A stretch of DNA of 60,341 nucleotides from Phenylobacterium sp. (lineage in GTDB: Bacteria > Pseudomonadota > Alphaproteobacteria > Caulobacterales > Caulobacteraceae), in the NCBI RefSeq assembly GCF_013911965.1, contig NZ_JACESE010000020.1, positions 1-60,341 on the forward strand, in the 5' to 3' direction. The position numbers and the translations under genes were made by a program. Position 1 is the first letter of the stretch. The number at the start of each line of letters is the position of its first letter. Under the pieces are notes generated by a model, which had not been told where the DNA came from, ran no database searches, and saw only the letters and a program-made list of their open reading frames with translations. Positions 1-60,341 of this stretch are shown here, piece by piece.

Positions 1-282
1 GAGTGGAAGGCGCGCAACCTACCGACCCGAACCCCGCGCCACAACTGCAAGAACCGTGCGGGGGAGTAGGAATTGCGGGCGTTGGGGCGTTGGACGGGAA
101 GCGTGGCCGTGGGGGCACGGCCGGCGGGGCTGAATAGGCTCGTTGGCGGACTTGGGAGGGTCCGCTTGCTGCAACTTGCCGTAGCGAAATTTGGAGCGAA
201 GAGGCGGCGGTGCGAATGGACAGTTGAAGCTTGGCAAGACAGGCTAGGCCGCAGGACTCAACCGCAGGATTGGTTTGGCGCC
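1..282. other. Left edge, no confident gene
   Basis: Frame 1 is open from base 1 to a TAG at 67-69, so the first 69 bases could be the C-terminal tail of a gene that begins outside the window, but the 22 residues match nothing I recognise. The rest up to the ATG at 283 is presumed leader of the cassette that follows. The reading frame of that gene is open back to a TTG at 73, so an N-terminal extension cannot be excluded. No tRNA, promoter consensus or repeat is evident. Confidence 0.3.
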
Positions 283-2040
283 ATGTCTCCAACGCCGCGC
301 GGCCGCCGGACGCGCAATGCGGCGCCGCCTACTGATGAGCAACTGGTCGCTTGGTTCGAAGCCGGCGAGCTGCTCGAGAGGATCGTTCGCTACTTCGACC
401 TGGCCGACTACAGCCAGTTCCGGGACGTAGGCCGCCGGGCCGGCGCGATGGCCGGCAATCAGAAGTTGGATCTGCTGTCGCTGATCGAGAACGGCGACGT
501 CGGTGCGGTCGGAGGGCACGACTTCTTCAACGTCCAGCAGTTCTTCAACGAGGCCATTCCGAGCCTGGACGTTCCGGTTCCGCGCATGCTGGCCGCGGTC
601 GATCAGCTCGTGAAGCTTGGGGGCGAGGACTTGGCGGCCAACCAGCCCAACGGCGCCTTGCGGGAATGGCTGCGCAAAGACCTTGCCCGAGCTGAAGCCG
701 TCATCTTCGCCGCCAACGCCGACGACAGCCAAGCGAAGGCTCAGCTGGTGTTCGCGTTGGAGGCTATCGGCGACCCTCACAGGGTCAGGCCATTCCTGGA
801 ACGGGATGACCCGCTTCTGAGGGCCAGCGCGCTCAGCGCTTTGGCTCGGATGGCCGATCCTGATCTCGACTCGCGGACAGCGTCCGTCGTCGCGATCGGG
901 CAAGCCCTGGGCGCTGGCGAGAACGACATGCTCTGCGCCAATGGCGTTGAAGCACTGATGTCGGTCGCGAGCCCGGAGCCGCCCGTCGAAAACGACTTGG
1001 TGCTGACGTCCTTGAATGCGGCCCTATCCGGCCGCGGCGACGGTACGCTCAATCGCGCTGCACATGTTCTGTGGGCCCACGCGGCCGCAACGCGCCCTGA
1101 AGTCGCAACCGCGCTGTTGCAGGCGTTGCTAGACCTCAATCCCGAGCACAAGGGCACCACCAACGAGCTCGATATGGGCCTGAAGGCTGTGATCGACGCC
1201 GGTCAGGGCGATGCTGCCCTGCAATTCCTGGCAGACCTGCTCGTCAAGAACCAGGGGACGCTTAAAGCCACCGCGTTCAACTCGGTCTGGGACGCGATCC
1301 TCTCGGGGCCATCGGAGCGTCTGAGCGCCTGGATCGTCAGTTGGCTTCTTGCCGCCAAGCCGGCCCTGGGGTTCGCCCTGACCGAGGTGCTGCGGTGCCA
1401 GGAGCGCGATGAGGCCGCTCTGGCTGTGGATCGGCCCGGCCTTCCGAAAACGCCCGTGGAGCTTGGCTATCTCGCACGAAAGGCCGTCGGCTGGTTCATG
1501 TTACAACCGCATCTGGCGACCGGCTTGTTGGTGGCGATCCTGGGGGTGTGCGACCAAGTGACGGCCCGCAACGTGGCGGGGCTTCTGGCGTACCCGATGC
1601 TGCGCAACTATCCGGAGATGCGTGAAACCCTCGCGGATCTGCCCAAGGACGATCCCGCCAAGCCGTGGGTGAACGCTGCGCTGGGTGAGAACGAGCGCTA
1701 TCTCAACGCCCTCAAAGCCATGCCTGCCATCCCGGAACTCACCCCGTCGGATCAGCACCGGCGCATCCAACACCTGCACCACGTCGATCAGATGCAAGCG
1801 GCCCACAAGGCGGCGCGCGCCCAATCGGTGTTCTTCAACCTCGTACGTCACTCGACCTTGCTCTACGGCACCCGGTCCCTGAGCTACGTGGAGGACCTCG
1901 ATGGAGGCCCCCGGCGCCCCATGGAGATGGAGCTCGGCACGCATTCGGTCACGATGACTCTGCCGCGCCTCGACATGCTCGATCCCATCGGTCTGCAGCT
2001 GATGCTGGTCCGTTTCCGCGGAGAGGCGAGGCCGCAATGA
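283..2040 (+). CDS. Uncharacterised alpha-helical (HEAT-like) repeat protein
   Basis: About 585 residues from ATG 283; the frame is open upstream to TTG 73, but the upstream residues look non-native and no Shine-Dalgarno clearly decides the start. I do not recognise a named family. The protein is almost entirely predicted helix; residues about 150-200 (LEAIGDPHRVRPFLERDDP, then ASALSALARMADP) read like HEAT repeats, and the last 70 residues form a more strand-rich tail. There is no signal peptide or membrane segment, so it is probably cytoplasmic. Its stop overlaps the start of the next gene (ATGA at 2037-2040), so the two are almost certainly co-translated partners. Base composition is lower in GC than the flanking genome, which suggests horizontal acquisition. 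A scaffold or sensor role beside a nuclease is an inference only. Confidence 0.75.
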   Translation: MSPTPRGRRTRNAAPPTDEQLVAWFEAGELLERIVRYFDLADYSQFRDVGRRAGAMAGNQKLDLLSLIENGDVGAVGGHDFFNVQQFFNEAIPSLDVPVPRMLAAVDQLVKLGGEDLAANQPNGALREWLRKDLARAEAVIFAANADDSQAKAQLVFALEAIGDPHRVRPFLERDDPLLRASALSALARMADPDLDSRTASVVAIGQALGAGENDMLCANGVEALMSVASPEPPVENDLVLTSLNAALSGRGDGTLNRAAHVLWAHAAATRPEVATALLQALLDLNPEHKGTTNELDMGLKAVIDAGQGDAALQFLADLLVKNQGTLKATAFNSVWDAILSGPSERLSAWIVSWLLAAKPALGFALTEVLRCQERDEAALAVDRPGLPKTPVELGYLARKAVGWFMLQPHLATGLLVAILGVCDQVTARNVAGLLAYPMLRNYPEMRETLADLPKDDPAKPWVNAALGENERYLNALKAMPAIPELTPSDQHRRIQHLHHVDQMQAAHKAARAQSVFFNLVRHSTLLYGTRSLSYVEDLDGGPRRPMEMELGTHSVTMTLPRLDMLDPIGLQLMLVRFRGEARPQ

Positions 2041-3797
2041 GACTGCTGATCGTCGATTACCTAGCCTCGCTGAAAGAACGCGCAGAACTCGACGCCATCC
2101 TGCCCGACCTGCTAACCGAACTCGGCTACAACGTGATCTCGCGCCCCCGCCGGGGCACCCAGCAGCGCGGGGTCGATATCGCCGCGGTCCGCAAGGTCGA
2201 AGGCGAGGAAATCCTCTACCTTTTCTCCCTGAAGGCGGGAAACCTGTCGCGAACCGAGTGGAACGGGCCGCAGGACCAGGCCCTTCGCCCGTCCCTGGAC
2301 GAAATCCGCGACAGTTATCTGCCGAACCGGGTTCCGCCGAAGTACCGCGACGCCAAGGTGGTCATCTGCCTCTGTTTCGGTGGCGAGATTCGCGAGGACA
2401 TCCGCGACGTCGTCGCCGGCTACATGACCAACAACACCACCGCCCGTGTCAGCTATGAGGAGTGGAACGGCGGCCGCATCGCCGACCTGCTGCTGGAAGG
2501 TTTGCTGCGCGAGCAGGTGCTGCCTGAGGCAATGCGGAGCGGATTTCGCAAGGCGGTGGCGCTGGTCGATGAGCCGGACGTCTCCTACCAGCACTTCCGG
2601 AAGGTGGCGAACCAGCTGTTGTCAGCTGGGCGCGCCAACGCCAAGGCGCGGGTCCTGAGCGCCCGCCAGCTCAGCCTGTGCGCTTGGATTCTGTTTGTCT
2701 GGGCCCGCAGCGCTGGCAATGTCGAAGCGGCCTATCGCGCGACAGAGTTGGCGTTGCTCTACGCCTGGGAACTTCGTCGCGGCATCGCCAAGCCCACCTC
2801 CAAGGACGGCAAGGCGCTACTGAACGCCGTTGGCCAGATCGCGGACCTCCACATCAAAGCGGCCGCTGAACTGCTTGAGCGCAAGATTATTCCGGCTGCG
2901 CTGATCGAGGACGGAGTGTCGGCGGCCGTGCGCAGCAGCGACGCCATCGACTTGAACCTCGCGCTCTTCGACATGCTGGGCCGGATCGGCCTTCTGGCGA
3001 TCTGGCTCAAGTTCATGAGTCAGCGGGCCGAGGGCAAGGCCAAAGAGCACTTCGAGGCCCACTGCCTCGCCGTCCTGAAGGCCGGCTATGCGATGATCGA
3101 AAACAACGCGGGGCTTCTGCTGCCTGTGCGCGACGATCAGACGATCGACATCGCCATCTTCCTGCAGGCGGCCTTGGTGACGGGCGCCGATGGCGGGCCA
3201 ATTCGCAATTGGATCGAACACCTCATCGGTCGGCTCAGTTACGCAGTCCGCGCCCGCGCGCGGTACCCTCTGACATCGAGCGACTATCGCGATCTTGTCG
3301 AACATCCGCGTGGCAGGAGCGACGATGAGTTCGAGGAGATGACAAAAGGGTCGATCCTCATCCCTACCCTCGCGCTTTGGGCTAGGCTATTGGGTTTAAC
3401 TGCCGAATTGGCGATGCTGAGCGAGATGGTCGCCAAGGACTTGGGGCATTGCACCATGCAGCTTTGGTCCCCGGACCACACCAGCGAGACGCACCTCTAT
3501 GTAAATGACGCGGCTCATGGCTATGCTATTGCCGACTTGCCTATAGACGGCGACGGTGCCGCACTGTTCGACATTGTGAATAGCGCTGCTGATCGGGTCG
3601 CAGAGCATTTGGACGGGCTGTCGGCCTTCGCGGAGGGGTTCTGGCCGGTCGTTCTGGTGGCCTGTCGACACCATCGGCTACCAGTGCCGCCTGGCTTCTG
3701 GGTCAAGGCACTGGCGATTGCCCCAGAAGCCAACGAGGCGGCGGACGGAACCGCGACTGCGCCTCCCGCCGATGGCTCACGCCCAGTGGGCGGGTAG
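2037..3797 (+). CDS. Protein with N-terminal PD-(D/E)XK nuclease-like domain
   Basis: 586 residues starting in an ATGA overlap with the upstream helical-repeat gene. The first ~110 residues resemble a restriction-endonuclease fold: an acidic helix (E17 in RAELDAILPDLLTELGY), GVDIAA with D47, then a hydrophobic strand ending LFSLKAG with K66. This is the spacing of the D...(E/Q)xK core of Mrr-like nucleases, with Ser at the E/Q position. The remaining ~450 residues are mostly helical and unrecognised. The gene is atypical in composition: two sample lines near 3481-3600 are 55-58% GC, and rare ATA, TTA, CTA and AGG codons appear. The pairing and composition suggest a mobile defence-type cassette. 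Nuclease activity and role are inferred, not shown. Confidence 0.75.
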   Translation: MRLLIVDYLASLKERAELDAILPDLLTELGYNVISRPRRGTQQRGVDIAAVRKVEGEEILYLFSLKAGNLSRTEWNGPQDQALRPSLDEIRDSYLPNRVPPKYRDAKVVICLCFGGEIREDIRDVVAGYMTNNTTARVSYEEWNGGRIADLLLEGLLREQVLPEAMRSGFRKAVALVDEPDVSYQHFRKVANQLLSAGRANAKARVLSARQLSLCAWILFVWARSAGNVEAAYRATELALLYAWELRRGIAKPTSKDGKALLNAVGQIADLHIKAAAELLERKIIPAALIEDGVSAAVRSSDAIDLNLALFDMLGRIGLLAIWLKFMSQRAEGKAKEHFEAHCLAVLKAGYAMIENNAGLLLPVRDDQTIDIAIFLQAALVTGADGGPIRNWIEHLIGRLSYAVRARARYPLTSSDYRDLVEHPRGRSDDEFEEMTKGSILIPTLALWARLLGLTAELAMLSEMVAKDLGHCTMQLWSPDHTSETHLYVNDAAHGYAIADLPIDGDGAALFDIVNSAADRVAEHLDGLSAFAEGFWPVVLVACRHHRLPVPPGFWVKALAIAPEANEAADGTATAPPADGSRPVGG

Positions 3798-3895
3798 CAG
3801 GTCAAGTCATTCGACCATTCCCTGAAGGTACCGTTTTGCAGGGCGGGTGTTGCCGCCACCTCGGCCGCCGCTCCCGGCGACGAGCGCTACGCCCA

Positions 3896-4312
3896 ATGAC
3901 CCTCGAAACCTCCCGCCTCGTCCTCCGCCTCATCCTGGCCGCCGCCTACCTCGCCGCCGGCGTCCTGCACCTCGCCTACCCGGCGCCGTTCCTCGGGATC
4001 ACGCCGGGCTGGGTTCCGTGGCCGCAGGCCGTGATCGCGGCGACGGGGGTGGCGGAGATCGCAGGGGCGGGGGCTCTGGGCGCGGTTCCGCGGCTGCGGC
4101 GGGCGGCGGCGGTGGGGCTGGCCCTCTATGCGGTGTGCGTCTATCCGGCGAACATCAAGCACGCCCTGGACGCGGTGGCGGCCGGCGGCGCCGGGGCGTG
4201 GTGGCCCTATCACGGGCCGCGGCTGGCGTTTCAGCCGGTGATCGTCTGGTGGGCCCTGTTCGCCGGCGGGGTGACGGACTGGCCCTTCGGCCGGCGGGTC
4301 CGCAGGGGCTAG
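3896..4312 (+). CDS. DoxX-like small membrane protein
   Basis: 138 residues from ATG 3896 (an upstream in-frame start at 3836 would add a poor, Arg-rich extension). Four hydrophobic segments are visible, and the first carries the pattern YLAAGVLHLAYPAPFLGITP typical of DoxX-like proteins (small quinone- or redox-associated inner-membrane proteins of uncertain activity). It returns to high GC directly after the atypical two-gene cassette, so the composition boundary lies in the 98 bases before it. It is convergent with the TonB receptor downstream. No operon partner is evident, and the substrate is unknown. Confidence 0.75.
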   Translation: MTLETSRLVLRLILAAAYLAAGVLHLAYPAPFLGITPGWVPWPQAVIAATGVAEIAGAGALGAVPRLRRAAAVGLALYAVCVYPANIKHALDAVAAGGAGAWWPYHGPRLAFQPVIVWWALFAGGVTDWPFGRRVRRG

Positions 4313-4351
4313 GGCCGCCTCGCCGAGGCGGCCCGCCCTCTGTCGGAGTCC

Positions 4352-6481
4352 CTAGAACCGGTAGGTCAGGGACGCCGTGACGTTGCGCGGCGCGCCGTAG
4401 CGGTACTGGCTGAAGTAGCTGATCTGGCTGTAATAGGTCTCGTCGAACAGGTTATCGACATTGACCTGCACGGTGACGGCGTCGGTCACGTCGTAGCGGG
4501 CCATCAGATTGACCAGGGCGAAGGCGTCCTGCTCGATCCGCTCCTGCGCCCCGCTCACCGGATTGGCGGCCAGGGAATAGATGGTGTCGCGCCAGGTGAC
4601 CCCGCCGCCGAGGCTCAGGCCCTCCAGCGGGCCTTCGAACCGGTAGGTGGTGAAGAGGGCGAAGCTCTTGCGCGGCTGGTCGGTGTTGACCTCCGCCCCC
4701 GTGGCGTCCTCGACCTCGAACTGGGCGTAGCTGGCGCTCAGGTCCCAGTTGGGCCGCAGGCGGCCGACGAGTTCGACCTCGAAGCCGGCGCTCTCGGCGC
4801 CGTCGGCCGGGGCGTAGGCCTGCTCGGGCGGGGTGGAGCCGGGCACCATCTGGCCGGTGGCCTGGCCGACGCCGTCCTGCTGGATCTTGAAGACGGCCAC
4901 CGTCGACTGCAGGGCGTCGTTCAGATAGGCGCTCTTCAGCCCGATCTCATAGGCCTTGCCGGTGATCGGCTCGAGCACCTGGGCGTTGATGTCGCGCAGG
5001 TTCTGCGGCTGGAAGATCTCGGTGTAGCTGCCGTAGAGGCGGTGCGACGGGGTCAGGTCGTAGAGCACCCCGAAATAGGGGATGGTGACGTCGTCGGCCT
5101 TGTAGTTGTCGGGCGCGCCGCCGTTGATCCCGCTGCGTTCCCAGCTCGAGAGGCGCACGCCGCCGATCACCTTCAGCGCGTCGGTGAGGTTGAGCCGGGT
5201 GGCCGCGAAGACGCCGGTCTGCTCGGTCTCGTTGTCGGTGTAGAGCGTCGGCGTGGTGGCGAAGTCCGGCTTCGGGAAGTTTCCGTCGAAGGCGTAGAGG
5301 CTGGTCAGCGGCAGGAAGGCGTTGGGGCCGCCGGCGGCGAAGTTGACGACGTCGGACTCCTGCTTGCTGTGCAGGGCGCCCAGGGTGAACTCGTGCGCGC
5401 GGCCGAACAGCGGGAAGTCGCCGTGCAGCTGGACGTCGAAGCTGTCCTGCGTCGTCTCGCCGACGCTCTTGTAGGGCCAGGTCGCCGCGCCCGCCCCGGT
5501 GGCGCGGTCGATCGCGCCATAGACGTAGAAGAGCTGGGAATCCTGCTCGTTGATCAGGCGGTTGTAGTTGAACGAGACGTTCCAGCCGTTGGCGAAGGTG
5601 TGCGCCAGATTGGCGAAATAGTTGGTGTTGGTCGTGTCCCAATAGGCCCAGTCGGCGGCCGTGTTGGTCGAGACCGGCAGGTCGGTGCGGCCGCCGTCGG
5701 TGTAGAAGGTCGGCAGCGCGCCCCAGAAGGCGGCGTTCGGCGCCGTGTCCTGCCGGCTGGCGCCGACGCGCAGCAGGGTGGACTCGGTCAGGTCGGCCTC
5801 GGCGACGCCGTAGAAGACGTGCTTTTCGGTGTTCTGCCGGTCGAAATAGGTGTCGCGGTTCTCGTACTTGGCGACCAGACGGCCGCGGATCGCGCCGCCG
5901 TTCGCCGCGCCGGACACGTCGGCCTCGATCAGGCGCTTGTCCCAGCTGCCCAGGGCCGCCGTCAGGGCGCCCTGGAAGTCGCGGGCGTCGGCGTGCTTGC
6001 GCACCAGATTGATGGAGGCGGACGGGTCGCCGGCGCCGGTCAGCAGGCCGGTGGCGCCGCGCACGATCTCCACGCGCTCATAGATGGACATGTCGACGAT
6101 CGTCTCGCCGGAATCCCCGGCCAGGCTCCAGGACAGGGGAACGCTGTCGATCTGGTAGTTCTTGATCTCGAAACCGCGCGCATTGAAGACGTTGCGCACG
6201 TCGTCGACCTCGACCACCGAGACGCCGGCGGTGTTGCGCACGACATCGGCGATGGTCGTCAGGTTCTGGTCCCGGATCCGCTGCTGGGTGATGACGGTCA
6301 CCGACTGCGGCGTCTCCCGGACCGACAGGCCAAGCCCGGTCGCGGTGTCGATCTCCTCGTCGACCGTATAGCGGCCCGTGACCACGACGCCCTGGACGGT
6401 GGTGTCGGTCTGGGCGTTCGCCACGCCCGCAAAGCCCAGGAGCGCGACGCCCGCGAGCAAGCTCAGTTTGAAGTTCATCAT
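4352..6481 (-). CDS. TonB-dependent siderophore receptor
   Basis: Outer-membrane beta-barrel that imports a ferric siderophore using energy from TonB/ExbBD. About 709 residues. Two adjacent ATG codons (6481 and 6478) follow GGAGGGG; the second is better spaced. Residues 1-23 form a signal peptide ending ANAQ. The plug domain lies at about 50-165 with ETPQSVTVITQQRI, DVVRNTAGVSV and the RGFEI motif, typical of the FhuE/FpvA-type ferrisiderophore family. The barrel follows and ends in the outer-membrane sorting signal YRF. The frame is open upstream to 7087, but that part runs antisense to dapB and is not real. A perfect Fur-like palindrome 43-57 bases upstream indicates iron repression. The exact siderophore cannot be told. 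Confidence 0.93.
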   Translation of the reverse strand: MMNFKLSLLAGVALLGFAGVANAQTDTTVQGVVVTGRYTVDEEIDTATGLGLSVRETPQSVTVITQQRIRDQNLTTIADVVRNTAGVSVVEVDDVRNVFNARGFEIKNYQIDSVPLSWSLAGDSGETIVDMSIYERVEIVRGATGLLTGAGDPSASINLVRKHADARDFQGALTAALGSWDKRLIEADVSGAANGGAIRGRLVAKYENRDTYFDRQNTEKHVFYGVAEADLTESTLLRVGASRQDTAPNAAFWGALPTFYTDGGRTDLPVSTNTAADWAYWDTTNTNYFANLAHTFANGWNVSFNYNRLINEQDSQLFYVYGAIDRATGAGAATWPYKSVGETTQDSFDVQLHGDFPLFGRAHEFTLGALHSKQESDVVNFAAGGPNAFLPLTSLYAFDGNFPKPDFATTPTLYTDNETEQTGVFAATRLNLTDALKVIGGVRLSSWERSGINGGAPDNYKADDVTIPYFGVLYDLTPSHRLYGSYTEIFQPQNLRDINAQVLEPITGKAYEIGLKSAYLNDALQSTVAVFKIQQDGVGQATGQMVPGSTPPEQAYAPADGAESAGFEVELVGRLRPNWDLSASYAQFEVEDATGAEVNTDQPRKSFALFTTYRFEGPLEGLSLGGGVTWRDTIYSLAANPVSGAQERIEQDAFALVNLMARYDVTDAVTVQVNVDNLFDETYYSQISYFSQYRYGAPRNVTASLTYRF

Positions 6482-6523
6482 ATCCCCTCCGGCGAGCCTG
6501 ACGCCCGCCGCGTCGATCGCGCA

Positions 6524-6538
6524 TGCGAATAATTCGCA
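6524..6538. promoter_or_regulatory. Fur-like operator
   Basis: Perfect 15-bp palindrome: arms TGCGAAT and ATTCGCA around a central A. TGC-N9-GCA palindromes of this shape are the alphaproteobacterial Fur/Mur-type iron box. It sits 43 bases upstream of the siderophore receptor start, in the divergent region shared with dapB (194 bases away from that start), so the receptor is the likely target. Confidence 0.7.
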
Positions 6539-6719
6539 GTAACAAGCCTCGCCGGCCCCGACAAGCGCCGATGGCCGCCGAGCCGCCGCTGTCGTCGAGC
6601 GCGACTTTGGCGCCACAGTCCGTACACGGTGCGGACGCGCCGCGACGGGCCCCCCGCAGGCCTTTCGCTTGACCTCGCTCGGCGGCGCGCGACATTCCAG
6701 GTCGGTGTCCAGCTCGCCC

Positions 6720-6734
6720 GGGAGATCCGCCCTG
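6720..6734 (+). promoter_or_regulatory. Shine-Dalgarno and CTG start of dapB
   Basis: GGGAG at 6720-6724, then seven bases, then CTG at 6732-6734. The residues after this CTG ([17 protein letters not shown]) are where the DapB Rossmann fold normally begins. No ATG occurs nearby in frame, and the alternatives are GTG 6705 and TTG 6669, both with poor ribosome binding sites. Confidence 0.5.
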
Positions 6735-7511
6735 ACCGCCCCCATCCGCATCGCCGTCGCCGGCGCCCTGGGCCGCATGGGCCGGGCCGTCGCCGCCGCC
6801 GTGGACCTTCGCGACGACTGCGAGGTCTTCGCCCGCTTCGACCGTCCCGGCGCCGAAGGGGAGGGCGTGGTCGAGCGCGACCAGGCGCTCGCCGCCGCCC
6901 AGGCGGTCATCGACTTCTCGACGCCGGCGGCCTCCGCCGACCTGGCGCGGGCCTGCGCGGCCCGCGGCGAGGTGGCGCTGGTCATCGGCTCCACCGGCTT
7001 CGACGAGGACCAGATCGCCGCCATCGACGCGGCGGCGAAGACCATCCCCATCGTGCGGGCCGGCAACTTCTCGCTGGGCGTCAACATGCTGCTCGGCCTC
7101 GTCGAGCAGGCGGCGCGCGCCCTGCCGGCGGCCGACTACGACATCGAGGTCGTGGAGGCCCACCACCGCCGCAAGGTGGACGCCCCCTCCGGCACCGCCC
7201 TGATGCTCGGCGAGGCCGCGGCCCGCGGGCGGGGCGTGGCCCTGGCGGAGGTGGCCCGGCGCGTGCGCGACGGGATCACCGGCGAGCGGCCGGCCGGGGA
7301 GATCGGCTTCTCCGTCCAGCGCGGCGGCGGCATCATCGGCGAGCATTCGGTGCTCTTCGCGGCGCAGGACGAGATCCTGACCCTGTCGCACTCGGCCCGC
7401 GACCGCGGCCTCTTCGCCCGCGGGGCGGTGGAGGCGGCGCTCTGGGCCGTGCGCCAGCCGCCCGGCGCCTACGACATGGTCGACGTGCTGGGTCTGAGGA
7501 GCCGCCGATGA
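6732..7511 (+). CDS. dapB: 4-hydroxy-tetrahydrodipicolinate reductase
   Basis: Reduces hydroxy-tetrahydrodipicolinate with NAD(P)H in the diaminopimelate/lysine pathway; cytoplasmic tetramer. About 259 residues if it starts at CTG 6732, the usual family length. The nucleotide-binding loop GALGRMGR is at the N-terminus. The dinucleotide-domain motif VIGSTGF, then NFSLGVNML, and the substrate/catalytic signature [15 protein letters not shown] are all intact. The amidase gene overlaps its stop (ATGA 7508-7511), so the two are cotranscribed. The upstream 250-base gap is shared divergently with the TonB receptor. Identity is certain; only the start codon is debatable (GTG 6705 or TTG 6669 would add 9 or 21 residues). 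Confidence 0.95.
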
Positions 7512-8959
7512 GCCCCGATCTCGACCTGCTCGATCTCGACGCCAGCGGCCAGCTCACCCTCCTGGCCGCGCGCCGGGTGAGCGCGGTCGAGCTCCTGAAG
7601 ATGGCCCTCGCCCGCCACGAGCAGACGCACAAGACCCTGAACGCCGTCGTCGCCGCCGACCTGGAGCGGGCCCTGGAACGGGCCAGGGCGATCGACGACC
7701 ACCGGGCCAACGACGTCCAGCTGGGGCCGCTGGCCGGCCTGCCCATGACCGTCAAGGACACGCTCGACGTCATCGGCATGCCGGCCTCGGCCGGGCTGGA
7801 GGCGTTCCGCCGCCGCAAGGCCGAGGACGCCACCGTGGTCGGCCACGCCCGCCGGGCCGGAGCGGTCGTCTGGGGCAAGACCAATGTCCCGGTCATGGCC
7901 GGCGACTGGCAGAGCTTCAACGCGCTCTACGGGACGACGAACAATCCTTGGGACCCGACGCGGACGCCGGGCGGATCGTCGGGCGGGGCGGCGGCGGCCC
8001 TGGCCGCCCGGGTCACGCCGCTGGAGATCGGCTCCGACATCGGCGGCTCCCTGCGCGTGCCGGCCCACTTCTGCGGCGTCTTCTCGCACAAGCCGACCTG
8101 GGGCCTCGTGCCCCAGCATGGCCATGTGCCGCCCAAGCCGGGCTCATGGCAGGAGCCGGACCTCAATGTGGTGGGGCCGATGGCGCGCTCGGCGCGGGAC
8201 CTGCGTCTGCTGCTGTCGGTGATCTGCGATGGGGGCGTCTCCCCCAAGGCGCCGCCCGCCGACCTGGCCAAGGTGAAGATCGGCCTGTGGCTGGAGGCGC
8301 CGGGCCTGCCCCTCGATCCGCAGGTGCGCCGGGTCATCGAGGCCTTCGCCGGCGAGCTCGCCGCCGCCGGGGCGACCGTGGAGGCGGTTTCCCCGCCGGT
8401 GGACGTGGAGACCCTGCTCGAGGCCTATATGGTGCTGCTGGGTTCGATCATCGGCGCCGACATGCCCGAGAAGGAGCTGCGCCGCCTGGAGCTGCTGCGG
8501 GGGCCCGCCAGGATGGCCAAGGCGGCCGGGGCCGATCCCTTCTCCTGGGCGACCACGGCGCTGGCCTACACCGCCCGCCATCGCGAATGGCTGGCCGCCG
8601 ACGCCGTGCGCGCCCGCCTGCGCCAGGAGATGGAGGGCGCGCTGGGCGGGTTCGACGCCATTCTCGCCCCCGTCGCCCCCGTGACCGCCTTTCCGCACGA
8701 CCACAAGGGCTTCGCCGCCCGAAAGCTGACCCTCTCCACCGGCGAGACGGTTCCCTACGTCACCATGCTGGGCTGGATCGCGCTCGCCACCGCCTGCCTG
8801 CTGCCGGTGACCACCGTGCCGGCCGGCGCCGCGGCCGACGGCCTGCCGGTGGGCGTCCAGCTCATCGGCCCGCACGGGGGCGACGCCCGCCTGCTGAGCC
8901 TGGCCCAGGCGATCGACGAGAACGTCCGCGGCTTTTCGGCGCCGGAGCTGAAGGCCTAG
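7508..8959 (+). CDS. Amidase (amidase-signature family)
   Basis: 483 residues, beginning in the ATGA overlap with dapB. The amidase-signature Ser-cisSer-Lys triad is visible: Lys83 (TVKDT), the GGSSGG loop (cis-Ser at 157/158) and nucleophile Ser181 in [11 protein letters not shown]. Such enzymes hydrolyse C-N amide bonds of small amides or peptidyl amides; the true substrate cannot be inferred. It lacks the gatB/gatC context and GatA-specific sequence, so it is a general amidase and not the tRNA amidotransferase. No signal peptide is seen. Its TAG stop shares the bases CTAG (8956-8959) with the stop of the convergent thioesterase-like gene. Confidence 0.92.
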
Positions 8960-9891
8960 AGGGACATCTCCCGGACCGTCGTCGCCTGCAGGGCCGCCAC
9001 GGCCTCGGGCGACAGCTTGACCACCTTGCGGGCGTCCAGGTCGAAGCCGACCGCGACGTTCTCGGCGCTGCCCCAGGCCCGGCCGGTGGCTGGGTCGATG
9101 AACCAGTGGCGCAGCAGGCGGTAGCGCTCTTCCACATGGGCGGTGGCCGAGCGCAGCTCGAAGCGGTCGCCGGCGCGCGGCCAGCCGAAATGGACGAGGC
9201 GGTATTCCAGCGCCGCCCCGCCGATGCGTGGGCCCTGTTCGCCCTCGCCGTTCGAGAGCCCGCGGTCGGCGCCGAGCAGATGGAGAATGCCGTCGGAAAT
9301 CCTGCCCATGAAGATCTCCGGCCGCATACGGCCGAAGGCGTCCACATCGGGCGCCCCGATCATGCCGAGGCCGATACGCTTCAGGCCGAGCCGCTCGGCC
9401 TCGGCGGCCCCGGCCGCGGTCGCCGTCACGGGGTCCAGCCGTATGGACCGCGGCGCGGCGAAGTCCGGCGGATCGATCCTCAGCGTCTCGGCGGCGGCCA
9501 GGATGCGGCGCGGCCAGGGGAAGACCACCGACCCGTCGGCGGTGGCGTGGCGCACCACGGTGCGGAAGGTCGCCGCCGGCGTTCCGTCCGGATGCTGGAT
9601 GACGATGAGCAGGACGGCGTCGGCCTCGCCCATGGCCAGCACGCCGCCGCGGGCCGACAGCGCCGCGCCGGGCTTGGCTTCGCGCAGGAACCGGATGTGC
9701 TGCTCGCGGACCAGCAGGGTCGACTTGGCCTGGGCGGCGAAGGCGCCTTCCATGCCGAGCGCGGCGGCCAGCCCGCCCAGGGCCTCGATCGACTTGGCCA
9801 CCCAGTGGCGCACGTTGAGATGGCCCATCTCATCGCACTCCCAGGTGTTGACCCCGCCGACCCAGACCTCGATGCCGTCTCGCCAGACCAT
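8956..9891 (-). CDS. Acyl-CoA thioesterase-like double-hotdog protein
   Basis: 311 residues from ATG 9891, preceded by GGGAGGG. Near the N-terminus the pattern DEMGHLNVRHW is the 4-hydroxybenzoyl-CoA/acyl-CoA thioesterase signature (catalytic Asp, then G-H-x-N). A second hotdog-like half follows (HFGWPRAGDRF, VEERYRLLRHWFIDP, WGSAENVAVGFDLDARK). Presumed role: hydrolysis of acyl-CoA in the cytoplasm. The frame is open upstream to 10299, but that extension crosses a separate small gene and is not native. The gene is monocistronic or follows the small gene at 9978. Substrate unknown. Confidence 0.82.
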   Translation of the reverse strand: MVWRDGIEVWVGGVNTWECDEMGHLNVRHWVAKSIEALGGLAAALGMEGAFAAQAKSTLLVREQHIRFLREAKPGAALSARGGVLAMGEADAVLLIVIQHPDGTPAATFRTVVRHATADGSVVFPWPRRILAAAETLRIDPPDFAAPRSIRLDPVTATAAGAAEAERLGLKRIGLGMIGAPDVDAFGRMRPEIFMGRISDGILHLLGADRGLSNGEGEQGPRIGGAALEYRLVHFGWPRAGDRFELRSATAHVEERYRLLRHWFIDPATGRAWGSAENVAVGFDLDARKVVKLSPEAVAALQATTVREMSL

Positions 9892-9977
9892 GCGCGTCCC
9901 TCCCGCCCGAACAGGGGCGGGGCGGACCTTACGGGCGCCCGCGCCCGGGCGGCAACGCCCGGGGCGGGTCGCGCGGC

Positions 9978-10160
9978 CTATTGGCCCGAGGTCTTCGGGT
10001 CCGGTTCGGTCTCGCCGGTCACCTCCGGCGCACGGCCGGTGCGCTCGACCATCTCCTCCTGGCTGCGGACGGGCTTTTCGGGCGGCGGGTTTTCCACCGG
10101 CGTGCGCATGGGTTCGGCGCGCGCCTGGGCGTTGCGGTCGACAGGCTGCTTTTCGGCCAT
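9978..10160 (-). CDS. Small Pro/Glu-rich hypothetical protein
   Basis: 60 residues, ATG 10160 preceded by GGAGCGAAAG, a clear ribosome binding site. The protein is charged and Pro-rich (VENPPPEKPVRSQEEMVERT) with no hydrophobic segment, so it is probably an intrinsically disordered cytoplasmic peptide. It lies between the thioesterase-like gene and the divergently oriented cytochrome b gene. I do not recognise a family. The good RBS and sensible composition argue for a real gene, but its size leaves doubt. Confidence 0.5.
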   Translation of the reverse strand: MAEKQPVDRNAQARAEPMRTPVENPPPEKPVRSQEEMVERTGRAPEVTGETEPDPKTSGQ

Positions 10161-10283
10161 CTTTCGCTCCTTCGGTTGCGTACCTTTCGGAGCGTGCGCG
10201 GGCCGGGCCCTGTTCCCTCGATTTGATCAGGGCGCGTAACCTTGCGGGCGCAGGCGGCGAAGAAGCCGGCGAGGGAGAGCTCC

Positions 10284-11120
10284 ATGGACGCATCGCCAAA
10301 CGCCCCCGCGGCGCCGGCCGCCGGCCGGGTCCTGATCCGCCGCCACAGCCTGCTCGTGCGCCTGACCCACTGGATCAATGTCGCCGCGCTCTTCTTCCTG
10401 CTGGGCTCGGGCCTGCAGATCTTCAACGCCCATCCGGCGCTGTACTGGGGGGCCAAGTCGGACTTCGACCGGCCGTGGGTCGCCATGACGGCGGAGCGCC
10501 GGGGCGGCGAGCTGGCGGGCGTCACCAAGATCGGCCCGGTGCGGATCGAGACCACCGGCGTGTTCGGCTATTCCGACGGCCAGAGGCGCGGCTTTCCGTC
10601 GTGGGCCACCCTCCCCAGCTACCGTTCGCTCGCCGACGGGCGGCGATGGCACTTCTTCTTCGCCTGGCTGTTCGTGCTGAACGGGCTCGTCTATCTCGCG
10701 GCGGGCTTCGCCGGCGGCCACGTCCGTCGCGATCTGGCGCCCCGGCGGGCCGAGCTCGCCCCGCGCCACCTGTGGGACGAGGTCAAGGACCACTCCCGGC
10801 TGCGCTTTCCCAGGGACGAACGGGCGGCGCGCTACAACACCCTGCAGAAGCTGAGCTACCTCGTGGTGATCTTCGTCCTTCTGCCGCTGATGCTGGCGAC
10901 GGGCCTGGCCATGTCGCCGGGGTTCAACGCGGTCACCCACCTGGTGTTCGAGGTGTTCGGCGGGCGGCAGTCGGCCCGGACGATCCACTTCATCAGCGCC
11001 GTCCTGATCGTCCTCTTCGTGGCCGTGCACCTCTTCATGGTGCTCGCCTCGGGACCCCTCAACAATCTGCGGTCCATGATCACCGGCCGCTACGCCATCC
11101 GGAAGGGAGAGGCGCGATGA
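10284..11120 (+). CDS. Cytochrome b561-type membrane subunit
   Basis: 278 residues from ATG 10284 with GGGAGAG upstream. Four transmembrane helices are visible, with haem-ligand histidines in HSLLVRLTHWIN, the WHFFFAWLF helix and VHLFMVL, matching the Ni/Fe-hydrogenase/thiosulfate-reductase cytochrome b family. It overlaps the molybdopterin protein gene (ATGA 11117-11120). The pair resembles the YedYZ/MsrPQ layout, in which the membrane haem protein passes quinol electrons to a periplasmic molybdoenzyme, but this cytochrome is of the b561 class and not MsrQ. It probably sits in the inner membrane and is dedicated to the next gene product. Confidence 0.88.
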   Translation: MDASPNAPAAPAAGRVLIRRHSLLVRLTHWINVAALFFLLGSGLQIFNAHPALYWGAKSDFDRPWVAMTAERRGGELAGVTKIGPVRIETTGVFGYSDGQRRGFPSWATLPSYRSLADGRRWHFFFAWLFVLNGLVYLAAGFAGGHVRRDLAPRRAELAPRHLWDEVKDHSRLRFPRDERAARYNTLQKLSYLVVIFVLLPLMLATGLAMSPGFNAVTHLVFEVFGGRQSARTIHFISAVLIVLFVAVHLFMVLASGPLNNLRSMITGRYAIRKGEAR

Positions 11121-11890
11121 CCGCCAACCGACGCCGCCTGCTGTCCGGCGCGGGCGCCAGCCTGATGGGCCTGGTCCTGGCCGGCTGCGACCGGCTGAAC
11201 CGCAGCGAGGCCGTGCAGGCGACGCTGGCCAGGGCCGAGGACCTGACCCTGGCGACGCAGAGGGCCCTGCTGTCGCGCACCTCCCTGGCCAAGGAGTTCG
11301 AGCCCAAGGACATCTCCGACGACTTCCGCGCCAACGGCACGACCAATCCCGGCGATCCCGCCTATAAGGCCCTGGCGGCGGAGGGCTTCGAGAGCTGGCG
11401 GCTGATCATCGACGGCCTGGTGGAGCGGCCCCTGTCGCTCAGCCTGTCGGACCTGCGCGCCCGGCCGGCGCGCACCCAGATCACCCGCCACGACTGCGTC
11501 GAGGGCTGGAGCTCCATCGGCCAGTGGACGGGCGCGCGGCTCGCGGCCCTGCTGGAGGAGGCGGGCCTGCGCCCGCAGGCCAGGTACCTGATCTTCCACT
11601 GCGCCGACACCCTCGACCCCAACGCCCCGGGCGAGACGGGGCGCTACTATGAGAGCATCGATCTGGTGGACGCCTTCCATCCCCAGACCATCCTGGCCTA
11701 CGACATGAACGGCGCGCCCCTGCCGGTGAGGTACGGCGCGCCCGTGCGCCTGCGGGTGGAGCGCCAGCTCGGCTACAAACACGCCAAGTACGTCATGCGG
11801 ATCGAGGCGGTGGAGAGCTTCGAGGCCTTCCGAGGCGGCCAGGGCGGCTTCTGGGAGGACCGGGGCTATGCGTGGTACGCCGGCGTCTGA
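11117..11890 (+). CDS. Molybdopterin-dependent oxidoreductase, Tat lipoprotein
   Basis: 257 residues, start in an ATGA overlap with the cytochrome b gene. The N-terminus NRRRLLSGAG carries an arginine pair followed by a hydrophobic stretch ending LAGC (Cys24), i.e. a Tat-type lipoprotein signal. The sulfite-oxidase/YedY fold is marked by TRHDCVEGWSSIGQW with Cys127 as the molybdenum ligand and by GYKHAKYVMRIE near the C-terminus. It is expected to be anchored in the periplasm and reduced through the adjacent cytochrome. The substrate could be methionine sulfoxide or another S- or N-oxide; this is not deducible from the sequence. Confidence 0.88.
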   Translation: MTANRRRLLSGAGASLMGLVLAGCDRLNRSEAVQATLARAEDLTLATQRALLSRTSLAKEFEPKDISDDFRANGTTNPGDPAYKALAAEGFESWRLIIDGLVERPLSLSLSDLRARPARTQITRHDCVEGWSSIGQWTGARLAALLEEAGLRPQARYLIFHCADTLDPNAPGETGRYYESIDLVDAFHPQTILAYDMNGAPLPVRYGAPVRLRVERQLGYKHAKYVMRIEAVESFEAFRGGQGGFWEDRGYAWYAGV

Positions 11891-11912
11891 GGCGACCCGC
11901 GCGGCTTCGCCT

Positions 11913-12548
11913 TCAACCCTCGTCGTCGGTCGGCGTGCGGCCCGGAAAGCCCGGCAGGGACCAGCCGAAGAGGATCGCCCCGGCGCGGACGGTGAAGGCG
12001 GCCAGGAAGCCGCCCAGGCTGGCCGGCAGTTCCGGCGCGCCCAGGGCCTGGGCCGCCACGAAGACCGCCGCGCCCACCAGGGCCGCTGAGACATAGATCT
12101 CGCGCTTGAGCAGCACCGAGGGCTCCTCGGCCAGGACGTCGCGCAGCACCCCGCCGAAAGTGGCCGTCAGCACCCCCATGACCACGGCCGCCCCGGCCGG
12201 GACCCCGAAGGCCAGGGCCTTGGCCGCGCCGACGATGGCGTAGGCGGCGAGGCCCAGGGCGTCGAGCCAGCCGAGTATGGCGAGCCGCGCCTTGCCCGCG
12301 CCGAAGGCCCAGACCGCCACGGCCGCGGCCAGCGCCGCCAGCAGGTACTGCGGCCGCACCACCCAGAAGACCGGGGCGTCGATCAGCAGGTCGCGCAGGG
12401 TGCCGCCGCCCACGCCGGTGACGGCGGCGAAGAAGGTGAAGGTGACGATGTCGTGCTTGCGTCGGGCCGCGGCCAGGGCGCCGGAAGCGCCGAAGACGAA
12501 GACGGCGGCGTAGTCCAGCCAGATGAAGGTGGCGTCGAGGCCTTCCAC
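11913..12548 (-). CDS. UPF0126/TRIC-type membrane channel or glycine transporter
   Basis: About 211 residues from GTG 12548, chosen because GGGAGG lies just upstream; GTG 12575 is an in-frame alternative. Seven hydrophobic segments and two copies of the family signature are seen: SGALAAARRKHDIVTF with VGGGTLRDLL, and TATFGGVLRDVL. This matches the duplicated UPF0126 (YicG/YadS) family, related to TRIC cation channels. Inner membrane. Convergent with the molybdoenzyme gene. The substrate is uncertain (glycine or cations in characterised relatives). Confidence 0.85.
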   Translation of the reverse strand: MEGLDATFIWLDYAAVFVFGASGALAAARRKHDIVTFTFFAAVTGVGGGTLRDLLIDAPVFWVVRPQYLLAALAAAVAVWAFGAGKARLAILGWLDALGLAAYAIVGAAKALAFGVPAGAAVVMGVLTATFGGVLRDVLAEEPSVLLKREIYVSAALVGAAVFVAAQALGAPELPASLGGFLAAFTVRAGAILFGWSLPGFPGRTPTDDEG

Positions 12549-12601
12549 CGCATCCTCCCGTGCCCTGCGCCCCACAAGCCCCGTTTCGGCGCGCCCGGCA
12601 A

Positions 12602-12636
12602 GCCCCGCCCCCCTCGCCGAGCGGCAGGGGCGGGGC
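12602..12636 (-). terminator. GC hairpin after the hotdog gene
   Basis: Perfect 10-bp arms (GCCCCGCCCC and GGGGCGGGGC) around a 15-base loop, just downstream of the minus-strand gene ending at 12653 and upstream of the UPF0126 gene. There is no T-run, so termination strength is uncertain. Confidence 0.5.
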
Positions 12637-12652
12637 CCGCGCGGGGGAGAGG

Positions 12653-13414
12653 TCAGCCCGCGGCGGCCGAGGTCAGGGGCGCCGGCGCCGGCGCGCCCGG
12701 CGGGCGGCCGATCCAGATCTGGCCGCTCTGCGCCACGACCTTGCCCGCCGCATCATAGAGGGCGACGCCGGAGAAGAACTTCCGGCCCTCGTTCTCGCGC
12801 GCCCAGGCCATGACCACATAGGTCTCGCCGGCCTTGGGCTTTTCCAGCACCTCGCCGGCCATGGTGCCCAGAAGGCCCACGGGCGAGCCGGTCTTGATCC
12901 ACCAGGCCATCGAGCCCGAGCAGTCGAGCGCGGCCCAGGTGATCTCGTCGGGCACGGTCCCGTCGGCCTCGGCGAAATTGGCGTGCGGCGTCCAAAGGCC
13001 GACGCAGACGCCAGGCTCGGCGCCCGGCAGCTGGCCGACATGGACGCCCAGCCCCTCGCCCTGCTCGCGCTCGATGCAGCAGGAGAAGCAGCCGCGGTGC
13101 AGCGACCGGCTGGCGAACGGCGAGGCGGCGGCCGCCAGGCGGGCGGCCTCGACGCCGGGCGAAGGCGGCGGCGTCGGGATCTGCTCGTCCGACGCCGGCT
13201 TGGCCACGCCCAGAACCTGGCCCTCGGCGCCCAGGGCCGAGACGCCGCCCGCGCCGTCCGCCTCCAGGCGCACCGGCGTGTCGAGCGGCACGCCCGAACG
13301 CAGCATGGCGCTGCCCTTGCCGCCGACCGCCTTGGCCAGGACGCCGCAGATATAGCCGCCATTGGCGGTGATCGGGGGGCCGCGGAACTGCCGCGGGACG
13401 ATGATCTCGGTCAT
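12653..13414 (-). CDS. Hotdog-fold thioesterase-like protein
   Basis: 253 residues from ATG 13414. The N-terminus (FRGPPITANGGYICGVLAKA) and the C-terminal strand pattern (GRKFFSGVALYDAAGKVVAQ then IWIGR) look like the two halves of a hotdog-fold acyl-CoA thioesterase or dehydratase. A central Cys pair (FSCCIE) is unusual. The frame stays open upstream to 13822, but nothing there looks native. The 54 bases before the start codon are four tandem copies of a ~13-bp unit, and no Shine-Dalgarno is visible, so translation initiation may be unusual. Function otherwise unknown. Confidence 0.7.
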   Translation of the reverse strand: MTEIIVPRQFRGPPITANGGYICGVLAKAVGGKGSAMLRSGVPLDTPVRLEADGAGGVSALGAEGQVLGVAKPASDEQIPTPPPSPGVEAARLAAAASPFASRSLHRGCFSCCIEREQGEGLGVHVGQLPGAEPGVCVGLWTPHANFAEADGTVPDEITWAALDCSGSMAWWIKTGSPVGLLGTMAGEVLEKPKAGETYVVMAWARENEGRKFFSGVALYDAAGKVVAQSGQIWIGRPPGAPAPAPLTSAAAG

Positions 13415-13468
13415 GGAAAGAGGTCTCGGGAAAAGGTCTTGGGAAACAGGTCTGGGAAAAGAGGTCGT
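13415..13468. repeat. Four tandem ~13-bp repeats abutting a start codon
   Basis: Units are GGAAAGAGGTCTC, GGGAAAAGGTCTT, GGGAAACAGGTCT and GGGAAAAGAGGTCGT. On the minus strand they form a pyrimidine-rich leader running directly into the ATG at 13414 of the hotdog gene. Confidence 0.75.
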
Positions 13469-13670
13469 GATCGAAATGGGCGGCGGCGCGGGGCCGCGGT
13501 GAAATGGCGCGAACGGGGCGAGGCCGAGGTGGGCGACGCCGCTTTTTCCCAGATTGGCCGAAACCCCGCGGGCTTGGCAATGCCGGAGGGAGTCGCCCAC
13601 CCGACCAAGCATCCAAACGTCAGCACGGCGCGTTGTTCGGCCAAGACGCACACCAATCTGGAGACACGCC

Positions 13671-14213
13671 GTGGCGAAGTCCGAGAAGACCGACGCGATC
13701 ATGCTGCTCAAGGCCGACCACCGCGAGGTGGAGGAGCTGTTCGAACAGTTCGAGAAGGCCTCCACCAAGGCCCGGAAGGTCAAGCTGGTGGAACAGATCT
13801 GCACCGAGCTGACGATCCACACCCTGCTCGAGGAAGAGATCTTCTACCCCACCTTCCGGGGCAAGATCGAAGACGACATCCTCGACGAAGGCTATGTGGA
13901 GCACGACGGCGCCAAGGTGCTGATGGCCGAGCTGATGGCCGGCGATCCCGACGACGCCTTCTACGACGCCAAGGTCTCGGTGCTGTCGGAAGAGATCAAG
14001 CACCACGTCAAGGAGGAGGAGCAGCCCAAGGAAGGCATGTTCGCCCAGTGCCGCAAGACCGACGTGGACATGGCCGAGCTTGGCGAGCGGATGAAGGCGC
14101 GCAAGGAAGAGCTGAAGGCCGACATCGAGAAGAACGGCCTGCCCAAGCCGGAGACGCGTTCCTTCAAGGGCGCCGAGGTGCTCCACGGCGAGCCCCCGAC
14201 CCCGCCGGCCTAA
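13671..14213 (+). CDS. Hemerythrin HHE-domain protein
   Basis: 180 residues from GTG 13671, preceded by GGAGA at good spacing. The four-helix HHE domain shows ADHREVEELFEQFEKA, TIHTLLEEEIFYP and SEEIKHHVKEEE, providing the His and Glu ligands for a diiron centre. The rest (about 125-180) is charged helix and tail. Probable role: oxygen, nitric oxide or iron binding or sensing in the cytoplasm. The frame is open upstream to 13554, but the extension is Arg-rich and lacks an RBS. The gene is convergent with ribBA, and a dispersed repeat fills the junction. Confidence 0.88.
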   Translation: MAKSEKTDAIMLLKADHREVEELFEQFEKASTKARKVKLVEQICTELTIHTLLEEEIFYPTFRGKIEDDILDEGYVEHDGAKVLMAELMAGDPDDAFYDAKVSVLSEEIKHHVKEEEQPKEGMFAQCRKTDVDMAELGERMKARKEELKADIEKNGLPKPETRSFKGAEVLHGEPPTPPA

Positions 14214-14220
14214 GGCCGTA

Positions 14221-14350
14221 GACCCCCTCAGTCACCTTCGGTGACAGCTCCCCCTGGAAGGGGGAGCATCTTTCGCGCCCCGCTTGCCAAATCCGCTGAG
14301 CAGATCCTCCCCCTCTCGGAGGGGGAGGTGGCCCGAAGGGCCGGAGGGGG
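14221..14350. repeat. Dispersed double-hairpin repeat, copy A
   Basis: About 130 bp containing two hairpins: TCCCCCTggaaGGGGGA and CCTCCCCCT...AGGGGGAGG, bounded by CCCCCTCAG at one end and CCGGAGGGGG at the other. Closely matches copies at 24460 and (inverted) 39272. It lies between the convergent hemerythrin and ribBA genes. It resembles REP/BIME-type palindromic elements of Caulobacterales and Rhizobiales. Confidence 0.9.
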
Positions 14351-14359
14351 ATCGCCGCC

Positions 14360-15517
14360 TCAGACCAGGGCCCGGCGGCCCAGGATGCGCAGGCCGTAGC
14401 CGGCGAAGCCCGGCAGCACGGTCTGGGAATTCGTCAGCAGCTCGAGGTCGCGCACGCCCAGGTCCAGCAGGATCTGGGCGCCGATGCCGTAGTCGCGCAG
14501 CACGTCGGCCTCCCGCGGCGCGGCGCCTTCACCGTAGCGGTTGGAGAGCCAGGCCGGGTCGGAATCGCGGATGAAGACGCCGACGGCTGCGCCGTCATGG
14601 GCCGCCAGAGCCTCCAGCGCCCGCGGCGCCAGGTCCTTGCGGCCCCCCGCCTGGCCCAGCACGTCGGCGGCGAAGTCCACGCGGTGCATGCGCACCAGGG
14701 TCGGCCGGTCCGGCTCGATGCGGCCGCGCGTCAGGACCACATGCTCGGTGCGGTCGAGGATGTTGCGGTAGACGATCATGCGGAAGCGTCCGCCATGGGC
14801 GCTTTCGAAGGGCGTCTCCAGAACCCGCTCCACCTGCCGCTCGGTGCGGCGGCGGTAGGCGATCAGGTCGGCGATGGTGCCGATCTTCAAGCCATGGGTC
14901 TGGGCGAAGGCGACCAGGTCCGGCAGGCGGGCCATGGTCCCGTCGTCCTTCATGATCTCGCAGATCACGCCGGCGGGGTTGAGGCCGGCCAGACGGGAGA
15001 TGTCGACGGCCGCCTCGGTGTGGCCCGCGCGGACCAGCACGCCGCCGGCCTTGGCGACGAGCGGAAAGACGTGGCCGGGGGAGACGATGTCGTCCGGGCC
15101 CTTGGTCGGGTCCACCGCCACGGCGATGGTGTGGGCGCGGTCGTGGGCGGAGATGCCGGTGGTCACCCCTTCGCGGGCCTCGATGGAGACGGTGAAGGCG
15201 GTGCCGTGGCCCGAGGCGTTGTCCGCCGTCATCGGCGGCAGGCGCAGGGTCCGGGCCCGCTCGGCGGTGATGGACAGGCAGATCAGGCCGCGGGCGTGGC
15301 GGGCCATGAAGTTGATCTGCTCGGGCGTGGCGAACTGGGCCGGAATGATGACGTCGCCCTCGTTCTCCCGGTCCTCGGCGTCCACCAGGATGTAGGGCCG
15401 CCCGTTGCGGGCGTCCTCGATGATGTCCTCGATGGGCGAAATGGCGCCCTGGAGGGAGTCCGCGGCCGGGACGGCGACGGGGACCGGCGCATTGGCCGGG
15501 CGGGGCGGATGGGTCAT
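14360..15517 (-). CDS. ribBA: 3,4-dihydroxy-2-butanone 4-phosphate synthase with degenerate GCH-II domain
   Basis: 385 residues; riboflavin synthesis from ribulose 5-phosphate. The N-terminal RibB domain (about 20-225) is intact: DAEDRENEGD at 47-55, TADNASGHGTAFTVS, and the RAGHTEAAVDISRLAG loop. The C-terminal half (about 230-385) is homologous to GTP cyclohydrolase II by its end (RDYGIGAQILLDLG, LLTNSQT). However, it lacks the zinc-binding Cys cluster (the usual S-E-C ... C-D-C segment reads MHRVDFAADVLGQAGGRKD) and the R-Q-E-G-R-G loop (here IRDSDPAWL). That half should therefore be inactive, and a separate RibA is needed. It is downstream of an acyl-CoA ligase on the same strand. No FMN riboswitch is visible in the 69-base gap. 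Confidence 0.93.
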   Translation of the reverse strand: MTHPPRPANAPVPVAVPAADSLQGAISPIEDIIEDARNGRPYILVDAEDRENEGDVIIPAQFATPEQINFMARHARGLICLSITAERARTLRLPPMTADNASGHGTAFTVSIEAREGVTTGISAHDRAHTIAVAVDPTKGPDDIVSPGHVFPLVAKAGGVLVRAGHTEAAVDISRLAGLNPAGVICEIMKDDGTMARLPDLVAFAQTHGLKIGTIADLIAYRRRTERQVERVLETPFESAHGGRFRMIVYRNILDRTEHVVLTRGRIEPDRPTLVRMHRVDFAADVLGQAGGRKDLAPRALEALAAHDGAAVGVFIRDSDPAWLSNRYGEGAAPREADVLRDYGIGAQILLDLGVRDLELLTNSQTVLPGFAGYGLRILGRRALV

Positions 15518-15586
15518 TCAGATACCTTCGGTCTCGCCGGAGCTCTTGCCTGCCATGTAGGGGACCGGACGGTCCCGACCAATGGT

Positions 15587-17344
15587 TCAGCTCGCCGCAG
15601 TCTCCTCGAAGGCGGTCTTCAGCTCGGATTTCATGATCTTGCCGTTGGCGTTGCGCGGCAGGGTCTCGGGCCAGAAGGCCACCTTCACCGGGACCTTGAA
15701 GGCCGCCAGCCGCTCGCGGACGAAGGCGCGCAGCTCGTCCTCGGTGGCCGCGCCGCCGGGGCGCAGATGGACGACGGCGGCCGGCTCCTCGCCCAGGGTG
15801 CGGTGGGGCAGGCCGATCAGGGCCGCGTCCATCACGTCGGGATGGTCGTAGAGGACGTTCTCCACCTCGACGCAGTAGATGTTCTCGCCGCCGCGGATCA
15901 GCATGTCCTTGGCCCGGTCGACGATGAAGCAGAAGCCCTCCTCGTCCAGCCGGGCGAGATCGCCGGTGCGCACCCAGCCGTCCACGAAGGTCTCGGCCGT
16001 GGCCTCGGGCCGGTTCCAGTAGCCTTTGACGATGTTGGGGCCCTTGGCCCACAGCTCGCCCACCCGGCCGGGGGGCAGGACGGTGACCCCGTCCGCGGGA
16101 TCGACGATCTTCAGCTCGCAGGGCGGCGGGGCGACGCCGCAGCTGTCGGGGCGGTGCTCGTAATCCTTGCCGATATTGGTGGTGCAGGTGGCCGAGGTCT
16201 CGGTCATGCCCCAGCCGTTGGACGGGGCCGAGCCGGGGAAGGTCTCGACGATCTTGCGCACCAGATCGGGCGCCGAGGGCGCGCCGCCATAGGCCACGGT
16301 GGTCAGCGACGAGAGATCGAAATCCTTGCGGGCCGGATGCTCGATCAGCTGCCAGGCGATGGTCGGCACGCCGCCGGTGTTGGTGACCCGCTCGCGCTCG
16401 ATCAGGCCCATGGCCTCCACCGGCTCCCACTTGCGCATCAGGACCAGCTTGGCGCCCGAATTGATCGCCGGCGAGAGCGTGGCGTTGCAGCCGGTGACGT
16501 GGAACATCGGCACCACCAGCAGATAGACCCGCTGGGGCAGCTTGTGCGGATCCTGCTCGGGGACCGGCTCGCCCCGGCGCAGGAAGCCGCGGGCCGCGGC
16601 GCAGGCCGAGGCCATGATGTTGGCCGTCAGGTTGCGGTGGGTGCCCAGCGCGCCCTTCGGCCGTCCGGTCGTGCCGGAGGTGTAGAAGATGGTCGCCAGA
16701 TCGTCGGGGGCGAGGTCCACATCGGGCAGGGGTTGGTCGGCCAGGGTCTTCCAGCCGTTCACCGGGCCGATGACGTCCTCCAGCCGGGCGAGGCGGTCAT
16801 CGGCGGGCAGCGCACTCGCGCGGGTGACATAGATGCGGGCGAGATCGGGACAGGCGTCCAGATGGGCCAGGATCCGTTCCAGCCGCTCGTCGTCCACCAG
16901 GGCGACCTTGGCGCCGGAATCGGCCAGGCCGAACTCCAGCTCCGGCCCGGTCCACCAGGCGTTCAGAGGCGTGACCACGGCGCCGACGATGGCCGCGGCG
17001 AAGAAGGCGACGGGCCATTCGGGCAGGTTGCGCATGACCACGGCCACGCGGTCGCCCTTCTTCACCCCGTCGGCCTGCAGCCGGTGGGCGAGCGTGACGA
17101 CCGCGCGGGTGAAGGCCTCGAAGCTGGCGCGGTCGTCCTCATAGACCAGGAATTCGCGCTCGCCGAAGGCGCGGCCGTTGAGCAGCACGTCGCGCAGGGT
17201 GGGCGGGGCGTTCTTCCAGACCTTGGTCGGCACGCCGTCGATCACCGCCTCGTCCAGTTCGAAGCGCTGTCCGGGCGCGGTGAGCTGAGCATGGGCCTCC
17301 GCGATGGAGACGACAGGCCAGGGCTTGGCGGCGGTTTCGGTCAT
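15587..17344 (-). CDS. Fatty-acid/AMP-dependent acyl-CoA ligase
   Basis: 585 residues from ATG 17344. ANL-superfamily adenylating enzyme that activates a carboxylic acid with ATP and joins it to CoA. The P-loop motif FYTSGTTGRPKGALG, the GWGMTETSATC motif, DGWVRTGDLARLDEEGF and the C-terminal catalytic Lys in PRNANGKIMKSELK are all present. Length is typical. The gene follows a TetR regulator on the same strand (121-base gap), which probably controls it. Chain length of the substrate cannot be told; medium to long fatty acids are likely given the surrounding beta-oxidation genes. Confidence 0.93.
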   Translation of the reverse strand: MTETAAKPWPVVSIAEAHAQLTAPGQRFELDEAVIDGVPTKVWKNAPPTLRDVLLNGRAFGEREFLVYEDDRASFEAFTRAVVTLAHRLQADGVKKGDRVAVVMRNLPEWPVAFFAAAIVGAVVTPLNAWWTGPELEFGLADSGAKVALVDDERLERILAHLDACPDLARIYVTRASALPADDRLARLEDVIGPVNGWKTLADQPLPDVDLAPDDLATIFYTSGTTGRPKGALGTHRNLTANIMASACAAARGFLRRGEPVPEQDPHKLPQRVYLLVVPMFHVTGCNATLSPAINSGAKLVLMRKWEPVEAMGLIERERVTNTGGVPTIAWQLIEHPARKDFDLSSLTTVAYGGAPSAPDLVRKIVETFPGSAPSNGWGMTETSATCTTNIGKDYEHRPDSCGVAPPPCELKIVDPADGVTVLPPGRVGELWAKGPNIVKGYWNRPEATAETFVDGWVRTGDLARLDEEGFCFIVDRAKDMLIRGGENIYCVEVENVLYDHPDVMDAALIGLPHRTLGEEPAAVVHLRPGGAATEDELRAFVRERLAAFKVPVKVAFWPETLPRNANGKIMKSELKTAFEETAAS

Positions 17345-17464
17345 GGGGGTCCTGGGTCCTCGACTTGTCTGCCCGCCGTCTTGTCGCGGCGCGTCGGACC
17401 CAGAAAGACGAGCCGGCCGTCCGAGGCAAGCCCCGGCCTGGCGTGCGGCAGCGGCCGGTCGGCC

Positions 17465-18100
17465 TCAGTCGACCCAGAGGTCCTGGGCTTCGCCCTTGCG
17501 GTTCAGGGCGCGGACGGCGCGCTTGACGACGGCGAGCAGGCGCTGCTTTCGCGCCTCCTCGTCATAGGTCATGGCCCCGCGGGCCAGGCCCTCCAGCAGG
17601 AACCGGCCCAGGTCGCGGCTGGTCTGGAAGCGCGGGTCGCTGCCGGCCTGGGCGAGGGCCAGGAAGCGTTCGCCGACCTGGTTGCGGTCGAAGGCGCTCT
17701 GCGCGTTGGCCAGGCGCGTGCGCAGCATGGGATCGGTGCGCGCGGCGGCCTCCAGTTCGGCGAAGGCCACGAACGGCGTCTCGTGCAGAAGCGACCAGTA
17801 GGCGTCGATGGCGTGTTCGGCGGCGTCCACCCCCGGCGCGGCCGGGGTCGAGGCGGCCTGCTCGAACAGGCGCGCGCGCTCCACCTCGATATGGGCCACC
17901 GCCGCCTCCACCAGCTCCTCGCGGCTGGAGAAGTGATAGAGCATCGCCCCGCGCGTCAGGTTGGCCGCCTCGGCGATCATGGCGTTGGTGGCCGCGTGAT
18001 AGCCGATGTCGGCGAACAGGCGCATGGCCGCGTCCAGAATGCGGGCGCGGGTGCGGCGAGACTTCGGAGTCTCCTTGGCGGGATAGGTGCGGGCGTCCAT
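17465..18100 (-). CDS. TetR-family transcriptional regulator
   Basis: 211 residues from ATG 18100 (a TTG at 18124 is less likely). The N-terminal helix-turn-helix reads RARILDAAMRLFADIGYHAATN, then the recognition part GAMLYHFSSREELVEA. The C-terminal helical domain should bind a small ligand. It is divergent from the metallophosphoesterase gene and upstream of the acyl-CoA ligase, so regulation of fatty-acid activation is a reasonable guess. A short palindrome (TGATC, C, GATCA at 18113-18123) lies 13 bases before the start and could be an autoregulatory half-site, though its arms are only five bases. Confidence 0.9.
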   Translation of the reverse strand: MDARTYPAKETPKSRRTRARILDAAMRLFADIGYHAATNAMIAEAANLTRGAMLYHFSSREELVEAAVAHIEVERARLFEQAASTPAAPGVDAAEHAIDAYWSLLHETPFVAFAELEAAARTDPMLRTRLANAQSAFDRNQVGERFLALAQAGSDPRFQTSRDLGRFLLEGLARGAMTYDEEARKQRLLAVVKRAVRALNRKGEAQDLWVD

Positions 18101-18241
18101 CGGTGGGCGGGATGATCCGATCAAAGTTCGGCTGACATATGGCGAGCTATGCTGCGGCGCCAGTGTTGCAGTGCGGTTTCATCAAAGCGACACGCAATCA
18201 GCCTACCCGACGCACAGTTGGGGCCGTTCTGGAGGCGTCCA

Positions 18242-19063
18242 GTGGGTGATTTGGGAATCCGCCGTTATCGAACGGTCTTCATCTCGGACGTACATCTCGG
18301 CACCCGCGGCTGCCAGGCGGAGATGTTGCTGGATTTCATCCGGCATATCGAGTGCGACACGTTGTATCTGGTCGGCGATATAGTCGACGGCTGGAAGATG
18401 AAGAGCGGCTGGTACTGGCCGCAGGCCCATAACGACGTGGTGCAGAAGATCCTGCGCATGGCCCGGAAGGGCGTGAACGTCATCTATGTTCCCGGCAACC
18501 ATGACGATCGGGTGCGCGATTTCTGCGGCATCCACTTCGGCGGGGTCGTGGTGGCGCGGGACGCGATCCACGAAGGCGCCGACGGCCGGCGCTATCTGGT
18601 GACGCACGGGGACGAGTTCGACGGCGTCGTGCAGCACGCCAAGTGGCTGGCCTTCCTGGGCGACTGGAGCTACCGCGGCCTGCTGGCGGCCAACACCCTG
18701 TTCAACCGTGTGCGGCGCCGCATGGGCTTCGGCTACTGGAGCCTGTCGGCCTATCTGAAGACGCGCGTGAAGAACGCCCTGCAGTTCATCGAGGACTTCG
18801 AGGGGGCCGTGGCCGAGGAGGCCCGTCGCCGCGGCGTGGACGGCGTCATCTGCGGCCACATCCACAAGGCCGAGATGCGCCAGATCGAGGACATCCTCTA
18901 TATCAACGACGGTGACTGGGTGGAGAGCTGCACCGCCCTGGTCGAGCATATGGACGGCCGGCTGGAGATCCTGGAGTGGGCCAAGCTGCGCTCCTGGTCG
19001 GCGGTGCGCAGCCTGCCGCGGGACGCCGACGCCGAACGCCTGCCGGAGCCGGCCGCGGCCTGA
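18242..19063 (+). CDS. LpxH/PlcP-like metallophosphoesterase
   Basis: 273 residues from GTG 18242, set by GGAGG six bases upstream; the longer frame to 18149 lacks an RBS. All calcineurin-type metal motifs are present: FISDVHLG, LVGDIVDGW, PGNHDDRVRD, VTHGDEFDG and CGHIHKAEM. This family is annotated as UDP-2,3-diacylglucosamine diphosphatase, but alphaproteobacterial members paired with a glycosyltransferase include PlcP, the phospholipase C that strips phospholipid head groups during phosphate starvation. The next gene here is such a glycosyltransferase, so PlcP is the better guess. Metal-dependent, peripheral to the inner membrane. Confidence 0.88.
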   Translation: MGDLGIRRYRTVFISDVHLGTRGCQAEMLLDFIRHIECDTLYLVGDIVDGWKMKSGWYWPQAHNDVVQKILRMARKGVNVIYVPGNHDDRVRDFCGIHFGGVVVARDAIHEGADGRRYLVTHGDEFDGVVQHAKWLAFLGDWSYRGLLAANTLFNRVRRRMGFGYWSLSAYLKTRVKNALQFIEDFEGAVAEEARRRGVDGVICGHIHKAEMRQIEDILYINDGDWVESCTALVEHMDGRLEILEWAKLRSWSAVRSLPRDADAERLPEPAAA

Positions 19064-19101
19064 GGCGTTCGGCCGCAGCCTTGCGTTGACTTGCCCCGAA
19101 A

Positions 19102-19126
19102 CTCGTGACAGTGGGACTGTCATGAG
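19102..19126. promoter_or_regulatory. Palindromic operator over the TetR-glycosyltransferase start
   Basis: Core arms TGACAGT (19106-19112) and ACTGTCA (19116-19122) around GGG form a perfect inverted repeat. Symmetry extends outward to CTC...GAG with one mismatched pair (10 of 11 pairs matched). The start codon ATG (19122-19124) lies inside it. Size and symmetry suit a TetR-family dimer, and the gene it covers begins with a TetR DNA-binding domain. Confidence 0.65.
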
Positions 19127-20609
19127 CGAAGACGACTCCGATCTTCCCGGCGATGCGCCGGGCGACGAACCCGCCGCCAACGCCCGCGACCGCCAGAAGG
19201 CGGTCACCCGCGATCAGATCCTGCAGGCGGTGGGGCGCCGGCTGGAATCCAGCCCCATGGACGAGCTCTCCTTCGCCGACGTGGCCAAGGACGCCGGCGT
19301 GGGCGAGCGGACCGTCTACCGCCACTTCCCCACCCGCGAAGCCCTGCTCGGCGCCTTCTTCGCCTGGGCCCAGGCCAAGGCCACCGATCCCGGCCTGGCC
19401 GGACCGGCCGCCCGCGCGCCCGAACCGCCGCCCGCCGCCGCGCCGCCGGCCCGGTCGCCCGCCCAGCGCATGTGGGAGCCCGCCCAGGCGGCCGCCGACG
19501 ACGTGCAGCGGCCCATGCGCATCCTGCTGGCGACCGACGCCTGGGAGCCGCAGGTCAACGGCGTGGTCCGCACCCTGACCCGCGTGGTCAAGGAGCTGCG
19601 CGAGCTGGGCCACGAGGTGGAGGTGATCCGCCCCGACCAGTTCAAGACCCTGCCCCTACCCACCTATCCCGAGATCAAGGTGGCCATCGCCGCCTACGAG
19701 CCGGTGCAGGAGCGCTTCAAGGCCTTCGAGCCGGAAGCCATCCACATCGCCACGGAAGGCCCGATCGGCCTGGCGGCGCGGCGCATCTGCGTGGAATGGA
19801 AGCTGCCCTTCACCACCAGCTACCACACCCGCTTCCCGGAATATGTCTCGGCCCGCCTGCCCGTGCCCCTGTCGGTGGGCTACACCTATATGCGCTGGTT
19901 CCACCGCCCGTCGGGACGGCTGATGGTGGCGACGCCCACCATGCGCGACGAGCTGACCCGCCACGGCTTCCGCAACATCTCGTCCTGGTCGCGCGGCGTC
20001 GATACCGAGGTCTTCCGCCCGAGGCGCGAGGACGAGAAGGACATCTTCGCCCACCTGCCCAAGCCGATCTTCCTCTATGTCGGCCGCGTCGCCGTGGAGA
20101 AGAACATCGAGGCCTTCCTGCACCTCGACCTGCCGGGCACCAAGGTGGTCGTCGGCGACGGACCGCAGAAGGACGAGCTGGCCGAGCGTTACCGCGACGC
20201 CGTCTTCACCGGCTCCAAGTTCGGCGAGGAGCTGTCGGCCCACTTCGCCTGCGCCGACGTCTTCGTCTTCCCCTCGCTCACCGACACCTTCGGCCTCGTC
20301 ATTCTGGAGGCCATGGCCTCGGGCACGCCGGTGGCGGCCTATCCGGCGCCGGGGCCGATCGACATCATCCCCGGCTCGGGCGCCGGCGCCCTGGCGGCTT
20401 CGGCCACCGAGGGGCTGAAGGAGGCCTGCCTGGAGGCCCTGGCGCTCGACCGCAAGGCCGTCCGCGCCTTCGCCGAGACCTTCTCGTGGAAGGCCTGCGC
20501 CGAGGACTTCGTGCGCAATCTGCAGCCCTATCCCGAACCGGAGAAGACCCGCTTCTGGCGTCGGCTCCGCCGTCTCGCCCGCGTGCGCCGCAGGCCCAAG
20601 GCCGCCTGA
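19122..20609 (+). CDS. TetR DNA-binding domain fused to GT4 glycosyltransferase
   Basis: 495 residues in one open frame from ATG 19122. Residues 24-85 are a TetR-type helix-turn-helix (TRDQILQAVGRRLES, DVAKDAGVGERTVYRHFPTR) without the usual ligand-binding domain. Residues 88-131 are an Ala/Pro-rich linker. From residue 132 (MRILLATDAWEPQVNGVVRT) a complete GT4 glycosyltransferase follows, with GVDTEVFRP, FLYVGRVAVEKN and DTFGLVILEAMASGTPVAAY. The internal ATG at 19515 has no Shine-Dalgarno, which favours a true fusion. The GT part resembles diacylglycerol glycosyltransferases of the Agt/SqdX type. The upstream PlcP-like gene would supply diacylglycerol, pointing to membrane-lipid remodelling. 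A DNA-binding enzyme of this kind is unusual. Confidence 0.85.
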   Translation: MSEDDSDLPGDAPGDEPAANARDRQKAVTRDQILQAVGRRLESSPMDELSFADVAKDAGVGERTVYRHFPTREALLGAFFAWAQAKATDPGLAGPAARAPEPPPAAAPPARSPAQRMWEPAQAAADDVQRPMRILLATDAWEPQVNGVVRTLTRVVKELRELGHEVEVIRPDQFKTLPLPTYPEIKVAIAAYEPVQERFKAFEPEAIHIATEGPIGLAARRICVEWKLPFTTSYHTRFPEYVSARLPVPLSVGYTYMRWFHRPSGRLMVATPTMRDELTRHGFRNISSWSRGVDTEVFRPRREDEKDIFAHLPKPIFLYVGRVAVEKNIEAFLHLDLPGTKVVVGDGPQKDELAERYRDAVFTGSKFGEELSAHFACADVFVFPSLTDTFGLVILEAMASGTPVAAYPAPGPIDIIPGSGAGALAASATEGLKEACLEALALDRKAVRAFAETFSWKACAEDFVRNLQPYPEPEKTRFWRRLRRLARVRRRPKAA

Positions 20610-20612
20610 GGC

Positions 20613-21389
20613 CTACCGGCCCTTGAACCGGCCGGGACGGCGCTCGGCGACGGCCCGCACCCCCTCGGCGAAGTCCTCGGTGGCCCGCAGGACGGTCTGT
20701 TGACCGTGCTCGTGAGCGGTGGCCGCACGCACCGCCTCGGCCAGCTTGCCGCGCAGGGTCTTGCGGGTGGCGACCACGGCGAGGGGGGCGTTCTCCGCCA
20801 GTTCGGCGGCGAGGGCGAAGGCCGACTGGCGCAGTTCCTCGCCCGGAACCAGCTCGTCCACAAGGCCCCAGGCCAGCGCCTCCTCAGCCCGCACCCGCCG
20901 GCCGGTCAGGAACATCAGGTCGGCCCGCTGCGCGCCCACCACCCGCGGCAGGGTGTGCGTCAGGCCGAAGCCCGGATGGAAGCCGAGCTTGACGAAGTTG
21001 GCCGAAAAGCGCGCATCGGGCGAGGCGACGCGGAAGTCGGCGACCAGGGCCAGGCCGAGCCCTGCGCCGACCGCGGCGCCCTGGACGGCGGCGACGATGG
21101 GCTTCTCCACCGAGAAGAGGCGGACGGCCTGGTCGTAGAGCTCGGAGACCCCGCCCATGCCCGACCCGCCGATGCCGGTCGGCGAGGCGAGGTCGGCGCC
21201 GGCGCAGAAGGGCTTGCCTTCGCTGGCGAGCACGGTGGCGCGCACGGCCGGATCGCGATCGAAGGCCAGCAGCGTGTCGGCCAGGTCGGCGACCAGCTCC
21301 ACCGAGACGTGGTTGGCCGGCGGGCGGTGGAAGACCAGCGTCGCCACATGATCCTGAACGCTCACCACCAGATGGTCGGATTTGGTCAT
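20613..21389 (-). CDS. Enoyl-CoA hydratase/isomerase family protein
   Basis: 258 residues from ATG 21389, which overlaps the stop of the acyl-CoA dehydrogenase gene (ATGA). Crotonase fold with the oxyanion-hole segments GKPFCAGADL and VQGAAVGAGLGLALVADF. The usual second-Glu position follows in FVKLGFHPGFGLTHTLPR, where Gly/His replaces Glu, suggesting an isomerase or an atypical hydratase and not a standard one. It is the downstream gene of a two-gene beta-oxidation operon and is convergent, with a 3-base gap, to the TetR-glycosyltransferase gene. Confidence 0.88.
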   Translation of the reverse strand: MTKSDHLVVSVQDHVATLVFHRPPANHVSVELVADLADTLLAFDRDPAVRATVLASEGKPFCAGADLASPTGIGGSGMGGVSELYDQAVRLFSVEKPIVAAVQGAAVGAGLGLALVADFRVASPDARFSANFVKLGFHPGFGLTHTLPRVVGAQRADLMFLTGRRVRAEEALAWGLVDELVPGEELRQSAFALAAELAENAPLAVVATRKTLRGKLAEAVRAATAHEHGQQTVLRATEDFAEGVRAVAERRPGRFKGR

Positions 21390-22552
21390 CGCCGGGTCCC
21401 CAGAAGGTTTCTCGCCACCACCCACTTATGCACTTCGGTGGGGCCGTCATAGATGCGCATGGTCCGCAGGCGCGAGGCCATGAGCTGCAGGGGCAGCTCC
21501 TTGGTCATGCCCATGGCGCCGAAGGTCTGCATGGCGTGGTCGACCACCTCCCACGCCATCTCGGTGGCGTAGGCCTTGATCATGGAGATCTCCACCCGGA
21601 CGTCGCGGCCCTGGTCGAGCTTCCAGGCGCAGTCATAGGTCATCAGCCGGGCGGCGTGGATGCGGGTCGCCGCATCCGCCACCCACCACTGGATCGCCTG
21701 ACGCTCCGAAAGCGGCGCGCCGAAGGTGGTTCGCTGGGGCGCGTACTCGACCATCATGTCCAGCGCCCGCTGGGCCATGCCGATGGACCAGGCGGCCATC
21801 TCGATCCGCCGGGTGCCTAAGCGGATCTGCATGGGGGCGAAGCCGGCGCCCTCCTGGCCGAGCAGCTTCCAGCCCTCGACCCGGCAGTCGTCCAGGGCCA
21901 CCTCGTAGGTGTACTGCCCGCCGATCATCGGGATGCGCCGCAGGACGTTGAAGCCCGGGGCGTCGCGGTCCACCAGGAAGGCGGAGATGCCGCCGCGGGC
22001 CTTCTTCTCCGCGTCGGTCACGGCCATCAGGATGGTGAAGTCGGCGTCGGCCGCCCGGGTGATCCAGATCTTGCGGCCGTTGATGATCCAGTCGTCCCCG
22101 TCGCGCACGGCCCTGGTGGTCATGGCCGCGGGATCGGCGCCGGCGCCGGGTTCGGAGATGCCGATGGCCGAGACGGTCTCGCCGCGCACATAGGGCGCCA
22201 GGTAGGCCTCGCGCTGGCGCTCGTTCACCGTCGCCATCAGCATGCGCAGGTTCGGGCTGTCCGGCGGCAGGGTGTAGGGGACGACGGTGCGGCCCATCTC
22301 CTCGCCGACGCCGACCATGGCCACGTAGGGCAGGTCCGAGCCGCCGACGTCCTCGGGGGCATCCAGGCCCCAGAGACCGAGCGACTTGGACACCTCGTCG
22401 AGCCGGGCGTGCTCTTCGGGGGCCAGGTAGAGGCCCTTCCCCTCGGCCTCGCGAGCCAGGACGCCGGCCTCCAGCGGCGTCAGCTCGTCGCGCACGAACC
22501 GGGCGGTCAGCTCCTTGAGCATGCGATGCTCGTCGGACAGGGCGAAATCCAC
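21386..22552 (-). CDS. Acyl-CoA dehydrogenase
   Basis: 388 residues from GTG 22552 with GGGAG upstream; the very long upstream frame is antisense artefact. FAD-dependent alpha,beta-dehydrogenation of an acyl-CoA, passing electrons to ETF. Visible signatures are AIGISEPGAGADP, the WIINGRKIWITRAADAD flavin region, and the C-terminal IYDGPTEVHKWVVAR, which places it near the ACAD10/11-like group. It is translationally coupled to the enoyl-CoA hydratase-like gene and divergent from the CoA-transferase gene (90-base shared promoter region), suggesting one catabolic unit. Confidence 0.92.
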   Translation of the reverse strand: MDFALSDEHRMLKELTARFVRDELTPLEAGVLAREAEGKGLYLAPEEHARLDEVSKSLGLWGLDAPEDVGGSDLPYVAMVGVGEEMGRTVVPYTLPPDSPNLRMLMATVNERQREAYLAPYVRGETVSAIGISEPGAGADPAAMTTRAVRDGDDWIINGRKIWITRAADADFTILMAVTDAEKKARGGISAFLVDRDAPGFNVLRRIPMIGGQYTYEVALDDCRVEGWKLLGQEGAGFAPMQIRLGTRRIEMAAWSIGMAQRALDMMVEYAPQRTTFGAPLSERQAIQWWVADAATRIHAARLMTYDCAWKLDQGRDVRVEISMIKAYATEMAWEVVDHAMQTFGAMGMTKELPLQLMASRLRTMRIYDGPTEVHKWVVARNLLGTRR

Positions 22553-22642
22553 GGGCGCTCCCTCTGTTTCTTGCCGGTTCGTCGCTTGGCGCGGTCTCTT
22601 TCCGGCAGCATAACCGGTGAAAATCCATAAGGGAGAGCGTCC

Positions 22643-23866
22643 GTGGCGGAAGGCAAGCAACTGGCGAGCGAGGCGACGGGTCCCCTGGCCGGCGTTCGCA
22701 TCCTCGACCTGACCAGCGTCGTCTTCGGCGCCTATGCGACCCAGATCCTGGCCGATCAGGGCGCCGACGTGATCAAGCTGGAGGATCCCGGTTCGGGCCG
22801 CGGCGACGGCGGCGACATCATGCGCTGGGCCGGCCATACGCCCGAAGGCGCGCCGCGGGACTTGGGCCCCATCTTCCTGACCATCAACCGCAACAAGCGC
22901 TCGGTCCTGGCGAACCTGCGCGATCCTGATCTGCGGCCCAGGCTCGAGGCCCTGATCGCCAGCTGCGACGTCTTCGCCGCCTCCATCCGATATGAGGGGC
23001 TCAAGCGTCTGGGCCTCGACTACGAGGCGGTGAAGGCGATCCGGCCCGACGTCATCTATGTGCACGCCGCCGGCTACGGCTCGGACGGTCCCTATGCGGG
23101 CGAGCCGGCCTATGACGACCTGATCCAGTCGGCCTCGGGCCTGGCCGACCTCCTGCCGCGGACCGACGGGAACGAGACGCCGCGCATCCTGCCGACGCTG
23201 GTGGCCGACAAGGTCTCGGGCCTCTTCATGGCCCAGGCCCTGACCGCCGCTCTGTTCCACCGCCAGAAGACCGGCGAGGGCCAGTTCGTGGAGGTGCCGA
23301 TGCTGGAATGCGTGACCAGCTTCAACCTGGTCGAGAACCTCTACGACCACGCCTACGAGCCGCCGACCGGCCAGTGGACCTATCAGCGGGTGACCAATCC
23401 CAACCGCAAGCCGTTCCGCACCAAGGACGGCTATATCGGACTGCTGCCCTATACCGACCGGCAGTGGGACCAGTTCTTCGAGGTCGCCGGCTGGGGCGAG
23501 ACGGTGGCCAAGGATCCGCGCTTCTCCGACTACGCCCAGCGGGCCAAGCACACCCGCGAGCTCTACGGCCTGGTCGAGGAGGTGACCGCCACGCGGACGA
23601 CGGCCGAGTGGCTGGACCTGCTCAAGGGCCTGTCGATCCCGGTGCAGAAGACCAACCGCTTCGAGGACCTGGAAAGCGATCCGCACATCGAAGCCGTCGG
23701 CCTCTTCGAGCGCTACGACCACCCGCACATCGGCCCCTACAAGACCGTCCGCCCGCCGGTGCGCTTCGAGAAGACGCCGGCCAACATCCGCCGCCACCCC
23801 CCGCGCCTGGGCGAACAGACCGAGGAGGTCTTCGGCGAAGTCCAGCCGCGCACGGCGCCGGAATAG
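22643..23866 (+). CDS. Class III CoA-transferase (CaiB/BaiF family)
   Basis: 407 residues from GTG 22643 with GGGAGAG upstream. It moves CoA between carboxylic acids through an aspartyl-CoA intermediate. Family marks: PLAGVRILDLTSVVFGAYAT, FLTINRNKRSVLANL, the catalytic Asp around 158 in PAYDDLIQSASG, and KTGEGQFVEVPMLEC. The gene is divergent from the acyl-CoA dehydrogenase/enoyl-CoA hydratase operon, with which it probably acts in degradation of an unusual acid such as a bile-acid, terpenoid or aromatic side chain. The P-loop gene follows after 4 bases. Confidence 0.92.
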   Translation: MAEGKQLASEATGPLAGVRILDLTSVVFGAYATQILADQGADVIKLEDPGSGRGDGGDIMRWAGHTPEGAPRDLGPIFLTINRNKRSVLANLRDPDLRPRLEALIASCDVFAASIRYEGLKRLGLDYEAVKAIRPDVIYVHAAGYGSDGPYAGEPAYDDLIQSASGLADLLPRTDGNETPRILPTLVADKVSGLFMAQALTAALFHRQKTGEGQFVEVPMLECVTSFNLVENLYDHAYEPPTGQWTYQRVTNPNRKPFRTKDGYIGLLPYTDRQWDQFFEVAGWGETVAKDPRFSDYAQRAKHTRELYGLVEEVTATRTTAEWLDLLKGLSIPVQKTNRFEDLESDPHIEAVGLFERYDHPHIGPYKTVRPPVRFEKTPANIRRHPPRLGEQTEEVFGEVQPRTAPE

Positions 23867-23870
23867 GGCT

Positions 23871-24422
23871 GTGCGTATCGCTGTCGTCGGAACCTCGGGC
23901 TCCGGAAAGACGACGCTCGCCGGGCGGCTGGCGCGCGCGCTCGACCTGCCGCAGATCGAGCTGGACGCCATCAATCATCAGCCCGGCTGGGTCGCCCTGA
24001 ACGAAACCGACCGGCCGGAGTTCGCCCGCCGGGTCGAGGCGGCGATCGTGCAGGCCGCCTGGGTTCTGGCCGGAAACTATTCCTCCGTCCGCGACAGGGT
24101 CTGGGAGCGGGCCACGCACGTGGTCTGGCTGGATTATCCTCGCCATGTGGTCATGCGCCGGGTGATCTGGCGATCCTTCGTTCGAGCGGTCGATCGCAAG
24201 GAGCTCTGGCCCGGCACAGGCAACCGCGAGACCTTCTCGATGTGGCTCCGACGCGACCATCCCATCCGCTGGTCCTGGAACACCTACCATCGCCGCAAAC
24301 GCGAATATGCCGCCCGCCTGGAGGAGCCCCGCTTCGCCCATCTCGCCCGCTCCCGGCTGACCGAGCCGAAGCAGGCCGATCTTCTGGTCGAGGAGCTGAA
24401 GCGGGTGTGGACGGGCGGGTGA
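23871..24422 (+). CDS. P-loop NTPase, adenylate-kinase/FlaR-like
   Basis: 183 residues from GTG 23871, 4 bases after the CoA-transferase stop, so it is probably in the same transcript. Walker A is GTSGSGKTT (7-15). Family features include LPQIELDAINHQPGW and WVLAGNYSSVRD, and the aspartate-containing strand VVWLDYPRHVVMRR. These match the small 'topology modulation' or adenylate-kinase-like proteins, whose substrate is unknown. Its place beside a CoA-transferase gives no clear functional hint. Convergent with the OppA-like gene across a dispersed repeat. Confidence 0.85.
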   Translation: MRIAVVGTSGSGKTTLAGRLARALDLPQIELDAINHQPGWVALNETDRPEFARRVEAAIVQAAWVLAGNYSSVRDRVWERATHVVWLDYPRHVVMRRVIWRSFVRAVDRKELWPGTGNRETFSMWLRRDHPIRWSWNTYHRRKREYAARLEEPRFAHLARSRLTEPKQADLLVEELKRVWTGG

Positions 24423-24459
24423 GGTCCTGCGTGCGTGAGACTTGCTTTGCGCGGCAGCA

Positions 24460-24590
24460 GACCCCCTCAGCCGCCTTCGGCGGCAGCTCCCCCTGGAAGG
24501 GGGAGCATCTCGTCGCACAGAGCTTGCGGCGACTGCCGAGCCGATCCTCCCCCTCATCGAGGGGGAGGTGGCCCGGAGGGCCGGAGGGGG
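24460..24590. repeat. Dispersed double-hairpin repeat, copy B
   Basis: Same orientation and structure as the copy at 14221. Its last base is followed directly by the TAA (on the minus strand) of the OppA-like gene at 24591. It fills the gap between convergent genes. Confidence 0.9.
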
Positions 24591-26210
24591 TTATCCCGCC
24601 CCCTTCACGCACAGCCAGCGCGCGCGGTGGAAGTTGGCGATGTTGTCGACCCAGCCGGTGACGCGGGGGTTCACCAGGGCCTTGTTGACCACGAAGTAGA
24701 TGGGGGCGAGCGCGTCCTCCGACAGCATGAGCGCCTCGGCCTGGGCGAGCAGGCGGGCGCGGGCTTCGAGGTCGGGCTGGGCGTTGGCGGCGGCCAGCAG
24801 GGCGTCGTAGCGCGGGTTGGAATAGTCGCCGTAGTTCTGCGGACCGGTGTCGGACTTCAGCAGTTCCAGGAAGGTCAGCGGGTCGTTGTAGTCGGCGTAC
24901 CAGCTCATGGCGCCGACCTCGAAGTCGCGCATGCGATAGGCGGCGAAGGCGATCTGGCCTTCGTTCTGGACCAGGGCCACGTCGACGCCGATCGCCTGCC
25001 AGTCGGCCTGGATCGCCTGGATGATCAGGGTGGTGTCGGGCGTGTTGCCGGTCTTGATCTCGATCTTGAGGGGGCGTTCGGGCGTGTAGCCGGCCTCCGC
25101 CAGCAGGCGCCGCGCGAGGTCCTGGCGGGCCTCGAATCCCATGTCCGCGAAGCTCGTGGTCGGACCGTCCTCGACATAGTTGGCCGTGCCCGGCGGCACG
25201 AAGGCGAAGGCCGGAACCTGGCCGGCGCGCAGGAGCTTCTCGGCGATGAACTCGCGGTCGATGGCCGCCGAGAGCGCCTTGCGCACCCGGGGATCGCGGA
25301 AGGCCGCCACGTCCCGGGTGTTGAAGGAGAGGTAGGAGGTGGCCAGCGAGATGTGCGTGCGCGCATAGCCCGGCATGGCCTCTTCGATGCGCGACAGCCG
25401 GTTGGACTGGAAGCCGGTGTTGATGTCGAGCTCGCCGGCGGCCACGCGGCGTTCGGCGGTCACCTGGTCGGGCGTCGGATAGTAGCGGATGCGGTCGACG
25501 CAGACCGCCTCGGCGTCCCAGAAGTGAGGGTTCTTCGCCACCTCGATGTATTCGCCCAGCCGCCAGGAGACGAGCTGGTAGGGCCCGCTGCTCACATAGG
25601 TCCCGGGCCGCACCCAGGCGTCCCCCTTCTCGGCCACCACATGCCGGGGCACGGGGAAGAAGGAGAGGTGCTTGAGCAGTTCGGGCAGGTACGGGGCGGG
25701 ATGTTCGAGCGTCAGCTCCAGGGTGCGGGGGCCGAGCGCCCGGGCGCCCAGCGTCTCGGGCGCGGCCTCGCCGGCGTTCACCGCCGCCCCGTTCTTCAGA
25801 AGCGTGACGAGATAGGCGTAGATCGAGGCCGTCTCGGGCGCGAGGATGCGCCGGTAGGAGAAGACGAAGTCCTCGGCCGTGATCGGCGTCCCGTCGGACC
25901 ACTTCGCCTCGCGCAGATGGAAGGTCCAGACGAGGCCGTCGGCGCTCGTCTCCCACCGTTCGGCCAGGGCCGGGATCGGCGCGCCGTCGGGCGCATCGGT
26001 GGTCAGGCCGACGTTCAGGTCGCCGATGACCTGGAACTCGTCGATCAGGTTGGATTGCTGGGGGTCGAGCGTCGCCGGCTCGGTGTTGTTGCCGAACTCC
26101 AGGCAGGTCTCGCCCGCGGGGCAGGCCGGGCGGCTCGGCCCCTCCTGGCAGGCGACAAGCGCCAGGGCGGCGAGGAGCGGGGCGAGCAGGCGCAGCGGCG
26201 AGAGGGGCAA
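24591..26210 (-). CDS. OppA-like peptide-binding lipoprotein
   Basis: About 539 residues if it starts at TTG 26210; this gives a short positively charged start, a hydrophobic stretch and the lipobox LVAC, i.e. a lipoprotein signal. No ATG is available in frame nearby. Extracellular solute-binding protein family 5: EPATLDPQQSNLIDEFQVIG, NVGLTTDAPDGAPIPALAER, KWSDGTPITAEDFVFSYRRI and NPHFWDAE are the OppA-type signatures for oligopeptide uptake. No permease or ATPase gene is adjacent, so it is an orphan binding protein that may serve a transporter elsewhere or in peptidoglycan recycling. Confidence 0.88.
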   Translation of the reverse strand: MPLSPLRLLAPLLAALALVACQEGPSRPACPAGETCLEFGNNTEPATLDPQQSNLIDEFQVIGDLNVGLTTDAPDGAPIPALAERWETSADGLVWTFHLREAKWSDGTPITAEDFVFSYRRILAPETASIYAYLVTLLKNGAAVNAGEAAPETLGARALGPRTLELTLEHPAPYLPELLKHLSFFPVPRHVVAEKGDAWVRPGTYVSSGPYQLVSWRLGEYIEVAKNPHFWDAEAVCVDRIRYYPTPDQVTAERRVAAGELDINTGFQSNRLSRIEEAMPGYARTHISLATSYLSFNTRDVAAFRDPRVRKALSAAIDREFIAEKLLRAGQVPAFAFVPPGTANYVEDGPTTSFADMGFEARQDLARRLLAEAGYTPERPLKIEIKTGNTPDTTLIIQAIQADWQAIGVDVALVQNEGQIAFAAYRMRDFEVGAMSWYADYNDPLTFLELLKSDTGPQNYGDYSNPRYDALLAAANAQPDLEARARLLAQAEALMLSEDALAPIYFVVNKALVNPRVTGWVDNIANFHRARWLCVKGAG

Positions 26211-26317
26211 GAGGCGGCGACTCCGGAACTTTGGCCCATAGACGCATGGCCGGCTCGGCCCTGTCGAGCGCCGGCCGGGCCGAAGGCTCGACCGCGCGCA
26301 GCGCTGTTTGAAAAAGC

Positions 26318-26413
26318 AGGGACACAAAGGACACGAAGGGATGCAAAGAACACGAAGAGCCGGGTCGCCCCCCTTCGTGTCCTTCGCACTCTTCGTGACC
26401 TTCGTGTCCCTCT
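26318..26413. repeat. Long imperfect inverted repeat of GGACACGAAGG units
   Basis: Left arm 26318-26359 and right arm 26373-26413 pair over ~41 bases with about seven mismatches or gaps around a 14-base loop. Each arm is itself made of repeated GACACRAAGG-type units. It lies in the gap between the DUF35 gene and the OppA-like gene, both on the minus strand. Elements built from this motif recur in many bacterial genomes, but their origin is unclear to me. Confidence 0.85.
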
Positions 26414-26434
26414 TAGCGGCGCCTGCGGCGGCGC

Positions 26435-26851
26435 TTAGACCGGGCTGAAGACCGGCACGGGCGGGCCGCCCTCGGTCTCCTGGAACTTCACCTTCACCTT
26501 CTGGCCGATTTCGAGCGCGTCGAAGTCGCAGTCGACGAAGTTGGTCAGCACGGCCGGGCCCTCGGCCAGCGTCACATAGCCGATGGCGTAGGGGCCGGTG
26601 GGCGAGCGGCGCATGACCGAGAAGGTGTAGATCTCGCCCTCGCCGGGGCTTTCCTCCCACACCGTGTCCTCGGAGAAGCAGATCGGGCAGATGGCGCGGG
26701 GATACCAGTGCGCCTTGCCGCAGGCATTGCAGCGCTTGATCAGGAAGCGGCCCTCGGCGGCCGCATCCCAGAAGGGCTTGGACTCGATGGTCACCGGCGG
26801 GGCCGGGATCTTGCGCGCCTGAGCTTCGGGGGCGGTTTTGGTGTCGCTCAT
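26435..26851 (-). CDS. DUF35 OB-fold/zinc-ribbon protein
   Basis: 138 residues from ATG 26851. The N-terminal rubredoxin-like zinc ribbon has Cys41, Cys44, Cys55 and Cys58 (CNACGKAHWYPRAICPICFS). The C-terminal OB-fold follows with IYTFSVMRRSPTGPYAIGYV and LEIGQKVKVKF. Proteins of this family (ChsH2-type) are partners of thiolase-like enzymes and bind the acyl-CoA. The thiolase-like gene is immediately upstream (5 bases between them), so the two products should form one complex. Confidence 0.9.
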   Translation of the reverse strand: MSDTKTAPEAQARKIPAPPVTIESKPFWDAAAEGRFLIKRCNACGKAHWYPRAICPICFSEDTVWEESPGEGEIYTFSVMRRSPTGPYAIGYVTLAEGPAVLTNFVDCDFDALEIGQKVKVKFQETEGGPPVPVFSPV

Positions 26852-26856
26852 GGGAC

Positions 26857-28041
26857 CTACTCCCGTTCCATGATGAGGGTGGCCGAGCCGTGGCGGGTGC
26901 CGAGCGACCCGCCCGTGCCGTGGGCGATGGCGAGGTCGCAATTGGCGACCTGGACCTTGGGGTGGGCTTCGCCGCGCAGCTGGCGGACCGCCTCGATCAC
27001 CTTGGTGATGCCGCCGCGGTTGGTGGGGTGGTTGTTGCAGAGACCGCCGCCGTCCGTGTTGAAGGGCAGCTTGCCGACGCCGGAGATCAGGTTGCCGTCG
27101 GCGACGAACTTGCCGCCCTGGCCCTTCTCGCAGAAGCCCAGGTCCTCGAGCTGCATCAGCACGGTGATGGTGAAGCTGTCGTAGATCGAGGCGTACTTCA
27201 TGTCGGCCGGCTTCACGCCCGCCTCCTCGAAGGCGATGGGCCCGGACCACAGGGCGCCCGAATGGGTCAGGTCCAGGTCATGGCCGCCCATGGGCCCCTT
27301 GGGGCTCTCGCCGGCGCCGAGGATCTTCACCTTGGGCCGGTTCAGGCTCCTGGCGATCTCGGGGCTGGTGACGATCAGGGCGCCGCCGCCGTCGGAGACG
27401 ACGCAGCAGTCCAGGCGGTGCAGCGGGTCGGCGATCATCGGCGAGTTCAGCACGTCCTCGACCGTGACCACGTCGCGCAGCATGGCGTGCTCGTTCCACT
27501 GGGCGTGGTGGCTGGCGGCCACCTTGATCCAGGCGAGCTGCTCCGAGGTGGTGCCGTACTCGTACATGTGGCGCTTGGCGCACATCGCATAGGTGTTGTG
27601 CGTGGTGCCGCCGTAGATGTTCTCGAAGCCGGCCTCGGGCGGGCCGTCGGAGAGCTTGCCGGGACGGGCGCCCCCGCCGAAGCCGCCGAACTGGCCCTGG
27701 CGCGGACGGCCGGCCAGCGTGATCAGCGCCACCTTGCACTTGCCCTCGGCGATCGCCTGGGCCGCGTGGCCCACATGCAGGATGTAGGAGGAGCCGCCGG
27801 TCTCGGTGGAGTCCATGTGGCGGACGTTGCGCAGGCCCATATAGTCGATCATGGACATGCCGCCGAAGCCGGGCGCGTCGCCGGCGCAGAAATAGCCGTC
27901 CACGTCGTCCTTGGTGAGGCCCGCATCCTCCAAGGCGCCCTTGGCGCACTCGGCGTGGATCTGCGGGGTGGACTTGTCGGGCGCGTCGCGGAGCGGATGC
28001 TCGTAGGCGCCCATGATGTAGGCCTTGCCCTTAATGCTCAT
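26857..28041 (-). CDS. SCP2-thiolase/Ltp-like acyl-CoA aldolase or thiolase
   Basis: 394 residues from ATG 28041 with GGAAGGGAC upstream. Thiolase-like fold of the lipid-transfer (SCP-x) class: the N-terminal half contains STPQIHAECAKGALEDAGL, and the C-terminal half contains YDSFTITVLMQLEDLGF and NTDGGGLCNNHPTNRGG, with the active-site His. The position of the nucleophilic Cys (usually C-A/S-x-G) reads STETGGSS around residues 78-85, with no Cys. A DUF35 gene follows. Together these fit the Ltp2-ChsH2 type aldolases, which cleave hydroxyacyl-CoA side chains by retro-aldol reaction rather than by thiolysis. A role in sterol or terpenoid side-chain catabolism is an inference. Confidence 0.85.
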   Translation of the reverse strand: MSIKGKAYIMGAYEHPLRDAPDKSTPQIHAECAKGALEDAGLTKDDVDGYFCAGDAPGFGGMSMIDYMGLRNVRHMDSTETGGSSYILHVGHAAQAIAEGKCKVALITLAGRPRQGQFGGFGGGARPGKLSDGPPEAGFENIYGGTTHNTYAMCAKRHMYEYGTTSEQLAWIKVAASHHAQWNEHAMLRDVVTVEDVLNSPMIADPLHRLDCCVVSDGGGALIVTSPEIARSLNRPKVKILGAGESPKGPMGGHDLDLTHSGALWSGPIAFEEAGVKPADMKYASIYDSFTITVLMQLEDLGFCEKGQGGKFVADGNLISGVGKLPFNTDGGGLCNNHPTNRGGITKVIEAVRQLRGEAHPKVQVANCDLAIAHGTGGSLGTRHGSATLIMERE

Positions 28042-28104
28042 GTCCCTTCCCGGATTATGGTTTGGATGAATGCCGCCCGGCTTATCGCGCACAAGGCGGC
28101 GCTG

Positions 28105-28133
28105 TCATCCCGCTTCTGCTGAAGGCGGGATGA
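28105..28133 (-). terminator. Hairpin after the MATE gene
   Basis: Perfect 9-bp arms TCATCCCGC and GCGGGATGA around an 11-base loop that can pair further (TTC/GAA). It follows the stop of the MATE gene and precedes the thiolase-like gene. No T-run. Confidence 0.5.
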
Positions 28134-28149
28134 GCGGGGCTGGCGGCGC

Positions 28150-29640
28150 TCAGTCGACGCGCGCGGCTGGGGCCACGGCGGGCGTGGCCTGGCCGGTGTC
28201 GGGCGCCGCGCCCCGCGGCGGGGCGGGCATCAGGCTGGAGGTCCGCCAGCCGCCCCAGAGGTAGTAGCCGCCCGCGAGGACGAGGGTGATGAAGCTGCCC
28301 AGGGGGAAGCTCCACCAGACCGCGTCGGCGCCCCAGGCCGGCGTCAGCAGGTGGGCGAAGGGGATGCGCACCACCCACAGGGAGACGACCATGGCCAGCA
28401 GCGGGGCGATCACCGCGCCGGTGGCCCGCACGACGCCGGCGAAGACGAAGGCCACGCCGAACGGGATGAAGCCCCAGAGGGCGATCGCATTGATGTGCAT
28501 GGCGATGGGCGCCGAGGGGCTGCCCGGCGGCAGGAAGAGCAGCAGGGCGATGGGCTCGATGGCGTAGATCAGCAGGACCGGCAGGCCGGTGAAGGCGACG
28601 GCGAAGAGCGCCCCCAGCACGGCGACGCGATCTACCCGGTCCATGCGCCCGGCGCCGACATTCTGGGCGGCCATGGAGGAGACGGCCGCGCCCAGGGCCA
28701 TGGCCGGCATCTGGACGTAGGTCCAGAGCTGCAGGGCCGCGCCGTAGGCGGCCGCGGTCTGGGAGCCATAGGCGTTGACGTAGCTGATCATCACCACCGC
28801 CGCCCCGGAGACCACCAGCATGTGCATGGCCATGGGCATGCCCTTGACCAGCAGCGTCTTCAGCACGGCGAGGTCGGGCCGCATGCGCCGCCACTCCGCC
28901 GCCGACAGCACCAGCACGCTGCCCGAACGGTAGAGGTGGGCGATCATGGCGAAGAGCACGACCGTCTGGCTGATCAGGGTGGCGGCCGCCGAACCGCCGA
29001 TCCCCAGCCGCGGCGCCGGTCCGAAGCCGGTGATCAGGATCGGGTTCAGGACGATGTCCAGGCCGACGGCGGCCAGCGAGAAGTAGAAGGGCGTCTTGGA
29101 ATCGCCCGCCCCGCGCATGGCCATCATCACGAAGGAGAAGAAGTACATGAACGGCATGGCCGCGAAGATCACCCGCAGATAGGTGACCGCGTCGCGCCGC
29201 GCGTCGGCCGGCGTGCCCATGGCGTCGAGGACGGCGGGCGTCATCAGGAAGCCGCCGATCCCGACGCTGAGGGACAGCGCCAGGAAGAAGAGGGTGCTGG
29301 TGCCGACCACGGTCTTGGCCTTGGCCATGTCCCGGGCCCCCACGCTCTGGGCGATCATCAGGTTGGCGGCCATGCTGACGCCGAAGACCGCGCCGAGCAT
29401 CAGGAAGAGGATGTTGTTGGCGTTGGAGGTGGCGGTCAGGGCCGCCGGTCCCAGGACGTGGCTGACCCAGGCGGCGTTGGCCGTGCCGTTCAGCGAGTGG
29501 AGGACGTTGGACCCGAGCACCGGCAGGGTGAAGAGGATCAGCGTCTTGCCGATCGGCCCGGAGGTCAGATCCTGCTGCGCGGCCTTGCCGCTCCGCGACG
29601 GCGATGCTTCGGGCCCGGCCGCCTCGTTCGACGCTTCCAC
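28150..29640 (-). CDS. MATE-family efflux transporter
   Basis: 496 residues from GTG 29640. Twelve hydrophobic segments in two halves. The family pattern is seen in GPIGKTLILFTLPVLGSNVL, AMRGAGDSKTPFYFSLAAVGLDIVLNPILI, and the second-half AAAYGAALQLWTYVQMPAMALGAAVSSMAAQNVGAG. Inner-membrane antiporter that exports drugs or metabolites using a proton or sodium gradient. The N-terminal ~25 residues are hydrophilic. Divergent from the rfb operon with a 216-base shared region. The substrate is unknown. Confidence 0.92.
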   Translation of the reverse strand: MEASNEAAGPEASPSRSGKAAQQDLTSGPIGKTLILFTLPVLGSNVLHSLNGTANAAWVSHVLGPAALTATSNANNILFLMLGAVFGVSMAANLMIAQSVGARDMAKAKTVVGTSTLFFLALSLSVGIGGFLMTPAVLDAMGTPADARRDAVTYLRVIFAAMPFMYFFSFVMMAMRGAGDSKTPFYFSLAAVGLDIVLNPILITGFGPAPRLGIGGSAAATLISQTVVLFAMIAHLYRSGSVLVLSAAEWRRMRPDLAVLKTLLVKGMPMAMHMLVVSGAAVVMISYVNAYGSQTAAAYGAALQLWTYVQMPAMALGAAVSSMAAQNVGAGRMDRVDRVAVLGALFAVAFTGLPVLLIYAIEPIALLLFLPPGSPSAPIAMHINAIALWGFIPFGVAFVFAGVVRATGAVIAPLLAMVVSLWVVRIPFAHLLTPAWGADAVWWSFPLGSFITLVLAGGYYLWGGWRTSSLMPAPPRGAAPDTGQATPAVAPAARVD

Positions 29641-29770
29641 TGCTGATCCCCGTCGTGGCGACGCATCACGCCCGCGCCAGCCCTTGGCGGGCCAAGCCTT
29701 GAGGCCAGTCTAGGAGCGCGACCGGGCGGCCACAAGCAGAGGGTGCGCCGCCGGCGGGGCCGCCGCGCGT

Positions 29771-29798
29771 CTTGAGCCCGCCGCATTTCGCTGTATGA
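29771..29798 (+). promoter_or_regulatory. Possible promoter of rfbBDA
   Basis: TTGAGC (29771-29776), a 16-base gap, then TATGAG (29793-29798). Four of six bases match the sigma-70 consensus in each box. Weak by sequence alone. Confidence 0.3.
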
Positions 29799-29819
29799 GG
29801 CGTAACACGAGAGACCAGG

Positions 29820-29840
29820 GGACCGGAGGAGAGCCGGTCC
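29820..29840 (+). promoter_or_regulatory. Leader hairpin before rfbB
   Basis: Perfect 7-bp stem GGACCGG / CCGGTCC with loop AGGAGAG, ending 16 bases before the rfbB ATG. It might affect initiation or mRNA stability. The actual ribosome binding site (GAAGG) lies outside the hairpin. Confidence 0.4.
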
Positions 29841-29856
29841 GTCGACGAAGGTTCTT

Positions 29857-30906
29857 ATGAAGATTCTGATCACGGGCGGCGCGGGCTTCATCGGCTCGGC
29901 CGTTGTGCGCAAGGCCGTCGCCGACGGCCACGAGGTGGTCAACCTCGACGTCCTGTCCTACTCCGCCAACCTGGAAAACGTGGCTTCGGTGGCGGGTTCG
30001 CCGGCCTACGCCTTCGAGGAGGCCGACATCTGCGACGCGCCGCGGATGGCCGAGATCTTCGCCCGCCACCAGCCCGACGCGGTCATGCACCTGGCGGCCG
30101 AAAGCCACAACGACCGGGCCATCGACGGCCCGCTGGCCTTCGTGCGCTCCAACGTCCTGGGCACGGCCGTGCTGCTGGAGGCGGCGCGGGCCTACTGGAG
30201 CGGCCTGCCGGCCGAGCGGAAGGCCGCCTTCCGCTTCCATCACGTCTCCACCGACGAGGTGTTCGGGGCGCTGGGCGAGGACGGCGCCTTCACCGAAGAG
30301 ACCCCCTACGACCCCAACTCGCCCTATTCGGCCAGCAAGGCCGGCGCCGACCACCTGGTGCGCGCCTGGGGGCGGACCTACGGCTTCCCGGTGGTCATCA
30401 CCAACTGCGCCAACAATTACGGTCCCTACCAGTTTCCCGAGAAGCTGATCCCCACGGTCATCGTGCGGGCCATGGAGGGCAAGACCATCCCCGTCTATGG
30501 CGACGGCCGGCAGGTGCGCGACTGGCTGCACGTGGACGACCACGCCGAGGCCCTGCTGCTGGTGCTGGCCAAGGGCCGGCTGGGCGAGACCTACTGCATC
30601 GGCGGCGACTCCGATCACCGCAATCTGGAGATCGTGAAGATCCTCTGCGCCGAACTGGACAAGGTCGCCCCGGCCAACACCCCCCATGCGGAGAAGATCA
30701 CCTTCGTCGCCGACCGGCCGGGCCACGACTTCCGCTACGCCATCGACGCGGCCAAGCTGAAGGCGGAGCTGGGCTGGGCGCCCTCGACCCCGCTGGATCA
30801 GGGCCTGGCCGAGACCGTCCGCTGGTACGTGGAGAACCGTGACTGGTGGCAGACGATCCGCGAGAAGGGCTTCCATTCGGAGCGCCTGGGTCTGGCCCAG
30901 GGATGA
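29857..30906 (+). CDS. rfbB: dTDP-glucose 4,6-dehydratase
   Basis: 349 residues. Converts dTDP-glucose to dTDP-4-keto-6-deoxyglucose with bound NAD, the second step to dTDP-L-rhamnose for surface polysaccharide. Short-chain dehydrogenase fold: [11 protein letters not shown] at the N-terminus, [13 protein letters not shown] with the catalytic Thr-Asp-Glu, [15 protein letters not shown] with Tyr and Lys, and [17 protein letters not shown]. Length is typical. First gene of a tightly overlapping trio: the rfbD start overlaps its stop (ATGA 30903-30906). Confidence 0.97.
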
Positions 30907-31799
30907 GCCTGCGCGTCCTGCAATTCGGGGCGAGCGGCCAGCTCGCGCGCGAACTGACCCGCCAGGCGCAGGGCTGCGACCTCGCCCTGACCGTGCTGTC
31001 GCGCGGCGAGGCCGACCTCTCCGATCCCCGCGCCGCGGCCGCGGCCGTCGAGGCGCATCGGCCCGACCTCGTCATCAACGCCGCGGCCTACACCGCCGTC
31101 GACCGGGCCGAGACCGAAGCCGAGCTCGCCCAGGCGGTGAACGCCGATGCGCCGGGCGCCATGGCCCAGGCCTGCGACCATGTGGGGGCGGCCCTGGTCC
31201 ACATCTCCACCGACTACGTCTTCGCAGGCGACAAGGGCGCGCCCTATCTGGAGGGCGACGCCACGGGACCGCTGAACGTCTATGGCGCGAGCAAGCTGGC
31301 CGGCGAGGCCGCCGTGCTGTCGGCGTGCGCGCGGGCCTGCGTGATCCGCACCTCCTGGGTGGTCTCCGCCCACGGCCAGAACTTCGTCAAGACCATGCGC
31401 CGGCTGGCGGCGGGCGAGGCGCCGGTGCGCGTCGTCGACGACCAGTTCGGCCGCCCCACCGCCGCCGCCGACCTGGCGGGCTTCATCCTCACGGCGGCCC
31501 CCCGCTGGGCGGCGGCCCAGGCCGGCGACCCGGTCTTCGGCCTGCTGCACTTCGCCAATGGCGGCGAGACCACCTGGCGCGGCCTCGCCCAGGCGGTCTT
31601 CGACCTGTCCCTGGGCGCCGGCGCGCGCGCCGCCGAACCCATTCCCACCTCGGCCTTCCCGCGGCCGGCCGCCCGGCCGGCGCGCGGGACGCTGGACACC
31701 GCCCGGCTGACCGAGGTCTTCGGCGTCACGCCCCGGCCCTGGCGCGAGGCGCTGGCCGACATCATCGCGGAACTGTCCGCAGAAGAGGTCCACGCATGA
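30903..31799 (+). CDS. rfbD: dTDP-4-dehydrorhamnose reductase
   Basis: 298 residues. Final reduction to dTDP-L-rhamnose using NADPH. The [12 protein letters not shown] nucleotide loop, [38 protein letters not shown] (Tyr/Lys) and [16 protein letters not shown] are characteristic. It starts in an ATGA overlap with rfbB and ends in another with rfbA, so the three are translated together. The 3,5-epimerase (rfbC) that provides its substrate is not in the window. Confidence 0.96.
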
Positions 31800-32692
31800 G
31801 GCGCGGCATCATCCTGGCCGGCGGGTCCGGCACCCGGCTGCACCCGCTGACGCTGGCGGTCTCCAAGCAGCTCCTGCCCATCTACGACAAGCCGATGATC
31901 TACTATCCGCTGTCGGTCCTGCTGCTGGCCGGCGTGCGCGAGATCCTGATCATCACCACCCCGGAGGACCAGGCCGGCTTCAAGCGCCTGCTGGGCGACG
32001 GCTCGCAGCTCGGGGTGCGGTTCGAATATGTCGTCCAGCCCCGGCCGGAGGGCCTGGCCCAGGCCTATCTGCTGGGCGAGGATTTCGTGGCCGGCGAGCC
32101 CAGCATCATGGTGCTGGGCGACAACATCTTCTTCGGCCAGAACTTCTCGCAGATGCTGCGCTCGGCCGACCAGCGGACCGAAGGCGCCACCGTCTTCGGC
32201 TATCCGGTCAACGACCCGGAACGCTATGGCGTGGTCGAGCTGGGCGAGGGCGGCAAGGTGCTCGGCATCGAGGAGAAGCCCGCCGAGCCCAAGTCCAACT
32301 TCGCCGTCACCGGGCTCTACTTCTATGACGGCAAGGCCAGCGAATACGCCAAGACGCTGAAGCCCTCCCATCGCGGCGAGCTGGAGATCACCGCGCTGAA
32401 CGAGGTCTATCTCGAGGCCGGCCAGCTCCATGTCGAGCTGCTGGGCCGCGGCTTCGCCTGGCTCGACACCGGCACCCACGACAGCCTGATCCAGGCGGGC
32501 GAGCTGATCCGCACGCTCGAGCTGCGCCAGGGCCTGCGCATCGGCTGCATCGAGGAAGTGGCCTATTCCAAGGGCTTCATCGACCGCGAGCAGCTGGCCG
32601 ACCTCGGCCGGTCCCAGGCCAAGGGCGAATACGGCCAGTACCTGATCCGCCTGGCCGAGCGCCTGGCGCCCGGGGCCGAGCCGGCGGAATAG
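31796..32692 (+). CDS. rfbA: Glucose-1-phosphate thymidylyltransferase
   Basis: 298 residues from the ATGA overlap with rfbD. First step of the pathway: makes dTDP-glucose from glucose 1-phosphate and dTTP. The nucleotidyltransferase loop [46 protein letters not shown] (metal-binding Asp) and [14 protein letters not shown] are conserved. Length is the same as enterobacterial RmlA. Feedback inhibition by dTDP-rhamnose is known for this family. Confidence 0.97.
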
Positions 32693-32763
32693 GCGGAGGC
32701 GCGGCTCGCCTCCCCCGGCGCGGCGGGGCTAAGGTGGCGGCCCCGCAATCTCCGGAACCGCCG

Positions 32764-34506
32764 ATGCGCATCCTCTTCGCCGCCCTGCTGGCCGGCCTCC
32801 TCGCCCTGTCCGCGCCCGCCCGGGCCGACGACCTGGCGACGGTGATCGCCGACTACGACGCCTTCCAGGCCTGGAGCGATCCCCTGTGGTCGGCGCCGCC
32901 GGAGGACCGCGAGGCGCTGGCCCGCCTGCCCGACGTGACGCCGGCGGCCGATGCGCGGCGGGCGCAGACCCTGGCGGACCTGCAGCGGCGGCTGGAGGCC
33001 CTGCCGGCGGCCGGTCTCGACCCTGAGGCGCGGCTGAACCGCGACGTCCTTTCCTGGCTGATCGCCGCCGAGCGCGAGCAGCTCGCCTTCGACATCGCCC
33101 GCATGCCCTTTTCCTCGGACGGCGGCTTCCACACCACCTTCGTCTACCTGCCCCACCGCGCGCCGATGACCAGCCGCGCCGATGTGGCGGCCTGGATCGC
33201 CCGGCTGGAGGCCGCGCCCGGCTTCTGGCGCGACCACATCGCCAATGCGCGCCGCGGGGTGGCCAGCGGCTTCGTCCAGCCGCGGACCACCGTGGAGCCG
33301 GTGCTCGCCCAGGCGCGCGAAATGGCCGCCGCCCCCGTCGAAGGCGACGCCGCCCTCGCCCCCTTCGACCGCCTGCCTGATGCGTTGTCAGCGCAGGAGA
33401 AGGCGCAGGCGAGGGCGCGTGGGATCGCCGCCGTCGCCGAACTGCGCCAGGCCCAGGCCGAGTTCGCCGCCTTCCTGGAGACCGAGTATCTGCCCGCCGC
33501 CCGCGACGGCCTGGCCGCCCGCGACCTGCCCGACGGCGCGCGGTTCTACGCCGCCGAGGTGCGCCGCCACACCACCACCGACCTCACCCCCGAGGAGATC
33601 CACCAGATCGGCCTGTCGGAGGTCGCGCGCATCCGCGGCGAGATGGTCGCCATCAAGGACGAGGTCGGCTTCGAGGGCGACCTCGCGGCCTTCATCGCCA
33701 GCCTGCGGGCCGACCCGAAGTTCCACGCCCAGAGCCGGGAGGCCCTGCTGGAGAAGGCCTCGGAGATCGCCAAGCGGATCGACGGCGAGCTGCCGGCCTG
33801 GTTCGCCACCCTGCCGCGCCTGCCCTACGGCGTCCGCCCCGTGCCCGCCCAGATCGAGGCCGGCTACACGACCGGCCGCTACCTGCAGGGCGATCCGGAG
33901 CGGGGCGTGGCCGGGACCTACCTCGTCAACACCTCGGCGCTGGATCAGCGGCCGCTCTACGAACTGCCGGCCCTGACCCTGCACGAGGCCGTTCCCGGCC
34001 ATCACCTGCAGATCGCGCTGGCCCAGGAGCTGGAGGCGGTCCCGGACTTCCGCCGGCAGGCGGGCATGAGCGCCTTCGTCGAGGGCTGGGGGCTCTATGC
34101 GGAAAAGCTGGGCGGGGAGATGGGCGTCTACCGCGATCCTTACGAGCGGTTCGGCCGCCTCTCCTACGAGATGTGGCGCGCCTGCCGGCTGGTGGCCGAC
34201 ACGGGCCTGCACTGGAAGCGCTGGAGCCTCGATCAGGCGCGCGCCTGCTTTGCGGAGAACACCGCCCTGTCGCCGCTGAACATCGAGGTGGAGCTGGCCC
34301 GCTACGTCTCCTGGCCGGGCCAGGCCCTGGCCTACAAGGTGGGCGAGCTGAAGATCGTCGAGCTGCGCGAGCAGGCGAGGGCGGAGCTGGGGGAGGCCTT
34401 CGACATCCGCCGCTTCCACGACGCCGTGCTCCTGGCCGGCGCCCTGCCGCTCGACCTCCTGGAGGCGCGGATCGAGGCCTGGATCGCGGCGGAAGCGACC
34501 GACTGA
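32764..34506 (+). CDS. Secreted DUF885 zinc-metalloprotease-like protein
   Basis: 580 residues from ATG 32764 (an upstream in-frame ATG-free extension to 32734 is not needed). A signal peptide (RILFAALLAGLLALS ending PARA) sends it to the periplasm. The DUF885 hallmark HEAVPGHH is at 407-414, with a downstream EGWGLYAEKLG supplying the third metal ligand, as in gluzincin-type peptidases. Family members are predicted peptidases with unknown substrates. The gene follows the rfb operon after 71 bases, but no functional link is apparent. Confidence 0.88.
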   Translation: MRILFAALLAGLLALSAPARADDLATVIADYDAFQAWSDPLWSAPPEDREALARLPDVTPAADARRAQTLADLQRRLEALPAAGLDPEARLNRDVLSWLIAAEREQLAFDIARMPFSSDGGFHTTFVYLPHRAPMTSRADVAAWIARLEAAPGFWRDHIANARRGVASGFVQPRTTVEPVLAQAREMAAAPVEGDAALAPFDRLPDALSAQEKAQARARGIAAVAELRQAQAEFAAFLETEYLPAARDGLAARDLPDGARFYAAEVRRHTTTDLTPEEIHQIGLSEVARIRGEMVAIKDEVGFEGDLAAFIASLRADPKFHAQSREALLEKASEIAKRIDGELPAWFATLPRLPYGVRPVPAQIEAGYTTGRYLQGDPERGVAGTYLVNTSALDQRPLYELPALTLHEAVPGHHLQIALAQELEAVPDFRRQAGMSAFVEGWGLYAEKLGGEMGVYRDPYERFGRLSYEMWRACRLVADTGLHWKRWSLDQARACFAENTALSPLNIEVELARYVSWPGQALAYKVGELKIVELREQARAELGEAFDIRRFHDAVLLAGALPLDLLEARIEAWIAAEATD

Positions 34507-34532
34507 AGCCGGCGCCGGCCCGTTCGAACGGC

Positions 34533-34561
34533 GGGCCGCGGCGGGATGACCGCCGCGGCCC
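34533..34561. terminator. Bidirectional hairpin between convergent genes
   Basis: Perfect 12-bp stem (GGGCCGCGGCGG / CCGCCGCGGCCC) with a 5-base loop, between the DUF885 gene and the acyl-CoA dehydrogenase. No T-run on either side. Confidence 0.6.
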
Positions 34562-34570
34562 CCGTCGCGA

Positions 34571-35905
34571 TCAGGCCTCGGCCTTCTGACGTTCGGCCTT
34601 CAGCTTGGCGTAGCCTTCCTTCAGCTCCTCCAGCTCCTTGGCGTACTTGGCCTTGGCCTCCTCCTGCAGGCGCGGGATGTGGTAGCTCGGGAAGAGGTCG
34701 TTCTCGGGCCGGTAGTCCTTGAGGAGCTGCTTGGCGAGCGTGACCTTGTGCACCTCGGTCGGCCCGTCGGCGATGCCCATGACCAGCGATGAGGTGACCA
34801 TCCGCATGAAGGGCATCTCGTTGGAGACGCCCAGCGCTCCGTGCAGGTGAGCGGCCTTGGTGGCCACGTCGTTATAGACCTTGGGCATGGCCACCTTGAT
34901 GGCGGCGATGTCCTTGCGGACCTTGTTGTAGTCCTTGTGCTTGTCGATCAGCCAGGCGGTGCGCAGGACGAGCAGGCGGAAGCTCTCCACCGCGATCCAG
35001 GAATCGGCGATCTGCTCCTGCACCATCTGCAGGTCGGCCAGGCGCCCGTCGCGGGTGGTGCGCGAGACCGCCCGCTGGCACATCAGGTCCAGCGCATGAC
35101 GGCAGGCGCCGACGGTGCGCATGGCGTGGTGCACCCGGCCGCCGCCCAGGCGGACCTGAGCGATGACGAAGGCCGCGCCGCGGTCGCCCAGCAGGGCCTC
35201 GGGCCCGACGCGGACGTTGTTGTAGCGGACATAGCCCTCGGTCCCGCCGCCGATCTCGCCGCCGCCGCCGACGGCCACGTTGCGGATGATCTCCACGCCG
35301 GGCGTGTCGGTGGGCACCAGGAAGATGGAGGTGCGCTTATAGGGGTCCTTCGCGTCCGGATCGGTGATGGCGTAGACCACCAGCAGCTTGGAATAGCGGG
35401 CGTTGGTGGAGAACCACTTCTCGCCGTTGATGATCCAGTCCCTGCCGTCCTGGACCGCGCGGGTCTGGAAGGTCAGGGGGTCCGACCCGCCGGTGGGCTC
35501 GGACATGGAGAAGGCCGAGCGGATCTCGCCGTCCAGCAGCGGCTGGAGCCAGCGCTTCTTCTGCTCTTCGGTGCCGTAGTGGGCGATGATCTCGGCGTTG
35601 CCGGTGTCGGGCGCCTGGCAGCCGAAGACGGTGGGGGCGATGGAATTGCGGCCCAGCTTCTCGTTCATCAGGGCGAGCTTGAGCTGGCCGAAGCCCTGGC
35701 CGCCGAGCTCGGGGCCGAGGTGGCAGGCCCACAGGCCCTGCTCCTTCACCTTCTGCTGCAGCGGCTTGATGAACTTCTCGCGGCCCAGCGGGCCGTGGGC
35801 GGCCATGCCGAGGTGGCTGAGCGGCTCGACCTCCTCGCGCATGAACTCCTCGATCCAGTCGAGCTTCTTCTGGAATTCGGGGTCGGTCTCAAAATCCCAA
35901 GCCAT
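34571..35905 (-). CDS. Acyl-CoA dehydrogenase (ACAD10/11-like)
   Basis: 444 residues from ATG 35905 behind a near-perfect AAGGAGGA. Visible: HLGPELGGQGFGQLKLALMN, AFSMSEPTGGSDPLTFQTRA, WIINGEKWFSTNARYSK, and the C-terminal GIADGPTEVHKVTLAKQLL. It is longer than the other dehydrogenase in this window, with a charged C-terminal tail (EEAKAKYAKELEELKEGYAK). FAD-dependent oxidation of an acyl-CoA. Transcribed alone; a strong inverted repeat lies 53 bases upstream and may be a regulator site. Substrate unknown. Confidence 0.92.
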   Translation of the reverse strand: MAWDFETDPEFQKKLDWIEEFMREEVEPLSHLGMAAHGPLGREKFIKPLQQKVKEQGLWACHLGPELGGQGFGQLKLALMNEKLGRNSIAPTVFGCQAPDTGNAEIIAHYGTEEQKKRWLQPLLDGEIRSAFSMSEPTGGSDPLTFQTRAVQDGRDWIINGEKWFSTNARYSKLLVVYAITDPDAKDPYKRTSIFLVPTDTPGVEIIRNVAVGGGGEIGGGTEGYVRYNNVRVGPEALLGDRGAAFVIAQVRLGGGRVHHAMRTVGACRHALDLMCQRAVSRTTRDGRLADLQMVQEQIADSWIAVESFRLLVLRTAWLIDKHKDYNKVRKDIAAIKVAMPKVYNDVATKAAHLHGALGVSNEMPFMRMVTSSLVMGIADGPTEVHKVTLAKQLLKDYRPENDLFPSYHIPRLQEEAKAKYAKELEELKEGYAKLKAERQKAEA

Positions 35906-35957
35906 GTCGTCCTCCTTGGCGGCGTCGCAGGGGCGCCGGCGCATCTATTCGTAAACA

Positions 35958-35986
35958 CGGTATGTTTCGGCTCATCCGACATACCG
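35958..35986. promoter_or_regulatory. Inverted repeat upstream of acyl-CoA dehydrogenase
   Basis: Perfect 8-bp arms CGGTATGT and ACATACCG separated by 13 bases; the interior can pair further (CGG/CCG). It lies 53-81 bases before the dehydrogenase start, where an operator for a fatty-acid-type repressor would be expected. Confidence 0.45.
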
Positions 35987-36132
35987 GAAATTCGAACGGC
36001 GGCGGCCGGCCGCGGCCGCCTCTCCCCATTATCAAGCGGCCGTTCGCTCGACGCAACGGGGGCGGTCGTATTGAGATAAGCGCTTGTTTTTTCGGCCGAT
36101 CAGCCCGGACGCGCCAGCCGACGGACCGGGGG

Positions 36133-36984
36133 TCAGGCCCGTTCGAAGCTCAGCGGGGCTTCCCAGAAGGTCTCGACCAGCTCGTGCTGGGCGCCGGGTT
36201 TGCCGGTGGTGAGGAAGCGCCTCAGGCCGCTCGACCCCGCCTCGTATTCCGGGTGGCGCGCGAGATAGGCGGCGAGCGCCTCGGCCGTGGCGTCGGGCTG
36301 GTGGATCAGCGGCGTGCCGGGCTTCAGCGCCGCACGGAACATGTCGGCGACGATCTCGTAGTGGGTGCAGCCCAGGATGGCGCGGTCGGGCGGGCGGCCG
36401 ATGCGGGCGGTGATCTGGCCCACATGGGTCTCGATGGCCGCGGCCAACTGCACGGCGCCGGCATTGCCCTCGATCATGCCGGCGAGCTCGGGGCAGGGCT
36501 CGACGAAGACGGCCACGTCCTGCCGGCGCTTGTCGATCTCGATCTCGTAGACGCGGCTCTTCGCCGTCGCCGGAGTGGCGAAGACGGCCAGGATGTCCAG
36601 CTTCTCGACCTTGTCGCCGCGGCGCTCGGCCTCGTGTTCCCAGGGCAGGCCGGTGGCCGCCTCGATGGTGGGCACGATGATGCCCAGCACATTGACCGGC
36701 CGGCCCAGCTCCCGACGGCGGCCGGGCAGCCAGGTCTGCTGCAGGCGGCGGAGCGCGATGGCCGAGGCGGTGTTGCAGGCCAGGACCACCAGGTCGCAGC
36801 CCTCGGCGAACAGCCGGTCGCATCCGGCCCGGGTCAGCTCGACGATCTCCTCGCCGGGCCTGCCGCCATAGGGGGCGTTGGCCTGGTCGGCCAGATAGAC
36901 GAAGTCCGCGCCCGGAAAGCGCCGGACCAGCTTGCGGTGGACGGTCAGGCCGCCCACTCCGGAATCGAAGACGCCGATGGCCAT
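36133..36984 (-). CDS. murI: Glutamate racemase
   Basis: 283 residues from ATG 36984. Interconverts L- and D-glutamate for peptidoglycan; cofactor-independent with two catalytic cysteines. These are Cys70 in VVLACNTASAIA and the one in AILGCTHYEIV; the first acid motif IGVFDSGVGGLTVHRKL is also present. Length is typical. It is divergent from the M3 peptidase. The 227 bases between its stop and the acyl-CoA dehydrogenase start hold the inverted repeat described at 35958. Confidence 0.96.
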   Translation of the reverse strand: MAIGVFDSGVGGLTVHRKLVRRFPGADFVYLADQANAPYGGRPGEEIVELTRAGCDRLFAEGCDLVVLACNTASAIALRRLQQTWLPGRRRELGRPVNVLGIIVPTIEAATGLPWEHEAERRGDKVEKLDILAVFATPATAKSRVYEIEIDKRRQDVAVFVEPCPELAGMIEGNAGAVQLAAAIETHVGQITARIGRPPDRAILGCTHYEIVADMFRAALKPGTPLIHQPDATAEALAAYLARHPEYEAGSSGLRRFLTTGKPGAQHELVETFWEAPLSFERA

Positions 36985-37049
36985 GGACGGCCTTTAGCGG
37001 GCGCGACGGCCGACGGCTAGGGCGGGCGCGCCGGCGGGGCGCGATCGGA

Positions 37050-37076
37050 CGTAACATTACGAGCCTGTCATGTGAC
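37050..37076. promoter_or_regulatory. Two short palindromes in the murI/M3 peptidase divergent region
   Basis: CGTAA, CA, TTACG at 37050-37061 and GTCA, TG, TGAC at 37067-37076 lie six bases apart between divergent start codons. They could be regulator half-sites, but the arms are short. Confidence 0.3.
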
Positions 37077-37129
37077 GTTCCGGCAAGCGGCGCCTAAGGT
37101 CCCGGCCAACCCTCATCCTCGGAGTACCC

Positions 37130-39250
37130 ATGGATCGCCGCACCTTCCTGGCCGCCTCCACCGCCCTCGTGGGCGCCGCCGCCCTTCCGCTCCCCGCCCT
37201 CGCCGCCGACGGCGCGCCCCTGCTGGCGCCCTGGACCGGGCCCTATGGCGGCGTGCCGCCCTTCGACAAGGTGGTGGTCGCCGACTTCGCCCCGGCGCTG
37301 GAGGCCGGCATGGCCCAGCACCTGAAGGAGATCGAGGCGATCGCGAACAACCCCGCGCCGCCCACCTTCGAGAACACCATCGTGGCCCTGGAGCGCTCCG
37401 GCGCGGTCCTGGATCGGGTGGAGACGATCTACGGCGTGTGGGGCAGCACCCTGTCGACGCCCGAAGTGCGCGAGATCGAGACGGCCATGGCGCCGAAGAT
37501 GGCCGCCCATGGCGACGCCATCCTGCAGAACGCCAAGCTCTTCCAGCGCATCGAGGCCGTCTATGAGGGCCGCGAGGCCGCCGGTCTCAATCCCGAGCAG
37601 TCGCGCCTGGCCTGGCGGCACTGGAACCGCTTCGTCCGCGCCGGCGCCAAGCTCGATCCCGCCGCCAAGGCGCGCGTGGCGGAGATCAACGGCGAACTGG
37701 CCCAGGCCTTCACCACCTTCAGCCAGAACCTGCTGGCCGACGAGACGGACTATGTCCTCTATCTGAAGACCGAGGCCGAGCTGCGCGGCCTGCCCGACGA
37801 CGTGCGTTCGGCCGCGGCCGCGGCGGCCGAGGAGCGGGGCCGTCCGGGCGAGTACGCCATCCTCAACACCCGGTCCTCCATGGACCCCTTCCTGACCTAT
37901 TCGCAGCGCCGCGACCTGCGCGAGAAGGTCTGGCGCACCTATTACAGCCGCGGGGACAATGGCGACGCCCACGACAACAACGGCGTCATCCAGAAGATCC
38001 TGAAGCTGCGGGCCGAACGCGCCCGGCTGCTGGGCTATCCGACCCACGCCCACTGGCGGCTGGAGGCGGCCGTGGCCAAGACGCCGGAGGCGGCCATGGA
38101 GCTGATGATGCGCGTCTGGCCCTCGGCCGTGGCCCGCGTCCACGAGGAGGTGGCCGAGATGCAGGCCATCGCCGACGCCGAGAAGGCCGGCGTGAAGATC
38201 GAGCCCTGGGACTACCGCTACTACGCCGAGAAGGTGCGGGCGGACCGCTACGACCTCGATATGAACGAGGTGAAGGCCTATCTGCAGCTCGACAAGCTGG
38301 TGGACGGCATGTTCTGGGCCGCCGGCGAGGTCTACGGCATGAGCTTCACGCCGGTGGCCAACGTCCCGGTGCAGCACCCCGACGTCCGCGTCTGGGAGGT
38401 GAAGCGGGGCGGCGGCCATCTCGGCCTCTTCTACTTCGATCCCTATGCGCGGGCGGGCAAGCGGTCGGGCGCCTGGATGAACGCCTATCGCAGCCAGCAG
38501 AAGCTGGACGGGCCGATCACGCCGATCGTCTCCAACAACTCCAACTTCGTGAAGCCCGCGCCGGGCGAGCCGGTGCTGATCTCCTGGGACGACGCCACGA
38601 CCCTGTTCCACGAGTTCGGCCACGCCATCCACGGCCTGCTCTCGAACGTCACCTACCCCTCGCTCGCCGGCACCAGCGTGCCGCGCGACTATGTGGAGTT
38701 CCCGAGCCAAGTGAACGAGGCGTGGCTGCCGACCCGCCAGGTGCTGAGCCGCTTCGCCCTGCACCACGAGACGGGCGAGTCCATGCCCGAGGAACTGGCG
38801 AAGAAGATCGAGCGGGCCTCGACCTTCCGCCAGGGCTTCGACGTCACCGAGTATCTCGCCTCGGCGCTGATCGACATGAAGCTGCACCTGGCCGGCGACG
38901 CGGACATCGATCCCGACGCCTTCGAACGCGAGGAGCTGGCCAAGCTCGGCATGCCGGCCGAACTGCCCATGCGCCACCGCACGCCGCAGTTCGCCCACGT
39001 CTTCGCCTCGGACGGCTATTCGGCCGGCTACTACTCCTACCTCTGGGCCGAGGTGCTGTCGCAGGACGCCGCCGAAGCCTTCAAGGAGTCGCCGGGCGGC
39101 ATGTACGACGAAGGCGTCGCCAAGCGGATGGTCGACCACATCCTCTCGGTCGGCGACACGGTCGATCAGGCCGAAGCCTACCGCGCCTTCCGCGGCCGCG
39201 ACGCCGATGTCGGCGCCTATCTGAGCGACAAGGGCTTCCCGGTCACGTGA
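37130..39250 (+). CDS. M3-family zinc peptidase (peptidyl-dipeptidase Dcp-like)
   Basis: 706 residues from ATG 37130 with GGAG upstream. The N-terminus DRRTFLAASTALVGAAALPL looks like a Tat or Sec signal (arginine pair, hydrophobic stretch, ALAAD cleavage), so the enzyme is periplasmic. The M3 zinc motif HEFGHAIHGLLS is at 494-505, followed by the expected downstream segments (PSQVNEAWLP, HVFASDGYSAGYYSYLWAE). It removes dipeptides or cleaves short oligopeptides. The usual Dcp is ~680-710 residues, so it is full length. It is convergent with the small membrane gene across repeat copy C. Confidence 0.93.
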   Translation: MDRRTFLAASTALVGAAALPLPALAADGAPLLAPWTGPYGGVPPFDKVVVADFAPALEAGMAQHLKEIEAIANNPAPPTFENTIVALERSGAVLDRVETIYGVWGSTLSTPEVREIETAMAPKMAAHGDAILQNAKLFQRIEAVYEGREAAGLNPEQSRLAWRHWNRFVRAGAKLDPAAKARVAEINGELAQAFTTFSQNLLADETDYVLYLKTEAELRGLPDDVRSAAAAAAEERGRPGEYAILNTRSSMDPFLTYSQRRDLREKVWRTYYSRGDNGDAHDNNGVIQKILKLRAERARLLGYPTHAHWRLEAAVAKTPEAAMELMMRVWPSAVARVHEEVAEMQAIADAEKAGVKIEPWDYRYYAEKVRADRYDLDMNEVKAYLQLDKLVDGMFWAAGEVYGMSFTPVANVPVQHPDVRVWEVKRGGGHLGLFYFDPYARAGKRSGAWMNAYRSQQKLDGPITPIVSNNSNFVKPAPGEPVLISWDDATTLFHEFGHAIHGLLSNVTYPSLAGTSVPRDYVEFPSQVNEAWLPTRQVLSRFALHHETGESMPEELAKKIERASTFRQGFDVTEYLASALIDMKLHLAGDADIDPDAFEREELAKLGMPAELPMRHRTPQFAHVFASDGYSAGYYSYLWAEVLSQDAAEAFKESPGGMYDEGVAKRMVDHILSVGDTVDQAEAYRAFRGRDADVGAYLSDKGFPVT

Positions 39251-39271
39251 TCGGACGGGCCGGGGGGTGAA

Positions 39272-39400
39272 CCCCCTCCGGCCCTCCGGGTCACCTCCCC
39301 CTCGAGGAGGGGGAGGATCTGCTCAGCGGTTGCCGAAAGCTCGGCGCCAAGATGCTCACCCCTTCCAGGGGGAGCTGCCGCCGAAGGCGGCTGAGGGGGT
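39272..39400. repeat. Dispersed double-hairpin repeat, copy C (inverted)
   Basis: The same element as at 14221 and 24460 but in opposite orientation, running from CCCCCTCCGG to CTGAGGGGG. It lies between the convergent M3 peptidase and small membrane protein genes. Confidence 0.9.
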
Positions 39401-39420
39401 GTGTGGTGGTGCGACCGCCC

Positions 39421-39882
39421 TCAAGCGGCCGACGCCAGGGGAGCCGCGCGGCGGACGCCGAGGCTCCGCGCCAGGGCGGTGAACACGGCGCAGGCGAAGA
39501 CCGCAAAGCCCAGCAGCACGCCCGGTCCGCCGATCGCGAACAGGGGCTTGATCTCCTCCATCGTCAGCACGCCCCTGAACATCAGGGTCATGGCCGAGAT
39601 CATGCAGACCACGCCGACATTGGTGAGCACGAAGTTGGCCGCCGGCATCCAGCCGGGCGAACGACGGCCGAGCGTGGCGTAGAACGCCCCCATCAGGGCC
39701 TGGCTGACCCAGCCGATCAGGTTCAGGTGGGCGTGGGCCGGCGATGTGGTGAAGTCGTGCGTCACGCTCATCGCCAGGCCCCAGGTGACGCCGATCAGGA
39801 TGTAGATCGTCGCGGCGGCGTAGAACAGCAGCGGCCATCGGGCCGTGGCCGGATCGCCTTCGGTTTCAAGCGTGTGGGTCAT
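39421..39882 (-). CDS. Small haem-copper-oxidase-like membrane protein
   Basis: 153 residues from ATG 39882 with GGGAGG upstream. Four transmembrane segments. The pattern SPAHAHLNLIGWVSQALMG resembles the haem-ligand helix of cytochrome oxidase subunit I, and proteins like this are often labelled 'cytochrome-c oxidase', but at this size it cannot be a full oxidase. It may bind haem or copper. Divergent from a LysR regulator with a shared palindrome between them, so it is probably that regulator's target. Confidence 0.7.
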   Translation of the reverse strand: MTHTLETEGDPATARWPLLFYAAATIYILIGVTWGLAMSVTHDFTTSPAHAHLNLIGWVSQALMGAFYATLGRRSPGWMPAANFVLTNVGVVCMISAMTLMFRGVLTMEEIKPLFAIGGPGVLLGFAVFACAVFTALARSLGVRRAAPLASAA

Positions 39883-39933
39883 GGTTCCTCCCTTGCTCGG
39901 CGGCGGGGATTACGGGAGGGTGGACAGCGCCAC

Positions 39934-39964
39934 AATGCAGACGGGCGCTGGACGGTTCTGCATT
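39934..39964. promoter_or_regulatory. LysR-type operator between divergent genes
   Basis: Perfect 8-bp arms AATGCAGA and TCTGCATT separated by 15 bases, centred in the 100-base gap between the LysR gene (start 39983) and the small membrane gene (start 39882). This is the usual place and form of a LysR autoregulatory site. Confidence 0.6.
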
Positions 39965-39982
39965 CCTGCAGGGTCTCTCGCC

Positions 39983-40900
39983 ATGTTCGACTGGAACGAT
40001 CTGCGCGCCTTCCTTGCGGTCGCCCGCCACGGCAGCGCCGCGGCCGCGGCGAGCGAGCTTCAGGTCAACCAGACGACGGTCGTGCGACGGCTCGAGGCGC
40101 TCGAGGCGGCGCTCGGCCTGCAACTCGTCGAACGCAGCCAGACGGGAAGCCGCCTGACCTGGGCGGGGACACGCCTGCTGGCCCAGGCCGAGCGGGTGTC
40201 GGTCGAGGTCGATGGCGTGATGCGCCAAGCCCAGGCGCTGACGCGCGAACTTTCGGGCGTGCTTCGTGTGACCAGTGTCGATCTGGTCGCCGACAATCTC
40301 GTCATCCCGGCCCTGACCGAGTTCCGTACCCTCTACCCCGGCGTTGCGGTGGAGCTGATCGCGGGGCGTGAGTTGCTGGACATCGCCGGCGGCGAAGCCG
40401 ACGTGGCGATCCGCAGCGCCACCACCCTGGAAGATTCCGACCTCGTCTCGCGCAAGCTTCTGGACCTCCCCTTCGGCGTGGTGTGCAGCCGCGCCTATGC
40501 TGCGGAGCATGGCGTTCCGGCCGGTCCGCAGGACCTGGCGTCACACCGTCTGGTCGGCGGGACGGGCGCGCTCGCCCAGATGCCGATCCTCGCCTGGATG
40601 CGCGAGCAGGCGCCCCTGGCGGAGGTGGCCTGCCGCTCGAACCATCTGGGCAATCTGATCTCGGCCGTCCGCAGCGGGCTCGGCGTGGGGGCCGCGCCGC
40701 TGATCGACCTCTACGACGAGCCAGACCTCATCCTGGCCTTCGTGCCCGACCTGCCGCGACAGCCTGAGCTGTGGCTGATCACGCGCTCGGACCTGCGCAG
40801 CGCGCCGATCGTGCGCGCCTTTCTGGACTTCATCATCCCCTATACGACCCGCCTCGCCCGCAGCCGGGCCTTGGCCCGCGGCCCTGAAATCTTGACCTGA
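39983..40900 (+). CDS. LysR-family transcriptional regulator
   Basis: 305 residues from ATG 39983; the longer frame to 39845 runs over the divergent gene. N-terminal winged helix (DWNDLRAFLAVARHGSAAAA, ASELQVNQTTVVRRLEALEA) followed by a periplasmic-binding-like effector domain (GVLRVTSVDLVADNLVIPAL, ADVAIRSATTLEDSDLVSRK). It probably controls the divergent small membrane protein gene through the palindrome in their shared promoter. The effector is unknown. Confidence 0.93.
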   Translation: MFDWNDLRAFLAVARHGSAAAAASELQVNQTTVVRRLEALEAALGLQLVERSQTGSRLTWAGTRLLAQAERVSVEVDGVMRQAQALTRELSGVLRVTSVDLVADNLVIPALTEFRTLYPGVAVELIAGRELLDIAGGEADVAIRSATTLEDSDLVSRKLLDLPFGVVCSRAYAAEHGVPAGPQDLASHRLVGGTGALAQMPILAWMREQAPLAEVACRSNHLGNLISAVRSGLGVGAAPLIDLYDEPDLILAFVPDLPRQPELWLITRSDLRSAPIVRAFLDFIIPYTTRLARSRALARGPEILT

Positions 40901-41000
40901 TCCATCCACAGGCGCATAAGCGCCCACTTCCGGCGCAACCTCGGTCAGCGCCCTCCACCGTCACGACCCCCATCACCATATGGGACGAGGACGGCGAGGC

Positions 41001-41028
41001 CCCCCGTCGACGTGATCGTCCACGGGGG
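41001..41028 (+). promoter_or_regulatory. Strong hairpin 1 upstream of ffh
   Basis: 12-bp arms CCCCCGTCGACG and CGTCCACGGGGG with one mismatch and a TGAT loop. Either the LysR terminator or part of the ffh leader RNA. Confidence 0.55.
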
Positions 41029-41048
41029 TCGATCGCGTTTGGGCCCCT

Positions 41049-41072
41049 GGGTTCCCGGCTTGCCGGGAGCCC
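41049..41072 (+). promoter_or_regulatory. Strong hairpin 2 upstream of ffh
   Basis: 10-bp stem GGGTTCCCGG / CCGGGAGCCC (one G-U pair in RNA) with a CTTG tetraloop, 52 bases before the ffh start. No T-run follows. Confidence 0.5.
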
Positions 41073-41123
41073 TGGAAACGGAAAATCGAGCCGGCGTGAC
41101 CCTGTCGCGCCATGGGAGCACTA

Positions 41124-42668
41124 ATGTTCGACGCACTTTCAGAGCGGCTTTCCGGGGTATTCGACCGTCTGTCGGGCCACGGCGTGCTGTCCGAGAAGGA
41201 TATCGACGAGGCGCTGCGCGAGGTCCGCATCGCCCTGCTCGAGGCCGACGTGGCCCTGCCCGTCGTGCGCGAATTCATCGCCAAGGCCAAGGAGCGCGCC
41301 ACCGGCGAGGAGGTGCTGCGCTCGGTCCGACCCACCGACCAGGTGATCAAGATCACCTATGACGGCCTGGTGGAGATGCTGGGCGGCGAAGACGTCGAAG
41401 GGCTCGCCCTCTCGCGCAACCCGCCCACCGTCATGATGATGGCCGGCCTGCAGGGCTCGGGTAAGACGACCACCGCCGGCCGTCTGGCCTATCGGCTGGG
41501 CCGCGAGCGCAAGAAGGTGCTGCTCGCCTCCCTCGACACCCGCCGGCCCGCGGCCATGGAGCAGCTGGCTACGCTCGCCCAGCAGGCCGGCGTCGACAGC
41601 CTGCCCATCGTGGCCGGCCAGTCGGCGCCCGACATCGCCCGGCGCGCCCTGTCGGCGGCCAAGCTGCAGGGCTATGACGTCCTGATCCTCGACACCGCCG
41701 GCCGCACGACGCTGGACGAGGCCATGATGGCCGAGGCGGCCGAGATCGCGAAGATCGCCACGCCGCACGAGACCCTGCTGGTGGCCGATGCGCTGACCGG
41801 CCAGGACGCGGTGCGCACGGCCAAGGCCTTCCACGAACGCCTGCCCCTGACCGGCCTGGTGCTGACGCGGGCCGACGGCGACGGCCGCGGCGGCGCGGCG
41901 CTGTCCATGCGGGCGGTCACCGGGCTGCCGATCAAGTTCCTCGGCGTCTCGGAGAAGATCGACGGGCTCGACGCCTTCGACGCCCGCCGCGTGGCCGGCC
42001 GCATTCTGGGCCAGGGCGACGTGGTCGCCCTGGTGGAGAAGGCCGCCCAGGACTTCGACCAGGCCAAGGCCGAGGCCATGGCCAAGAAGCTGGCCAAGGG
42101 CCAGTTCGACCTGGACATGATGGCCGAGCAGCTCGCCCAGATGAAGAAGATGGGCGGCATGGAGGGCCTGATGGGCTTCCTGCCGGGCGTCCAGAAGATC
42201 AAGAAGCAGATGGCCGAGGCCAATGTCTCGGACAAGACGCTCGACCGTCAGGCGGCGATCATCTCGTCCATGACCAAGGCCGAGCGCAAGAAGCCCGACA
42301 TCCTGCAGGCCTCGCGCAAGCGGCGCATCGCCAAGGGCGCGGGCGTGGACGTGGCTGACGTCAACCGGCTCTTGAAGCAGCACCGCCAGATGGCCGACGC
42401 CTTCAAGATGATGAGCCGCGACGGCGGCAAGGGCTTCGCCAAGATGGCCGGCATGCTGACCGGCGGCGGCGGGGCCGACATGGCCCGGCTGAAGGCCATG
42501 GGCGGCGGCAAGATGCCCATGCCCTCCCAGGCCGAGATCGAGGAGGCCCAGGCCAAGCTGGCCGGCCTCGGCGGCCCCAGTTTCGGAAGCGGCGGCGGCG
42601 CGCCCAAGCTTCCCGGCCTCGGCGGCGGATCCCTGCCGCCCGGCTTCAACCCCTTCAAGAAATCCTAG
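41124..42668 (+). CDS. ffh: Signal recognition particle protein Ffh
   Basis: 514 residues. Start at ATG 41124, whose Shine-Dalgarno GGGAG overlaps an upstream in-frame ATG at 41112. GTPase that binds signal sequences with the SRP RNA. N domain (MFDALSERLSGVFDRLSGHG), P-loop GLQGSGKTTTAGR at 108-120, ILDTAGRT, LTRADGDGRGG, and a methionine-rich M domain (LAQMKKMGGMEGLMGFLPG, RKRRIAKGAG). The C-terminus is a Gly/Pro-rich tail. First gene of an ffh-rpsP-rimM group. The SRP RNA gene was looked for nearby and not found. Confidence 0.98.
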   Translation: MFDALSERLSGVFDRLSGHGVLSEKDIDEALREVRIALLEADVALPVVREFIAKAKERATGEEVLRSVRPTDQVIKITYDGLVEMLGGEDVEGLALSRNPPTVMMMAGLQGSGKTTTAGRLAYRLGRERKKVLLASLDTRRPAAMEQLATLAQQAGVDSLPIVAGQSAPDIARRALSAAKLQGYDVLILDTAGRTTLDEAMMAEAAEIAKIATPHETLLVADALTGQDAVRTAKAFHERLPLTGLVLTRADGDGRGGAALSMRAVTGLPIKFLGVSEKIDGLDAFDARRVAGRILGQGDVVALVEKAAQDFDQAKAEAMAKKLAKGQFDLDMMAEQLAQMKKMGGMEGLMGFLPGVQKIKKQMAEANVSDKTLDRQAAIISSMTKAERKKPDILQASRKRRIAKGAGVDVADVNRLLKQHRQMADAFKMMSRDGGKGFAKMAGMLTGGGGADMARLKAMGGGKMPMPSQAEIEEAQAKLAGLGGPSFGSGGGAPKLPGLGGGSLPPGFNPFKKS

Positions 42669-42686
42669 AGCTTACAAGGAAGTCCC

Positions 42687-43193
42687 ATGCTCAAGATCCG
42701 TCTCGCCCGTGGCGGCGCCAAGAAGCGCCCCTACTACCACATCGTGGTCGCCGACAGCCGCTCGCCCCGCGACGGCCGCTTCATCGAGAAGGTCGGCGCC
42801 TACAACCCGCTGCTGAAGAAGGACGACCCGACCCGCGTCACCCTGAAGGTCGAGCGCATCCAGGAGTGGATCAAGAAGGGCGCCCAGCCGACCGACCGCG
42901 TCGCCCGCTTCCTGTCGCAGGAAGGCCTGGTGAAGTGGGAGCACGGCAACAACCCGCAGAAGGCCGAGCCGGGCCGCAAGGCCAAGGAACGCGCCGAGGA
43001 GCGCGCCCAGCGCGAGGCCGATCGCGCCGAGGCTGAGGCCGCCGCGGCCGCCGCTCCGGCTGAAGAGCCCGCCGCCGAGGAAGCCCCGGCCGCCGAAGCC
43101 GCTCCGGAAGCCGCCGCCGAACCGGCCGCCGAGGAAGCCGCCCAGGAGCCGGCCGCCGAGGCCGCGGACGACGCGACCGCCAAGGAAGGCTGA
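42687..43193 (+). CDS. rpsP: 30S ribosomal protein S16 with long acidic-Ala tail
   Basis: 168 residues, twice the usual ~80-90. The first ~85 residues are a normal bS16 ([46 protein letters not shown]). The rest is a low-complexity Glu/Ala-rich extension ([20 protein letters not shown]), common in alphaproteobacteria but especially long here. It begins 18 bases after ffh and is followed by a hairpin before rimM. Confidence 0.97.
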
Positions 43194-43219
43194 GGCCCTC
43201 CGGCGTCTCCAGACGATCG

Positions 43220-43253
43220 CCGCGCGTCGGGGCCTTGAGGTTCCGGCGCGCGG
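43220..43253 (+). terminator. Attenuator-like hairpin between rpsP and rimM
   Basis: 11-bp stem CCGCGCGTCGG / CCGGCGCGCGG (one G-U pair) with a 12-base loop followed by TTTGCGTTT. It could lower rimM expression relative to rpsP. Confidence 0.5.
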
Positions 43254-43285
43254 TTTGCGTTTCAGGTCCCGATCGGGGAGCCCCC

Positions 43286-43789
43286 ATGAGCGAACGGCTG
43301 ATCCAGGTGGCCCGCGTGGCCGGCGCCTTCGGGGTGCGCGGCGAGATCCGCATCACCACCTTCACTGAGGATCCCATGGCCCTGCCGGGTTACGGGACCC
43401 TGCTGCGCGATGACGGCCAGCCGGCGCTGACCCTCTCGGGCGCCCGCCCGGTGAAGGGCGGCCTCGTCGCCCGCGCCAAGGAGGTCGCCACCCGCGAAGA
43501 GGCCGAGGCCCTGCGCGGCCTGCGCCTGTTCATCACCCGCGACAGCCTGCCTCCGCCGGAAGAGGACGAGTTCTACCTCGCCGACCTCCTCGGCCTTTCG
43601 GTGGAGACGGCGCAGGGCGAGGTCCTGGGCAAGGTGAAGGCCGTCCAGGATTTCGGCGCCGGGGACCTCTTGGAAATCCAGCCTCCGGCCGGCGCCAGCT
43701 GGTGGCTGCCCTTCACGCGGGAAACCGTGCCCGAGGTGAAGATCGCCGAGGGCCGGCTGATCGCCGTGCGCCCGGCCGAGACGGAATAG
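43286..43789 (+). CDS. rimM: 16S rRNA processing protein RimM
   Basis: 167 residues from ATG 43286 with GGGGAG upstream. Helps mature the 30S head by binding S19. The N-terminal domain contains QVARVAGAFGVRGEIRITTF, and the PRC-barrel domain contains DEFYLADLLGLSVET and WWLPFTRETVPEV. In most bacteria trmD and rplS follow; here the next gene is the convergent lpdA, so the operon is broken after rimM. Confidence 0.96.
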   Translation: MSERLIQVARVAGAFGVRGEIRITTFTEDPMALPGYGTLLRDDGQPALTLSGARPVKGGLVARAKEVATREEAEALRGLRLFITRDSLPPPEEDEFYLADLLGLSVETAQGEVLGKVKAVQDFGAGDLLEIQPPAGASWWLPFTRETVPEVKIAEGRLIAVRPAETE

Positions 43790-43790
43790 T

Positions 43791-43833
43791 CCTCGGGCGG
43801 CGCGCCCGGCGAGGCCGGACGGGCCGCCTGAGG
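43791..43833. terminator. Bidirectional hairpin between rimM and lpdA
   Basis: 11-bp arms CCTCGGGCGGC and GCCGCCTGAGG with one mismatch around a 21-base loop, filling the convergent gap. Confidence 0.55.
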
Positions 43834-43836
43834 CGA

Positions 43837-45237
43837 TCAGGCCTGCATGGTCCAGCCTTCCACGCCCATGGCGGCCTGGCGGCCGGCCTCGGAGCGGGTC
43901 GGGTGGGGGTGGCAGGTGCGGGCGACATCCTCGCTGGCGGCCTTGAAGGCCATGGCCACGCAGTATTCGCCGATCATCTCGCCGGCCTGGGGCCCGACGA
44001 TGTGGACGCCGAGGATCTCGTCGGTCCTGGCGTCGGCGAGGACTTTCGCAAAGCCGTCCGTCTCGTGGTTGATCTTGGCGCGGCTGTTGGCGGTGAAGGG
44101 GAACTTCCCGACCTTATAGGCCACGCCCGCCGCCTTCAGCTGCTCCTCGGTCTTGCCGACCCAGGCCACTTCCGGGGCCGTGTAGACCACGCTGGGGACC
44201 AGATTGTAGTCCACGTGGCCGTACTTGCCGGCGATGATCTCGATGCAGGCCACGGCGTCTTCCTCGGCCTTGTGGGCCAGCATCGGGCCATGGATGGCGT
44301 CGCCGATGGCCCAGACGCCCGGGGCGCTGGTCCTGAAGTGGTCGGTCTCGATGAAGCCGCGCTTGTCGGGGGTAATCCCGACGCTCTCGAGACCGAGCCC
44401 ATCGGTGTAGGGGCGGCGGCCGATGGCCACGAGGACGTAGTCGGCCTCCAGCGTCTCGGCCTCGCCGCCGGCCACCGGCTCGACGGTCAGCTTGACGCCG
44501 GACTTGGACGTGGCCGCGCCGGTCACCTTGGCGCCCAGCTTGAAGACGATGCCCTGCTTGGTCAGCGACCGCTGGAAGGTCTTGGCCGTCTCGACGTCCA
44601 TGCCGGGCGTGATGCGGTCCAGGAACTCCACCACCGTCACTTCCGCGCCCAGGCGCCGCCAGACCGAACCCAGCTCCAGGCCGATGATGCCGGCGCCGAC
44701 CACGATCAGCTTCTTCGGCACTTCGGGGAGGGAGAGCGCGCCGGTGGAGTCGACGATCCGCTTCTGGTCGATCTCCACGCCCGGCAGGGGGGTCGGCTCC
44801 GAGCCGGTGGCGATGACGATGTTCTTGGCCTCCAGCGTCTGGACCTGTCCGTCGGCGCCGGTGACCTCCACCTTGCCCGGGCCTGCGATGCGGCCCGCGC
44901 CCTTCACCCAGTCGACCTTGTTCTTCTTGAACAGGAACTCGATCCCCTTGGTGAGCTGGGCCACGGAGTCGGCCTTCTGCTTCATCATCTGGACGAGGTT
45001 GAGCTTGGGCTTCACCTCGATGCCCAGGGTCTCGAATTCCTTGCCGACGGCGGCCTCATAGAGTTCGGAGGCGTGCAGCAGGGCCTTGGAGGGCATGCAG
45101 CCGACGTTCAGGCAGGTGCCGCCCAGGGTCTCGCGCTTCTCCACGCAGGCGACCGAGAGACCCAGCTGGCCGGCGCGGATGGCCGCGTTGTAGCCGCCGG
45201 GGCCGCCCCCGATGATGACGACGTCGTATTGGGACAT
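43837..45237 (-). CDS. lpdA: Dihydrolipoyl dehydrogenase (E3)
   Basis: 466 residues from ATG 45237. Reoxidises dihydrolipoyl groups of the 2-oxoglutarate dehydrogenase complex, passing electrons via FAD to NAD. FAD loop [20 protein letters not shown], redox-active pair Cys42/Cys47 ([13 protein letters not shown]), NAD loop [15 protein letters not shown], and the C-terminal acid-base His in [11 protein letters not shown]. Last gene of the sucCDAB-lpdA cluster, 121 bases after sucB. Confidence 0.97.
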
Positions 45238-45358
45238 GGCTTGATCCTCTTTTCGCCGCGCGGGGGCCGGACGGACGCCGAAGGCGGACGCTGCTCGTCG
45301 CAGCGCCGCGAACGGCCCATTTCGTCCGGCGCGCACGGCCGGTCGCCCCAGGGGCGTT

Positions 45359-46576
45359 TTACAGGTCGAGCAGCAGGCGCTGCGGGTCTTCGATGGCTTC
45401 CTTGACCTTCACCAGGAAGGTCACCGCGCCCTGGCCGTCGACCACGCGGTGATCGTAGGACAGCGCCAGATACATCATCGGACGGACCACCACCTGGCCC
45501 TTCACCACCATCGGACGCTCCTGGATCTTGTGCATGCCCAGGATGCCCGACTGCGGCGCGTTGAGGATCGGCGTCGACATCAGCGAGCCGTAGACCCCGC
45601 CGTTCGAGATGGTGAAGGTGCCGCCCTGCAGGTCCTCGAGGGCCAGCTGGCCGTCGCGGGCCTTCTTGCCCAGGTCGCCGATCGCCTTCTCCACGCCCGC
45701 CAGGCTGAGCTGGTCGGCGTCGCGAACCACCGGAACCACCAGGCCCTTCTCGGTGCCGACGGCGACGCCGATGTCGTAGTGGTTCTTGTAGATGATGTCC
45801 TGGCCTTCGATCTCGGCGTTGACGTCGGGCACCTGCTTCAGGGCCGCGATGCAGGCCTTCACGAAGAAGGACATGAAGCCCAGGCGCACGCCGTGGCGCT
45901 TCTCGAAGACGTCCTTGTATTCCGAGCGCAGAGCCATGACCGCGCTCATGTCCACCTCGTTGAAGGTGGTCAGCATGGCCGCGGAGTTCTGCGCCTCCTT
46001 CAGGCGCCGGGCGATGGTCTGGCGCAGGCGGGTCATGCGGACCCGCTCCTCGCGCTCATGCAGCTCGCGCGGGGCGGCCGGCGCGGGCGCCGCGGCCGGC
46101 GCGCTGGCGCGGGCCTCCAGGGCAGCCAGAGCGTCGCCCTTGGTGACGCGGCCGTCTTTGCCGGAGCCGGCGACCTTGGAGAGGTCGAGATTGTTCTCGG
46201 CCGCCACGCGCTGGGCCGACGGCGCGGCGGGCCGCGCCTCGGCGGCCGGCGCAGGGGCGGGCTTCGGGGCTTCGGTGGGCTTGGGCGCTTCGGCCTTCGG
46301 AGCTTCCGCCTTCGGCTCGCTCCTGGCCGGCGCCGCAGCGGCGCCCTCCGACAGCTTGCCCAGCACCGTGCCGGGCTCGACCGTGTCGCCCTCGCCGGCG
46401 AGGATCTCCGACAGCACGCCGTCCGACGGCGCGGCCACTTCCAGGCTCACCTTGTCGGTCTCAAGTTCCACAAGGATCTCATCCTTGCGCACGGCCTCGC
46501 CGGCCTTCTTGGTCCAGCGCGCCACCGTCGCCTCGGTGACGGACTCGCCCAGGGCGGGCGTCATGATGTCGGCCAT
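45359..46576 (-). CDS. sucB: 2-oxoglutarate dehydrogenase E2, dihydrolipoyl succinyltransferase
   Basis: 405 residues. Lipoyl domain with Lys42 in [12 protein letters not shown], an Ala/Pro/Glu linker, the E3-binding domain ([29 protein letters not shown]), a second linker, and the acyltransferase core ending in [12 protein letters not shown] (His376, Asp380). One lipoyl domain only, as in E. coli SucB. It starts 47 bases after the sucA stop. Confidence 0.97.
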
Positions 46577-46623
46577 TACGAAAGTTTCCTGTTCTTATTC
46601 AGCGAGTTGGGGTTTGAGGCGCC

Positions 46624-49575
46624 TCAGGCGAAGGCGTCTTGGAGGAAGGCCTTGAGCTCGGCCAGGTGGCGGCTCATCAGGCCCGCGGCCGTGGAGGCCG
46701 AGGCCGGGCGGCCGACATAGCGGGCGCGCTTGGCCTTCACGTCCAGGCGCTCCAGGGTCAGTTCGAGCCAGGGGTCGACGAAGGTCCAGCCGCCCATGTT
46801 CTTGGGCTCTTCCTGGCACCAGACCAGCTCGGCGTTCTTGAACCGCTTCAGCTCGTTGGAGAGGGACTTAACCGGCCACGGATAGAACTGTTCCAGGCGC
46901 AGGATGTAGACGTCGTCGACGCCCTTCTCCTCGCGCGCGTCGAGCAGGTCGTAATAGACCTTGCCGGAGCAGAGGATGACCCGGCGGATCGCATCGTCGC
47001 CCTTGAGCGCGACCGTCGTGTGCTCGCCGCGCTCGGCGTCGTCCAGCAGCACCCGGTGGAAGGACGAGCCCTCCGACAGGTCCGTCAGGCGCGAGACCGC
47101 CTTCTTGTGGCGCAGCAGGCTCTTGGGCGTCATCAGCACCAGGGGCTTGCGGAACTCGCGCAGGAGCTGGCGGCGCAGGATGTGGAAGTAGTTGGCCGGG
47201 GTGGTGCAGTTGGCCACCTGCATATTGTCCTCGGCGCAGGACTGTAGGAAGCGCTCCAGGCGAGCCGAGGAGTGCTCCGGCCCCTGGCCCTCGTAGCCGT
47301 GCGGCAGGAGCATGACGAGGCCGCTCATCCGCAGCCACTTGCGTTCGCCCGAGGAGATGAACTGGTCGATGACCACCTGGGCGCCGTTGGTGAAGTCGCC
47401 GAACTGGGCTTCCCACAGGGTCAGCGTCCGCGGATCGGCCAGGGAGAAGCCGTATTCGAAGCCCAGCACCGCCTCTTCCGACAGGGCGGAGTCCAGCACC
47501 TCGAAGTGGGCCTGGGTCGGCGAGAGGTTGCGGAGCGGGAAGTAGGGCTCCTCGGTCTTCTGGTCGATGATCGCCGAATGGCGCTGGCTGAAGGTGCCGC
47601 GGACCGAGTCCTGGCCCGACAGGCGCACCGGATAGCCCTGGTCGAGCAGGCTGGCGAAGGCCAGGTGCTCGGCCGTGGCCCAGTCCAGGCCCTCGCCGCT
47701 CTCGATGGCGTCGCGGCGGGTCTGCAGGACGCGGGCCACCGTCTTGTGCGGCGTGACCGTTTCGGGAATGGCGGTGATCTTGCGGCCGAGGTCGAGCAGC
47801 TTCTGCAGCGGCACGGCCGTGTCGCCGCGGCGGTCCTCGGTGGTGGGCAGGGTCAGGCCCGCCCACTTGCCGTCGAGCCAGTCGGCCTTGTTGGCCTTGT
47901 ACTCCTTGCCGGCCTCGAACTCCTTGTCGAGGAAGTCGGCGAACTCGTCGACCCAGGCGTCCACATCGGCGGCGGTGACCACGCCCTCGTTGATCAGGCG
48001 GCTGGCGTAGAGCTCGCGGGTCGACGGGTGGCCCTTGATCTTGGCGTACATCAGGGGCTGGGTCATCGTCGGGTCGTCGCCCTCGTTGTGACCGAACCGG
48101 CGATAGCAGAACATGTCGATGACCACGTCGCGCCCGAACTGCTGGCGGAACTCGGTGGCCACCTTGGCGGCGAAGACGACGGCTTCCGGATCGTCGCCGT
48201 TCACGTGGAAGATCGGCGCCTCGACCATCAGCGCCACGTCCGACGGATAGGGCGAGGAGCGGCTGTTCTTTGGGCTGGTCGTGAAGCCGATCTGATTGTT
48301 GACGATGAAGTGGATGGTGCCGCCGACGCCGTAGCCCTTCAGGCCCGACAGGGCGAAGCACTCGGCCACCACGCCCTGGCCGGCGAACGCCGCGTCCCCG
48401 TGCAGCAGCAGGGGCAGGACATGGCCGCGGCCGGCGTCGGGGTTCTCGCGCAGGGTGAAGGCCTGCTTGGCCCGCGTCTTGCCGATCACCACCGGGTTGA
48501 CGATTTCCAGGTGGCTGGGATTGGCGGTCAGCGACAGGTGGACGCTGTTGTCGTCGAAGCTGCGGTCCGACGAAGCGCCCAGATGGTACTTCACGTCGCC
48601 GGAGCCTTCGATGTCCGACGGGGTGGACGAGCCGCCCTGGAACTCGTGGAAGATCACGTGATAGGGCTTGCCCATCACGGCGGCGAGCACGTTCAGGCGG
48701 CCGCGGTGGGGCATGCCGAGCACGATGTCGCGCACGCCCAGAGCGCCGCCGCGCTTGATGATCTGCTCCAGCGCCGGGACCATGGCCTCGCCGCCGTCCA
48801 GGCCGAACCGCTTGGTGCCGGGGAAGCGCTTGTGCAGGAAGCGTTCGAAGCCCTCGGCCTCGATCAGCTTCTTCAGGATGGCGACCTTGCCTTCATTGGT
48901 GAAGGCGATCTCCTTGTCGCGGCCCTCGATCCGCTCCTGCAGCCAGGCCTTCTGGGCGGGATCGGAGATGTGCATGTACTGGACGCCCACGTCGCCGCAG
49001 TAGGTGCGGCGCAGGATGTCGAGGATCTCGCGAAGGGTCGCGGTCTCCAGGCCCAGCACATAGTCGAGGAAGATCGGGCGGTCGTAGTCGGCCTCGGTGA
49101 AGCCGTAGGTCGCCGGGTCGAGCTCGGAGGCGTCGCCGGGCACGATGGCGATGCCCAGCGGGTCGAGATTGGCCCGCAGGTGGCCGCGCATCCGGTAGGC
49201 CCGGATCATCATGATGGCGCGCAGGGAATCGAGCGTGGCGGCGCGGACCGTGTCGGTCGAGGCCGCCGGGGCCCGGTCGGCGACCTTCTTTTCGAGCTTG
49301 GCCTCGACCGCCGGCCAGAGGCCGTCGATGGCCGAGAGCCAGTCGGGCCGCGGGCCGGGCGTCGGCGCCTTGGTCCAGCCGGGCTGACCGGCGCCGCGCT
49401 TGATCTCGTCGGCGCGGTCGTGGAGCGAGGCGAAGAAGGCCCGCCACGAGGCCTCGACCGAGTTGGGGTTCTCCGCCCACCGGGCGTAGAGGTCCTCCAC
49501 GAAGGCGAGATTGCCGCCATAGAGGAAAGAGGTCTCGGCGAGCACCTCGTTGATCAGACCTGCGTCGTCCGCCAT
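46624..49575 (-). CDS. sucA: 2-oxoglutarate dehydrogenase E1
   Basis: 983 residues; thiamine-diphosphate enzyme decarboxylating 2-oxoglutarate in the TCA cycle. N-terminal E2-binding segment (FLYGGNLAFVEDLYARWAEN), active-site MPHRGRLNVLAAVMGKP, ThDP/metal motif GDAAFAGQGVVAE with NNQIGFTTSPKNSR, and the C-terminal transketolase-like half (MLLPHGYEGQGPEHSSARLE). Length is typical of the family. Preceded by sucD with an 80-base gap. Confidence 0.98.
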   Translation of the reverse strand: MADDAGLINEVLAETSFLYGGNLAFVEDLYARWAENPNSVEASWRAFFASLHDRADEIKRGAGQPGWTKAPTPGPRPDWLSAIDGLWPAVEAKLEKKVADRAPAASTDTVRAATLDSLRAIMMIRAYRMRGHLRANLDPLGIAIVPGDASELDPATYGFTEADYDRPIFLDYVLGLETATLREILDILRRTYCGDVGVQYMHISDPAQKAWLQERIEGRDKEIAFTNEGKVAILKKLIEAEGFERFLHKRFPGTKRFGLDGGEAMVPALEQIIKRGGALGVRDIVLGMPHRGRLNVLAAVMGKPYHVIFHEFQGGSSTPSDIEGSGDVKYHLGASSDRSFDDNSVHLSLTANPSHLEIVNPVVIGKTRAKQAFTLRENPDAGRGHVLPLLLHGDAAFAGQGVVAECFALSGLKGYGVGGTIHFIVNNQIGFTTSPKNSRSSPYPSDVALMVEAPIFHVNGDDPEAVVFAAKVATEFRQQFGRDVVIDMFCYRRFGHNEGDDPTMTQPLMYAKIKGHPSTRELYASRLINEGVVTAADVDAWVDEFADFLDKEFEAGKEYKANKADWLDGKWAGLTLPTTEDRRGDTAVPLQKLLDLGRKITAIPETVTPHKTVARVLQTRRDAIESGEGLDWATAEHLAFASLLDQGYPVRLSGQDSVRGTFSQRHSAIIDQKTEEPYFPLRNLSPTQAHFEVLDSALSEEAVLGFEYGFSLADPRTLTLWEAQFGDFTNGAQVVIDQFISSGERKWLRMSGLVMLLPHGYEGQGPEHSSARLERFLQSCAEDNMQVANCTTPANYFHILRRQLLREFRKPLVLMTPKSLLRHKKAVSRLTDLSEGSSFHRVLLDDAERGEHTTVALKGDDAIRRVILCSGKVYYDLLDAREEKGVDDVYILRLEQFYPWPVKSLSNELKRFKNAELVWCQEEPKNMGGWTFVDPWLELTLERLDVKAKRARYVGRPASASTAAGLMSRHLAELKAFLQDAFA

Positions 49576-49655
49576 CGTTCCGCTTCCAGACGGTCCGCGG
49601 AGCTTCTTGGTGAGAGGAGCCGACGGCGGACCGCCATACGCTTAAAATTTGCCTC

Positions 49656-50533
49656 TTAGGCGCCCTTGAGCACTTCGAGCAGGGTCTCGCCAAGCTTCGC
49701 CGGCGACGGCGAGACGCGGATGCCCGCGGCCTCCATCGCAGCGATCTTGTCCTCGGCGCCGCCCTTGCCGCCCGAAATGATCGCGCCCGCGTGACCCATC
49801 CGCCGCCCGGGAGGGGCGGTGCGTCCCGCGATGAACCCGACCATAGGCTTCTTCTTCGGTGAATTCTTGATGAATTCCGCCGCAGCCTCTTCGGCCGACC
49901 CGCCGATTTCACCGATCATGATGATCGACTCGGTTTCGTCGTCGTCGAGGAACATCTGAAGCACGTCGATGAACTCGGTGCCCTTGACCGGGTCGCCGCC
50001 GATGCCGACGGCCGTGGTCTGGCCCAAGCCCACCTGGGTGGTCTGGAACACGGCTTCGTAGGTAAGCGTCCCCGACCGGGAGACAACACCCACCGAGCCG
50101 CGCTTGAAGATATTTCCCGGCATGATGCCGATCTTGCACTCGTCGGGCGTCAGCACGCCGGGGCAGTTCGGGCCGATCAGCCGCGACTTGGAGCCGGACA
50201 GGGCGCGCTTGACCTTGACCATGTCGGCCACCGGGATGCCCTCGGTGATGCAGATGATCAGGGGGATCTCGGCCTGGATGGCCTCCAGGATGGAGTCGGC
50301 GGCGAACGGCGGCGGGACGTAGATCACGCTGGCCTCGGCGCCGGTCTCCTGGACCGCCTCGGCGACGGTGTCGAACACCGGCAGGCCGATATGGGTCGTG
50401 CCGCCCTTACCCGGGGTGACGCCGCCGACCATCTTGGTGCCGTAGGCGATGGCCTGTTCGGAGTGGAAGGTGCCCTGGCTGCCGGTGATGCCCTGGCAGA
50501 TGACGCGGGTTTCTTTTCCGATGAGGATGGACA

Positions 50534-50534
<1 letters not shown>
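49656..50534 (-). CDS. sucD: Succinyl-CoA synthetase alpha subunit
   Basis: 292 residues. Binds CoA and is phosphorylated on the active-site His in [15 protein letters not shown]. Other marks: [54 protein letters not shown] and [15 protein letters not shown]. Its ATG shares one base with the sucC stop (TAATG at 50532-50536), so translation is coupled. Confidence 0.98.
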
Positions 50535-51733
<1,199 letters not shown>

Positions 51734-51786
51734 GAGGCCGCGATGTTGTCGCTGAAATCGTCCCGCCCAGCCGGCGGGTTCTGGCG

Positions 51787-51815
51787 CTTATAGGAGCCGC
51801 ATTTCAGCGTGGCAA
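51787..51815 (-). promoter_or_regulatory. Promoter of sucCDAB-lpdA
   Basis: On the minus strand: TTGCCA (51815-51810), 17-base spacer, TATAAG (51792-51787), ending 53 bases before the sucC ATG. Both boxes match the sigma-70 consensus well at ideal spacing. Confidence 0.6.
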
Positions 51816-51875
51816 CCGGGGGCGGGAGGCTTTTTCCCCCGCATTCGGCGGCGCCGCGGGGGAAGGCATGCCCTT

Positions 51876-52427
51876 CTATCCGAAGAACAGGCTCCACATC
51901 GTCCGCCCGGGGATGAAGGCGATGATCAGGTTGATCGCGAAGCCGCCGTAGAAGAGGCCCATCATGGCCCGCCGATGGCGCGCCACCTCGCGCCGCCGGG
52001 CCCACAGGACCGCCAGGGGCAGGATGATCAGGGTCCAGCCGGTGAACAGGTGGATGAACGACCAGCTCCCGTGGTTCAGGCTGGTGATGAAGAGGGTCGA
52101 GCCGGCCGTCACCGAGACCAGCGCGACCCAGACCCAGCCGGCGACGCGGTGGAAGGCGCGGCCCTTGCGCACGGCCATCAGCACCCCGCCCAGCGCCAGG
52201 GCGGCGAGCGCGGTGTAGAGGTGGACCTGGATCACCGGCGGAAGCTGCGTCAGCCGGGCGAGGTCGGGAGCGTGCGGCCGGGCCTGCGCGGCGGCGCCCG
52301 CAATGTCGTCCAGGGCGCCGCCCATCGCCGCGGCCAGGATCAGGGCGACGACGCCCATCGAGAGGGCGAACCCTTTGAGGAACCCGCCACGGGCGGGGGC
52401 GGGGGGCGTTTGCGAAGCCAGCGACAT
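51876..52427 (-). CDS. DUF2306 membrane protein
   Basis: 183 residues from ATG 52427 with GGGAGA upstream. Four or five transmembrane segments. The family signature is visible in HLYTALAALALGGVLMAVRK, HRVAGWVWVALVSVTAGSTL, SWSFIHLFTGWTLIILPLAV and RHRRAMMGLFYGGFAINLII. Two conserved His-rich helices suggest haem or metal binding, but the function is unknown. It is divergent, 67 bases apart, from a membrane-bound LytTR regulator that probably controls it. Confidence 0.8.
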   Translation of the reverse strand: MSLASQTPPAPARGGFLKGFALSMGVVALILAAAMGGALDDIAGAAAQARPHAPDLARLTQLPPVIQVHLYTALAALALGGVLMAVRKGRAFHRVAGWVWVALVSVTAGSTLFITSLNHGSWSFIHLFTGWTLIILPLAVLWARRREVARHRRAMMGLFYGGFAINLIIAFIPGRTMWSLFFG

Positions 52428-52494
52428 CCGTTATCTCCCAAGGCTCGGTGCGGCCGGCGGGCCGCGTGTCTGTCGGCCGAGGGATGCGGACGGG

Positions 52495-53361
52495 ATGGGC
52501 GGGCGGCCAGGGCGTTTGCGCCAAGTGACGCGCGCCGTTCGTGAAGCGCAGGGGCCCGCCGCCGGCGAAGCGCCGACCGCCGCCCGGCCCTGGCGGTTCG
52601 GCCCCTATGACGGCATGTCGGGCTGGCTGCGGGGCTTCGCCCTCGCCATGGCCGTCGGCCTGTTCCTGGCCCTGTCGGGCGCCTTCGGAACGCTGGAGAT
52701 CCCGCTGTGGCGGCGCCTGGCCTACTGGCTCGGACTGATGGCGGCGGGGACGGTGATGGGCGGCGCCGTCGCCCGGCTGTTCTTCCCGCGCGGCGACCCG
52801 CCGGGGCCGGCGCGGCGGCTGTGGCTGAACGGGCTCCTGGCCAGCCTGGCCATGTCGGCGCCCTTCACCGTCGTGGTCTGGCTGGGGTCGCGGCTGATCC
52901 TGGGGGGCGACCTGCCGCTCTCGCGCCTGCCCGTGCTCTTCGTTCCGGTCCTCATGGTCGCCCTGGTGATGACGGCGCTGAACACCCTGGTGGAGCGGCA
53001 GCGGACCGCACTGGCCCTGGCCGCCGCCGCGCCTTCGCCGCCGAAGCCGGTGAAGTTCCTGGAACGCCTGCCCCTGCGGCTGCGCGGCGCCGATCTGTGG
53101 GCCGTCGAGGCCGAGGACCACTATCTGCGCCTGCACACCTCCAGGGGGCAGGACCTGATCCTCATGCGCCTGGCCGACGCCGTGGCCGAGCTGGACGGGC
53201 TGGAGGGCGCCCAGGTCCACCGCTCCTGGTGGGTGGCGCGGGCGGCGCTCACCGACGTCAAGCGCGGCGACGGGCGGGCGACGCTGACGCTGAAGGACGG
53301 CGCCCAGGTCCCCGTCAGCCGCACCTACGCCAAGGCCCTGCGCGAGGCGGGCTGGTACTGA
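52495..53361 (+). CDS. Membrane-anchored LytTR-domain regulator
   Basis: About 288 residues from ATG 52495; the RBS is weak and the start uncertain, but residues before MSGWLRGFALAMAVG (e.g. PWRFGPYDG) resemble the family. Four transmembrane segments occupy residues ~45-165. A C-terminal LytTR DNA-binding domain follows (LWAVEAEDHYLRLHTSRGQD, GLEGAQVHRSWWVAR, LKDGAQVPVSRTYAKALREA). There is no histidine-kinase or receiver domain, so it is a one-component membrane sensor. Its stop lies 3 bases from that of the convergent GNAT gene. Confidence 0.82.
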   Translation: MGGRPGRLRQVTRAVREAQGPAAGEAPTAARPWRFGPYDGMSGWLRGFALAMAVGLFLALSGAFGTLEIPLWRRLAYWLGLMAAGTVMGGAVARLFFPRGDPPGPARRLWLNGLLASLAMSAPFTVVVWLGSRLILGGDLPLSRLPVLFVPVLMVALVMTALNTLVERQRTALALAAAAPSPPKPVKFLERLPLRLRGADLWAVEAEDHYLRLHTSRGQDLILMRLADAVAELDGLEGAQVHRSWWVARAALTDVKRGDGRATLTLKDGAQVPVSRTYAKALREAGWY

Positions 53362-53364
53362 GGC

Positions 53365-53973
53365 CTATCCGGCCCGGCGGCGCTTCCAGTCCTCGCGGCT
53401 CTGGCCCCAGACGTCGACCTCGACGTCCATGGGCGGCGGCAGCCGGGCCTGGCGCAGGATGGACGAGCCGAGCCGCCGGGCCACGGCCTGGGAGTTCACA
53501 TTGGCGGGCTCGATGGTGTGGATCACCTCGGTCCAGCCCAGATGGTCGAAGGCCCAGTCGATGGCGGCGGTCGCCCCCTCGGTGGCGTAGCCGCGGCCCC
53601 AGCAGTCGCGCACGACGCCCCAGCCGACCTCCGTGCCGGGCCAGCCGTGCGGCCGCCAGGGTCCGAGCCGCCCCACCCAGCGCCCGCTCTCCTTCTCGAT
53701 GACGGAGAACATGGAGAAGCCCTCCAGCGCCCAGGCGCCGGCCATGGTCATCATCGAGCGCCAGACCTGCGGCGGCGTCCCGACGCCGCCGATGTAGCGG
53801 GCGGCCTCCTCGTCGGCGGAGAAGGCGCACCAGGGCTCGAAATCGGCCATGGTCGGGGGCCGCAGGACGAGGCGCGCCGTCTCCAGGGTGGGGCCAAGCT
53901 TCTCCGCCGCCGGCGATCCGGCCTCGACCTTAAAATTCACCTGTCCCTGCGCCTCCCCAGCGCGTCTTCGCAT
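53365..53973 (-). CDS. GNAT acetyltransferase (RimJ/RimL type)
   Basis: 202 residues from ATG 53973; GTG 53940, with AGGGA upstream, is an equally plausible start that removes 11 residues. Acetyl-CoA-dependent N-acetyltransferase: LETARLVLRPPTMADFEPWC, then VGRLGPWRPHGWPGTEVGWG, the CoA loop RDCWGRGYATEGATAAIDWA, and NVNSQAVARRLGSS. Such proteins modify ribosomal proteins or small amines. Substrate unknown. Confidence 0.85.
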   Translation of the reverse strand: MRRRAGEAQGQVNFKVEAGSPAAEKLGPTLETARLVLRPPTMADFEPWCAFSADEEAARYIGGVGTPPQVWRSMMTMAGAWALEGFSMFSVIEKESGRWVGRLGPWRPHGWPGTEVGWGVVRDCWGRGYATEGATAAIDWAFDHLGWTEVIHTIEPANVNSQAVARRLGSSILRQARLPPPMDVEVDVWGQSREDWKRRRAG

Positions 53974-54048
53974 CGTTCAGCCGCAATTCAGGCGTAAGGT
54001 GGGAGGCTTGTCGATATCGGATACGAAACCCCGCCTTCGAGCCCCGCC

Positions 54049-54804
54049 ATGAGCCAGGACCCGAACCCCCCGACCGAGCCGGACGATCTCGTCCTGCCGC
54101 CCCGCGATCCCGCCCCTGCGCGGCCCAGAGTCCCGCCGGCCCTGTGGATCGGGGGCGGCGTCGCCCTGGCCGCCGTGGTCGGGCTGTCGGCGGCGCTGGC
54201 GGTGAACGGCGGTCCGCCGAAGCTCCGCTCCGAGACGGCGCTCGACATCGAGATCGCCGAGGTCGCGCCGGCGCCGATTCCCGAGTCCTCGGGCGAGCCC
54301 CTGGAGGTGCTGCCGCCCGACATGGCCGCCGCCGCGCCCGAGGGTCCGGTCCTCGACCTCGCCCAGGCCGATCCGGAGCCCGATCCCGGGGCCGTCGAGC
54401 CGCCGCACGAGCGCGAGCCGCCCGCCCTGCGGATTCCGGCCAACAATGTCGCCCCGCCCAGCTTCGACTGCCGCTACGCCCGCAGCCGGGCCGAGCTGAT
54501 GGTCTGCGCCGATCCGGGCCTGGCCGAGGCCGATCGCCGGCTGGAGGCCGCCTACCGCCGTGCGCTGGATGCCGGCGTGCCCGCCTGGCGGCTGGAGCGG
54601 CAGCAGCGCCGCTGGCTGCGCGCGCGGGAGGATGCGGCCTTCGATGCGCCGGAAGCCGTGGCCGGCGTCTATGACGCCCGGATCGCCGAGCTGCAGGCGC
54701 TGGCCGACGGGGTCCCGCCCTTCGCCGCCGGGCCGCCGCCCGAGCCGCCGCCCGCGCCTGTCGCGCCCGAAGCGCCGGCCGCCCCCTGGCCGCTCTGGCC
54801 TTGA
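54049..54804 (+). CDS. Membrane-anchored DUF1311 (LprI-like) protein
   Basis: 251 residues from ATG 54049. One transmembrane segment (about 31-53) follows a Pro-rich cytoplasmic N-terminus. A Pro/Glu-rich linker leads to a C-terminal DUF1311 domain: SFDCRYARSRAELMVCADPG, LAEADRRLEAAYRRAL, QQRRWLRARE, with the two conserved Cys. This domain occurs in the lysozyme-inhibitor LprI. The ending is Pro/Ala-rich. Function in this genome unknown; possibly envelope protection. Confidence 0.8.
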   Translation: MSQDPNPPTEPDDLVLPPRDPAPARPRVPPALWIGGGVALAAVVGLSAALAVNGGPPKLRSETALDIEIAEVAPAPIPESSGEPLEVLPPDMAAAAPEGPVLDLAQADPEPDPGAVEPPHEREPPALRIPANNVAPPSFDCRYARSRAELMVCADPGLAEADRRLEAAYRRALDAGVPAWRLERQQRRWLRAREDAAFDAPEAVAGVYDARIAELQALADGVPPFAAGPPPEPPPAPVAPEAPAAPWPLWP

Positions 54805-54816
54805 GCCGAAACGCGA

Positions 54817-54846
54817 GAGGGCGGCCCCGTCGCCGGGACCGCCCTC
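54817..54846. terminator. Bidirectional hairpin before mdh 3' end
   Basis: GAGGGCGG / CCGCCCTC 8-bp stem continuing through an inner CCCG/CGGG stem to a TCGC loop. Lies between the convergent DUF1311 and mdh genes. Confidence 0.65.
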
Positions 54847-54872
54847 CGATAGGCGCGCGATGACGGCGGGGC

Positions 54873-55859
54873 TTAGCCCAGCATGTCCTTCACGGTCTCG
54901 CGCTCGCCGACCAGCTCCTCGTTGGTGGCGGCGATCTTGGACTTGGCGAAGTCGTCCATCTCGTAGGAGGTGACGACCTCGTAGCCGTTCGCCGTGGACT
55001 TCACCGGCATGCCGGCCCAGACGCCCTCGGCGAAGCCGTAGCGGCCCTCGCTGTTGACGGCGACCGAGTGGATCTTGCCCGGGGTGGCCAGGTCGCGGAC
55101 GTGGTCGATCAGGGCGTTGGCCGCCGAGGCCGCCGAGCTCTGGCCGCGGGCTTCGATGATGGCCGCGCCGCGCTTGCCGACGGTGGGCAGGTAGTCGTTC
55201 TTCAGCCAGGCCTCGTCGCCGATCACGTCAGCGGCCGCCTTGCCGCCGATCTTGGCGTGGGTGAAGTCGGCGAACATGGTCGGGCTGTGGTTGCCGTAGA
55301 TGAAGAGGTCGCTGACCTCGTTGATCGACACCCCGGCCTTCTTGGCCAGTTGGGCGCGGCCGCGGTTCTCGTCCAGGCGGACCATGGCGGTGAAGCGGTC
55401 GGGCGTCAGGCGCTTGGCCTGGCTGGCGGCGATCATGCAGTTGGTGTTGCAGGGGTTGCCGACCACGGCGATGCGGGCGTCGTCGGCGGCCACGGCGTCG
55501 ATCGCCTGGCCCTGGGCGATGAAGATCTTGCCGTTGTCCTTCAGGAGGTCGGCGCGCTCCATGCCCGGGCCGCGCGGCTTGGAGCCGACCAGCAGGCACC
55601 AGTTGGCGTCCTTGAAGGCGACCTTCGGGTCGTCGGTCAGAACCATGTCCTGCAGCAGCGGGAAGGCGCAGTCGTCCAGCTCCATGGCCACGCCCTTGAG
55701 CGCCTTCTGGGCGCCTTCGGTGGGGATTTCGAGGAGCTGCAGGATGACCGGCTGGTCCTTGCCCAGCATCTCGCCCGAGGCGATGCGGAAGAGCAGGGCG
55801 TAGCCGATATTGCCGGCCGCGCCGGTGACCGCCACGCGGACGGGGGGCTTCGTGGTCAT
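54873..55859 (-). CDS. mdh: Malate dehydrogenase (328-residue, cytosolic type)
   Basis: 328 residues from ATG 55859 (the frame is open further to 55940 without an RBS). NAD loop [64 protein letters not shown], and catalytic His in [13 protein letters not shown]. These mark the MDH type found in beta/gamma-proteobacteria, actinobacteria and the eukaryotic cytosol. Most alphaproteobacteria instead carry the LDH-like MDH next to sucC. Here it is 3.1 kb from sucC, separated by four other genes. Confidence 0.95.
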
Positions 55860-55978
55860 GGGAGGGCGCTCCTCATAGAGATGGCGAGACGATGTGGCCG
55901 GTCCCGTAGCCCATGGCGCGCCCCTGCGGCAAGGCGCCACCGGTTGCTCAGCCTGCGCGGGTCGCGCTAGCTCAGCCC

Positions 55979-56398
55979 ATGACCGGCCTCGACCCCGCCT
56001 TCCTCGCCACCTCGCACGAACTGGGCGAGCTCGCCCTGTGCCACGCCCGCCTGCAGGCCGACGCCCGCTACGCCTGGATCGTTCTGATCCCGCGCGGCGG
56101 CGCCTATCGCGAGATGGAGGACCTGCCGGCCGGCGCGCCGGAACAGCTGATGGGCGAGATCCTGCGCGCCGGCGCGGCCGTCCGCGCCGTGGGCCAGGCC
56201 CTGGGCCGGCCGGTGGAGAAGCTGAACGTCGGGGCGCTGGGCAATGTCACGCCGCAGCTGCACGTCCATGTGGTCGGCCGCCGGGCCGACGACGCCGCCT
56301 GGCCCGACCCGGTCTGGGGCCGCGGCCAGGCCGCGCCCTACGACGCCGGGGCGCTCGACCGGGCCATGGCCGCCGCCCGCGCCGCCCTCGGCCTCTAG
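55979..56398 (+). CDS. HIT-family hydrolase
   Basis: 139 residues from ATG 55979. The histidine-triad region reads [20 protein letters not shown] with His95 and His97, the His97 position being the nucleophile in this family; the first position of the triad is Gln93, as in a subgroup of HIT proteins common in alphaproteobacteria. It probably hydrolyses nucleotide phosphoramidates or dinucleoside polyphosphates. Divergent from mdh with a 119-base shared region, and convergent with the chemoreceptor (3 bases apart). Confidence 0.88.
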
Positions 56399-56401
56399 GG
56401 C

Positions 56402-58531
56402 TCAGGCCGCGCGGCGGTTCGCGGCGGCGGGGGCGGCCGCGGACGCCAGCTTGAAGCGGCCGACCATCTGGGTCAGGCGGTCGGCCTCGGTGCTGACCGA
56501 CTGGCTGGCCGCCGCGCTCTCTTCCGACATGGCGGCGTTGCGCTGGGTCACCCCGTCCATCTGGCTGACGCTTTCGCTGACGAGGGCCAGGGCGCGGGCC
56601 TGCTCCTCGGCGGAGGCGGCGATCTCGGCCACGAGGCGGTCGATGTCGCCCACCTGGCCGGCGATGTCCTCGATCGCGCCGCCCGTCCGCTGGACCAGCT
56701 CCACCCCCTCGCCGACGTTGCGCGACGACTCGCTGATCAGGGCCTTGATCTCCTTGGCCGCGTCGGCCGAGCGCTGGGCGAGGGCCCGGACTTCGGAGGC
56801 GACGACGGCGAAGCCCTTGCCCGCCTCGCCCGCCCGCGCCGCCTCGACCCCGGCGTTCAGGGCCAGGAGATTGGTCTGAAAGGCGATCTCGTCGATCACG
56901 CCGATGATGGTCGAGATGCGGCCCGCCGAGCCCTCGATGCGGGCCATGGCCTCGACCGCATCGGCCACCACCTGCCGCGTGGCGTGCGAGGCGCCGGAGG
57001 CCTGGCCGATCACCTCGCGGGCGGCGTGGACGCCCTGGGCCGTCTTGCGCACCGATTGCGCGGTCTCCTCGAGGGCGGCGGCCGATTCCTCCAGGCTGGC
57101 GGCCTGGGTCTCAGTGCGGCGGGACAGGTCGTCGGAGGCGCGGCTCAGCTCGTCGGAACTGGCGCGCAGGGTGTGGGCCAGTTCGCTGATCGCGGCCATC
57201 ATGGCGCCGACCTGGTCCATGGCGCCGTTGAAGTCGGCGGCGAGCTGGGCGTAGGCCTCCGGCAGGTCGCCGGTCAGCCGGAAGGTCAGGTCGCCCGCGG
57301 CCAGGCGGCGCATGGCCTCGCCGATGCTGTCGACCACCAGGGTCCGCTCGCTGGCCAGGGCCCGGGCCTCGGCCTCCTTGCGGGCCCGTTCGGCGGCCTC
57401 TTCGGCGGCGGCCAGCTCGGCGTCGGCCTGGCGCTTGGCGACGATCACGTCCCGGAAGTGGGCCAGGGCCTTGGTCATGGCCCCGATCTCGTCCCGCCGG
57501 CCCGCATGGGCGAGCGCCAGGTCGGTGTCGCCCTCGGTGAGACGGCCCGTGTCGCGGGTCAGGCTGTCGAGCGGGCGGATGATGGATCGGCTCACCCGCA
57601 GGCCCATGATGATCGCCCCGGCGAGGATGGCCAGCACGCCGGCCGCGATGGCCGCAAGCATCACGCGATGGCCGGCCACGGCCGCGGCGGCCTCGTCGTG
57701 GGCCATCCGGGCGACCAGGTTCTCGAGGTCGTGGAGGGCTTCGATGCGCGCCGAGGCGGCGTCGAACCAGGCCTCGCCCGACAGACCTTCGCCCCCCTGG
57801 AGGAAGGCGGCGCGCATGTCGACGAAAGTCCGGTTGGCCGGCGAATTCTCGAAGCCGGACCACCGCGTGTTCAGGGCCTCGTCGGCGTTGATCTGGATCG
57901 CGCGCACGGCGCCGGCCTCCTCCCCCTGCAGGAAGGACAGCCTCGCCTTGGCGCCCTCGACCTCCCCGGCCGCCAGGGCGCCGGCGCCGAGCGCACGTTC
58001 CTGGCCGGCCATCTCCTTGGCCAGGAGGAGGGCCGAATAGGCGCGGAAGGTTCGGCCGAGCTCGGCGTTCTCGCGGGCGGCGTCGCCCCCGATCTCGTGG
58101 AGGGCGTCCAGGCCGGACCCGATGATCGCGCTGTAGGCGGCCAGGACGCCGGCCGGCTGGGCGTTCAGGCCGTCCACCTGCTGGCGCAGTTCGGGCAAGG
58201 CTTTCAGGGCGCGGCCCAGGGGCGTCGCCGCCGCCCCGCCGAACCGGCGCTCGGCCTCGTCATAGGCGACGGCCGCCGCGTCGACCTTGCGCCGCTGTTC
58301 GGCCAGGGCCGGCGACAGGACGCCGGCCTTCAGGCTCAGATTGGACAGGCCGCGCTCGGCCTGCAGCTCGTGGATCAGGCGGCCGGCCGCCGTGGCGCCG
58401 TCGATCTCGGCCATGACGCGCACGCTGGCGTGCAGGCTCGCCCAGCTCTGCTCGACGATGACGCCGGCGGTGAGGAGGAGGGCGAGGATGGGAATGAGCA
58501 GGATGAGGTGGATGCGCTGGGAGATGGTCAT
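56402..58531 (-). CDS. Methyl-accepting chemotaxis protein with NIT sensor domain
   Basis: 709 residues from ATG 58531. First transmembrane segment (about 8-28), then a periplasmic NIT domain (~45-290) with the signature [23 protein letters not shown] domains sense nitrate or nitrite in characterised cases. Second transmembrane segment (about 295-320), HAMP ([20 protein letters not shown]), a second HAMP-like linker, and the MCP signalling domain with the conserved hairpin [20 protein letters not shown]. The C-terminus ends in an Ala/Arg tail without the receptor pentapeptide. No che genes are adjacent. Confidence 0.92.
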
Positions 58532-58748
58532 CGGGGCCTCGGTCGCGAACGGACGCGCCAAGCCTCTTCCCTGACGGGCTTTCCCAAAACTTAAGGTTGT
58601 CGCTCGCCCCGGCGGGCGCAGCGCGGCGACGGCGCCGGACGGCCTGCTCCGGACGGCTCAATTGCTTGAGAAATAAGGTCTTCCCGCCTCAGCTGGCGGC
58701 CTGGGGCGGGAGGTCGCGGGAGATGCGACAAATGGTTGCAGTCGCGGG

Positions 58749-59474
58749 TTACCGGCGGCGCAGCACCACGTTCCGCGGAACGCTGTCCTCGATCAGCTGC
58801 CCCGTCCAGGCGCCGTCGCCGGCCGCCGACAGGGTGGCCACGCTGGGCGGCGCGCCGCGTCGCGGCGAGAAGCGCAGGGTGACCTGGGTTCCCTGGCGAT
58901 CGACGTCGTCCAGGAAGCCTGAGCCGTCCAGGGCGCCGGGCCTGCGGGTGTCGCGCCAGGCGCCTTCCAGCGGGCCGGAGCCGCGGTCGACGAAGCGCAG
59001 GGCGTAGAGCTCCACGCCGCCCGAGGTGACCAGGGCCCAGCTGCCGTCCAGCGGGCCCTGCAGCCCCTGCGCCGATTCGTAGGAGGCTCGCATGCGCGCC
59101 TCGTAGCTGCGTTCCTCGGCGGTCAGCCCGCTCCCCAGGCGGTCGCGTTCGTCGAGGAAGACGGGGTTCGAGGCGATGGTCGGCGCCGAGCGGTCGGCCA
59201 CGCGCGGCGGCGGCGGCTGAGGCGCCGGGTTCGAGGGGCGGGCGGCGGCCACCGGCGGCTCCGGCTGCGGCGGCGGGTCGAGCGCGGGCGCGCCGCTCAC
59301 GGCCCCGGCCGGGGCGGACTCAGGCGCCGGCGTCGGGCTCGACTCGGCCGGCGGGGCCGGCGGATTGGCCAGCAGCGCGCCGATGGGATCGTTCTCCTGT
59401 GCGGCCGCGCCGCCGGCGGCGGCCAGGAGGAGGGGCAGGACCAGGCTCCGGGCGGGTCGAGCAAGAAGTCCCAT
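58749..59474 (-). CDS. Secreted Pro-rich protein of unknown function
   Basis: 241 residues from ATG 59474. A signal peptide (SLVLPLLLAAAGGAAAQE) is followed by a long Pro/Ala-rich disordered stretch (about 40-95), then a compact C-terminal domain of about 120 residues (SYEARMRASYESAQGLQGPL, GSWALVTSGGVELYALRFVD, WTGQLIEDSVPRNVVLRRR) that looks like a small beta barrel. I do not recognise the family. Likely periplasmic or outer-membrane associated. Confidence 0.75.
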   Translation of the reverse strand: MGLLARPARSLVLPLLLAAAGGAAAQENDPIGALLANPPAPPAESSPTPAPESAPAGAVSGAPALDPPPQPEPPVAAARPSNPAPQPPPPRVADRSAPTIASNPVFLDERDRLGSGLTAEERSYEARMRASYESAQGLQGPLDGSWALVTSGGVELYALRFVDRGSGPLEGAWRDTRRPGALDGSGFLDDVDRQGTQVTLRFSPRRGAPPSVATLSAAGDGAWTGQLIEDSVPRNVVLRRR

Positions 59475-59513
59475 GCGGCGTGCGGCTCCTGAAGTCTGCG
59501 GTCCGGCGGCGGC

Positions 59514-60341
59514 TCAGTCGGCGGCGATGGCCTGGGCCACGGCGAGGAGGCGGCGCGCCTCGCCAAGGTGCAGACGCTCGACCATCCGGCCTTCGACCCG
59601 GATCACGCCCCTATCGGTATTTTCAGGCGAATCAAAGGCCTCGACCACCTTGCGCGACCACTCCACCTCTTCGGGCGCCGGCGAAAAGGCGCGGTTGGCC
59701 GTCTCGATCTGGCGCGGATGGATCAGGGTCTTGCCGTCGAAGCCGAAGGCCGCGCCTTGCGCGCACTGCCGGGCCAGGCCCTGGTCGTCCTCGATCTCGT
59801 TATAGACGCCGTCGAGAATGGCGAGCCCGTGGGCGCGGGCGGCCGCGACCATGAGGGAGAGGGGCCCCAGCAGCGGCGTGCGCTCCACCTCGGGCCGGCA
59901 GCGCATCTCCTTGGCCAGGTCGTTGGTCCCGACGACGAGGGTGGTCAGGCGGTTCTCCGCGGCCGCGGCGCCGAGCGCGTCCAGGCCGAAGAGGACGGCG
60001 CAGGTCTCGACCATGGCCCAGAGGGCGGTCTCCGGCGGCAGGGCTGCGGCGTAGGCGGCCAGGTCGCCGGGCCCGTCGACCTTGGGCGCCAGCACGGCGT
60101 CCGGCCGCGCGCCGGCGGCGGCGGCGAGGTCGGCCTTCCCCCACTCGGTGGACAGGGCGTTGACGCGGATCACCACCTCGCGGCGGCCGAAACCGCCCGC
60201 GCGCACGGCGGCGCAGGCGGCCTCCCGCGCCTCGGCCTTCAGGTCCGGAGCGACGGCGTCCTCCAGGTCGAGGATGACCACGTCGCAGTCGAGGTCCTTG
60301 GCCTTCTCGATCGCCCGGGCGTTGGCGGCGGGCATGTAGAG
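59514..60341 (-). CDS. HpcH/HpaI aldolase / citrate-lyase beta-like (CitE), 5' truncated
   Basis: Partial: the reading frame runs off the right edge of the window, and the last two codons encode Leu-Tyr of the usual LYMPAAN start region. At least 275 residues. CitE-like TIM barrel: MPAANARAIEKAKDLDCDVV, ILDLEDAVAPDLKAEAR, RVNALSTEWG, VGTNDLAKEMRCR, and a C-terminal GKTLIHPRQIETANRAFSP. Family members cleave malyl-, citramalyl- or related CoA thioesters using magnesium. Only the first residues are missing. Confidence 0.92.
   Translation of the reverse strand, partial: LYMPAANARAIEKAKDLDCDVVILDLEDAVAPDLKAEAREAACAAVRAGGFGRREVVIRVNALSTEWGKADLAAAAGARPDAVLAPKVDGPGDLAAYAAALPPETALWAMVETCAVLFGLDALGAAAAENRLTTLVVGTNDLAKEMRCRPEVERTPLLGPLSLMVAAARAHGLAILDGVYNEIEDDQGLARQCAQGAAFGFDGKTLIHPRQIETANRAFSPAPEEVEWSRKVVEAFDSPENTDRGVIRVEGRMVERLHLGEARRLLAVAQAIAAD

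Follow-up and report, generated by a model that had tools for sequence, protein, structure and literature searches.

An Olokun anti-phage gene pair in Phenylobacterium sp. whose OloB protein carries a probable Mrr-like domain

The window analyzed here is a 60,341-nucleotide stretch of a Phenylobacterium sp. contig (NZ_JACESE010000020.1, positions 1 to 60,341). Two large genes are located on its forward strand at positions 283 to 2040 (585 amino acids counted from the ATG) and 2037 to 3797 (586 amino acids), with stop and start codons overlapping as ATGA at positions 2037 to 2040, as had been described in an earlier sequence-only reading of this DNA; the overlap would imply translational coupling. 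An in-frame TTG is present at position 73, upstream of the ATG of the first gene at position 283. The latter is the likely start because similarity to the family begins approximately 10 residues past this ATG. Long relatives of both proteins were found in several genera, indicating that these genes are not chance open reading frames.

The sequence-only reading had stated that neither protein matched a nameable system and had proposed a candidate undescribed defence system. The assignment to defence held, but the idea that the system was undescribed was rejected, as PADLOC names both proteins. In hmmscan searches, residues 26 to 584 of the first protein aligned with positions 19 to 595 of the 596-position OloA profile (PDLC03925; E = 9.5e-81) and residues 1 to 557 of the second with positions 1 to 552 of the 556-position OloB profile (PDLC03926; E = 2.6e-181). 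The genes are adjacent and on the same strand, oloA preceding oloB, and the same order was found in relatives. As the PADLOC models cover both proteins at nearly full length, the pair is almost certainly a chromosomal copy of the Olokun anti-phage system, which already bears that name. The difference from the Olokun models was, as far as seen, one of sequence divergence only, the comparison being with the PADLOC models rather than with the founding locus. Neither protein had a row above the curated cut-off in Pfam and NCBIfam scans, in which weak sub-cut-off rows were obtained for HEAT_2 (E = 0.023) and a SctY chaperone (E = 0.0026), and a PHROGs search with the pair gave zero matches. The founding study, reportedly that of Millman et al. 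in 2022, may say more about the system; among the titles found, none dealt with how Olokun works or attributed a nuclease domain to OloB. Olokun is named as a defence system in print (PMC10121019, PMC12629846, PMC12592470, PMC12926258) and is listed as uncharacterised in the available text of PMC12926258 and PMC12592470.

Anti-phage systems of this kind had been said to travel on small islets. For this pair, such a setting was supported in part: its flanks suggest a site of insertion, and its upstream side lies outside the window, which starts where the contig starts. On the left, positions 1 to 118 are repeated (97%) on another contig of the same genome, C17, immediately upstream of a maeB-like gene. 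On the right, a DoxX-like gene is present on the forward strand at positions 3896 to 4312 (Pfam DoxX_2, E = 1e-5; 26.0 bits versus a cut-off of 26.3), the 5′ part of which recurs on C17 beside another defence islet (blastn, 90% over 161 bases). Between the two repeats, C17 carries a SIR2 gene (PADLOC, E = 6.4e-227) and a HerA gene (E = 0). A maeB match was detected in 97 of 101 genomes of the genus, including this one, and 28 same-genus genomes (8 from among the 11 with the best maeB matches, the other 20 picked for contig room) were examined using the dapB and maeB proteins and blastn. In all 28, maeB and dapB faced each other, the two matches being separated by 159 to 5,634 bases. As maeB is located on C17 and dapB on contig C13 in our genome, while the two genes face each other in the relatives, both islets (Olokun and SIR2/HerA) most likely lie in one maeB-dapB interval, across which C13 and C17 would join.

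Ten open reading frames from the intervals of 7 of the 28 relatives were scanned against families. Shedu SduA was found in one interval (G531), an AbiJ_NTD3/Abi_C protein in another (G527), a SIR2-like protein below the cut-off together with an antidote-like gene in a third (G446) and a Phd/YefM antitoxin in a fourth (G311), while 7 of the 28 intervals were nearly empty (270 bases or less). The maeB-dapB interval is a variable site carrying other defence genes. By eye, the remaining cargo has an ordinary metabolic or regulatory look. The gene names maeB, dapB, TonB receptor and amidase are presumptive ones given by eye.

The distribution of OloB was investigated with the PADLOC model in phylum, class and family samples, all of which include our genome, the phylum and family samples also sharing genome G256. 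Matches were obtained in 9 of 398 genomes at phylum level, 5 of 385 at class level and 5 of 299 at family level, and the first two counts fell to 7 of 398 and 4 of 385 on removal of three genomes. Two of these, G234 (34.6 bits) and G901 (18.5 bits), had partial matches. The third, G090, was rejected as an OloB; its unrelated-looking protein scored 170 bits with the PADLOC model, which calls for caution with this model, yet gave nothing with a custom OloB profile and negligible pairwise scores. OloB relatives were detected on 34 of 72,556 plasmid records but in 0 of 50,697 phage records, and a tblastn search with OloA found 12 plasmid records, every accession of which also appears in the listed OloB rows. 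The presence on plasmids is what might be expected if the pair served housekeeping or plasmid maintenance rather than defence. Such a role is very improbable given the sporadic occurrence in all three samples, our genome being the sole match of its genus in the family sample, and the presence of other defence genes among the neighbours in several loci.

The association between the two genes was examined in 28 full-length OloB loci, a set from which OloB pieces from Burkholderia were excluded. An OloA-like gene was located directly upstream of OloB in 27 of these loci, bearing out the expectation that the pair would be conserved together; in the remaining locus, from Tolypothrix, the OloA-like gene and OloB are separated by IS transposase genes. 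The upstream gene was long in 22 loci, short (300 amino acids) in 3 (two Klebsiella plasmids and one other genome), interrupted by an in-frame stop in 1 and truncated in 1, the last being approximately 240 bases from a contig end. OloA was also directly upstream on all six IMG/VR contigs found, two of which score identically and may have one source. Of 5,426 E. coli genomes searched, 2 had a match, and both have a 300-amino-acid gene directly upstream, on one of which the PADLOC OloA model was run. Pairwise distances for OloA and OloB were strongly correlated (r = 0.907, n = 28 pairs), none of 2,000 permutations reaching as high a value, in a comparison that ignores host phylogeny and was restricted to pairs with both proteins longer than 480 amino acids; the five loci whose OloA is short, split or truncated were left out, as was L052, which scores as L050 does. 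At the level of sequence, these comparisons show conserved pairing and co-inheritance of OloA and OloB.

The N-terminal 165 residues of OloB (approximately residues 1 to 165; positions 2037 to 2531, forward strand) are the most conserved part of the protein, with a mean pairwise identity of 0.50 versus 0.30 to 0.36 elsewhere. The sequence-only reading had located here a GVDI...LFSLKAG core, with Asp47 and Lys66, of a restriction-like nuclease. Both residues were found as claimed and were invariant in the 28 OloB rows, which reach down to 24% identity to the OloB of the window. The other invariant residues were E14, D19, P23, L26, G40, G45, G68, R72, G116 and W143. Using hhalign, OloB residues 17 to 152 were aligned with positions 8 to 118 of Mrr_cat, the one nuclease family included in the profile comparison, represented by 20 domains from 20 loci of the class (score 41.0; probability 89%; E = 2.2e-6, as for a single comparison). 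In this alignment, the Asp and Lys of Mrr fall on D47 and K66 and the Glu of its first helix falls on D19, making D19, D47 and K66 the candidate active-site residues of OloB. Controls reached no more than half of this score: at most 20.2 for 100 column shuffles and at most 16.1 for eight extra shuffles and a reversed alignment. Among slices of OloB (eight) and OloA (seven), that holding the domain scored 38.9, that overlapping it scored 25.6 and all others scored 14.2 or less. The likeness to Mrr_cat (PF04471) thus extends over the whole domain, although the Pfam model itself does not match OloB. A Pfam scan of the 28 OloB members matched six families at E ≤ 1, none a nuclease, and the OloB profile matched three chains of solved structures at E ≤ 10, again none a nuclease.

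An AlphaFold2 model of OloB, built from an eight-row alignment, had a mean pLDDT of 81.6 and a pTM of 0.74. Confidence was moderate for residues 1 to 160 (block means of 50 to 87) and low for residues 561 to 586. The modeled domain contains helices at residues 2 to 14, 18 to 28, 72 to 75 (short), 83 to 98, 120 to 133 and 145 to 161 and strands at residues 32 to 35, 48 to 54, 57 to 66, 107 to 114 and 138 to 143, giving the order helix-helix-strand-strand-strand-helix-strand-helix-strand-helix. Residue D47 precedes the strand at 48 to 54 and K66 ends that at 57 to 66. Between residues 18 and 143, the alpha-beta-beta-beta-alpha-beta order of the PD-(D/E)XK core can be followed, an agreement of element order rather than of superposition on a nuclease. 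Past residue 161, the model consists of helices up to residue 571 and two short strands, most of this being a C-terminal arm (approximately residues 166 to 561; positions 2532 to 3719, forward strand) that Mrr_cat lacks. A restriction-fold core with a helical arm behind it would be expected to show this predicted order of elements. A Foldseek search with the whole model gave 615 matches, none of which reached E ≤ 0.001, and the 50 matches listed included no nuclease, those seen being helical proteins (designed repeats, LGN TPR and 14-3-3). This search is dominated by the helical arm and neither shows nor excludes a nuclease fold. Profile alignment, invariant residues and predicted element order indicated that the N-terminal domain of OloB very probably has an Mrr-like fold.

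One element of the nuclease motif was absent. In all 28 OloB rows, as read by eye, S, T, C, V, L or I takes the place of the (D/E)xK acid that would stand two positions ahead of the Lys (S64 in the OloB of the window), whereas Mrr_cat rows have Q or E at this position. The standard two-metal site of OloB is incomplete, as judged from this alignment, because the residue is non-acidic in every row. The earlier claim of a nuclease-like domain was upheld for the fold and left in doubt for activity. Mainly because of the missing acid, we favour active DNA cutting by OloB by only a little. The missing acid is consistent with an OloB that has kept the Mrr-like fold and lost catalysis, and which would bind DNA or a phage product and act in defence through another step, such as a replication block or sequestration of a host factor. 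We consider this unlikely, as such a loss is hard to reconcile with the invariance of D19, D47, K66, G45 and G68 in rows as divergent as these, while the presence of either Q or E in Mrr_cat rows suggests that the acid is not always needed. Mrr_cat is a domain of Type IV enzymes, and the resemblance of OloB to this one nuclease family compared could also indicate that OloB works alone as a Type IV-like restriction enzyme reading modified phage DNA directly, with OloA as a mere scaffold. This is improbable: OloA neighbours OloB in 27 of 28 loci, the two proteins diverge in parallel, and the remaining 400 residues of OloB are nearly all helical, with no Pfam reader domain matched.

The first gene had been described as encoding HEAT-like repeats. 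A profile of OloA (20 sequences) matched HEAT-like alphaRep chains among solved structures (best E = 2e-10, profile positions 123 to 223), which agrees with this description and shows, by profile comparison, that OloA is HEAT-like. The helical repeats are N-terminal and are followed by a better-conserved C-terminal module at approximately residues 450 to 585. Mean pairwise identity was 0.20 to 0.21 for residues 1 to 400, the lowest of the pair, and was highest within OloA for residues 480 to 585 (0.31). Four short OloA proteins aligned with the C-terminal part of the PADLOC model (profile positions 313 to 589, 360 to 589, 415 to 586 and 339 to 589). As this module is the part kept next to OloB, these alignments suggest that it may have a docking role. 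It is conceivable, though we hold this at somewhat below even chance, that Olokun is modular, with a conserved Mrr-like OloB of atypical active site being run via a small C-terminal docking module of OloA that bears different or short sensors; the 300-amino-acid OloA found on Klebsiella plasmids and in E. coli chromosomes would then be a second subtype with its own trigger.

A locus on the Burkholderia ubonensis plasmid pMSMB2035 (L025) was considered as a CBASS-Olokun hybrid in which a cyclase replaces the OloA sensor, and this was rejected. Cyclase and 2TM effector genes are located directly before a 141-amino-acid C-terminal piece of OloA, and IS3 interrupts OloB. As OloB is broken and the 2TM protein itself matches a CBASS effector model, the arrangement was read as a CBASS operon that had landed in a decaying Olokun locus and was given no weight as support for modularity.

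The best-supported reading of the pair is that OloB is an effector with an Mrr-like nuclease domain and that OloA is a variable partner, which would sense infection and restrain OloB. OloA and OloB would be made together from their overlapping genes and form a complex, with the C-terminal module of OloA, retained in the short variants, probably docking on OloB. The fast-changing solenoid of OloA may sense an infection signal, either a phage protein or a nucleic-acid structure, and would keep OloB in check until this signal is sensed. Freed OloB would then cut DNA through D47 and K66, together with D19 on the first helices, the target being either phage DNA or the DNA of the infected cell. Taken as a whole, this chain, from Olokun identity through complex formation and OloA sensing and restraint to DNA cutting by OloB, is regarded as marginally probable. 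By analogy only, it resembles two-gene defence systems of a nuclease and a sensor such as Hachiman (HamA/HamB), in which an effector nuclease is reportedly restrained by a partner; Olokun differs in that OloA is a HEAT-like solenoid rather than a helicase.

The system itself was already known, and in other respects the locus is one more ordinary copy of Olokun. New here are the Mrr-like assignment of OloB, the short-OloA variant and the variable maeB-dapB site with its other defence genes. As the homology-based assignment of the effector names residues, Olokun becomes open to simple mutant tests, for which D19, D47 and K66 of OloB, the probable docking module of OloA and the natural short form of OloA provide the material.

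The protein encoded at 1501-2814 on the reverse strand of locus L011 scored 170 bits with the PADLOC OloB model, and no similarity to OloB was detected in it. The model may contain a second family, and OloB calls resting on the model alone therefore need care. At an OloB locus, L042, the OloA gene (285-2021) was interrupted by a single in-frame stop codon, close to where the C-terminal module begins.

Other defence genes were observed beside Olokun genes. On an Escherichia coli chromosome (L055, 4865-9698), a short OloA-OloB pair was preceded, with a spacing of 110 bases, by BovA, the CHAT domain protein of Borvo; in a second E. coli locus, L056, a gene annotated with a CHAT domain occupied the equivalent position. 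On the Burkholderia ubonensis plasmid pMSMB2035 (L025, 5979-9080), CBASS cyclase and 2TM effector genes immediately preceded a fragment of OloA and an OloB gene split by an IS.

The maeB-dapB interval is a variable insertion site in the genus. The two genes faced each other in all 28 genomes examined (L074-L081 and L107-L126), with 159 to 5,634 bases between the maeB and dapB matches. Cargo of the interval included Shedu SduA in L079 and an AbiJ-type gene in L074; L076 carried a weak SIR2-like gene, and both L076 and L077 carried antitoxin genes.

The window's own genome contained two distinct defence islets of two genes and ∼3.7 kb each, Olokun and SIR2/HerA. The SIR2 and HerA genes, at 368-3937 of L071 on contig C17, were bounded by copies of the Olokun islet's flanks (window 1-118 and 3886-4046). 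Both islets probably share one maeB-dapB interval.
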